Assembly (NCBI GenBank): GCA_030039195.1
Contig: JASHQK010000615.1
Span: forward strand, 1-40,537
Origin: Candidatus Sulfotelmatobacter sp.
GTDB lineage: Bacteria > Acidobacteriota > Terriglobia > Terriglobales > Acidobacteriaceae
Direction: 5' to 3'
Length of the DNA stretch: 40,537 nt
The notes below the pieces were generated by a model that did not search any database, was not told the origin of the DNA, and saw only the letters and a list, made by a program, of their open reading frames with translations. The translations under genes were made by a program, and so were the position numbers. Shown here piece after piece: positions 1-40,537 of this stretch. Numbering within the stretch: the stretch's first letter is position 1; each line of letters begins with the position of its first letter.

Positions 1-288
1 GTGCGAGAAGCCGCGGAGGTCTATGTGAATGATCAGCGCGTAGGCGTTGTCTGGCATCCTCCGTACTCGATTGATCTGACCAAATGGCTGAAGCCAGGAA
101 AGAACGAGCTAACCATCATCGTTGGTAATACCGCAATCAATTCCCTGGCCGGCCAAGCCCTTCCTGACTATCGCCTGTTGAACGACCGATATGGAGAACG
201 CTTTGTACCCCAAGGTATGGATCATTTACAACCCCTACCTTCTGGAATTGTTGGCAGGCTACAGCTGCGAGTTACACCGAGACACTAA
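1..288 (+). CDS. C-terminal fragment of a glycoside hydrolase (alpha-L-rhamnosidase-like, galactose-binding-like end domain); 5' truncated by window edge
   Basis: Frame open from base 1; EVYVNDQRVGVVWHPPYSIDLTKWLKPGKNELTIIVGNT resembles the C-terminal beta-sandwich of large glycosidases. Confidence 0.6.
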   Translation: MREAAEVYVNDQRVGVVWHPPYSIDLTKWLKPGKNELTIIVGNTAINSLAGQALPDYRLLNDRYGERFVPQGMDHLQPLPSGIVGRLQLRVTPRH

Positions 289-331
289 GCAGGCAGAGTC
301 GAGGTATATCCCACTGCGCTTTGCACCAACT

Positions 332-1837
332 CTACGGAAGAGTAACGACCGCCACAGAGTAACCGCCTAACTTCAGTGCGTCGCTACTTAGTTTCATCGT
401 AGCTGGCGGGTTGAAACTGGTGGTCTGATCTACATAATCCAGTCTTCCTCCAGTCGCGCCCGTGACGGTAACGTCGAACGCGCGATCACGCTTATTCACG
501 AGCAAAACTCGCTTCTTGCCATCTTGAGTCGCAAAGCCTAGCGGATACACGTAAGGCTGGTTCGAATCGATCTCGACCAGTTTGTCGCCTGCAGCGAAGT
601 TATCGTGCAAGAGCTTCAACACCCAAAAGCGGGCATTCGGTTTTCCGTCGTTCCAGTCGACCATGGAGACACTGGGATACTGCGTGGGGAAACCCACGAG
701 CTGCGACTCGCCCGCAACGTCGATGCCAATTTTCGAAAGTTCGCCAAAGAGATATGCGTATAACGCACCAGCGAGATTCCAATAAGAGTTCTCAATCGGC
801 TTGGCGATGTGCCCCGGTTTGCCCTGATTGGCATCATCGGCGGAAATGACGCCAAGTTCGTCAATGGTGGTCTTTGTGTCCGGCGAAAGCCGCTTGCGAA
901 TCGATTCGATGTAACGCACAGTTTTCAAAAACCCATCAGCCTGATCGAAGTACGTGAACTGCTCGACCTCCGGAGTCTCATCCGGAGTCGGCGTGGCATA
1001 GAAATGATACGAGATGAAGTCCAGGGGAACGCCCGGTTTGTGGTTCCTATGGTCAAGGAAATACTCGAAGTAGTGAGGGTCGATCGGCGCGGCCAGGGCC
1101 AGACCGACGAACTTCAGATCGGGCTGCACTTCCTTCATTGCGAGGACGACTTCGTCATACAGGCGAGTATAGGTCTCGGCATCGAAGTAATGCTCGAAGT
1201 CGATTTCGTTCAGTACCTCCCAGTAAGGGATGGAATAGTGGTAGCCCGACTCATGCCGCTGGCCTAACTCGTCGGTGAAGCCGCCCTTGGTGTACCACGC
1301 CAGCAGCCGAGCGTAATAGTCGGCCACTTCTTTCATAGTGGGATCGCGCAGTTCCGTGCCTTGTTCATACGTCCAGGTTACTTGTGCTGGGTCTGCGGGG
1401 TACTCGACCGGTTTGTCGGTTTTGTACATCCACTGCGGGATGGTGCTGAAGTTCAGAATTGTGGAGTGCCCCTTGGTGGCTTCAAGGAAGTCAATGGTGA
1501 TCGGGTCGATCAGCGTGAAGTCCCACGAGGTCTTTCCATCCATCGGAGGTTCCAGTTCCGCGACTCCCAGCTTCGGGTAGGGCAGCCATGGCACATAACG
1601 CACGTAATCCGCTCCCAGGTCGTGAAGTGCCTTGAATGCGTTGTCATGCACCGGCGTACCACGCCGAAGGGGAGGATTGACCACGACCTGCAATGTCGGA
1701 GTGGTCTCGGAAACGCGGATGACTTTGTCCCAATGTACCGACACTGTCACTGGTTGATCCTGGCTGACCGTAATCCCGGCACAGGCTGCGATGAGCGCCA
1801 GAGCAGCCCACGTTTTTCTCCACAGGTTGAAAGTCAT
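332..1837 (-). CDS. Secreted glycoside hydrolase, GH39-like
   Basis: N-terminal signal peptide; TIM-barrel motif IPYWEVLNEIDFEHYF (acid/base Glu after Asn) and TTIDELGV. Confidence 0.75.
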   Translation of the reverse strand: MTFNLWRKTWAALALIAACAGITVSQDQPVTVSVHWDKVIRVSETTPTLQVVVNPPLRRGTPVHDNAFKALHDLGADYVRYVPWLPYPKLGVAELEPPMDGKTSWDFTLIDPITIDFLEATKGHSTILNFSTIPQWMYKTDKPVEYPADPAQVTWTYEQGTELRDPTMKEVADYYARLLAWYTKGGFTDELGQRHESGYHYSIPYWEVLNEIDFEHYFDAETYTRLYDEVVLAMKEVQPDLKFVGLALAAPIDPHYFEYFLDHRNHKPGVPLDFISYHFYATPTPDETPEVEQFTYFDQADGFLKTVRYIESIRKRLSPDTKTTIDELGVISADDANQGKPGHIAKPIENSYWNLAGALYAYLFGELSKIGIDVAGESQLVGFPTQYPSVSMVDWNDGKPNARFWVLKLLHDNFAAGDKLVEIDSNQPYVYPLGFATQDGKKRVLLVNKRDRAFDVTVTGATGGRLDYVDQTTSFNPPATMKLSSDALKLGGYSVAVVTLP

Positions 1838-1876
1838 CGCATCCTTCCTACGGGTTGATCGCGTTCTGACGCCGAG

Positions 1877-3259
1877 TCATTTTACGGATGATGACATCTG
1901 CGGAAGCAAGGCAGATTCCGACAGTTCGCCCTCCCAGCGCGCGATCACCATACAAGCGAGGCAATTGCCGAGGACGTTGACCGCGGTCCGTCCCATGTCC
2001 ATGAGTTGGTCGATCCCGAAGAGCAGGAAGATCGGCTCGACCGGCAAATGAAATGAAGCCGCCACCGCGAGAATAATCACCAGCGATGCGCGCGCCACGC
2101 CGGCCGTGCCCTTGCTGCTGATCAACAGAGTGAGCAGCATTACGACCTGCTGGCTGATCGTGAGATGAATCCCCGCCGCCTGCGCGATGAACCCGATCGC
2201 GATGGATTGATACAAGCTGGAGCCGTCGAGATTGAAGCTATAACCCGTGGGAAGAACGAAGGCGACGGTTTCGCGCGGAACTCCCACCAGTTCCATCTGT
2301 TCCATCGCGCGCGGAAGAGCCGCTTCTGAACTCGCCGTGGCGAAGGCGATCGTCACTGGCTCGGTGATCGCGGCCAGGAATTTCCTGAGTGGAATTCGCA
2401 AGACCAACGCGATGGGAAGCAGCACGCCTAGGACGAAGACCACGAGCGCGACATACATGGTCGCGAGCACTTTCAGCAGAGGCAAAAGAACTCCCAGCCC
2501 CAGATGGCCCACGGTGTAAGCGATGGCGCCGAACACTCCGACCGGCGCGGCCAACATCACAATGCCGGTGAACTTGAACATCGTTTCCGAGAGGCTCTCA
2601 GCCAAGACCAGCATCGGCCGGCGTTTGGGTTCGGGCACAAGAATCAGAGCGATCGCGAACAGGATGCTGAACACCACGACTTGCAGGATCTGGCCTTCCG
2701 CGACCGACTTGGCAATGTTCTCCGGGAAGATGTTGGTAATGATTTCGCTCGCGGTATGCGGAGCGGCGTTGAGCGCCTCGGCCGAAGCGCCGGCGGGGAG
2801 ATGCACGCCGTCTCCGGCGTGGCTGATGGTGATGGAAAACCAGCCAATCATCAACGCCAAAATCGAGACCGCCCAGAAATATACGAGCGACTTGATGGCC
2901 AGACGGCCGACTTTCTTGAGATCCGGGTGGCCGGCAATGCCTACCACCAGGGTTCCGAACAGCAGCGGCGCAATAATAACCTTGATCAGGCGCAGAAAGA
3001 TCGTGCCCAGGAATTGCAGCTTGACGGCGAAGGCGGGAGCATCGTGTCCGAGTTCGATTCCGGCCAGCAGTCCGACGAGAATCCAGGCGGTGAGCGAGCG
3101 GCGGGACGCGGCCCACGCGGCGACAGCGACAATGGCGAGCCAACGCAAAACGGTCGCGCCCACCATGAGGATCTGTGACAGTTCGTATCCAGCGAGGAAG
3201 GTGGCTGCGATGGCGATGGTCGCAAGGACAGTGGCGGCGAAAGCGAGTTTGTTCTTCAT
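1877..3259 (-). CDS. Dicarboxylate/amino acid:cation symporter (SDF/DAACS family)
   Basis: Motifs TASSEAALPRAMEQMELVGVPRETVAFVLPTGYSFNLDGSSLYQSIA; start moved from 3412 to ATG at 3259 (MKNKLAFAATVLATIAIAATF). Confidence 0.88.
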   Translation of the reverse strand: MKNKLAFAATVLATIAIAATFLAGYELSQILMVGATVLRWLAIVAVAAWAASRRSLTAWILVGLLAGIELGHDAPAFAVKLQFLGTIFLRLIKVIIAPLLFGTLVVGIAGHPDLKKVGRLAIKSLVYFWAVSILALMIGWFSITISHAGDGVHLPAGASAEALNAAPHTASEIITNIFPENIAKSVAEGQILQVVVFSILFAIALILVPEPKRRPMLVLAESLSETMFKFTGIVMLAAPVGVFGAIAYTVGHLGLGVLLPLLKVLATMYVALVVFVLGVLLPIALVLRIPLRKFLAAITEPVTIAFATASSEAALPRAMEQMELVGVPRETVAFVLPTGYSFNLDGSSLYQSIAIGFIAQAAGIHLTISQQVVMLLTLLISSKGTAGVARASLVIILAVAASFHLPVEPIFLLFGIDQLMDMGRTAVNVLGNCLACMVIARWEGELSESALLPQMSSSVK

Positions 3260-3371
3260 TAGCGGGCTAGCGAACAAAGAATCATACGCTGCACTGCGGT
3301 ACGGACGCATTCCCAAGACCGCGGTGCTCAGAATCTGGCCGCCGCTTGCTATCGTGGGTGGGCCGCATCCC

Positions 3372-4196
3372 TCAATGCACTGAGTTGAGGAAGTCGGCGA
3401 CCAGTCTGACAATTATTTGCTGCCGCTCTCGGTGCGGTACATGATGCGTATCCGGGATGATCTCGACTCGGGAAGGACCACTGGAGAGTTGCCCGATCAT
3501 GTCTGGATGGCGCGTCGTTCCATATTCATCGTGTATTCCATGGATGGCAAGGACTGGACAGACCACTTGGGGCAGGACGGAAGCAATGGACCATGATGCG
3601 AATTCCGGATGCAGCCACGATTCGGTCCATGCGTTGACGACCCATTTAGCTTTTTCTCCGTGGTACTTCTTGAGGCGCTCCAGTTGCTTGTCGTCCTTGA
3701 ATTCTTCGCGGGCGCTGCGAATCGATTGGAGCGTTCGGTCTTCCGGAAAGACTTGCGCCGATTCCGTAACCAATGCCTCGCAATCGGGCGCGAATTGGGC
3801 AGCGCAGTTGACGGCCATCGCGCCGCCTACGCTGTGGCCGAAGGCGGCGAATCTCGTGATCCCGAGTTGCTCGAGAATGATTGGGAAGTAGCTCGTCGCT
3901 TCATCAGCGATGAAGTTGATGGGCGGCCTGTCGGGCCTTGGGTCAGATTGTCCAAATCCAAGTCGATCGTAGGCGATTACCGGGCGTCCGGTGGCGACGC
4001 TTAGTTCGGCAGGAAAGCCGCGCCACAGTTCGACGCATCCCAGGGAATCGTGAAAGAGCAGCAGGGGTGTTAACGAGCGGGGCTGAGTCGTATCGCTTCC
4101 CTGAGTCCATATTCGAGAGAAGATTCGACCCTGAGGATGGCGAATCCAAACGTCATTCGAAACAGTGGTAGCTCTGATGTCCGACGTTCGTTTCAT
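3372..4196 (-). CDS. Alpha/beta hydrolase
   Basis: Nucleophile elbow GHSVGG, AYDRLGFGQSD, C-terminal DTHHVPH. Confidence 0.85.
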   Translation of the reverse strand: MKRTSDIRATTVSNDVWIRHPQGRIFSRIWTQGSDTTQPRSLTPLLLFHDSLGCVELWRGFPAELSVATGRPVIAYDRLGFGQSDPRPDRPPINFIADEATSYFPIILEQLGITRFAAFGHSVGGAMAVNCAAQFAPDCEALVTESAQVFPEDRTLQSIRSAREEFKDDKQLERLKKYHGEKAKWVVNAWTESWLHPEFASWSIASVLPQVVCPVLAIHGIHDEYGTTRHPDMIGQLSSGPSRVEIIPDTHHVPHRERQQIIVRLVADFLNSVH

Positions 4197-4758
4197 TTGG
4201 GTTGGTCCATTTTGGTCGGCTCACCAGCTAAGGTCCAAACTGCAGCCAGAAGCTAAATTGAGCTCAATGTCCCAGCGATTGATTTTATCTGGCTGAAGAG
4301 ATCCGGCGATGGGGCCGCAGTAGGTGCATGCTTGCCTTTCTTAGAGTAATCCCTCGCTCCGATCAGAGCGGCAAGGATGTGTCGAAGATCACCTGTGAAG
4401 TTCCTCGGTGTTTATAGTGATCCCACTCGGGCACGTTCCTCCCAATGGTCCAAGCTGAGCGCCTGCGATCACATTCCGACGTGACCCGAGGCACATTTCT
4501 GCGAGGCCTCATCCCATAAATTTGCATCGCCAAGTTTATTGGCAGTTTTCCAGTATCAGTGCCGGTGGGCCAAAGGTGAGTTGTGACTGACGAGGCCTCA
4601 TCGCGCGGTTCGTTCTTGGTTAGGCCTTTTCCGCGAGCCCAGGCGAAACTTCTCTCGCTACCTCAGTCATTTGCGCCGCCGACCTACTGTGATCCGCTGC
4701 GAACGCTGAATTTCGGCAGACCAAAATCTTGACAACGAACGCACACGAGGAGGCGCAT

Positions 4759-5202
4759 ATGGTTCGCACTGCAATTGCCATATGGAAAGGAGGCCCAGGA
4801 GCCGGGGAAGGCACGGTTTCGACCTCGAGTGGAGTAATCAACAATGCGTTGTATTCCTTTGGATCGGGTACAGGTAACGAGCCATGCACCAGCCCGTCAG
4901 AGATGCTGGCGGCTGCTGTGGCTTCCTGCATATCGCTCATGGTCGCAAGAGAGATGGCTCGGGCGGGCCTTAAAGATGAATATGTGAAGACTGAATCGCA
5001 CTTAACGCTGGAAGAAAAAAAGAGCCATTGGGAAATCACCGGGATTGAATTGAATGTAGTTGCCAGAGTGCCGGAAGTCCATGCCAAGAAGTTCCAACGT
5101 GTGGCCGAGAGCGCGAAAGCGAAATGTCCAATATCCCGCGCGCTGAGAGTCCCAATCAAGTTGGCCGTGAAACAGGAACTGGAGAGGAGCGTAGCCGCCT
5201 AA
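4759..5202 (+). CDS. OsmC family peroxiredoxin-like protein
   Basis: GTGNEPCTSPSEMLAAAVASCISLM ... CPISRAL, two conserved Cys; AGGAGG ribosome binding site before ATG at 4759 (ORF track start 4729 is upstream of this RBS). Confidence 0.85.
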   Translation: MVRTAIAIWKGGPGAGEGTVSTSSGVINNALYSFGSGTGNEPCTSPSEMLAAAVASCISLMVAREMARAGLKDEYVKTESHLTLEEKKSHWEITGIELNVVARVPEVHAKKFQRVAESAKAKCPISRALRVPIKLAVKQELERSVAA

Positions 5203-5288
5203 ATTAGCGAGTGAGCTTACACGTCAGCGCTTGGGGGCTGGATTTTTTGTCCCGAGGACTCTAAATAGCAAAAGGAACACACCGGCAA

Positions 5289-7004
5289 ATGCGAGAAGCA
5301 GTTCATGATGTCTTGATTTTGGGAACGGGACTAGCAGGGTTGCGTGCCGCAGTGGAGATCAGCATCCGAACGCGCGGCGCGGCCAACATTGGTCTCATAT
5401 CGAAGGTCCAGGTTATGCGCTCCCATTCTGTGTGCGCCGAGGGAGGCACAGGCGCAGTCATGCGTCCTGAGGAAGGCGACAGCCTGGAGCTGCACGCCTG
5501 GGACACCGTGAAGGGATCGGACTTCCTTGCGGACCAGGACACGGTCGATCGTTTTGTGCAACTCGCGCCAGACGAAATCCGCCTCCTGGAGCATTGGGGA
5601 GTGCCTTGGTCGAGGCGAGAGGATGGGCGCATCATGCAGCGGCCGTTCGGGGGACATTCGTTTCCACGCGCCTGCATGGCAGCAGACAAGACCGGCTTCT
5701 TCGAGATGCAGGCCCTGTATGACACACTCCTCAAGTACAACAACTTCAAGCGTTACGACGAATGTTTCGTTACTTCACTGTTGCTCGAGGGTGACCGGTT
5801 CGCCGGTCTCACCGTCTACGATCTGCCGAGCGGCGAATTTACAGCCTTGCGCGGCAAGGCGTTGCTGATAGCTTCCGGAGGACTGGGAAATCTCTACGGA
5901 TTTACCACCTACTCGCAGACCGTCACTGGCGACGGACAGGCGATTGCCTACCGCGCGGGCCTGCCGCTGGAAGATCCGGAATTCCTCCAATTCCATCCCA
6001 CGGGTCTGGTGCCCTCCGGCATTCTCATGACTGAAGGCTGTCGCGGCGAAGGCGGCTGCCTGCGCAATAACAAAGGCGAGCGCTTCATGGAGAAGTATGC
6101 GCCCAAGATGATGGAGTTGGCGCCACGCGACATCGTCTCCCGTTCGGAGATGACCGAAATCCTGGAGGGGCGCGGCTTCCCGGGGCCCGAAGGTCTGGAT
6201 TATATCCATCTCGATCTGACGCATCTGGGAGCTGAGCGCATCAACAAACGCCTGCCATTGATACGCGAAGTGTGCATGAAGTTCCTGGGGATCGATCCCA
6301 TTACGCAACCCATCCCGATCCGGCCGGTAGCGCACTATTCCATGGGCGGCATCGAGGCTGACATCGACGGACGCACCAAAGTTGAGAATATCTGGGCCGC
6401 CGGCGAGGTCGCGTGCCACTCCATGCATGGCGCCAACCGGCTGGGCTGTAACTCTACGGCCGAATGCCTGGTGTGGGGTGGCATCACAGGATGCGGGATC
6501 GCCAAGTACTTGGAACTGCGGCTACCTCTAAATGAGGTTCCTCAAGAAAAGCTCCGCGAAGAGGAAAGTCGCATTTTCGATGGCTTTCTGAAAAAAACTG
6601 GAGCGGAGAACCCGGCACAGATCCGACGCGAGCTGCGAACCCTCATGGACAAGCACGCGGGCGTCTACCGCACCGGCCAGTCGATGAAGCAGGGACTGGA
6701 CAAGATCGCACAACTGAAGCTGCGTTTCCGCCAAATCAGCATTCAGGACAAGAGCCGAACCTACAACACGAATCTTGTTCAAGCCCTCGAAACGGAAAAC
6801 ATGCTCGATCTGGCTGAGGTACTGCTGTTTGCAGGCTTGGCGCGGGAGGAGTCTCGGGGAGCGCACGCCCGCACAGATTTCCCCAAACGCGATGACGAAA
6901 AGTTCTTGGCTCACTCCATGGTTTATTACACCGGCGGCATGCCGAAGCTCGAGTACAAGGCAGTGACCATTACCAACTGGAAACCGGTGGAGCGAAAGTA
7001 CTAG
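5289..7004 (+). CDS. sdhA: Succinate dehydrogenase/fumarate reductase flavoprotein subunit
   Basis: FAD-binding [44 protein letters not shown]; followed by membrane and Fe-S subunits. Confidence 0.93.
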
Positions 7005-7016
7005 GACGCGCAGAGC

Positions 7017-7472
7017 TTGAATTTTTGGAAAGGTGCAGATATGGCGGAAATCCAGAGGTATGAGAACCGGCTTGGGATCTGGGGATGGCTCGGAGGTGGA
7101 CGCTGGGGTATCGAGCGCTACGCCTACATCCTGCATCGGATTACCGGCCTCGGCATCCTTTTCTACTTCTTGCTGCATATCGTTGTCACCAGCCTGCGCG
7201 CCAAGGGCATTTATTTGTGGGCTGGTAGCGGATTCCTGCATCGACCTATTTTTGAGTTCGCGGAGTACGTGGTTTTCTCCGCATTCGCCTATCACGCCTG
7301 CAACGGAATCCGGCTGGTGCTCGTGGAACTCGGTTTGGCCGTGGGCAAGCCAGTCGAACCGGTTTATCCCTACAAGACCTCACTCAACGTGCAACGCCCA
7401 CTGTTAATTGGAATGATGATTCTGACTTTGGTCTTTCTGGCTGTCGGCGGGTATGCCGCGATGATCGAGTAG
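7017..7472 (+). CDS. sdhC: Succinate dehydrogenase cytochrome b-type membrane subunit (start possibly ATG at 7041)
   Basis: Three TM helices, YAYILHRITGLGILFYFLLHI; position between sdhA and sdhB. Confidence 0.8.
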   Translation: MNFWKGADMAEIQRYENRLGIWGWLGGGRWGIERYAYILHRITGLGILFYFLLHIVVTSLRAKGIYLWAGSGFLHRPIFEFAEYVVFSAFAYHACNGIRLVLVELGLAVGKPVEPVYPYKTSLNVQRPLLIGMMILTLVFLAVGGYAAMIE

Positions 7473-7480
7473 GAGGAGCG

Positions 7481-7864
7481 ATGAACCAAACGAAATACTG
7501 GACTTGGCACATGACAGCCGGAGTGGTGCTGCTGTTCCTGCTCGGGCTGCACATGCTGATCATGCACCTGGTGGGGACGGCTCAGTGGTTTGCCCCGTAT
7601 GGCACCGAAGCCGATGAGATGAAAAATAGTCTCTTTCGTGATGGCAAATTGTTTTTCACCGTGACCTACATTCCCCTGCTTGGAATCGCGCTCTATCACG
7701 GGCTGTACGGCCTGCGGACCATGCTGTTTGAGTTGACGCTGAAGCCGGCGGTCGAAAAAAGCATCACGCTCGTCCTGCTGGTGGTGGGACTGGGACTGTT
7801 TGGGTTGGGCACGTGGGCAGCAGTGGTGGCACATAGCATCGCGCTCGCGGGAGCGAGGGGGTAG
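7481..7864 (+). CDS. sdhD: Succinate dehydrogenase second membrane anchor subunit
   Basis: Small 3-TM protein with His residues in TM segments, RBS gaggagcg, in the sdh operon. Confidence 0.7.
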   Translation: MNQTKYWTWHMTAGVVLLFLLGLHMLIMHLVGTAQWFAPYGTEADEMKNSLFRDGKLFFTVTYIPLLGIALYHGLYGLRTMLFELTLKPAVEKSITLVLLVVGLGLFGLGTWAAVVAHSIALAGARG

Positions 7865-7866
7865 CC

Positions 7867-8739
7867 GTGTCGGAAACTGACAAAACCGGGCGGCGGGCGA
7901 TCACCTTTCATGTCACGCGATACAATCCCGAAACCGATCGAGCACCCTATGTGAGGACTTATACCGTGCCTGTCCGCGAAGGCATGACCGTTCTCGATGG
8001 CCTCCATTACATAAAGGACAATCTCGATCCCACGCTGGTCTGGCGCTACTCGTGCCGTATGGGAATCTGCGGCTCCTGCGGCATGCTCTTGAACGGGCGA
8101 CCGAGCCTGGCCTGCAACACTCAGATCCTGCACATTGCTGATATCAGTCTCTCCGTGGCGCCGTTGCCCAATTTCGAGATCATCCGCGACTTGGTTCCCG
8201 ATCTGTGGACGATGTTTGACAAACACCGCGCGGTAAAGCCTTTCGTCGTTCGTCAAGATGAGTCTGAAATCGATGATCCGAGCGGCGAATTTTACCAGTC
8301 ACCGGAACAACTCGAGAGCTACCTGCAATTCACTTATTGCATTAAGTGTGGCTGCTGCATGGCCGCCTGTCCGACGTTAGCCACGGACGCGCGCTATCTA
8401 GGCCCCATGCCTTTGACCGCGGCCCAACGTTATAACGCCGATACGCGCGATGAGGGGCGCCGTGACCGAAACGCGGTCACAGGAGGGTCGACCGGTGTCT
8501 TTCGTTGTCATTACGCCGGTGAATGTTCGCGGGTATGCCCCAAAGGAGTGGATCCTGCCCGGGCGCTTCAGCTTCTCAAACGCCGCCTGGTGCTCGACTA
8601 TCTTCACTTGGCGCGGCGGAAGGCAACATGTCAGAAGCTGCACGGTCCGGGACAGGGCAAACTCCTTCCAAACATCGCCCCGGCTCCGAAACGGACTGTG
8701 CAAGCTGGTGAGAAACAAGACGCGGGCAGCGCACGTTAG
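7867..8739 (+). CDS. sdhB: Succinate dehydrogenase iron-sulfur subunit (GTG start)
   Basis: [2Fe-2S] motif CRMGICGSCGMLLNGRPSLAC; CIKCGCCMAACP; CHYAGECSRVCPKGVDPA. Confidence 0.93.
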   Translation: MSETDKTGRRAITFHVTRYNPETDRAPYVRTYTVPVREGMTVLDGLHYIKDNLDPTLVWRYSCRMGICGSCGMLLNGRPSLACNTQILHIADISLSVAPLPNFEIIRDLVPDLWTMFDKHRAVKPFVVRQDESEIDDPSGEFYQSPEQLESYLQFTYCIKCGCCMAACPTLATDARYLGPMPLTAAQRYNADTRDEGRRDRNAVTGGSTGVFRCHYAGECSRVCPKGVDPARALQLLKRRLVLDYLHLARRKATCQKLHGPGQGKLLPNIAPAPKRTVQAGEKQDAGSAR

Positions 8740-8863
8740 CGGAGGTTCGATTCGGGCTCGCAACGGCGAGCCGCAATGCGTTGCCGAGTTCGAATGCCTC
8801 ATCTCGGCGGAGTTGAAACTCGACGCCCGGGCAGGCCAGAGCAGAATCTTCGATTCCTCCCTC

Positions 8864-10435
8864 TCAGTTCAAATGGCTGACAACTGCTTTTACTGCATCT
8901 AGAATGGCCCCTTCCTTCACAAGGTTTGTGAGCCGATTGATGTCATCGTGGAGGGGGCGGTCTTCATCCAGCTTTTTCACGCAGGTGCGAATCACCTCAT
9001 AGGCAGCTTGGCTCGCAGGGGAAGGCTTAACCGGGAATCGAAACTCGAACGCTTGCGCCGCAGCCATCAGCTCGATTGCGATTACATACCACGCATTTTC
9101 GATGATCTGTCTGGTCTTGATGGCAGTTGTCATTCCCATCGAAACAAAGTCTTCCTGATCGGCGGCTGCGGGTATCGACCCGGTCGCCGCCGGATGGCTG
9201 AGCACGCGGTTTTCACACGCCAACGCTCCCGCCGTGTATTGCGTCAGCATCAGGCCGGAAAACATTCCGGCACCTTTCGTCAGAAATGGAGGTAATCCCA
9301 TCGACAAATGCGGATTCATCAATCGGTTCAATCTTCTCTCGGATAGGACTGCGACCGTGGCCACAGACATGCCCAGCAATTCCAAAGCAAAAGCCATGGG
9401 CGTACCCTGAAAGTTTGCGCCGGTCAGCACAAGTTCTTCATCGGGGAAGAAGGTGGGATTGTCGGCGGCATGATTGAGCTCGATTTCCAGCATGTAACGA
9501 ATCCACTTGAATGCCTCGCGTGTCGCGCCAATCACTTGCGGGCTGGAACGCAGCGAGTAGGCATCCTGAACCTTCTTGCCGGGCAGCTTAAGCAACTCGG
9601 AGCCATCTGTAAGCCGACGAATGTTTTCGGCGCATTCCTGTGCCCCGGGATATCCACGCACCGCATGAATGCGAGGATCGAAGGCTTGCATGTTGGCATT
9701 CAAAGCCTCAAGAGTCATGGCCAGAGCGACTTCCTGCGTTCTGAGCCATCGTTCGGCGTCGTAGAGTTCGAGACATCCCATTCCGCTGATAAAGTTCGAA
9801 CCATTGATGGCAGCGAGCCCGTCTCTCTCGCGAAAGACAACCGTGGGAATTCCGGCTTGTTCCATTCCTTCATTTGCCGGTAATTTCTTGCCCTTGTAGA
9901 AGACCTCGCCTTCCCCCATAAGTGTGATGGCCATCTGCGCCATCGGCGACAAATCGCCGCAAGCACCAACTGAGCCCTTCTGGCAAACGACCGGCGTCAC
10001 GCCGCGGTTGAGCATCTCCACCTGGGTGCGAACGATTTCCGGTCGAATGCCCGAATGTCCCCAGCAATGTGTGTTGAGCCGGGAGAGCATGGCGGCGCGC
10101 ACGTTCTCCTCACTTGCGGGTTCGCCGCAACCGGCAGCATGGGAGTAAAGCAGAAACTTCTGGTATTTTTCGACCTGCTCAGAAGTGAGTACGACTTCAG
10201 ACAGCTCGCCAATCCCAGTGTTCACACCGTACATGATTTCGCGAGCGCGAATCTTGCGCTCCAGGAGGCTGCGGCACTTGTTCATGCGGCTAATCGCGTC
10301 CGGGTGCAAGCCCACGGACTGGCGGTCGCGGGCAATGGCTGCGACGTCTTCAATCGTTAGAGAGTGTCCATCGAGCACTATGGCACTGTCACTATTCTTG
10401 GGAGCAGAAGTCTCGTGATTCAGTATGACGGTCAT
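8864..10435 (-). CDS. Aromatic amino acid / histidine ammonia-lyase family (MIO enzyme) with ACG tripeptide
   Basis: YGVNTGIGEL, GSVGACGDLSPMAQ, QDAYSLRSSPQV, NHAADNPTFF, GLPPFLT, SIPAAADQEDFVSM; HAL-like SH pair in LLYSHAAG; start ATG at 10435 preceded by gaggaa. Confidence 0.9.
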   Translation of the reverse strand: MTVILNHETSAPKNSDSAIVLDGHSLTIEDVAAIARDRQSVGLHPDAISRMNKCRSLLERKIRAREIMYGVNTGIGELSEVVLTSEQVEKYQKFLLYSHAAGCGEPASEENVRAAMLSRLNTHCWGHSGIRPEIVRTQVEMLNRGVTPVVCQKGSVGACGDLSPMAQMAITLMGEGEVFYKGKKLPANEGMEQAGIPTVVFRERDGLAAINGSNFISGMGCLELYDAERWLRTQEVALAMTLEALNANMQAFDPRIHAVRGYPGAQECAENIRRLTDGSELLKLPGKKVQDAYSLRSSPQVIGATREAFKWIRYMLEIELNHAADNPTFFPDEELVLTGANFQGTPMAFALELLGMSVATVAVLSERRLNRLMNPHLSMGLPPFLTKGAGMFSGLMLTQYTAGALACENRVLSHPAATGSIPAAADQEDFVSMGMTTAIKTRQIIENAWYVIAIELMAAAQAFEFRFPVKPSPASQAAYEVIRTCVKKLDEDRPLHDDINRLTNLVKEGAILDAVKAVVSHLN

Positions 10436-10599
10436 GACGGTTCCTCGTGGGCGCCTATTCGTCCACTGCACCTCTGTAGACGTATCCTCTCACCAGGGGC
10501 GAAGGACTTGGGAGAATTCAGTGTTGCGAGCAGGTCTTTTTGGTGGGCCGCCCTGGCACAATCCTCCGGAATGGAGTTAACCATTCCAGTGATCGCGAC

Positions 10600-10917
10600 T
10601 CAGTGACGCGAATCACAGGGGATCAAACGATATTGAATTTCGCCATTGGCCAAGTTCACGCCAGCTTCTCCCAGCTCTTCAGCCAGACGCTCTCCAGGGT
10701 CAATTGCAAGAATTGGCACAACCCCCGTCACTGCGCTTTGGCCGGCGCACTGGTTTGCAGTTTGCCGTTTGACGGTGTTGAAGGAAGCTTCTTCCGCCAA
10801 CATCAGGATGAGCTTGGCGCGAAAGACGTAGCCCGCTGGCAAGGAACGCGATTGCGCATTGCTATTGAGTTCAGAACGCTGATCGCGGGTAAGGGACACT
10901 TCGCTGCTGGTCGCCAT
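10600..10917 (-). pseudogene. Remnant of an IS630-type transposase N-terminus (helix-turn-helix region), frameshifted
   Basis: LTRDQRSELNSNAQSRSLPAGYVFRAKLILMLAEEASFNTVKR matches the IS630-type N-terminal pattern; just downstream another frame reads KLQTSAPAKAQ*, as expected from a frameshift. Confidence 0.6.
10602..10617. promoter_or_regulatory. Candidate CRP/FNR-type palindrome upstream of the ammonia-lyase
   Basis: AGTGA-CGCGAA-TCACA (reverse strand TGTGA-TTCGCG-TCACT). Confidence 0.4.
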
Positions 10918-10937
10918 ACCCGCTTAGAAGCATAACA

Positions 10938-10986
10938 ACTAGTCCCTTTGCGACAGTCGACTAGTAATGGTCACTTCGCGACAGTC
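10938..10986. repeat. Short imperfect tandem duplication containing a 7-bp inverted repeat
   Basis: ACTAGTC (10938-10944) / GACTAGT (10959-10965); GCGACAGTC at 10950-10958 and again at 10978-10986. Confidence 0.5.
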
Positions 10987-11010
10987 CTCTCGTTATGTCA
11001 ACGTCAGCTC

Positions 11011-14000
11011 TCAAAAATCGAAGCGCACCGCAAGTTGGCCGGTGCGGTTTCCACCAAGTCCTTGCGGCAATGTGGCAGTCAACACTCCGAAGGTGCTGGA
11101 GTTGCTGATGTTTAATGCCGGAGGCGCGAAGTTCGTATGATTCAGCGCGTTGGTGAATGTGGCCTCGAACCGCAAGTGATAGCGTTCCTGGAATGAGAAT
11201 TCCTTAGCGAGGCCCGCGTTCACATTAATCTCTCCTGGACCTTGCAATATTCCCAAGCCGCAACTCCCGAAACGTCCTGCGTCCTGAGGAGGAACGGCAA
11301 AACCACTGAGAGCGTAATAAGCCTGCGGCGACCGGTTCGTAGGGATTGGATTGCCCACACAATCTGGTCTCGCGACGGCGCCTCCCAGATATCGTTCATT
11401 GTTCAGGTCAGTGTTCGATTGATCCAGGGCTGGGTTCATGGTTGGCGTCAGCCACTGGCCGGTCTGTAGCAGCGTCACGGTGCTGAAGTTCCAATCTCCA
11501 AGAATCCCGTTGAGAAGCTTGCCGCCACCGCTCCAGGGACGGCCGTGCCCGTAGGGCAATTGATAGCTGCCCCTCACGAGAAAGCGTTGGCGGGGCGTTC
11601 CCACTACGTTGCCCCGGTCGTATCGCAGATTGAAGCGATTGGCGATTTCGACAGCATAAGGCTCTTCGCCAGCAAATGCTGTCGGTGCGTCGGTGCCTTG
11701 GGCGTTGCTGATATTTTTGGCCAAGGTATAGCTGCCCAAGAAAGACAGGCCGTGAGAATTCCTATGCTGGACTTCGGCGGTACCCGCTTGATAATTTGCG
11801 TTTCCGATGCTTTGCGCATACATCAACATGCCGAATTGCTGATAGGGAGAGCGCGGGTCTGCCCAGCCGTTGGCGGGCACGTAAGGAGTAGTGCTGGCTG
11901 GAATTTGGTTTAAATCCACTGTGATCGGCATGTGCCAGGTAGCTTGGCCGACATAGCTGAGACGGACCGCCGTATCCTGCGTGACCTGGCGTTCCAGGGT
12001 GAGGTTCCATTGCGCTGACGTTGGATCCTTGAAGTACGGATCGTTTCCTTCCTCAAATGAGCCTCCGCCTAACTGGACCAGGCCTGGAATAGACGTTTGC
12101 GGAAATTGAAACGCTGGCACGCCATTCTTGACAGAATTCGGGAAGCTAAGCAGATCTGACAGGCCGACGCCCGCGTTGTTGAACGACATGGGACCGAGAG
12201 TGGTGGCCGTGAACAAGCCAACCCCGGCGCGAATCACGGTTCTGTCATTGTCGAACGGCCGGTATGCAACACTCACCCGCGGGTCGAAATCATGCATCGG
12301 CGTGTTTCTAAGACCCTGCGGCAGACCGGCCTTGCTGGCCGACTCCACGTTCGTGCAGGTTAGCGCGGTGTTCCGGTTGGGAAGAGAGCAACCGTTGAAC
12401 GATTCAAGAACTCCGGTGTAAACGGTGGTGAGGAGAGGACTATTTGCGACCGTGGTCGAGAATTTGTCGGGAACGACAATGCTGTTGAGGTAAGGGTCAA
12501 AGCTGGCCAGGTCGCCGGTAGTTTCGATAAACGCGGGGAGCCGTTCCCAGCGCAATCCAAAGTTCAGCGTTAAATGATGATTCACCTGCCATTCGTCTTG
12601 GCCGTAGACGCCCCAGTGCCAGGAGTATGCGTTAATTTGCGGGCTGGTGACTGCGAAGAACGACTGGGGCAGGCCAAGAAGAAAGTCGCCGAAAGAATAG
12701 TTGGTGATCGAGCCGTTGAAGTTGAAGTCACCGTAGTCGTCGGACGGGGCATAAAACATAGGAGCGCTGTAGAATTGCCGGCGCGCATCCAATCCAAATC
12801 GCAGCGAATGCTTGTGAATGACGCGCGTGAGATTGTCGGTGAATTGGATGTTTGATGAGATCGTAGTCCCCACGCGGCCCTGGCCGATGTTGGTGATGGT
12901 CCCGTCGCTGAACGAGAAGGTTGGAAACGCTTCTCCCGTCGGATGCGCGCTGAGATTGATCCCGTTATTCAAGATCAGACCGAGTTGATTGATCGCGCTG
13001 GCTCCTTGCATCGGGAACGTTTCGTTCTCCGTAAAGTGCGTCAGCCCGAAACGAAATTCATTGAGCAGCGTTGGACTGAACACATAGTTGTAGGAGGCTG
13101 TCAGGCTTCGGTTTTGCTCGTGCGCTTCATCATTCGGCAGGAATGCGTTTGCGGGTGAAATGACCGTATCGTTGTCCGACTGACTGAGGTTGACGTTTTT
13201 CCAACTGTATCGCACATAGACCTGCTGCTTAGGAGTCAGGGACTGGTCGACCCGAACATCCCAGCCGTTTGAGTTCGACGGAATGGGCATCAGCGTTTGA
13301 TAGTTGTAGGCTGGGTTGACGATTCCTAGATTTGCATTGGGCTCGGGATAGTAGTTGTTCAGCAGTGTCATCGCGACGGGATTGATGCAATCCGTTGAAT
13401 TGGCACACGGGTTTCCTGTGCCGCCGGGGATCGTATTGTTCGGGTATGGATTCCCCGTGAATGGGTCCGTGAGCACACCGGGAGATCCTGGGATGTTCAC
13501 GAGATCGGTCAGATTGCCTTGTCTTTCGGCCTGCGTGGGAACAAGAAGCAGCATGGGAGCGGAAGTAGTTTTCCGGTTTCCCTCGTAATCTGTGAAAAAG
13601 TAGGTCTTCCTGCTCCTGCCATTCCACAACCCTGGAATAATAACCGGTCCACCGAGGCTTCCCCCGAATGTGTTGAAGTTTTTGGGCGCCTTAGTCGTAA
13701 ACCCGTAGATTGTAGAGTCCAGCGCATCGTTCTGAAAATATTCATAGGCACTGCCGTGCCAGGTCTCTGTGCCGCTCTTGGTGGTAAACGTCACGTCGCC
13801 AATCTGCGCGAATTCGGCGTTGTTGTTGAAGGCGGTCACCTTGGTTTCCGAGATTCCTTCCGAGGAGGGATAGGCATCGTGCAGCGCGCCGTTGGCTCGC
13901 ACGTTCGCAGTAGAGATTCCGTCCACGGAAAAACCGGTCTGGGCTGCGGTGGCGCCTCCAATGGAGATATTGCCTTGACTGTCGGTAACCACCGTGGGCG

Positions 14001-14616
14001 ACACCGCAAGAGTCGCCAAGGGGCTGCTGGAGACAGCTCTGGAATTCATCGGGAGTTCGGTAATGTCTTGATTCAGGACGGTGTCGCCGATGGTGGCGTT
14101 CTCGGTATTCACTTGTGAGGCGCCCGCGCTGACTTCGATCGTCGTTGTCGCAGTCACAACCGACAGCACGAATGGGATGCGCAATTCCTGGCGGGCATCC
14201 AGCGCAACAGAAGCCACTGCTGCATCTTTTAATCCATCGTGGTGCACCCTGAGCTTATAGTGCCCCGCTTTGAGATTCTCCAAAATGAATTCACCAGAAC
14301 TGGTTGAGGTGGTCTTGCGCTCTACGTTGTCATCCAGCGATTGCGCGCTGATCACGGCGTCGGTAACCACGGCGCCCGTAACATCGGTCACAGTGCCCAG
14401 AATAGTGCCGAATGTTGACTGAGCGTTCGCGCTGCACATGCTGCCACAAAGAACAAGCAGGAGCGTTGCCACCTTCACTGTCGCGTTCCGGGCGGCTGTA
14501 CTGCCGATTCTCGACACTCGGCGTTCCGCCCTGCTGTACATGGCGACTCTATCGAGTCGCCGAACAGTCGAGCTAATGAATGAAGTACAGCGAGATGCCA
14601 TTTCGGATTGCATCAT
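11011..14616 (-). CDS. TonB-dependent receptor, Oar-like, with N-terminal carboxypeptidase-regulatory-like domain
   Basis: TFGTILGTVTDVTGAVVTDAVISAQSLDDN, plug-domain TELPMNSRAVSS, GGSLGGPVIIPGLWNGRSRKTYFFTDYEG, C-terminal LAVRFDF; ATG at 14616 with upstream AGAGGAG. Confidence 0.9.
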   Translation of the reverse strand: MMQSEMASRCTSFISSTVRRLDRVAMYSRAERRVSRIGSTAARNATVKVATLLLVLCGSMCSANAQSTFGTILGTVTDVTGAVVTDAVISAQSLDDNVERKTTSTSSGEFILENLKAGHYKLRVHHDGLKDAAVASVALDARQELRIPFVLSVVTATTTIEVSAGASQVNTENATIGDTVLNQDITELPMNSRAVSSSPLATLAVSPTVVTDSQGNISIGGATAAQTGFSVDGISTANVRANGALHDAYPSSEGISETKVTAFNNNAEFAQIGDVTFTTKSGTETWHGSAYEYFQNDALDSTIYGFTTKAPKNFNTFGGSLGGPVIIPGLWNGRSRKTYFFTDYEGNRKTTSAPMLLLVPTQAERQGNLTDLVNIPGSPGVLTDPFTGNPYPNNTIPGGTGNPCANSTDCINPVAMTLLNNYYPEPNANLGIVNPAYNYQTLMPIPSNSNGWDVRVDQSLTPKQQVYVRYSWKNVNLSQSDNDTVISPANAFLPNDEAHEQNRSLTASYNYVFSPTLLNEFRFGLTHFTENETFPMQGASAINQLGLILNNGINLSAHPTGEAFPTFSFSDGTITNIGQGRVGTTISSNIQFTDNLTRVIHKHSLRFGLDARRQFYSAPMFYAPSDDYGDFNFNGSITNYSFGDFLLGLPQSFFAVTSPQINAYSWHWGVYGQDEWQVNHHLTLNFGLRWERLPAFIETTGDLASFDPYLNSIVVPDKFSTTVANSPLLTTVYTGVLESFNGCSLPNRNTALTCTNVESASKAGLPQGLRNTPMHDFDPRVSVAYRPFDNDRTVIRAGVGLFTATTLGPMSFNNAGVGLSDLLSFPNSVKNGVPAFQFPQTSIPGLVQLGGGSFEEGNDPYFKDPTSAQWNLTLERQVTQDTAVRLSYVGQATWHMPITVDLNQIPASTTPYVPANGWADPRSPYQQFGMLMYAQSIGNANYQAGTAEVQHRNSHGLSFLGSYTLAKNISNAQGTDAPTAFAGEEPYAVEIANRFNLRYDRGNVVGTPRQRFLVRGSYQLPYGHGRPWSGGGKLLNGILGDWNFSTVTLLQTGQWLTPTMNPALDQSNTDLNNERYLGGAVARPDCVGNPIPTNRSPQAYYALSGFAVPPQDAGRFGSCGLGILQGPGEINVNAGLAKEFSFQERYHLRFEATFTNALNHTNFAPPALNISNSSTFGVLTATLPQGLGGNRTGQLAVRFDF

Positions 14617-14818
14617 GGTGTCAGACTCCTCTGATAAAGCTCTTGGTCGAATCACGATGCGGCAGACTAGCAATCGCGGCGTGAGGAAGTCGTGAGGAAC
14701 TAATAAATTGTGCGTAAATGAGCCCTCAAAGTTTTTGTCGTCGCAATCGAAACTTCGAATAGCCGCGAAGGGCGGGGTCTCGCGGCGGCTGTCGCTGATG
14801 GTAAGAGGGTTCAATTAA

Positions 14819-14900
14819 GACGGAGCGCGACCGGAAAACAAACGCAGCCGTCAGAAGGATGCTCGGCTGGTCGTCGGTTGGGATCGTCGCGCCGTCTTTT
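14819..14900 (-). other. Structured intergenic element (long-range stem plus internal hairpin); possible terminator or 5' leader structure
   Basis: GACGGAGCGCGAC (14819-14831) pairs with GTCGCGCCGTC (14886-14896, 2-nt bulge); internal CAGCCG (14845-14850)/CGGCTG (14864-14869). Confidence 0.4.
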
Positions 14901-15595
14901 CAATTCCGCAGGTCTGACGTTTTCGCATCTTTGAAACGGTAACCGAAATGCGAATCCGTAAGTAAGTACTCGGGCCTGGCAGGCACGTCCTCTAACTTCT
15001 TACGCAACTGACGCATAAACGTGCGCAGATATTCGGACTCCTCGCCATACTCGCTTCCCCATACCGAGGTCAACAGATCTTTGTGCGCCAGAGGTCTGCC
15101 AGCGTGTAACATCAAGCACTGCAAAAGATCGAACTCCTTCGGGGTCAAGTGGACAACGATGCCGGACTTTCGCACAAGTCGACGGTCGATATCCAGTTCG
15201 ATGTCACCTATAGTGATCACGCCGTCCTCCTGCGAACGGCGCACCGCAGCTCGAATGCGGGCGATCAATTCTCCAACGTGGAACGGCTTCGTGACGTAGT
15301 CGTCCGCCCCTGCATCGAACGCCTCAATCTTGTCCTCGGCGCAGTCGCGGACCGTGAGCATCAAAATGGGAAGACGGGGAGACAATCTGCGCAGAGCCCG
15401 GCATGCGTCGATTCCACCGACCCCAGGCATATTGATATCAAGGAGCACTGCATCATATCGCTGCCTGCGAAGTAAGGACAAAGCCCTGTCCGCTCCCGAA
15501 GCTTCCTCAACATGGAAACCCAGGGGAGTCAGGCTCACTTGAAGTGCTCGCCGAATCGCAGGCTCATCGTCGACCACAAGGATTTTAGTTTGCAA
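14900..15595 (-). CDS. OmpR/KdpE-like DNA-binding response regulator (probable TTG start at 15595)
   Basis: KILVVDDEPAIRRAL, LLDINMPGVGG, GADDYVTKPF, winged-helix C-terminus YLRTFMRQLRKKLED; overlaps the kinase 3' end by 11 nt; upstream AAAGGAGGG. Confidence 0.85.
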   Translation of the reverse strand: MQTKILVVDDEPAIRRALQVSLTPLGFHVEEASGADRALSLLRRQRYDAVLLDINMPGVGGIDACRALRRLSPRLPILMLTVRDCAEDKIEAFDAGADDYVTKPFHVGELIARIRAAVRRSQEDGVITIGDIELDIDRRLVRKSGIVVHLTPKEFDLLQCLMLHAGRPLAHKDLLTSVWGSEYGEESEYLRTFMRQLRKKLEDVPARPEYLLTDSHFGYRFKDAKTSDLRN

Positions 15596-17066
15596 CGGAC
15601 TCGTGTTCCCTCCTTTCAAGCATGGGAAGAGACAGAAAGAACGTAGTACCAGTTTCCCGTTCACTACTCACCCAAACTTCACCGTGATGCGCGGCGATGG
15701 TTTTCCTTGCGATCGCCAGGCCGATCCCGCTACCGGGCGCTCGGTGCTTGGTGGTGGGACTGCGATAGAACCGCTCAAAAATCAGCTCGATCTCTTCGGG
15801 GGCTATGAATGAGCCGTCATTGTGAACAGCGACCACGACATGATTGTTCTGCTTCTCCGCGGAGAGTCCTATCGGAGAATCGGGTTTGGAATATTTCGCA
15901 GCGTTGAGGAGAAGTTCTGTGATCGTGATGGCGAGTAACTGTCGATCAGCGGGAACCTCTAGATTCCGGTCCCTCACACACACTTGAACTGGGTGGCCGT
16001 AAAGTTGGTCGGAGGACTCGTCCAGAATTTCATCGATCAACTGTGGAAGCAAGATATGCTCCAACCGTAGTTGCACGTTTGTCGAGTCGATCTTCGCCAT
16101 CTGAAGGAACCCGTTCGTCATCGTATCGAGTTGGATTGATTGCTCGTGTATCAGCTCCACAAGTTCCGTTTGCGCTGGGCTGAGATGTTTCATCTCTAGA
16201 AGACCCGAAGCGCCGGCACGAATAACTGTTAAAGGAGTCTTGAAGGCATGTGCCAGGCCATCGAGAATGGTTTTCCTCAGCTGTTCGCCGTAACGAATCG
16301 CCTCTGCATGGCTTTCCTTTTCGAACGAGCGAGATCGCTCCAGTGCGGTGGCCACGAGTGACGTGATGGCGTCCACCATAATCGGAGTCAGATTTCCCCC
16401 GCATAGCACGATTGCACCGATTGGGCTGGATCCGCTGCGAAGAACACGTAGCCACTTCTGTGAGTCCTGATCGTCATGGCTTGTATTAGACAGGTATATA
16501 TCGCGCACAAGTTTCTGGTTTTCCTTGTGGCGCAGTCCCTCGGCATCCGATCGCACGAAGGTAGAATCGAAAATGGCGGCGGACTCCAGTTCGATATGCC
16601 GAATGATCAGCTCCACAATCTGTGGTCCCGGAGGCTGATGGCGATTGAGCAGCAGAATGCTGCGACTGAGTTCGTAGAGTCTCTCCGCGTTCTGACGGTG
16701 AATGACTGCCTCCCGCATATGATCCTGCACTCGAATGGAAAGTCGGCTAACTACTAACGCAGTGAATTCAAAAGATGCGAGTGCAATCCAGTTCTGCGGA
16801 TCAGCGATTTGAAAGCTCAGGATTGGCGAGACAAAGAAATAATCCAAGCATATTGCTGCCACGACGGAGGCGCCGGTGGCCGGCCAGAACCCCAACCTCA
16901 GGGCTGTTAGGACAACGACCAGCAGACTGATGGAGCTGGCAGCCGAAAAATTAAGGTGCAAGCGGAACGCGCAATAGTTCAGGAGCAACGCTAGCGTAGC
17001 TCCAGCCAACAGCGGCAACGCTGATCGCAGCGCCTCTCTCTTGTTTCTGGAGTTCGCAGCGGACAT
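15585..17066 (-). CDS. Sensor histidine kinase with KdpD-like DUF4118 membrane domain
   Basis: Four TM segments; H-box GLAHAFKTPLTVIRAG; ATP-binding GSGIGLAIARK; partner of the response regulator. Confidence 0.85.
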   Translation of the reverse strand: MSAANSRNKREALRSALPLLAGATLALLLNYCAFRLHLNFSAASSISLLVVVLTALRLGFWPATGASVVAAICLDYFFVSPILSFQIADPQNWIALASFEFTALVVSRLSIRVQDHMREAVIHRQNAERLYELSRSILLLNRHQPPGPQIVELIIRHIELESAAIFDSTFVRSDAEGLRHKENQKLVRDIYLSNTSHDDQDSQKWLRVLRSGSSPIGAIVLCGGNLTPIMVDAITSLVATALERSRSFEKESHAEAIRYGEQLRKTILDGLAHAFKTPLTVIRAGASGLLEMKHLSPAQTELVELIHEQSIQLDTMTNGFLQMAKIDSTNVQLRLEHILLPQLIDEILDESSDQLYGHPVQVCVRDRNLEVPADRQLLAITITELLLNAAKYSKPDSPIGLSAEKQNNHVVVAVHNDGSFIAPEEIELIFERFYRSPTTKHRAPGSGIGLAIARKTIAAHHGEVWVSSERETGTTFFLSLPMLERREHESVAN

Positions 17067-17436
17067 TGGTATCTGTACTTCGGCGCAGGGAGGCGCCGCC
17101 CACTCAGGAGATGGTTTGGCGAGCTCAGCGAATAAGCCTGCGCCGCACACTAACTCCTTGTTCTCCCACGGCTACAAGGCTAAGCCGAATTCACGTAAGG
17201 AATCCGTAAAGAATGCGTGAACAATTTGCATCGCTGCCATCGATTTTCTGAATGATGGGTCCGCCGAAGCCGATCGGAGTGATCTGAATTCACAGCGACG
17301 CCTCGCGTGAAGAACCCGAACATCTGGGGATGTGACCCAGTGAGTGAGGGGTTCTGGGAATTACCACGGTGCCGGAAGCGTTTCATGAAGCTCGAACGCT
17401 TCAAGGACGCCAGAACGCTACCTACGGCTGTCCTCC

Positions 17437-17452
17437 TGTGACTCTCATCACG
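17437..17452. promoter_or_regulatory. Candidate CRP/FNR-type palindrome upstream of the cytochrome/FeS/NrfD operon
   Basis: TGTGA-CTCTCA-TCACG. Confidence 0.4.
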
Positions 17453-17458
17453 ACCTCC

Positions 17459-17474
17459 CGTGATTCGGCTCATC
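17459..17474. promoter_or_regulatory. Second, weaker CRP/FNR-like site, 22 bp centre to centre from the first
   Basis: CGTGA-TTCGGC-TCATC. Confidence 0.25.
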
Positions 17475-17559
17475 GCTCCTCAACCCAATCCACGGTATCT
17501 GAGATCACTGCGCAATTTCATGTCTGACGATTCCGCAGTCCGGCGCAGGGAAAACGACC

Positions 17560-18069
17560 GTGTTTAAGGACATCGAACACCTCGTCCGCCTCGCCGCTGT
17601 CATGTTGTTGGCGCTACTACTGTTCATCGTTTTTCGGGCTGCTGTTGTCCCCAAGAGCTTCGGTCAGTACGGACACTATCGCGGAGCTGCCATCGCCGAA
17701 ATTGCCTCCCGGCCTGTAGCCATTGCCGGCCGCGAAGTCTGCGAAGGCTGCCACACCGATGTGGCCGACCAGAAAAAACTCGGCAGCCACGTTGTTCTCT
17801 CCTGTGAAGCCTGCCACGGCGCCCAGGCCAAGCACGCGGACGATCCGGCCAATGTGACCCCTCCGAAACTCGACAGCGCAGTGGTCTGCGCCCGTTGCCA
17901 CGAAGCCAATAGCGCCAAGCCGAAAGCCTTCCCCCAAGTCGTAACGGCAGATCACTCCGGCGGCATCGCCTGCGACACGTGCCATCAGCCCCATAAACCC
18001 AATATCGAGGACACGCCAGCGCAATCAGCTAAGACCACTACTGGCAAGAGGACGGGGGCCAAGCCCTAA
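17560..18069 (+). CDS. Membrane-anchored tetraheme c-type cytochrome
   Basis: N-terminal TM plus four CxxCH motifs: CEGCH, CEACH, CARCH, CDTCH. Confidence 0.88.
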   Translation: MFKDIEHLVRLAAVMLLALLLFIVFRAAVVPKSFGQYGHYRGAAIAEIASRPVAIAGREVCEGCHTDVADQKKLGSHVVLSCEACHGAQAKHADDPANVTPPKLDSAVVCARCHEANSAKPKAFPQVVTADHSGGIACDTCHQPHKPNIEDTPAQSAKTTTGKRTGAKP

Positions 18070-18800
18070 TGGAGATCACGCGCCGCCACCTCCTCCTTTT
18101 GCTGCCCGCTGCCGCCGTGGCCTGGAAATACGTCGAGGCTGGCACGCCCGAAGCCGCGCCCAACTACAAGCTCACCGATCACTGGTGGTGCATGCTGATT
18201 GACATTCCCAAGTGCATCGGCTGTGGCAGCTGCGTCCGCGCCTGTGCAGAAGAAAACGATGTTCCCAACGGCTACTTCCGCACCTGGATCGAGCGCTATC
18301 ACGTCGCCGACTGGAAAAATGAACGCCCCGAAGTCTCGTCCCCCGATGGCGGCAAGGAAGGCTTCCCGGCTGGCGAAGTCGGCGACGGTAAGAACTTCTT
18401 CGTCCCCAAACTCTGCAACCACTGCGCCGACTCCCCCTGCACACAGGTCTGCCCCGTGGGCGCAACGTTCATGACGCCCGACGGCGTTGTCCTCGTCGAC
18501 AAGACCTACTGCCTCGGCTGCCGCTACTGTGTGCAGGCCTGTCCCTACGGATGCCGCTTCATCAATCCCAAGACTAATACCGCGGACAAATGCACGCTCT
18601 GTTATCACCGCATTACCAAAGGCTTGACCACGGCCTGCTGCGAAGTCTGCCCCACCGGCGCTCGTCAGCTCGCCGACCTGAAGAATCCAAAAGATCCGAT
18701 TCACGAGTTCCTGCGGACCCATGCCGTGCAGGTTCTGAAACCGCACATGGCAACCGGAGCAAAGGTTTATTACAACGGCATCGACGGATCAGTGAGGTGA
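18069..18800 (+). CDS. Tat-type 4x[4Fe-4S] ferredoxin-like electron transfer subunit (NrfC/DmsB/PsrB family)
   Basis: TRRHLLLLLPAAAVAW signal; CIGCGSCVRAC, CNHCADSPCTQVCP, CLGCRYCVQACP, CTLC...CCEVCP; TAATG overlap with upstream gene. Confidence 0.9.
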   Translation: MEITRRHLLLLLPAAAVAWKYVEAGTPEAAPNYKLTDHWWCMLIDIPKCIGCGSCVRACAEENDVPNGYFRTWIERYHVADWKNERPEVSSPDGGKEGFPAGEVGDGKNFFVPKLCNHCADSPCTQVCPVGATFMTPDGVVLVDKTYCLGCRYCVQACPYGCRFINPKTNTADKCTLCYHRITKGLTTACCEVCPTGARQLADLKNPKDPIHEFLRTHAVQVLKPHMATGAKVYYNGIDGSVR

Positions 18801-18821
18801 CTCTGTTCGTTTTGAGAGGCA

Positions 18822-18875
18822 GCGGCTGAAGCCGCGCTTTAGAGCGCGATAACCCATGCGGCTTTAGCCTTGAGG
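18822..18875. repeat. REP-like palindromic intergenic element
   Basis: GCGGC-TGAA-GCCGC (18822-18835), GCGCT-TTAG-AGCGC (18834-18847), then GCGGCTTTAGCC. Confidence 0.5.
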
Positions 18876-18892
18876 GATGCTAAAGGAGGCTC

Positions 18893-20092
18893 GTGCAAAT
18901 CCCAGTCGAAGGCTTTATGTATCCAAACGAGGTCGAACTCCAGTGGAGCGTCCTGATCGTTCTCTATCCCTTCCTTACGGGACTGGTGGCGGGCGCATTC
19001 ATCCTGGCGTCTCTCGAGCGCGTATTCCGCGTCGACGCCGTCAAACCCACCTATCGCCTTGCTCTGCTTACCGCGCTCTCGTTCCTGCTGGTCGCTCCGC
19101 TGCCGCTGCAGCTTCACCTCGGCCACCCCGAACGTTCCTACGAAATGTACTTGACCCCGCACCGCTCGTCGGCGATGGCCATGTTCGGCTTCGTCTATCT
19201 CTGGTACCTGATGGCCGTTCTTCTGCTGGAAATCTGGCTCGACTATCGCCGCGACATTGTTCAGAGATCCAAAACTTCGACCGGCCTCGTGCGTCTCATT
19301 TATCGGATCCTTACTCTTGGCTCCGACAACATCAGCGAACGCTCACTGCAGATTGATGAACGCGTCGGCTACTTCATCACCTTGATCGGCATCCCGTCCG
19401 CTTTCCTTCTCCACGGATACGTGGGCTTCATCTTCGGATCGGTAAAGGCCAACCCCTGGTGGTCGTCGCCGCTGATGCCGATCGTTTTCATTTTCTCGGC
19501 GATGGTCTCGGGCATCGCCGCCGTAATGTTGCTCTACATGCTCTCCAGTCGCCTCCGCCGAAAATCGATCGACATTCGCTGTCTCGACAAAATTGCGCAG
19601 TATCTGCTCTACACCTTCGTCATCGATTTCAGCCTCGAGATGCTCGACCTCCTTCAGCGCATCTACGAGGCCGATGAATCCTTTCGCAGCCTCGATTTCA
19701 TGGTGCACACGCGCCTCTGGACCTCCCAGGTCATCATTCAGATCTTGCTCGGAACCGTCACGCCGATCGCACTGCTCGGCCTGACCCAGAGCCTCAGACT
19801 CACCGACACCGTTCGCAAACGGGTCTACGCCGTCGCCGGATGCCTTACCGTCGTCGGCATTTTCGCTATGCGCTGGAACGTCGTCATTGGCGGCCAGTTG
19901 TTCTCCAAAAGCTTTCTCGGCTACACCACATACAAAATGGGCTTTGCCACCCGCGAAGGATTGTTGACCGCAATCATACTTATGCTTCTTCCCTTTGCAA
20001 TTCTGTGGGTCCTGGTCAAACTTCTGCCGCCCTGGCTGGACGCGGATTCCTTTCCCGCTTCCAGTTCAGTTCCGGCGCACGGAACCAACTAG
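18893..20092 (+). CDS. NrfD/PsrC-family polytopic membrane quinol-interacting subunit
   Basis: About ten TM helices; start GTG after aaaggaggctc; FLTGLVAGAFILASLERVF, LGHPERSYEM; gene order cytochrome-FeS-NrfD. Confidence 0.85.
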   Translation: MQIPVEGFMYPNEVELQWSVLIVLYPFLTGLVAGAFILASLERVFRVDAVKPTYRLALLTALSFLLVAPLPLQLHLGHPERSYEMYLTPHRSSAMAMFGFVYLWYLMAVLLLEIWLDYRRDIVQRSKTSTGLVRLIYRILTLGSDNISERSLQIDERVGYFITLIGIPSAFLLHGYVGFIFGSVKANPWWSSPLMPIVFIFSAMVSGIAAVMLLYMLSSRLRRKSIDIRCLDKIAQYLLYTFVIDFSLEMLDLLQRIYEADESFRSLDFMVHTRLWTSQVIIQILLGTVTPIALLGLTQSLRLTDTVRKRVYAVAGCLTVVGIFAMRWNVVIGGQLFSKSFLGYTTYKMGFATREGLLTAIILMLLPFAILWVLVKLLPPWLDADSFPASSSVPAHGTN

Positions 20093-20124
20093 CCTCGCTC
20101 GTTGGGGCAGATGCGGAGTAGCCC

Positions 20125-21867
20125 ATGCCGCAAGCGGTTGACAGCATCACGTCGGTGTTAGAGCAAATGAGCCAGCATCTGCGCGAGCTGGAATGCCGCG
20201 TCGCCGTGCTCGAATCCCGCGCCGAACAAGCCCAACAGTCGCAACCTGCCGGGCCGCAACTTGTGGTTGGTCCGCCGGAACCCCCGCGCCCCCCCGCCAC
20301 CTGGCACGGATTCTCTCCTGTGGAAACGCCGAGTGGCGCCGTGGCAATTATAGGCAAGGCGGTACTCGGTATCGCGGGAGCTTACCTCCTCCGCGTTGTC
20401 GCGGAGTCTGGCGCTGTTCCGAAGTTGCTAGTGCTTTTTGCGGCGATCCTTTACGCGTGTGGCTGGATGCTTTGGGCCGCTCACACTCACGCGGCGAATC
20501 GCTTCGCCAGCGCGACCTACGCAGTCACCTCCGCGACGATTCTCGCGCCCCTGCTGTGGGAATCAACCGTCCGGTTCCAAGTGCTCTCGCCGGCCCTTGC
20601 GGCCGCCATGCTCGTCGCCTACGTGGCACTGTCGCTGGTGCTCGCATGGCAGCGCGAATTGCAACTGATTCCATGGATCGCGACTCTGTCCTCTGTATTC
20701 GTTGCTATAGCCCTGATTATTGAAACCCACGACCTCGTTCCTCTGACCGCCGCCCTGCTGGCGGTCGCTCTCGCCACCGAAGCCGACGCCTGCCTTGGAC
20801 ATCGGCTGACTCTGCGCGCCATCCCCGCCTTGGCCGCCGACTTCGCCGTCTGGCTGCTCGTATCGATTTTGGCCTCATCAGAAACTGTTCCTGAGGCGTA
20901 TCACCCCGCTACTCCGGCGACGATCGCTCTATTGTGCTTTCTCTTGCTTGCCATCTACGGCGGCAGCATCGGCATTCGTAGCTTCGCGTTACGCCATCGC
21001 ATGACAGTGCTTGAGATCGTGCAAGGCATCTTGGCTTGCGGCCTGGCATCGTTCGGAGTCATGCAGGCCACGAACAACGCGATTGCGCCGGCGCTCGGCA
21101 TTTTGTTCCTGCTGTTCGCCGCCGTTTGCTACTGGGGCACGCTCTCGCGCTTCAGCAGCGAAGACCACAGTCGCAATCGCCGCGTCAGCGCTACCTGGGC
21201 GGCAGCGCTTTCGTTGGGGGCGAGCTTTCTGCTTTTTCCTGTGAAGCTGCAGATCCCGTTCTTATGCCTCGCAGCCGTAGCATCGGCATGGGTCTACGGT
21301 CGCTCGCGTAAGCTGAGTCTGGGGGTACAAGCGTCACTCTATTTTGCTGCGGCCGCCGCAGTATCGCCGCTTCCGACTTATGTCGCTGGCTCTTTGGCGG
21401 GAAATGTCCCAGCCGCGCCGGGTTGGCTCATGCTGGCTGTCACCATGACGAGTGTGCTCTTTTACGCCTTCGGGTGGCGCGTTGCCGAAGATCAGCGGGC
21501 TCACCGCTTGCTCTGGGCTCTGCCTGCAGCCGTCGTTGGATTCGTCGGCGCTGCTCTGGCTGTTGCCGCGATCGTGTGGCTTGCCGTCGGCCGCGTGGAA
21601 TTGGCCGCCTCGACTTTGTCCGGGGTCCGCACCATCGTCAATTGCGTTCTGGCTCTCGTTTTCGCAATTCTCGGTTCGCGCGGGAAGCGCATCGAATTGA
21701 TTTGGCTCGCCTACGCCGCTGTCGCCTTCGGCACTCTGAAACTGTTGTTCGAGGATCTCCGCTTCGGCAACGCCGCCTCGCTGGTGGTCTCGCTTCTGTT
21801 TTACGGACTTATCCTGATTCTCCTGCCGCGTCTGACCAGGAGCCGTGTGCTCTCGCCGGGCCAATGA
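20125..21867 (+). CDS. Polytopic membrane protein with N-terminal coiled coil, DUF2339-like
   Basis: LRELECRVAVLESRAEQ coiled coil, then many TM helices. Confidence 0.65.
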   Translation: MPQAVDSITSVLEQMSQHLRELECRVAVLESRAEQAQQSQPAGPQLVVGPPEPPRPPATWHGFSPVETPSGAVAIIGKAVLGIAGAYLLRVVAESGAVPKLLVLFAAILYACGWMLWAAHTHAANRFASATYAVTSATILAPLLWESTVRFQVLSPALAAAMLVAYVALSLVLAWQRELQLIPWIATLSSVFVAIALIIETHDLVPLTAALLAVALATEADACLGHRLTLRAIPALAADFAVWLLVSILASSETVPEAYHPATPATIALLCFLLLAIYGGSIGIRSFALRHRMTVLEIVQGILACGLASFGVMQATNNAIAPALGILFLLFAAVCYWGTLSRFSSEDHSRNRRVSATWAAALSLGASFLLFPVKLQIPFLCLAAVASAWVYGRSRKLSLGVQASLYFAAAAAVSPLPTYVAGSLAGNVPAAPGWLMLAVTMTSVLFYAFGWRVAEDQRAHRLLWALPAAVVGFVGAALAVAAIVWLAVGRVELAASTLSGVRTIVNCVLALVFAILGSRGKRIELIWLAYAAVAFGTLKLLFEDLRFGNAASLVVSLLFYGLILILLPRLTRSRVLSPGQ

Positions 21868-21952
21868 TCCCGCGTAGCGTAGGGCATTTTGTCGATGCGG
21901 AGCCTGATATAAAGCGACGAAATAAGGTCTATGTGTCAGCCCAGAGCCGGAA

Positions 21953-22330
21953 TTAGGCAGGCTTGCGGCGGTTCCGATTTGGCGGACGCGGTGTCTCAGG
22001 TGCGGTCACAAACTTGTGGGCCATGCCGAGCAAGTCCCTCAAGATATCGGGGGTGACGTGGGACAGGCGAACCAGCACGGTCGTGTAGTTGAGGTAGTGG
22101 TCGGTCACGTAGTAAACATCGGGAGCGGCGGCGAGCAATTCAGCGCGGTCATCCAAGCCAACGCGAACCGCAAGCGAACCCGGCTCAGCCGAACGATGAG
22201 TAGGTATGCACACCAAGAGTTTTCCCCGAACTTTGAGCGCGGGTGAACCGTACGCAGTGCTCTCCTCTACGCCGGGCAACGCCAAGCCGATCTTCCGTAC
22301 TGTATCGAAGTTAATTGTGCTTCTCGGCAT
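21953..22330 (-). CDS. MmcQ/YjbR family protein
   Basis: VRKIGLALPGVEESTAYGSPALKVRGKLLVCI ... YYVTDHYLNYTTVLVRL. Confidence 0.75.
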   Translation of the reverse strand: MPRSTINFDTVRKIGLALPGVEESTAYGSPALKVRGKLLVCIPTHRSAEPGSLAVRVGLDDRAELLAAAPDVYYVTDHYLNYTTVLVRLSHVTPDILRDLLGMAHKFVTAPETPRPPNRNRRKPA

Positions 22331-22377
22331 GGGCGAATGCGATTATCGGCAAGAACAAGAACCTTTTCAAGGCAGGC

Positions 22378-25263
22378 CTATTGCAGCTTCGCATACTCGG
22401 CTTGGACTTGCTTCAGGATGGGGATGTCGGGGTCGGCGTCTTTCCAGAGGGCGAGGAAGTCCTTGTAGGCTCCGAGCGCCCGGGCGCGGGCGGCATCGGC
22501 ATCTGCGCCCGACGAGTTCTTCGCCTGCAGCGCGTTTGCCCGCGCCACGCCCAGATGCGACAACGCTCCCGTCCAGCAGTTCCAGACGATGCCGCTGTGA
22601 TCGAGGATCTTCTGGAACTCAGCGGCAGCTTCCTTGCCCTGCCCCGCCGCCAGATATGCCTCGCCGCGAATGTACGTGTGGTAGAGGCAGGAAATATTGG
22701 CGACGAAAGCAACCTGCCCAAATTCGATCGGCGTAGCAGCAGTTTGCAAACTGTCAAGGGCGCGAAGCGGAGCATCGCGATTGAGTGCCAATTGCGCCTT
22801 AATCGCAGGAAGCCAGAGAGACTGTACCTGCGTGTCCAGCGGGAAGCGCTTGTTCAAGTCTCCACCCAGCGATTCCGCCTGTCCCGCGTCGCCCGCCATC
22901 GCAAAGGTCAGAGCCGCTTCCAGTTCAACGCCCTGGCTCGACGGATCAAGCTTTAAGCCTTGTGCTGCTACTCGCCGCGCATCGCGCGCGTTGCCAAAAG
23001 CGGCTTCCCGCAAAGCCGAATTCTCCAGCCATGTTGCCGCAACCTCCTTATTGTCAACTCGTATTGCAGAGCCCACAGCCCGTTGGGTCCACACCCGTGC
23101 CCCGGCAAGATGACCGCTGTATGCGTCCGTGTCGGATGCGAGCGAAAATCCAAAGTTCTCTTCCGGCTTACCGCCAAACCACTGCTGTTGTTCCGTCATG
23201 CTGGTCGAATCCGCGTTGAGGAAGGCTAGAGCATACAGAACGTTGTGAAGAATGAAGTTATCGAGCCTTCGCGCCTGCGCCTGTTGAACAAGCTGTTGCG
23301 CTTCGTCAAAATGGTGCAAAGCAAGCAGGCTATTGGCGAGCTGAACGTAAGCCCACTCTGAACCGAGGCGGAAGCTCTCGTGGCATGCTTCCATGGCCTT
23401 CTCGTATTGTCCGAGCTCGTTGTAGAGGTTGCACAGATTGGTATAGGGCACGCTCGACCGTGGGTAGCTCGCAATCCATCTCTGATAGGTTTGTGCCGCT
23501 TCATTCAATTCGCCGGTTACTGTTTCGTAATAAGGAGCGTTGATGGCTAACTCTTCCTGCTCGCTGGCATGTTCCCGTAACTGGAATGCCTTGCTGCGGT
23601 ATTCGCGGGCGCGTTCCAGCTCACCCAATGCATAGTAATCATTACCCAGAGCCACATACGCCATCGCAAAACTGGGATCGAGTTCGATGGCTCGTTGGTG
23701 GTAAGGCAGAGCGGCGGAAGGGCCTTTCTCGAGAGAAAACTTGGTGCCAAGACTGAAAGCTTGCAGAGCTTCGAGCGAAGACGTGGTGGCTTGCGCCAGC
23801 GGAACATCGAGCTTCTGCACGGTTGCCAGCGATTCGCCTAACTCACTGCGCAGCTTAGATGCTGCCTCGCCCAATGAGTCCAGTACTTTCTCCTTGCCCC
23901 TTGCCGTGGCCTGCTCCTGCGCCAGGACGTCCCCAGTCTGGCAATTCACGACTTTTAGGCCCAGCACATATTCGCTGCCCAAACTTCCAATCGCTCCCTC
24001 AACATAGGCTTTGCAGCCCACCCGCTGACAAAGCTCGCGGGTAACGTCGGGCGTCAGCTTGGTATTAGGTGGTCGCGTCATCAGTTTTAACGTTGCCGTA
24101 ACTTTGTCGTCGGAGAGCACATTGAGAAAAGGAGATTGCCGCAAAGAAACCGTAAGAGCCGTCTTGAGTGTGTCATCGAAGACTGGGTCGCCTGTGGTAT
24201 TAGCGAAGTCCGCAAGAACAATCTCGTCTTTCTCGCTAAGCTTGGGAGTGCGATGAAAATACTTGTCGCCGGCGATAACGGCTAGGATGACCAGCGCCAC
24301 CGCTCCAATTATCCAAGCTGATCGCGCGCTGCGCCCAGCAGGCGGGATCTCCACCGCAGCCGACTTGTTCGAGTCCGTATCACGCTTCAGCCGTTGCAGG
24401 TCGGTGCGAATATCAGCAGAGTGTTGGTAGCGCAGGTTTCTGTCTTTCTCCAGGCACTTATTGATGATCCGTTCCATCTCGGACGGCAAGTCGGGATTCA
24501 GCCGTACTGGCGAAATGGGCGCTCGTTCCAGAATGGCGTTAAAGATGACTCCTGTGCTTTCGCCCCGGAAAGGCATCACTCCCGTTACCATCTCATAGAG
24601 AACGGCACCGAAGGAGAAGAGGTCTGTGCGTTCGTCCAGTTCCTTAGCTCGGACTTGCTCGGGCGACATGTAGGCAACGGTTCCGGGGGCCGTTCCCCGA
24701 CTCGTCAATTCGTCGGCACTCGGGTCGGTTGGTTGGGTAGACTCCGTTGCTGCTCCTATCGCTGAATTCTTCCTCGGAGTTACTTTTGCCAGTCCGAAAT
24801 CCAGAATCTTCGCATGATCTCGCTTGGTCACGAAGATGTTGGCGGGCTTGATGTCGCGGTGAACAATTCCTTGCGCGTGCGCTGCGTCGAGTGCGTCGGT
24901 GATCTCAATGGCGAGGGAGAGAATCAAATCCGTTTCCATCGGGCGGCTGCCGATGCGATGCTTGAGCGTCATGCCGTCCAGAAATTCCATGACGATGAAG
25001 GGCTGCCCATTATGCTTGCCGATCTCGTAAATGGTGCAGATGTTCGGGTGATTCAACGCCGAGGCAGCCTTGGCCTCCCGCTGGAAGCGGCTGAGCGCCT
25101 GCGGGTCCTGCGCCACATCATCGGGCAGGAATTTGAGCGCGACGAAGCGGTCGAGGTCGATGTCGTGCGCCTTGTAGACAACACCCATTCCTCCACCACC
25201 GAGTTTTTCGGTGATGCGATAGTGCGAGATGGTCTGCCCGATGAGCGGGGACTGAGGAGCCAT
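22378..25263 (-). CDS. Membrane serine/threonine protein kinase with C-terminal TPR repeats
   Basis: [44 protein letters not shown]; single [22 protein letters not shown] region, C-terminus [20 protein letters not shown]. Confidence 0.92.
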
Positions 25264-25412
25264 TGGCGGGAAATGTTAGGTCGGAGGACGAGAAAGGTCA
25301 ATGTCGAGAATTGCAAGGTCACGGATGTAACGGGGTACTTCGAGTCCTCGCGAAAACGTGAAACGGGTTTCCAGGCTTGACCCCTCTGAGTTTCCGAACC
25401 CAAGCCCAACTC

Positions 25413-26432
25413 CTAGTTCTCGTTTCCACCCCCGTGGGTTTGGCGGCAGACCTTGCAAAACGTCGGTGGTTCTGTGTTGTCCACATGATGCCGCACCGGT
25501 TTTACCGTCTTAAGATAGGCAAACATCGCGCCAATGTCCTCGTCCGTCATCCCGCGGTAGGTGTGCCAAGGCATGATCTGGTTGAGCTTCCGTGCGCCGA
25601 CAAACCCCGTGCGGATTGACTCGGTGAACATGGCTTGATCATAGTAAGAGATCCCCGATTGGTCAGGAGTGATGTTGGCGCTCGCCACACGGCCCCATGG
25701 GCCGTCAAGAATGAATCCGCCGGCAAAATCCAGGCCCGCCACCGGATGCCCGTGTGCGTCTTGCGGCGTGTGGCAGTCCGTGCATCCAGCCACCGTCACC
25801 AAGTATTTTCCACGCTTTTCAGGAGTCGAAACATCTGGTTCAGGCACGGTTGAGTCTAGCGGCTCGGGAACGGTGCGGATCAGGTACTTCACTGGAAAAA
25901 TCAACTGCGTCGTCGGCCGCTGTTTGTGCACGGCAGGCAACGACCTTAGGTATACGATGACCGATGCCAGGTCTTCGTCAGACATGTGGCGGAAATCCAA
26001 GTACGGCATAAACGGAAACAACGCCCGGCCATCGTGGCTAACACCCTCGCGGATGGCGCGTGCCAGTTGATCGTCGCTCCAGTTCCCCGCGCCCGTTTCG
26101 ACATCGGGAGTGATATTCGGCGCATACACCTTTCCGGGGAAACCCTTGAGCAGATTCATGTCCTGGCCCACGCCGAGCGTGTTGGGCAGTATAGGCGCAC
26201 CGTGTGCTGTCCAATCGTGTTCTGCGTGGCAACCCATGCAATCACACACGTGCTGGACCAGATACTCGCCGCGCGCTAAGCGTTCCGGTGTGCTCTGAAA
26301 CTTCTGTGCCGTGAGCGGGCGCGCCTTAGGCCCGATAAACGGACGCCATCCGATGGTAAACGTGATCCCTGCGGCCAAAACGAGCACCAACACGGCGAAT
26401 ACCACGCCCACCGTCTTTACAAGTTTGTACAT
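25413..26432 (-). CDS. Diheme c-type cytochrome, membrane anchored
   Basis: N-terminal TM (MYKLVKTVGVVFAVLVLVLAAGI), two CxxCH motifs (CMGCH, CTDCH); RBS aggaggg before ATG at 26432. Confidence 0.88.
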   Translation of the reverse strand: MYKLVKTVGVVFAVLVLVLAAGITFTIGWRPFIGPKARPLTAQKFQSTPERLARGEYLVQHVCDCMGCHAEHDWTAHGAPILPNTLGVGQDMNLLKGFPGKVYAPNITPDVETGAGNWSDDQLARAIREGVSHDGRALFPFMPYLDFRHMSDEDLASVIVYLRSLPAVHKQRPTTQLIFPVKYLIRTVPEPLDSTVPEPDVSTPEKRGKYLVTVAGCTDCHTPQDAHGHPVAGLDFAGGFILDGPWGRVASANITPDQSGISYYDQAMFTESIRTGFVGARKLNQIMPWHTYRGMTDEDIGAMFAYLKTVKPVRHHVDNTEPPTFCKVCRQTHGGGNEN

Positions 26433-26503
26433 CCTGGAACCCTCCTGCGTGCTTTCGCGTACCCGGCTTTGGCTTGCTTCAGGACAGATGCCGCTTTCCG
26501 AGC

Positions 26504-26523
26504 GCGCGGGCCTACGCCCGTGC
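26504..26523 (-). terminator. Hairpin between the small membrane protein and the diheme cytochrome; terminator/attenuator or REP-like
   Basis: GCGCGGGC-CTAC-GCCCGTGC, 8-bp stem including one G-U. Confidence 0.35.
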
Positions 26524-26526
26524 CGC

Positions 26527-26910
26527 TCATGCAGCTTCCGCCGATTTCTTCGCCGGCGCAAGCACGATAAGCGCGATACCAACAATAACCAGCGCGGGTA
26601 TATCGCCCAGCAGGTGACCGTGTTCGCTCGGATTACGGAATGCTTGCACCGTCATAATCGCGGCATGAACGAGGCTCGACCACGCCGTGAAAGCAATCAG
26701 GCTGCGATTCGCTGACGGATTACGGGATGCAAGCAGCAGGAAGATTCCCAGCGTGGCATACACGCCGAGAATCATCTGCTCGTATTCAGGCTGGTTCGGT
26801 TGCCATCGCCAACCGCGCGGCCAAAGGTACATCATCAGCGGATAAACGCCGAACAAAAAGATCAACCCCACAACGACCAGCACGCCCTTGAGCACTGACT
26901 CCCGATTCAT
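26527..26910 (-). CDS. Small four-TM membrane protein of unknown function
   Basis: 127 aa, hydrophobic segments VLVVGLIFLFGVYPLMMYLW, GVYATLGIFLLLA, SLVHAAIMTVQ, IPALVIVGIALIVLA. Confidence 0.6.
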   Translation of the reverse strand: MNRESVLKGVLVVVGLIFLFGVYPLMMYLWPRGWRWQPNQPEYEQMILGVYATLGIFLLLASRNPSANRSLIAFTAWSSLVHAAIMTVQAFRNPSEHGHLLGDIPALVIVGIALIVLAPAKKSAEAA

Positions 26911-27101
26911 GGTGTCCCCCTATGGAAAGGCTGATGTGCGATCAATGGGAGGGAATGTTAGGCGGTGCAGGAACAAACGTCAATTTGCTGCGCTCGATTT
27001 TGGGGTTCTCAAATTCGCCAGGATTAGCGCATGGCATCCTGATTGGAAATGCCCCGCGATTGATACTGTGCCATACTTCCTTTGACTGCTGGGAGGGGCC
27101 A

Positions 27102-29135
27102 TTGTCGAGCCTCCGCCACTTGTTTGTTCTCTTCCTCGTAGCAATGTTGATCGCAATGGTCGGTTGTAGTAGTTCGCCTCCGATCTCGGTGAGCTTGTCT
27201 TCCTCTGCGCAAGCGATTGATCAGAGTCAGACTGTGAATATCACGGCGAGTGTAACAAATGACACGTCCGGTAAAGGTGTGACGTGGAATCTGACGGGCC
27301 CAGGGTCTCTCAGCAGTTCAACAGGTTCTTCCATTACCTACACGTCGCCAACAACGAGCCTCACCAGCGCACAGCAGGTTACGGTGACCGCGACATCCGT
27401 CGCCAACCCGACGAAGAGTGCCTCGCTGCAAATCACGGTAAATCCTTACCCGCAGCTTTCACCTCTCCAAACGCTCGCGAACGGAACAGTGGGCACGTCT
27501 TACAGCCAGATGATCATGCTCACCGGCGGCACGGCTCCGTTCCAGTGGAGCATCTACAACGGGCCGATTATCACCGGCTATAAAGTTGGAGGTTCGGTGC
27601 CCAACGGACTCGCGCTGAATGCCAGCACCGGCGCGATCAGCGGCACGCCCACGGGCGGCGGAACGTGGTACTTCCAGGCCCAAGTAACGGACGCTACAGG
27701 CGTGACCGTCGCGAATCCTTTTCTGAGCATTGAGATCAATCCCGTTGCCTCCGCGGCGAATCCGGTTCCGTTGTTGAACCAGCCGCTGATGCCGACGGCG
27801 GTTTCGCCGGGTAGTCTGGGCTTCGCGTTGACTGTCAGCGGCACAGGGTTCGTTTCGGGTGCGACGATCGATTTCAACGGTACGCCGCTGTCCACAACGT
27901 TCGTAAACAATGAACATCTCACCGCGCTGGTTCCTGCCACGAACGTAGCGAATGCAGAAACCGCGGCGATAACGGTTGTGAATCCCGCACCCGGCGGCGG
28001 TGCATCCAACGTGGTCTACTTCCAAGTAGGCGCGCCACAAACGACTGTCTCGTTTGCGCCAGCGGCGAATTCGCCGCTCAGTGTTTACGCACCGGCTGGA
28101 TTGGCTGTGGCAGACTTCAACGGGGATGGTAAGCCCGATCTTGCCGTCGCAGGTGTCGGCGTCGCCGTGTTCCTCGGCAACGGCAACGGCACATTTACCC
28201 CCGCTTCCGGCTCTCCGGTGCTGCTTGTGAGCCCTCCTTACGACGATCTCGCTTCGCCCGCCACCGGCCCAATGGTTACAGCTGATTTCAACAACAGCGG
28301 CCATCTTGGCTTTGCTGTCGCCCTGCCCGAAAATGCGGCCACTGACATTCTGTTCGGGAACGGAGACGGCACGTTCGTTCCTTCCTCCGCGGCCTTCGCC
28401 AATACCTCCGACATGACGACGTATGCCCTGGCGACAGCTGACTTCAATGCGGACGGGAATCTCGATCTCGCCATCGCCAACCAGATTTACAGCTCCGGGT
28501 TTGTCGCTTTGGGATACGGGGATGGCGCGTTCAACACGGCGGGCAATCTCAACGTTACTGGCTTCCCGTCGGGCATCGCCGTAGGGGATTTCAACGGCGA
28601 TGGCAAGCTGGATGCGATTGTGGCTAGCGGCGCTGCAGCACCTGGAGGAGGAGAGGGTTTGATCGTCTCGCTTGGCAATGGAGACGGAACGTTCACTTTG
28701 GCGAGTGGTTCTCCGATTTCGTTCCAACAGTATCTTGGCCCGATCGTGACCGCTGACTTCAATGGCGACGGCAAACTCGATGTCGCAGTAACGGCCTACG
28801 AAGGAAACATGGTATACATCCTGTTGGGAAACGGTGACGGAACGTTCGGCACGCCGACCGCGATTACGGTCGGGAACGATCCCTACGCGATCGTTGCGGG
28901 GGATTTCAATAATGACGGGAAACTCGATCTGGCCGTCGCCAACGGCGGAGATAATACCGTCACGCTTCTGCTTGGAAATGGCGATGGGACCTTCACCCAG
29001 GCAGCGGGATCGCCTTACTCGGTAGGGAAGTTTCCGTATCAAATTGTGGCGGCGGATTTCAATGGCGACGGCAAGCTGGATCTCGCGGTCGCCAACTTGA
29101 TGGACGGAACCGTCTCCATTCTGATACAGCAGTAG
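27102..29135 (+). CDS. Lipoprotein with putative-Ig and IPT-like domains and seven VCBS/FG-GAP repeats (probable TTG start)
   Basis: gggaggggcca RBS before TTG at 27102; lipobox AMVGC; repeats ADFNGDGKLDLAVAN...LLGNGDGTF. Confidence 0.85.
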   Translation: MSSLRHLFVLFLVAMLIAMVGCSSSPPISVSLSSSAQAIDQSQTVNITASVTNDTSGKGVTWNLTGPGSLSSSTGSSITYTSPTTSLTSAQQVTVTATSVANPTKSASLQITVNPYPQLSPLQTLANGTVGTSYSQMIMLTGGTAPFQWSIYNGPIITGYKVGGSVPNGLALNASTGAISGTPTGGGTWYFQAQVTDATGVTVANPFLSIEINPVASAANPVPLLNQPLMPTAVSPGSLGFALTVSGTGFVSGATIDFNGTPLSTTFVNNEHLTALVPATNVANAETAAITVVNPAPGGGASNVVYFQVGAPQTTVSFAPAANSPLSVYAPAGLAVADFNGDGKPDLAVAGVGVAVFLGNGNGTFTPASGSPVLLVSPPYDDLASPATGPMVTADFNNSGHLGFAVALPENAATDILFGNGDGTFVPSSAAFANTSDMTTYALATADFNADGNLDLAIANQIYSSGFVALGYGDGAFNTAGNLNVTGFPSGIAVGDFNGDGKLDAIVASGAAAPGGGEGLIVSLGNGDGTFTLASGSPISFQQYLGPIVTADFNGDGKLDVAVTAYEGNMVYILLGNGDGTFGTPTAITVGNDPYAIVAGDFNNDGKLDLAVANGGDNTVTLLLGNGDGTFTQAAGSPYSVGKFPYQIVAADFNGDGKLDLAVANLMDGTVSILIQQ

Positions 29136-29328
29136 CTTGTCCTCTGAAGCAATGCCGCCTACTCAGTTGCTCTTTGAGCACGACATCCTCAAGATGGCCA
29201 GTGGGGCCGTTTCGGATAAGAACGCGATAGCAATCAACGCCTCGCTACGGCTAAGTGGGGTCCGCGGTCGATGACATCCACTTTGACCTCTTTGCTTTTG
29301 CTCACCAACTAAATTCTAATTCGCTTGA

Positions 29329-31668
29329 GTGGCAACGCCTGTACAGTCTGTCGCAATGCAAGGCGAGCAAGTGCCGTCGTCTTCTATGAGGGCGGCTCTG
29401 ACGCTGATCGGATTCAGCGCGGTCATCGGCCAGATCACCCTGTTGCGGGAACTCGTCGTCGTGTTCAACGGCAACGAGATTTCGCTGGGAATTATGCTGG
29501 CCACATGGCTTTTCTGGACCGCCGCCGGCAGCGGCGTGAGTAGCCGTTTCGCACGAGGCAGGATAAACGTTCGCCTGGCGGTCGCCGCTCTCGAATGCCT
29601 GCTTGGCGTCAGCCTGCTGCCAACCATCTGGGCGTTGCGCGCCTCCAGAGTTTTTTTCCAGACCGTGCCGGGTGAACTGGTTGGTCCGGTGCCAATGCTG
29701 CTTACATCCCTGACATGCCTGAGCGTGTTTTGTTTTGTCGCAGGGTCGCTTTTCGTCGTCGCGACCAGGATGTACGAACAGGAGTGCGCTGTTTCCGCCC
29801 GCGTCGCTACCAGCTCGGCTTACTTGCTGGAGGCCGCCGGGTCCGCCTTCGGAGGAATCCTGGCAAGTATTGTGTTGCTGCGCTTTCTTGAGTCCTTCCA
29901 GATCGCGACCGTCGTCCTATTGCTGAACCTGTATATGGCGGCAGTTTTGTTGTTCCGGATGAGCCGCAAGCAGGTTAGGGCTGGGATTGTGGCAGCGGCC
30001 CTTTTCGGGGTCCTTCTCCTCATATATGTTTCACCCCGGTTGGACAGGTCGGCGCAACAGCGCCTGTGGCGGGGATTCCGCCTGCTGGGATCGCGCAACT
30101 CGATCTACGGCAATCTGGCGGTCATCCAAACCGGCAATATCCGCAGCATTTATGACAACGGAGTGATCCTTGCCAGCGCGCCAGACGAGAACGCGGCTGA
30201 AGAGGCGGTTCACTACGCTCTCCTGGAGCACCCCGCGCCGAGGCACCTCCTGCTGATTGGCGGCGGCGTGAATGGAAGCATTGCACAGGCGCTGAAACAT
30301 CCATCAGTTGATCAGATAGACTACGTCGAGCTGGATCCCGCGCTGATCGACATAGCACGGCAGTTCTTTCCCCTGCAGTCTGCTTCTATTTTCTCGGACC
30401 CTCGGGTGCACTTGCACTACGCGGATGGCCGGTCGTATCTGAAGACGGCTGGCGACAAATTCGACGTAATCATTCTTAATGTGCCTGACCCGCAGACCGC
30501 TCAGTTAAATCGGTTCTACACTGCCGAGTTCTTTCATTCCGCTCGCGATCATCTCGCGTCCGGCGGACTGCTGGCCTTGCAACTGCGCTCGTCGGAAGAT
30601 TACATCAGCCCCGACTTGGCGGAATTCCTGCGCTGCATTCACTTCACTCTGACCAAAGCTTTTCCTTACGTTGTCGGCATTCCCGGAGAAACAATCCACT
30701 TCTTCGCCGCTGCCCAGCCCGATGTTCTGACGGATAATCCCCAAACCCTGATTGCAAGATTGCAGCAGCGGAATCTGAAGACCCAGTATGTTCGGGAGTA
30801 TTTCATCCCATTCCGCATGATGCCCGATCGCATGGTGCAGATTCACGAGCAATTGCGGCCACTGGCCTCGACGCCGGTCAATCGGGATTTCAATCCCATC
30901 GCCTATTACTTCGATGTTGTGTTATGGAGCACGCAGTTCAAGTTGGGCTATTCCCGGTGGTTTCGGGCCGCTGCTACGATTGCGTTCTCCACCGTTGTCG
31001 ATGCGGTCCTTGGTATCTCATTCTTCCTGGCGGTTCTTTTGGCATTTGTGCGCGATCGCGAGAAACGTACCCGCTCTGCTGCGGCGTACTGTGTGGCTGC
31101 GACAGGATTCACGCTGATGGCTCTGCAGATTTTCCTCTTGCTGGCTTTCCAGTCCGTCTACGGTTACGTTTACCACCAACTCGCGATCCTCGTCGCCATG
31201 TGTATGGCAGGCATTGCCTTCGGAAGCTGGTCGGCCATCCGCCATATTCGCTCCGGCCAAAGTCGAGCTTACCGCTCGATTATGACGACCCAGATCCTGC
31301 TCGCCTTTTCGGCTCCGGCGCTGATATTTGTGGTTAGCCTGTTGTCGAAGATTTCCGGGATGGCGACAACATGGCTGGCTGCGCAGTTAGTCTTTCCTGT
31401 GTTGGCTGCTCTCTGTGGAATGCTGGGAGGTTACCAATTTCCCATCGCAACGGAGATCTTCCTTCAGGACAGCACCGGTCGATCAAGACTCGGCACACTG
31501 TATGCCATCGATCTACTAGGCGGATGCGCGGGCGCGCTTTTGTTGAGCAGCTACCTCATTCCAGTGTTTGGTTTCTGGAAAACCGCATGGCTCAGTGCGG
31601 CGGTAAACCTGGCGCCGATCCTGCTGGCCGGACGGGTGAGCCTGCCGGCACGGTTGTCTCGGGCGTAA
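29329..31668 (+). CDS. Polytopic membrane protein with internal spermidine-synthase-like methyltransferase-fold domain
   Basis: TM block, LLLIGGGVNGSIAQALKHPSVDQIDYVELDPALIDIA ... DGRSYLKTAGDKFDVIILNVPDPQTAQLNRFYTAEFF, then TM block. Confidence 0.82.
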   Translation: MATPVQSVAMQGEQVPSSSMRAALTLIGFSAVIGQITLLRELVVVFNGNEISLGIMLATWLFWTAAGSGVSSRFARGRINVRLAVAALECLLGVSLLPTIWALRASRVFFQTVPGELVGPVPMLLTSLTCLSVFCFVAGSLFVVATRMYEQECAVSARVATSSAYLLEAAGSAFGGILASIVLLRFLESFQIATVVLLLNLYMAAVLLFRMSRKQVRAGIVAAALFGVLLLIYVSPRLDRSAQQRLWRGFRLLGSRNSIYGNLAVIQTGNIRSIYDNGVILASAPDENAAEEAVHYALLEHPAPRHLLLIGGGVNGSIAQALKHPSVDQIDYVELDPALIDIARQFFPLQSASIFSDPRVHLHYADGRSYLKTAGDKFDVIILNVPDPQTAQLNRFYTAEFFHSARDHLASGGLLALQLRSSEDYISPDLAEFLRCIHFTLTKAFPYVVGIPGETIHFFAAAQPDVLTDNPQTLIARLQQRNLKTQYVREYFIPFRMMPDRMVQIHEQLRPLASTPVNRDFNPIAYYFDVVLWSTQFKLGYSRWFRAAATIAFSTVVDAVLGISFFLAVLLAFVRDREKRTRSAAAYCVAATGFTLMALQIFLLLAFQSVYGYVYHQLAILVAMCMAGIAFGSWSAIRHIRSGQSRAYRSIMTTQILLAFSAPALIFVVSLLSKISGMATTWLAAQLVFPVLAALCGMLGGYQFPIATEIFLQDSTGRSRLGTLYAIDLLGGCAGALLLSSYLIPVFGFWKTAWLSAAVNLAPILLAGRVSLPARLSRA

Positions 31669-33187
31669 GCGTTTCAGGTACGTTCTCGCCGAACACCACC
31701 GCTGTAAACATGAATATGTCGGTGTTCGCGTCCTTCCAGCAGCCGGAGCGCATACCTGCTTTGGCGCAAGTTTCCTCGAGGAATCGCTGTCGATCCCATT
31801 TCTCTTCGACTGGCACCTGCGGAAGAAAAATCCCCTCGTGCGCGCCGTTCTTCATCAGCAGACCGTGCTGGCCAACCTTGATCTGTCGAAGGTCGAGCAC
31901 TCGCCGAAGAGGCGACAGCACGGAGATTTCATAGTCCAGTCGCGACAACTCTGAAGCCGATACCGGCTGAAATCGGGGATCGCGAAAGGCGGCCAACGTA
32001 GCCGTGTCCCGCACGGTCATATACAGAGGTTTAACCGCAGAGGTATAGCCGATGCACCCCCGCAGTTCTCCCGATTCGCGCAGGGTCACGAAAGCACCAC
32101 GCTCCTGATTCAGTACTTCGCTTTCACTCGCGGGCGGTTCATACGCCTTTTTCTCCCGCACCGCGTACTCCACCGACTTGCGAGCCAGCGCCAGCAATTC
32201 GCTTTTGTCACGGGCGTTCAGCGAGAATTGCGGTTCTACTGTCTTTCCATTTTGAGTTTTCACAAAGACGTCTGCGCTGTATCCGACCACACGGGAGTGA
32301 TCTCCTATGATGTCGCCGGAATTGGCGTACTTCAGCACCACAGCCCGGTTCGCTCCCATGCGCTCGGCAGCAATCATTGCGGCTACGATGGGTGCGCCGC
32401 CACAAGCTTCCCATACCCGCGTTTCGAAATTCTGCGACATGCTGAGGTAGTCCCAAGCCTCGAGCGCATTGAGCGTTTTATGGTCGATCTTCACAGCTTC
32501 GTCGTAGGGGTGATAGTGCGATAGATCCGAACTGGCCACGATCAGCGTATCGCTGCCTTGGATCAGTTTCGCCAGAGCCAAGCCTAGCGCACGGCTGCTT
32601 TCGTAACTCTGGTCTCCCATGACCACCGGAACCAGTTCAAAGTCACCGAGCACATGTTGCAACCACGGCAATTCCACTTCGAGCGCATGTTCAGCGCCTT
32701 TCGGTGTGGGAACATGTCCCTGGCCCGAAAGCCGGATAGTCGGGCTCATGCTGGCCAGCTGCTTTGCAAACACTTTGTCGACCGGGACTTCACCGAGCGG
32801 CGTCGCATAAGCGTCTCCGTCATAGACGGAGGTGAAATCAAAGGCCTCGTAATGCGACGGCGCAATCACGACTACGCGCGAAAACTTGCGGCCCTTCAGA
32901 ACCGCATAGGTGTAAGCAGCGACCGGGCCCGAGAACTGATAACCGGCGTGCGGTGCAACCACGGCGAGAATAGGATCATTGATGGGCGGGGGAGAAGCGT
33001 GCGCCAGCATGTCATCCATCATCGCCACAAGCGTCTTTGGGTCGGCGGGATAGAAGCCACCGGCGACGCCGGCTTGTCTCACCTCCTGAGGATCGGCAGC
33101 ACGGACGTGCGGCACGGCAGCAATCGCCACGATCGCGATGAGCAGGGACGCTGGCCAATACTTTCTGAGATGCGTCTTGTTATCCAT
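31592..33187 (-). CDS. AmmeMemoRadiSam system protein B/A fusion (MEMO1-like + AMMECR1 domain), with signal peptide
   Basis: Signal SLLIAIVAIAAVPHVRA-ADP; MEMO motifs VAPHAGYQFSGP, APSHYE, SSDLSHYHPYD, EACGGAPI; AMMECR1 motif LRGCIGY. Confidence 0.9.
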   Translation of the reverse strand: MDNKTHLRKYWPASLLIAIVAIAAVPHVRAADPQEVRQAGVAGGFYPADPKTLVAMMDDMLAHASPPPINDPILAVVAPHAGYQFSGPVAAYTYAVLKGRKFSRVVVIAPSHYEAFDFTSVYDGDAYATPLGEVPVDKVFAKQLASMSPTIRLSGQGHVPTPKGAEHALEVELPWLQHVLGDFELVPVVMGDQSYESSRALGLALAKLIQGSDTLIVASSDLSHYHPYDEAVKIDHKTLNALEAWDYLSMSQNFETRVWEACGGAPIVAAMIAAERMGANRAVVLKYANSGDIIGDHSRVVGYSADVFVKTQNGKTVEPQFSLNARDKSELLALARKSVEYAVREKKAYEPPASESEVLNQERGAFVTLRESGELRGCIGYTSAVKPLYMTVRDTATLAAFRDPRFQPVSASELSRLDYEISVLSPLRRVLDLRQIKVGQHGLLMKNGAHEGIFLPQVPVEEKWDRQRFLEETCAKAGMRSGCWKDANTDIFMFTAVVFGENVPETLTPETTVPAGSPVRPAGSAPGLPPH

Positions 33188-33209
33188 ATGCGTATCTCCT
33201 CTCGCGCTT

Positions 33210-34451
33210 TCAGGCGTGCCAAACACCGGGGATTGGCTCCCGGCAGAATGGGCAACTGCCCTTGTGGATCAGCATCTGGCTCGCCGTAAACCCTACGCGC
33301 TCCACCAACATGCGGTGGCACTTCGGGCAGTAGGTATTTTGCGCAGGATGTCCTGGCACATTGCCGATGTACACGTAGTGCAGCCCCTCGGCGTCGGCAA
33401 TCGCCTTGGCACGCTCCAGAGTGGGAACGGGCGTTATGGGCAAGTTTTTCAACAGGTATTCCGGATGGAATTGCGTGAAATGGAGGGGAACATCCGGACC
33501 CAGGTCTGTCTTGATCCAGCGTGCCAAGCCGCTGAATTCGGCGTCGCTGTCGTTCAGCGTTGGCACTACGAGGTACACGATTTCGGTCCACTTGTTCATC
33601 TTGCGCAAGGCGACCAGCGAGTCTAAGACAGGCTTCAGTTCGCCAACGACAACATCCTTGTAGTAGGACTCCGTAAACGCTTTCAGATCGATCTTGACGG
33701 CGTCCATTTTCCCGTACGCCGTCTTGAGCGACTCCTCTTGCATGTAGCCGTTCGAGACGACCACGCTGCGGACGCCGGCTTCGTGGCCGGCATCGGCTGT
33801 ATCCATCAAGTACTCGCTGAAGATGACTGGCTCGCTGTAGGTGTACGCAATCGTTGGACACTGATGCTGTTTGGCCAGTTCGGCAACTAATTTCGGAGGT
33901 GCGTAGTCGGCAGGAACCTGCTCTGGGCGCACTTGCGAAATGTCCCAGTTCTGGCAGAACTTGCAGTTGACGTTGCAACCGGCTGTCGCCAATGAGAAAG
34001 CTAAAGTTCCTGGCAGGTAGTGGAACAGGGGCTTCTTTTCGATGGGATCCACATGCGCTGCGCACACCCGTGAGTGGACCAGCGTGTAGTACGTTCCTCC
34101 GCGATTCTCACGCACGCCACAATAGCCGCGTTCCCGATCGCCCACCGTGCATTCGCGCGGACAGAGTTTGCACTTGATCTTCTTGTTTTGAAGTTTCTGG
34201 TAGAACTTTGCCTCTACGGTGAATCGCGAATCATCCTGCTTTTGCAAGCCCCACGCCGGGATTGCGAACATGCACTGGGCAAATTCACAGACGCCCAAAG
34301 CTGCTCCGGACGTCAAAGCGCACTCCAGGAATGAACGGCGATCCATCTGGCACGAGAACGAATTTCGCTCGCCCCAGATAGCGGGACTCTGGCGTTCTTT
34401 ACCGTCTGCCGTGGCTCTCACGCCCTCTTGCGTCTTGAGCTTGGACGACAT
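33210..34451 (-). CDS. AmmeMemoRadiSam system radical SAM enzyme with RR-type N-terminal signal-like segment
   Basis: CNVNCKFCQNW (CxxxCxxC), CKLCPRECTVGDRERGYCGVRENRGG; DRRSFLECALTSGAALGV near N-terminus (alternative start ATG 34346). Confidence 0.9.
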   Translation of the reverse strand: MSSKLKTQEGVRATADGKERQSPAIWGERNSFSCQMDRRSFLECALTSGAALGVCEFAQCMFAIPAWGLQKQDDSRFTVEAKFYQKLQNKKIKCKLCPRECTVGDRERGYCGVRENRGGTYYTLVHSRVCAAHVDPIEKKPLFHYLPGTLAFSLATAGCNVNCKFCQNWDISQVRPEQVPADYAPPKLVAELAKQHQCPTIAYTYSEPVIFSEYLMDTADAGHEAGVRSVVVSNGYMQEESLKTAYGKMDAVKIDLKAFTESYYKDVVVGELKPVLDSLVALRKMNKWTEIVYLVVPTLNDSDAEFSGLARWIKTDLGPDVPLHFTQFHPEYLLKNLPITPVPTLERAKAIADAEGLHYVYIGNVPGHPAQNTYCPKCHRMLVERVGFTASQMLIHKGSCPFCREPIPGVWHA

Positions 34452-34464
34452 CTTGGACTCTCAA

Positions 34465-35484
34465 TCACGCCGCGGCCCCCACCTCGACAACCGCGATTCT
34501 TCTGGGATCATCTGTGCCCAGTCGATGCTGTTGATCGGCAGCGGTCGCGATGTAGTGTGGCGCTCTGCCATCTGCTTCGAGCGTCTTCAATCCTTTCTCA
34601 GCTCTCTTGCGTTCGATGATTTGCCAGCCGGTGTAGTCGAGCGCGACGGGATCTTGCGAAACCATCAGTGCATTGTTCTTCCAACAGAATTCCGGCTTGT
34701 ATCCCGGCCCGCCTTCGTACGATGCCGTGGTCGCATCACAGATGGTCAAACGCAGCTTGGTTCTGATTTCCGGCAGCATGTTCAAATCTGCGATGTATGG
34801 ATTGCAGCCGTTCGGGTGGTATTTGTTTGGATTATGAATGATTCCATACATGTTTTTCAGAGCGATGGTGACACCGGCGCCGTCATGGTCTTTCAAGACG
34901 GGGACATTGATCAGGACGTCGCAGTGCTGCGTCAGAATCTTCGACAACCGGCTGCCTACGCTTCCGTACGCTGACAGTTCTTCTTCGTAACCCATTCGAT
35001 CGGTGCCGAAGCATTGAACACGATTTGCGGCGGTCGAAACATGGAATCCAACCCGTTCCAGTTCGTCGCTGTCGCGGTCCCAGACGACGATATCGTTCGC
35101 CTTAATTCCAGCCTCCTGCAATCGTTCACAAATGGCCTCAACCAGCTGGACACTGCTCGAGAGTCCGCGCCCGCCCAGAGCGTTCACTTTGATTCCCACC
35201 GTCTCACCGGTATGGACTAGCTTCTTCCACGGCTCGGCTGGATGATCAAGATCAAAAAAACTCTGCATGGCCCGATCCAATAAGCTCAGAACACGATTGG
35301 GATCTACCTTTGCCCCGGTGCCGCGTAGCAGCCCGTCGCGGGCGATGACAACCCTTGATTTTCCAGGTGCCTGTTGCCCTGCTGCTTCGAGCAGCGGCAC
35401 CTTGCCGGCAACGCGGAGGGTCGCAACTCCCGTGGCGCATTTCTTCAGAAAGTCACGCCGACTGGTTTCGTATCGATGGCTCAT
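34465..35484 (-). CDS. DUF362 domain protein with Tat signal
   Basis: SRRDFLKKCATGVATLRVAG; INVPVLKDHDGAGVTIALKNMYGIIHNPNKYHPNGCNPYIADL. Confidence 0.85.
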   Translation of the reverse strand: MSHRYETSRRDFLKKCATGVATLRVAGKVPLLEAAGQQAPGKSRVVIARDGLLRGTGAKVDPNRVLSLLDRAMQSFFDLDHPAEPWKKLVHTGETVGIKVNALGGRGLSSSVQLVEAICERLQEAGIKANDIVVWDRDSDELERVGFHVSTAANRVQCFGTDRMGYEEELSAYGSVGSRLSKILTQHCDVLINVPVLKDHDGAGVTIALKNMYGIIHNPNKYHPNGCNPYIADLNMLPEIRTKLRLTICDATTASYEGGPGYKPEFCWKNNALMVSQDPVALDYTGWQIIERKRAEKGLKTLEADGRAPHYIATAADQQHRLGTDDPRRIAVVEVGAAA

Positions 35485-35588
35485 AATGCCGGCTCGTTGG
35501 AGATCGGTATTGAGGAGTCGCCTTATCTCGTATACCGCGAGCGCTTTGAGTTTTCAGTGACACCGCGCACAAACCTTCGGCCACCAAC

Positions 35589-36098
35589 TCATTTTGTCAG
35601 CCGCCGTTCGATACCGCGCCCCAGCAACACAATGGCCTGTGGGGTTTCCACGGATTCTTCATACGCGACGATCCGAACTAAATAAGGTCCCTTACGGAAG
35701 ACAAGGCTCTGGGTATGCAGGCGCGCCGCGTCTCCCATCTGCACCGGTTGGGCGTCGCCGGCCGGTTCCGATTCGAAAATTTTCGCGGCGCCCTTTGAAT
35801 TTCCCATCGTGTAGATATCGACGGCCGCATCGATCTGGTTGTTGAAGTCGTAGTCAGTCGTCGACACTCTTTGTACTCCGGCTTGCAAGTACCGTTCGGC
35901 GTCGCCGTCGATGTACTTCCACAGATCCACAGCTTCGAATGTGCGGATACCGTCAGCCTTTGTCCAGCCTGCAACCTCGTTGGAACCCGGAAAGAGGTCG
36001 TTTGAACTCACAGAGTGCCGCTTGCAACTGACAACTGAGAAGAGAGCCAGGCACAATGCCACCATCACCGCACTGCATAGAGGCTTCCCGCTCCTCAT
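35589..36098 (-). CDS. Putative lipoprotein, DUF6599-like
   Basis: Start ATG 36098 with RBS ggaggg; lipobox-like FSVVSC; PGSNEVAGWTKADGIRTFEAVDLWKYIDGDAERYLQAG. Confidence 0.65.
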   Translation of the reverse strand: MRSGKPLCSAVMVALCLALFSVVSCKRHSVSSNDLFPGSNEVAGWTKADGIRTFEAVDLWKYIDGDAERYLQAGVQRVSTTDYDFNNQIDAAVDIYTMGNSKGAAKIFESEPAGDAQPVQMGDAARLHTQSLVFRKGPYLVRIVAYEESVETPQAIVLLGRGIERRLTK

Positions 36099-36239
36099 GG
36101 CTTTGCCCTCCGATTGGCTCGATTCGGCACGATCTGGTGGGTTCAGCAACGGCTCCGACGCTAATCACGTAAACCGCCGGCTGATGCCTTTCCGGCAAGA
36201 ACTGCAAGTTCAATGTTCTGCTGGGCGACATTCCATTGC

Positions 36240-36255
36240 TGTGAGCCAGATCACG
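36240..36255. promoter_or_regulatory. Candidate CRP/FNR-type palindrome upstream of the DUF6599/DUF362/radical SAM/MEMO operon
   Basis: TGTGA-GCCAGA-TCACG, about 145 bp upstream of the ATG at 36098. Confidence 0.4.
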
Positions 36256-36407
36256 TCACAGCCTTGAAGCGGCACTCCCCAAGCTCAGTCCTGTGATTGG
36301 TTTGTCTATCCGAGCAGGGAGAAGATATTGAGAAAGCGTTGTTTATCGGACCGTCAATGGGCGCTTGAACAGAGCTTCGGCGAGGAGAGCGATTCCGCCG
36401 CGGAGGG

Positions 36408-36519
36408 ATTGTCGAGAAACTCGGCGGGGGCCTGCATATCAGGATTTCATCTGGAAAGAGGCCGACCCCGACATCCCAATCTTGAAACAAGCCAAAGCCG
36501 GTACGCGAAGATGCAGTAG
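36408..36519 (+). pseudogene. Collapsed remnant of a TPR Ser/Thr kinase gene (C-terminal tail, possibly also glycine-loop fragment)
   Basis: [22 protein letters not shown] then, one frame over, YAKMQ*, matching [30 protein letters not shown] of the intact kinase; IVEKLGGG just upstream resembles [11 protein letters not shown]. Confidence 0.6.
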
Positions 36520-36560
36520 GTATCCGGAGTGTCCTCCGCTTGCGGTCGAGACGAATTCGA

Positions 36561-37946
36561 TCAAGCCTCAGCATTGGCTAGTGGCAGCCATACCCGAAAG
36601 CGCGTATCGCCGGGTTTCGAATTGACCTGAATATTTCCCTTGTGCTTCCGCACAATCCGCTGCACGGTATCAAGTCCCAACCCAGTGCCCTCGCCCACTG
36701 CCTTGGTCGTAAAGAAAGGCTCAAAGATGTGCGCCCGTATTTCTGGAGAGATTCCCGGGCCGTTATCGCCGATTTCAACCACGACGCAGCCGTCGTCGCG
36801 ATACGTTCGAACTCGAAGCTCTCCCTTTCCGCTCATCGCATCGATGGCGTTGTCCATGAGATTGGTCCAGACCTGATTGAGCTCGCTGCCAAATGAGTTG
36901 ACGAGAAATGGAACCGGTTGGTAATCGCGCTGCACGCTCACGCCGCGTTTGAGCTTATGGTTCAAAATCGTCAAAGTCGTTTCGAGACTCTTCACCACAT
37001 CGACGTTTTGCAAGGACGACTGGTCCATGTACGTGTATTCCTTAATGGCGCGGACCAACTCGGAGATTCGCGAAGTGCTGCTCTCAATCTCTTTCAAAAG
37101 GCTGGCGATCTCCACAGATGCTGCAATCCTCACTAAGGCCGCCCGCGCCGTGCCCGCGTCGAGGTTTTCGAATAACGACTCCAGCGCAGAGGGCTGGATT
37201 CCTCTTTGCGCCAACTCGGCCGACAATTCCCACAAATCGTTCTGCCCATGGCTCCGCAACAACGAGTCAATCTGATCTTCCAGGTCGCTGATCGTGAGGG
37301 TGTCCGGCGGGGGCGAGTCATTCTGTGTAAAAGATGATTCGAGCTTCTCGATTTCTGCTTTTTGCGTAGGTGTCAGCTCCCGCTGGCCGAGCTGGAGACT
37401 GGCCTCTTTAATGCGATGCAGCGTATCGCGCAACTGTGCCGACGCACGTTTTGCGGCGGCAGCGGGATTGTTGAGTTCATGAGCAAGTCCGGCTGAAAGT
37501 TTTCCCAAGCTGGCCAGCCGGTCCCGCTGCTGTTCGAGCCGAGTCGCTTCGCGAACACGGTCGGTCATCACGCCAACCAGGCGCTTCACCAATTCCGGCA
37601 TCTTCTGCACCAGTTCCGGAAACAGCGCTGAGGGAAAACGCAGGATTCGGCCCTCGCTGGTTGTACGGCCCGTGACCGTAAACTGCTTCATCCGCGAGAA
37701 CGGCAGCGCACCGGTGACGTCTCCCACTTTGCCGGGTATGACGACAATCTCGCCATTGAAGTCGCCTCGCCACTCAAAGTCGCCTTCCAGGAGGACAAAC
37801 ATCCAATCGGGCGGATCGCCTTGCTTCGCGTAGACCTCACCCGCCTTGAGCTTGAGCTCTTTCGACTGGCTGAGAAACCAGTCGATCTGATCTGCCGGCA
37901 ATTCTGCGAATGCAGCAAAGCGCAATAGTTCTGATGAAGTTGCCAT
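36561..37946 (-). CDS. Histidine kinase with N-terminal CRP-like (cNMP-binding fold) domain
   Basis: AGEVYAKQGDPPDWMFVLLEGDFEW; H-box GKLSAGLAHELNNPAAAAKRAS; N-box NLMDNAIDAM; GTGLGLDTVQRIV. Confidence 0.9.
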   Translation of the reverse strand: MATSSELLRFAAFAELPADQIDWFLSQSKELKLKAGEVYAKQGDPPDWMFVLLEGDFEWRGDFNGEIVVIPGKVGDVTGALPFSRMKQFTVTGRTTSEGRILRFPSALFPELVQKMPELVKRLVGVMTDRVREATRLEQQRDRLASLGKLSAGLAHELNNPAAAAKRASAQLRDTLHRIKEASLQLGQRELTPTQKAEIEKLESSFTQNDSPPPDTLTISDLEDQIDSLLRSHGQNDLWELSAELAQRGIQPSALESLFENLDAGTARAALVRIAASVEIASLLKEIESSTSRISELVRAIKEYTYMDQSSLQNVDVVKSLETTLTILNHKLKRGVSVQRDYQPVPFLVNSFGSELNQVWTNLMDNAIDAMSGKGELRVRTYRDDGCVVVEIGDNGPGISPEIRAHIFEPFFTTKAVGEGTGLGLDTVQRIVRKHKGNIQVNSKPGDTRFRVWLPLANAEA

Positions 37947-39617
37947 TTAAACCTTGCTCAAATACTGATGAATAAACTGCACAGCCACGGAACCTTCGCC
38001 CACGCCGGAGGCCACGCGCTTCACTGACCCGTGCCGCACATCGCCAACCGCAAAAATACCAGGCACATTGGTTTCCAGCAGGAATGGATCGCGGTCGAGC
38101 GACCATCCCTTGGGATGTTCGCCATCCCTTATCAGGTCAGGACCGGTAAGGATAAAACCGCGGTCGTCGCGCTCGACCAGGCCCGCGAGCCATTCTGTAC
38201 GGGGCATCGCCCCAATGAAGATGAACATTGAGCTGGCCGGTACGCGCTCAACTTTGTTCGTATCCGAGCAAAGCACCGAGATTTCCTCTATCTTCTTGTC
38301 GCCGTGGACCTCGGCCACGCTGGCATGGGTCCAGATCTGGATGTTGGGGGTCTGCTGGATCTGGTCGATCAGGTATTGCGACATAGTAGCCGCGAGTCCC
38401 TCGCCTCGCACCAGGACCACCACCCTGTCGGCATATTTGGCGAAGTTCATGGCAGCCTGTCCTGCCGAATTCGCGCCACCGACGACATAAACAATTTCGC
38501 CTTTACATGAAAGCGCCTCGGTGGCGCCGCCTCCGTAATAAACTCCCGCGCCCTGCAGCTTATCGATACCCGGCGCCTCCAGTCGACGCCACTGCACCCC
38601 GGTTGCGACCATGAGCGCATGGCAAGAGATTTCGCTATCGTCGGCCAGCTTGATGATCCGATATGAGCCCTCTGTGCGCACGCTGACGGCTTCCTGGGGC
38701 GAGAGAATCTCGACACCGAAGCGCTGCGCCTGCACTACGGCGCGACGGGCAAGATCGCCTCCGCTGAGGCCGGTGGGAAACCCGAGATAATTCTCGATAC
38801 GGGAGCTCATTCCCGCCTGACCTCCGGGTGCTTCCCGCTCGACCATAACCGTGTGCAGTCCTTCCGACGCGCCGTAAACCGCAGCCGCAAGGCCAGCAGG
38901 CCCGCCGCCTATGATCGCCAAATCATAGAAGTCGGTCTGAGCTCGCGTGCGCAGGCCGACTCTTTGCGCAACCTCCGCGGGCGCACCCTCAGGCAGCTTC
39001 GTGCCATCAGGAAAGAGCACCACAGGCAGATTCGACGCGTCTGGTCCGAGGACATCGAGAAGACGTTTGGTTTCGGGATCATTGGCGCTCAGCTCGATGT
39101 CGATCCATTGATAGGGAACGTGGTTGCGGGCAAGAAAATCGCGCAGCTCGTAGCTGCGGGGGGACCAACGGGTGCCGAGCACTCTGATTCCTTCAAACGC
39201 CGGCCGGTAGGATGCACGCCAATCATCCAGCAAATCATTAAGCTGTGGATAAAGGTTATCCTCGGGAGGGTCCCAAGGCTTCATAAAAAAGTAGTTGATA
39301 TTCGCTTCGTTGATGGCACTGATGGCGGCGCTGGTGTCTGCGTAGGCAGTCAGCAGGGCCCGCTTGGCGTCAGGGAAAATTTGCATTCCCTCCTGAAGAA
39401 ACTCGACACCGTTCATGCGTGGCATGCGCTGATCAGCCAGCAGCAAAGCCACATTGTCACTGCGGGCCTTCAGTTGCTTCAAAATATCGAGCGCTTTGTC
39501 GGGCGCGTCGCTTCCAATTACTCGATAGTCGGCCCCATATTGCGAACGGAGGTCGCGTTCGATGGCCCGCAGGACATCGGAATCATCATCCACACTCAGC
39601 AAAATTGGTTTGGGCAT
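37947..39617 (-). CDS. Response regulator receiver fused to glutaredoxin-like and thioredoxin-reductase-like FAD domains (CxxC absent)
   Basis: ILLSVDDDSDVLRAIERDL, LLADQRMPRMNG; LAIIGGGPAGLAAAVYGASEGLHTVMVERE; VVGGANSAGQAAMNFA; VPGIFAVGDVRHGSVKRVASGVGEGSVAVQ. Confidence 0.9.
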   Translation of the reverse strand: MPKPILLSVDDDSDVLRAIERDLRSQYGADYRVIGSDAPDKALDILKQLKARSDNVALLLADQRMPRMNGVEFLQEGMQIFPDAKRALLTAYADTSAAISAINEANINYFFMKPWDPPEDNLYPQLNDLLDDWRASYRPAFEGIRVLGTRWSPRSYELRDFLARNHVPYQWIDIELSANDPETKRLLDVLGPDASNLPVVLFPDGTKLPEGAPAEVAQRVGLRTRAQTDFYDLAIIGGGPAGLAAAVYGASEGLHTVMVEREAPGGQAGMSSRIENYLGFPTGLSGGDLARRAVVQAQRFGVEILSPQEAVSVRTEGSYRIIKLADDSEISCHALMVATGVQWRRLEAPGIDKLQGAGVYYGGGATEALSCKGEIVYVVGGANSAGQAAMNFAKYADRVVVLVRGEGLAATMSQYLIDQIQQTPNIQIWTHASVAEVHGDKKIEEISVLCSDTNKVERVPASSMFIFIGAMPRTEWLAGLVERDDRGFILTGPDLIRDGEHPKGWSLDRDPFLLETNVPGIFAVGDVRHGSVKRVASGVGEGSVAVQFIHQYLSKV

Positions 39618-39779
39618 GCGTCCGGCTCACTGCGCACTGGCGTAGGGATTCTTCTTTAGATATCAGAATCCTCAGAAAGGTCGCAAATGCGGAGAAGTTG
39701 TCACCCACAAACAATCCCTCGCGTGCGCCTTTTCCCCCGCTGGCCACCGAGGTATATAGTGAGCTAGAGCTATCGGCCT

Positions 39780-40537
39780 ATGACACCCCAACATATGCGC
39801 GAGCTTGCAAAATTCCCTCGATTTGCCATCTTGGGCCTTGCGCTCATCGCGGTCCCGGCTGCCTTATCCGGCCAGTCCTGGAACGCGACGAGCCAGCAGG
39901 AGAGCCCCGACGGACACATCAACCCTACGCGCACCACGGAGTCGCACACGGAAATCGACGGCCGAGCCGTCGACAAGACCACCCTAGAAACGCTCGGACC
40001 TGACGGGCGCTATGTCCCATATTCCGAGACGGAAAAGGAAACGGTGCGTGTCAACGATACGACGACTCGCAACCTTGAGCGCACCTTCGGCCTGGACACC
40101 GACGGCAACCGCACCTTGATTCAGGAAACGCAGGAAGAATCGCGCCGGATGTCGGATGGCGAAGAAAAAGTCACCCGCACCGATTCCCGTCCTGACGCCA
40201 ACGGCAGCCTGCAGGTCGTGCGCCGCGAGTTGGAAGACTCGAAGCCGGTCGGCACTGGTGTGCGCGTGACCAATACGACCGTGCTCACGCCCGACGTGAA
40301 CGGAAGTCTCTCTCCGGCGGTCGAGACCGAGCAGCGAGAAACGAAAGAGAGCGACGGCACCGTGCGATTGACGAAATCCACGCTGCTCCCGGACGGCAAC
40401 GGCGGATGGAAGATCGCTGAGGTGCGGGAGGGCATAACGAAACAGGACGGCAGCTCAACCAGCACCGAACAGAGCGTCATGCGCCCGGACTCGAACGGCC
40501 GTCTCTCGCTCGTTGAGCGCACCGTCGAAAAGCAGAT
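39780..40537 (+). CDS. Exported protein with degenerate ~33-aa repeats, open at the right window edge (3' truncated; absent from the ORF track)
   Basis: Manual translation from ATG at 39780: signal MTPQHMRELAKFPRFAILGLALIAVPAALSGQSWN..., then repeats such as TTVLTPDVNGSLSPAVETEQRETKESDGTVRLTK / STLLPDGNGGWKIAEVREGITKQDGSSTSTEQ; no stop to 40537. Confidence 0.75.
   Translation, partial: MTPQHMRELAKFPRFAILGLALIAVPAALSGQSWNATSQQESPDGHINPTRTTESHTEIDGRAVDKTTLETLGPDGRYVPYSETEKETVRVNDTTTRNLERTFGLDTDGNRTLIQETQEESRRMSDGEEKVTRTDSRPDANGSLQVVRRELEDSKPVGTGVRVTNTTVLTPDVNGSLSPAVETEQRETKESDGTVRLTKSTLLPDGNGGWKIAEVREGITKQDGSSTSTEQSVMRPDSNGRLSLVERTVEKQ

Follow-up and report, generated by a model that had tools for sequence, protein, structure and literature searches.

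Conservation of MEMO and AMMECR1 extends from bacteria to humans; to our knowledge no reaction has been established for either of them. In the system named AmmeMemoRadiSam the two are accompanied by a radical SAM enzyme, a type of enzyme generally assumed to act nowhere but inside the cell. Burroughs et al., in the principal comparative analysis of the Memo superfamily (J Biol Chem, 2019), reportedly link Memo to the modification of nucleotide bases and of isoprenoids. The titles and abstracts of the literature naming the system held nothing informative about its function, and MEMO1 is described as binding iron and copper, with no reaction demonstrated for it (PMC11081632). The described form of AmmeMemoRadiSam is cytoplasmic and is covered by the models TIGR04335, TIGR04336 and TIGR04337. 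The set described here resembles it in having the same three domains, all over the cut-offs, and the same cysteine and metal-ligand residues, but differs in that every protein carries a leader, MEMO and AMMECR1 are fused, and the genes are linked to those of DUF362 and DUF6599 proteins and of a membrane protein with a spermidine-synthase-like domain (SPD). The exported variant, together with SPD, is found in about 15 phyla. With a probability of about 0.7, we take the module to be an extracytoplasmic edition of AmmeMemoRadiSam that acts, together with SPD, at the outer face of the inner membrane.

A second AmmeMemoRadiSam set in one genome

The window, that is, the whole stretch of 40,537 nucleotides analysed here, comes from Candidatus Sulfotelmatobacter sp. 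From 36098 to 31592 on its minus strand, profile matches identify genes for DUF6599, DUF362, radical SAM and MEMO-AMMECR1 proteins (Table 1). The radical SAM protein reaches 387 bits with TIGR04337 (cut-off 220), and the fusion 262 bits with TIGR04336 and 187 bits with TIGR04335, both over the cut-off, while the DUF362 and DUF6599 proteins match PF04015 (E 1.7e-23) and PF20244 (E 1.4e-17), respectively. All four consecutive genes that the initial annotation had read here were thus found, although its interval of 31592-36098 missed a fifth conserved partner lying outside it at 29329-31668. This is the SPD gene, which is convergent with the operon and overlaps its last gene by 77 bp. The same genome encodes TatC and, separately, cytoplasmic MEMO, AMMECR1 and radical SAM proteins; the exported set is a second copy of AmmeMemoRadiSam beside this ordinary one. 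A genus-wide paralog (L002, L037) was considered as a second module and rejected, as the protein is leaderless and no MEMO gene adjoins it.

Table 1. Genes of the module in the window
Feature	Coordinates	Strand	Basis
DUF6599 (PF20244) predicted lipoprotein, 169 aa	35589..36098	-	profile and export signal
DUF362 (PF04015) protein, 339 aa, Tat leader, LarA-like fold	34465..35484	-	profile and TIGR01409
AmmeMemoRadiSam radical SAM enzyme (TIGR04337), 413 aa, Tat-type leader	33210..34451	-	
MEMO (TIGR04336) - AMMECR1 (TIGR04335) fusion, 531 aa, Sec leader	31592..33187	-	
SPD, 7TM - spermidine-synthase-like SAM-type domain - 7TM, 779 aa	29329..31668	+	

Export signals and their conservation

An export-type N-terminus had been claimed for each of the four proteins, and each was recovered in the window. 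The radical SAM protein begins with the Tat-type leader DRRSFLECALTSGAALG, in which the RR motif DRRSFLE is followed by a hydrophobic region; the DUF362 protein carries the leader TSRRDFLKK and scores above the cut-off of the Tat signal model TIGR01409; the fusion has a Sec leader whose AxA-type end, assessed in the window protein, is VRA-ADP; and the DUF6599 protein, starting at ATG 36098, has the lipobox VVSC and is predicted to be a lipoprotein with the cleavage-site sequence MRSGKPLCSAVMVALCLALFSVVSC-KR. Can such leaders be products of wrongly chosen start codons? Upstream of ATG 34451 the radical SAM frame extends by only 3 codons. Its sole other ATG, at 34340, directly precedes DRRSFLE, so that no alternative start removes the RR motif. 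This internal ATG is absent in close orthologs, and therefore it is the long form, in which RR comes after about 35 residues, that is conserved. For the fusion, GTG 33226 was rejected in favour of ATG 33187, which is preceded by an aggagat site. Alternative starts were accordingly dismissed, by the start-codon analysis, as the source of the leaders.

Signals were then scored in orthologs by motif and hydrophobicity rules. Among the radical SAM orthologs, from about 15 phyla, the leader is Tat-like in 91 of 108 and Sec-like in nine, and two members of the exported branch (L056 and L059) have none. A Sec-type leader is awkward for an Fe-S protein. Export signals are also found in 57 of the 60 MEMO partners, mostly Sec-like, and in 24 of 25 DUF6599 homologs. 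For DUF362 the claim of export holds in part: 46 homologs are Tat-like as in the window, but 25, about a third, have no signal. The 27 cytoplasmic radical SAM paralogs, which come mostly from genomes also carrying the exported form, all lack a leader, and their loci showed no DUF362, SPD or DUF6599 neighbour, the four Tat-positive rows of the control set all belonging to three loci in which SPD is present too. Of 105 orthologs, 60 have the strict motif [STDNAG]RRxF[LIMVFK] with a hydrophobic stretch, compared with 2 of the 570 other proteins encoded at these loci and, on average, 0.1 among shuffled N-termini; judged by these counts, the Tat motif of the radical SAM enzymes is not due to chance. 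The extracytoplasmic reading of the initial annotation is therefore supported, as far as sequences tell, by both the orthologs and the start codons.

It might be supposed that the N-termini are uncleaved anchors, and that the enzymes are tethered to the inner leaflet, facing the cytoplasm and using SAM and ferredoxin there. The problem of SAM and reductant would then vanish, and the nine orthologs with strongly hydrophobic leaders without RR, as well as the leaderless third of DUF362 proteins, would fit. However, RR followed by a weakly hydrophobic segment is typical of Tat export and not of such anchors, the MEMO leaders are Sec-like with an AxA-type end in the window protein, DUF6599 is a predicted lipoprotein, and the predicted topology of SPD (see below) places its SAM-type domain outside. 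We regard this tethering as unlikely.

Active sites of the exported enzymes

The radical SAM cluster motif of the window protein is C159xxxC163xxC166, accompanied by eight further invariant cysteines. CxxxCxxC and the further cysteines are invariant in all 113 exported enzymes, and the other core residues are near-completely conserved, level with or above the cytoplasmic enzymes. In the fusion, H80, H112 and C262 match the iron ligands H49, H81 and C244 of human MEMO1 and are invariant across the ungapped rows of the alignment, in agreement with the earlier view that the MEMO metal ligands are retained. One could still imagine that the exported proteins no longer carry out radical catalysis and serve the envelope as metal-binding or sensing proteins, as MEMO1 binds iron and copper without a demonstrated reaction (PMC11081632), but the complete cluster motif and the near-complete core argue against it, and we give it hardly any probability.

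When the exported enzymes are kept together as one clade, the likelihood of the tree exceeds that of the unconstrained quick tree by 7.8 lnL (p-AU 0.60), and the exported and cytoplasmic labels change 5 times on the tree versus 27.6 times when shuffled. The exported enzymes are, on these alignments, compatible with one clade. Among solved structures, PFL-activating enzymes come nearest by profile to the radical SAM enzyme. This likeness would suit another course of events, in which the enzyme completes its radical chemistry before Tat, still in the cytoplasm and with a co-exported partner or itself as the target, and the finished complex is exported after a maturation like that by glycyl radical activases. 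Tat carries folded, already assembled complexes, and the unsigned DUF362 proteins, which adjoin a Tat-type radical SAM enzyme in 24 loci, could be matured first and hitch-hike. Yet an activase itself needs no export, the recurrent neighbours included no recognisable glycyl radical enzyme, and the constant partner MEMO-AMMECR1 would leave mostly by Sec, unfolded, and therefore could not be modified beforehand as a folded partner. Such maturation before export seems quite improbable to us.

SPD, a membrane protein with a SAM-type domain

SPD is present in 91 of 96 genomes with the exported-type radical SAM enzyme, a count that ignores kinship and in which a few genomes were classed by SPD adjacency. 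Conversely, 64 of 105 SPD genes lie within 8 kb of an exported-type radical SAM gene, and SPD is linked in 59 of 105 exported loci, contig ends explaining part of the shortfall. Its 14 transmembrane helices are arranged as seven before and seven after the SAM-type domain (about 251-510). The AlphaFold2 model (pLDDT 93.4) has seven helices ahead of the domain, and positively charged residues are concentrated in the cis loops (K+R 19.6 versus 3.3 in trans; 49 of 49 orthologs). Because of this excess and of the seven preceding helices, the putative SAM-binding domain is predicted to face outside.

Over its N-terminal membrane part and SpeE domain, SPD is like the membrane spermidine synthases (NF002956/PRK03612 and NF037959 MFS_SpdSyn), but the acidic residue binding dcSAM is replaced, and often the catalytic Asp as well. 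In the window, the acidic residue of GGG(D/E)G is lost (V314), while the positions of E334 and D366 are kept; among orthologs, the position is acidic in 5 of 59. This loss and scores far below the equivalog cut-offs (168 bits with NF002956, cut-off 472; 106 with TIGR00417, cut-off 250), with 51 bits for NF037959, led us to reject SPD as a true spermidine synthase. A precedent is the fungal NHMT (AN4663), an N-terminal histidine methyltransferase of the ER that has a 7TM part and a SpdS-like domain with Ile at the acidic position, and that modifies secreted proteins; its 7TM sequence was called unique to filamentous fungi (PMC10349129). Compared by description, SPD shares the loss of the acidic residue and the seven helices ahead of the domain, which in SPD too is predicted to be on the trans side, but it has seven more helices after the domain, is bacterial and is linked to radical SAM genes.

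Other partners of the module

Of the 105 exported-branch loci, 66 have a DUF362 homolog, whose gene in most cases immediately precedes that of the radical SAM enzyme on its upstream side, and 24 have a DUF6599 homolog inside the locus. Pfam places DUF362 and the LarA/DUF2088 families in one clan, CL0471 (PMC11770544). The DUF362 model resembles LarA-like structures remotely (Foldseek E 6.5e-7, TM 0.42-0.46) and differs from these nickel-pincer racemases in sequence, at about 13-15 percent identity. LarC was found in 14 of 15 genomes tested, with or without the module, and its co-occurrence with DUF362 is therefore uninformative; DUF362 as a nickel-pincer enzyme was not retained.

In 11 of 105 exported loci, versus 0 of 27 cytoplasmic loci, a polyferredoxin partner, the NapGH fusion, is found with a second DUF362. 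It matches the NapG and NapH models of the NapGH quinol dehydrogenase, but the NapH-like and NapG-like parts are fused, score below the equivalog cut-offs, and are linked to DUF362 instead of nap genes. The window's genome has a NapGH-type cassette unlinked to the module; among the genomes searched, unlinked cassettes are present in G000, G011 and G022, and NapGH was not found in G007, G014 and G012.

How the module may work

The signals, their conservation, that of the active sites and the gene linkage are there in the sequences. Beyond these, we infer catalysis outside, a part of SPD in the supply or use of SAM, a role of NapGH, and the product. In the proposed extracytoplasmic module, the radical SAM enzyme would fold in the cytoplasm, Fe-S clusters included, and be exported by Tat, the fusion would leave unfolded via Sec and acquire metal outside, DUF362 would be exported by Tat or remain unsigned in some lineages, and DUF6599 would be an anchored lipoprotein. 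Together with SPD they would act at the inner membrane, on its outer side; the SpeE-like nucleoside-binding domain of SPD is predicted on this side as well and probably presents, hands over or consumes SAM there. The quinone pool is a plausible source of electrons, by way of a NapGH-type ferredoxin/quinol dehydrogenase, in part of the module's range, and the product may be an envelope lipid, a cofactor or an exported protein in modified form. SPD, with its predicted outer domain, and NapGH, in a subset of genomes, go some way to answering the earlier objection that both SAM and the reductant are found in the cytoplasm. Against the proposal, we know of no established periplasmic SAM pool, and quinol potentials lie far above those at which radical SAM clusters are normally reduced. 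A bolder version, in which SPD carries or translocates SAM to its own outer SpeE-like domain and to the exported enzyme, with NapGH-type electrons, across many uncultured phyla, is tentative and in our opinion rather doubtful.

What would follow? Relocation of a whole branch with fixed partners restricts where the substrate of MEMO and AMMECR1 can be, and the exported branch can be separated genetically from its cytoplasmic counterpart within one cell, so that the question can be put to a test. If catalysis does take place outside, radical SAM enzymes can no longer be assumed to be cytoplasmic only, and SAM must have some way across the bacterial inner membrane, for which SPD is a concrete candidate; if the reading of SPD and NapGH is also true, many uncultured phyla would have an extracytoplasmic SAM economy. 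In one locus (L111), MEMO, AMMECR1 and radical SAM are found on one polypeptide, with a single N-terminal hydrophobic signal in front.

The module and its reading frames

The window is one of the 724 contigs of draft genome G000 (6.35 Mb), whose closest named relatives are Acidobacteriaceae MAGs. All four minus-strand genes of the initial annotation are present and score above the curated cut-offs, while a conserved partner, the membrane protein gene SPD, had been overlooked (see table). By family tests the module is assigned to the AmmeMemoRadiSam systems, and what appears new relative to the known ones is its predicted location, its linkage and the SPD partner. No exported radical SAM enzyme of such kind was found described in a literature search that did not cover the main comparative study (Burroughs 2019), and priority is not claimed. 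The fold of DUF362 remotely resembles that of LarA.

Features of the window
Feature	Position	Orientation	Remarks
Exported module	36098-31592	minus strand	DUF6599 (PF20244), DUF362 (PF04015), TIGR04337 radical SAM enzyme, MEMO-AMMECR1 fusion
SPD	29329-31668	convergent to module	77-bp overlap with the end of the MEMO gene
cNMP-binding histidine kinase	36561-37946
Response-regulator/thioredoxin-reductase-like fusion	37947-39617		adjoins the kinase
Cytochrome-like CxxCH protein, ferredoxin, multi-TM protein	17560-20092		ferredoxin leader MEITRRHLLL

Because only 13 bp separate DUF362 from the radical SAM gene, and 22 bp the latter from the MEMO gene (start codon ATG 33187), these three genes look like a single operon. 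It had to be considered that an alternative start removes the leader of the radical SAM protein, in which DRRSFLECALTSGAALG is found. Among close orthologs, an internal ATG immediately 5' of DRRSFLECALTSGAALG is seen in the window sequence only; in the other enzymes the only possible starts precede the RR by about 35-50 codons, and thus the RR is retained with either start.

Export signals among orthologs

Scanning genome contigs turned up 80 loci, distributed over Acidobacteriota, Latescibacterota, Zixibacteria, Aminicenantes, KSB1, Calditrichota, Planctomycetota, Neomarinimicrobiota, Poribacteria, Verrucomicrobia, Kiritimatiellae, Lentisphaerae, Omnitrophota, Elusimicrobia and deltaproteobacteria, to which a phylum search added further loci. 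N-termini were scored by simple rules, and every localisation is a predicted one. Orthologs devoid of signals, which would have spoken against the export first proposed, are the exception: radical SAM N-termini were 91 Tat-like, 9 Sec-like, 6 without signal and 2 cut, and signals were found in 57/60 MEMO (mainly Sec-like) and 24/25 DUF6599 proteins. DUF362 is more divided (46 Tat-like, 25 none, 1 Sec-like, the remainder truncated). Control radical SAM rows gave 27 without signal and four Tat-like, and the four belong to loci that carry SPD too (L157, L159, L166). A strict Tat motif occurs in 60 of 105 radical SAM orthologs versus 2 of 570 other genes at the same loci, with 0.1 in shuffles. At one locus (L111), MEMO, AMMECR1 and radical SAM form a single chain behind one N-terminal hydrophobic signal.

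Tat is the route for proteins whose folding and Fe-S cluster insertion take place in the cytoplasm, and Sec the route for unfolded ones. The window and most orthologous loci have a Tat-type leader on the radical SAM enzyme and a Sec-type leader on MEMO-AMMECR1; judging by what is generally known about both routes, exported enzymes would need such a division in order to work. Strongly hydrophobic Sec-type leaders replace the Tat-type in nine exported-branch enzymes (L104, L108, L109, L110, L112, L113, L114, L121, L125) of Omnitrophota, Elusimicrobia and unclassified bacteria, which is odd for an Fe-S protein. At 24 loci (L186-L194 and others of Aminicenantes/Zixibacteria) a leaderless DUF362 adjoins a Tat-type radical SAM gene and is possibly a Tat hitch-hiker. 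Three radical SAM frames of this branch (L086, L098, L132; 576-799 aa) have long N-terminal extensions, which might reflect additional fusions or read-through of the frame.

All 113/113 exported radical SAM enzymes keep CxxxCxxC together with eight other Cys, and exported MEMO residues correspond to the human iron ligands H49/H81/C244; the core of the exported enzymes is, as read from these residues, intact. A tree with the exported enzymes as a single clade is no worse than the free quick tree, whose deep nodes are weak, and scores 7.8 lnL better.

A second, predicted cytoplasmic set

Five genomes of the genus carry the exported branch, and nearly all members have another TIGR04337 paralog, leaderless and about 36 percent identical. 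G000 has a leaderless radical SAM gene (C680) along with separate genes for MEMO (C502) and AMMECR1 (C500); they are 35-45 percent identical to the exported ones and unlinked. Since this set is also retained in members lacking the exported module (tested: G012, G014), the exported set is to be regarded, on gene content, as an additional, compartment-specific version.

SPD and a possible electron supply

SPD lies beside the MEMO gene in all five genus members with the exported branch. In the phylum sample it is present in 91 of 96 genomes with an exported-type radical SAM enzyme and in 101 genomes in total (Fisher p 4e-71, uncorrected for ancestry). SPD genes are located ≤8 kb from the radical SAM gene in 64/105 cases, a lower bound like all linkage counts here because many loci stop at contig borders. 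In the AlphaFold2 model (pLDDT 93.4, pTM 0.93) a SpeE-like domain follows seven long helices and precedes more TM helices, interpreted as seven. Over 49 orthologs, loops on one side contain 19.6 K+R versus 3.3 on the other; the bias is seen in 49/49 and predicts the domain on the K+R-poor, outer side. The domain matches aminopropyltransferases; position 366 is Asp in 59/59 and position 334 acidic in 53/59. At the acidic position of GxG(D/E)G the window has V, and just 5/59 have an acidic residue. NHMT, a 7TM SpdS-like methyltransferase of the fungal ER that methylates secreted LPMOs, likewise lacks this acidic residue (PMC10349129). Together with the predicted outside position of the domain, this loss suggests that SPD is probably a SAM-type, not dcSAM-type, trans-side membrane protein, which may be a supplier of SAM, a consumer of it, or both.

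How could electrons reach the exported radical SAM enzyme? A NapH-NapG fusion occurs at 11/105 exported and 0/27 cytoplasmic loci, accompanied by a second DUF362 in 11/11, so that a periplasm-facing ferredoxin donor is predicted to be at hand across part of the module's range. Quinol potentials are unfavourable for the radical SAM cluster. The cassette is located away from the module in G000 and two relatives and adjacent to it in G001; Tests of G007, G014 and G012, three further members of the genus that all lack a complete module, found no NapGH. Within the genus the cassette tracks the complete module even if unlinked. It consists of the fusion, a Tat-type second DUF362 and usually DUF6599 (L195, G000:C302; L196, L197; L034:8897-10600).

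Two other gene groups of the window are to be mentioned. The histidine kinase and the response-regulator/thioredoxin-reductase-like fusion are possibly a redox two-component pair. From translations alone, the cytochrome-like, ferredoxin and multi-TM genes look like a quinone-linked membrane oxidoreductase module.
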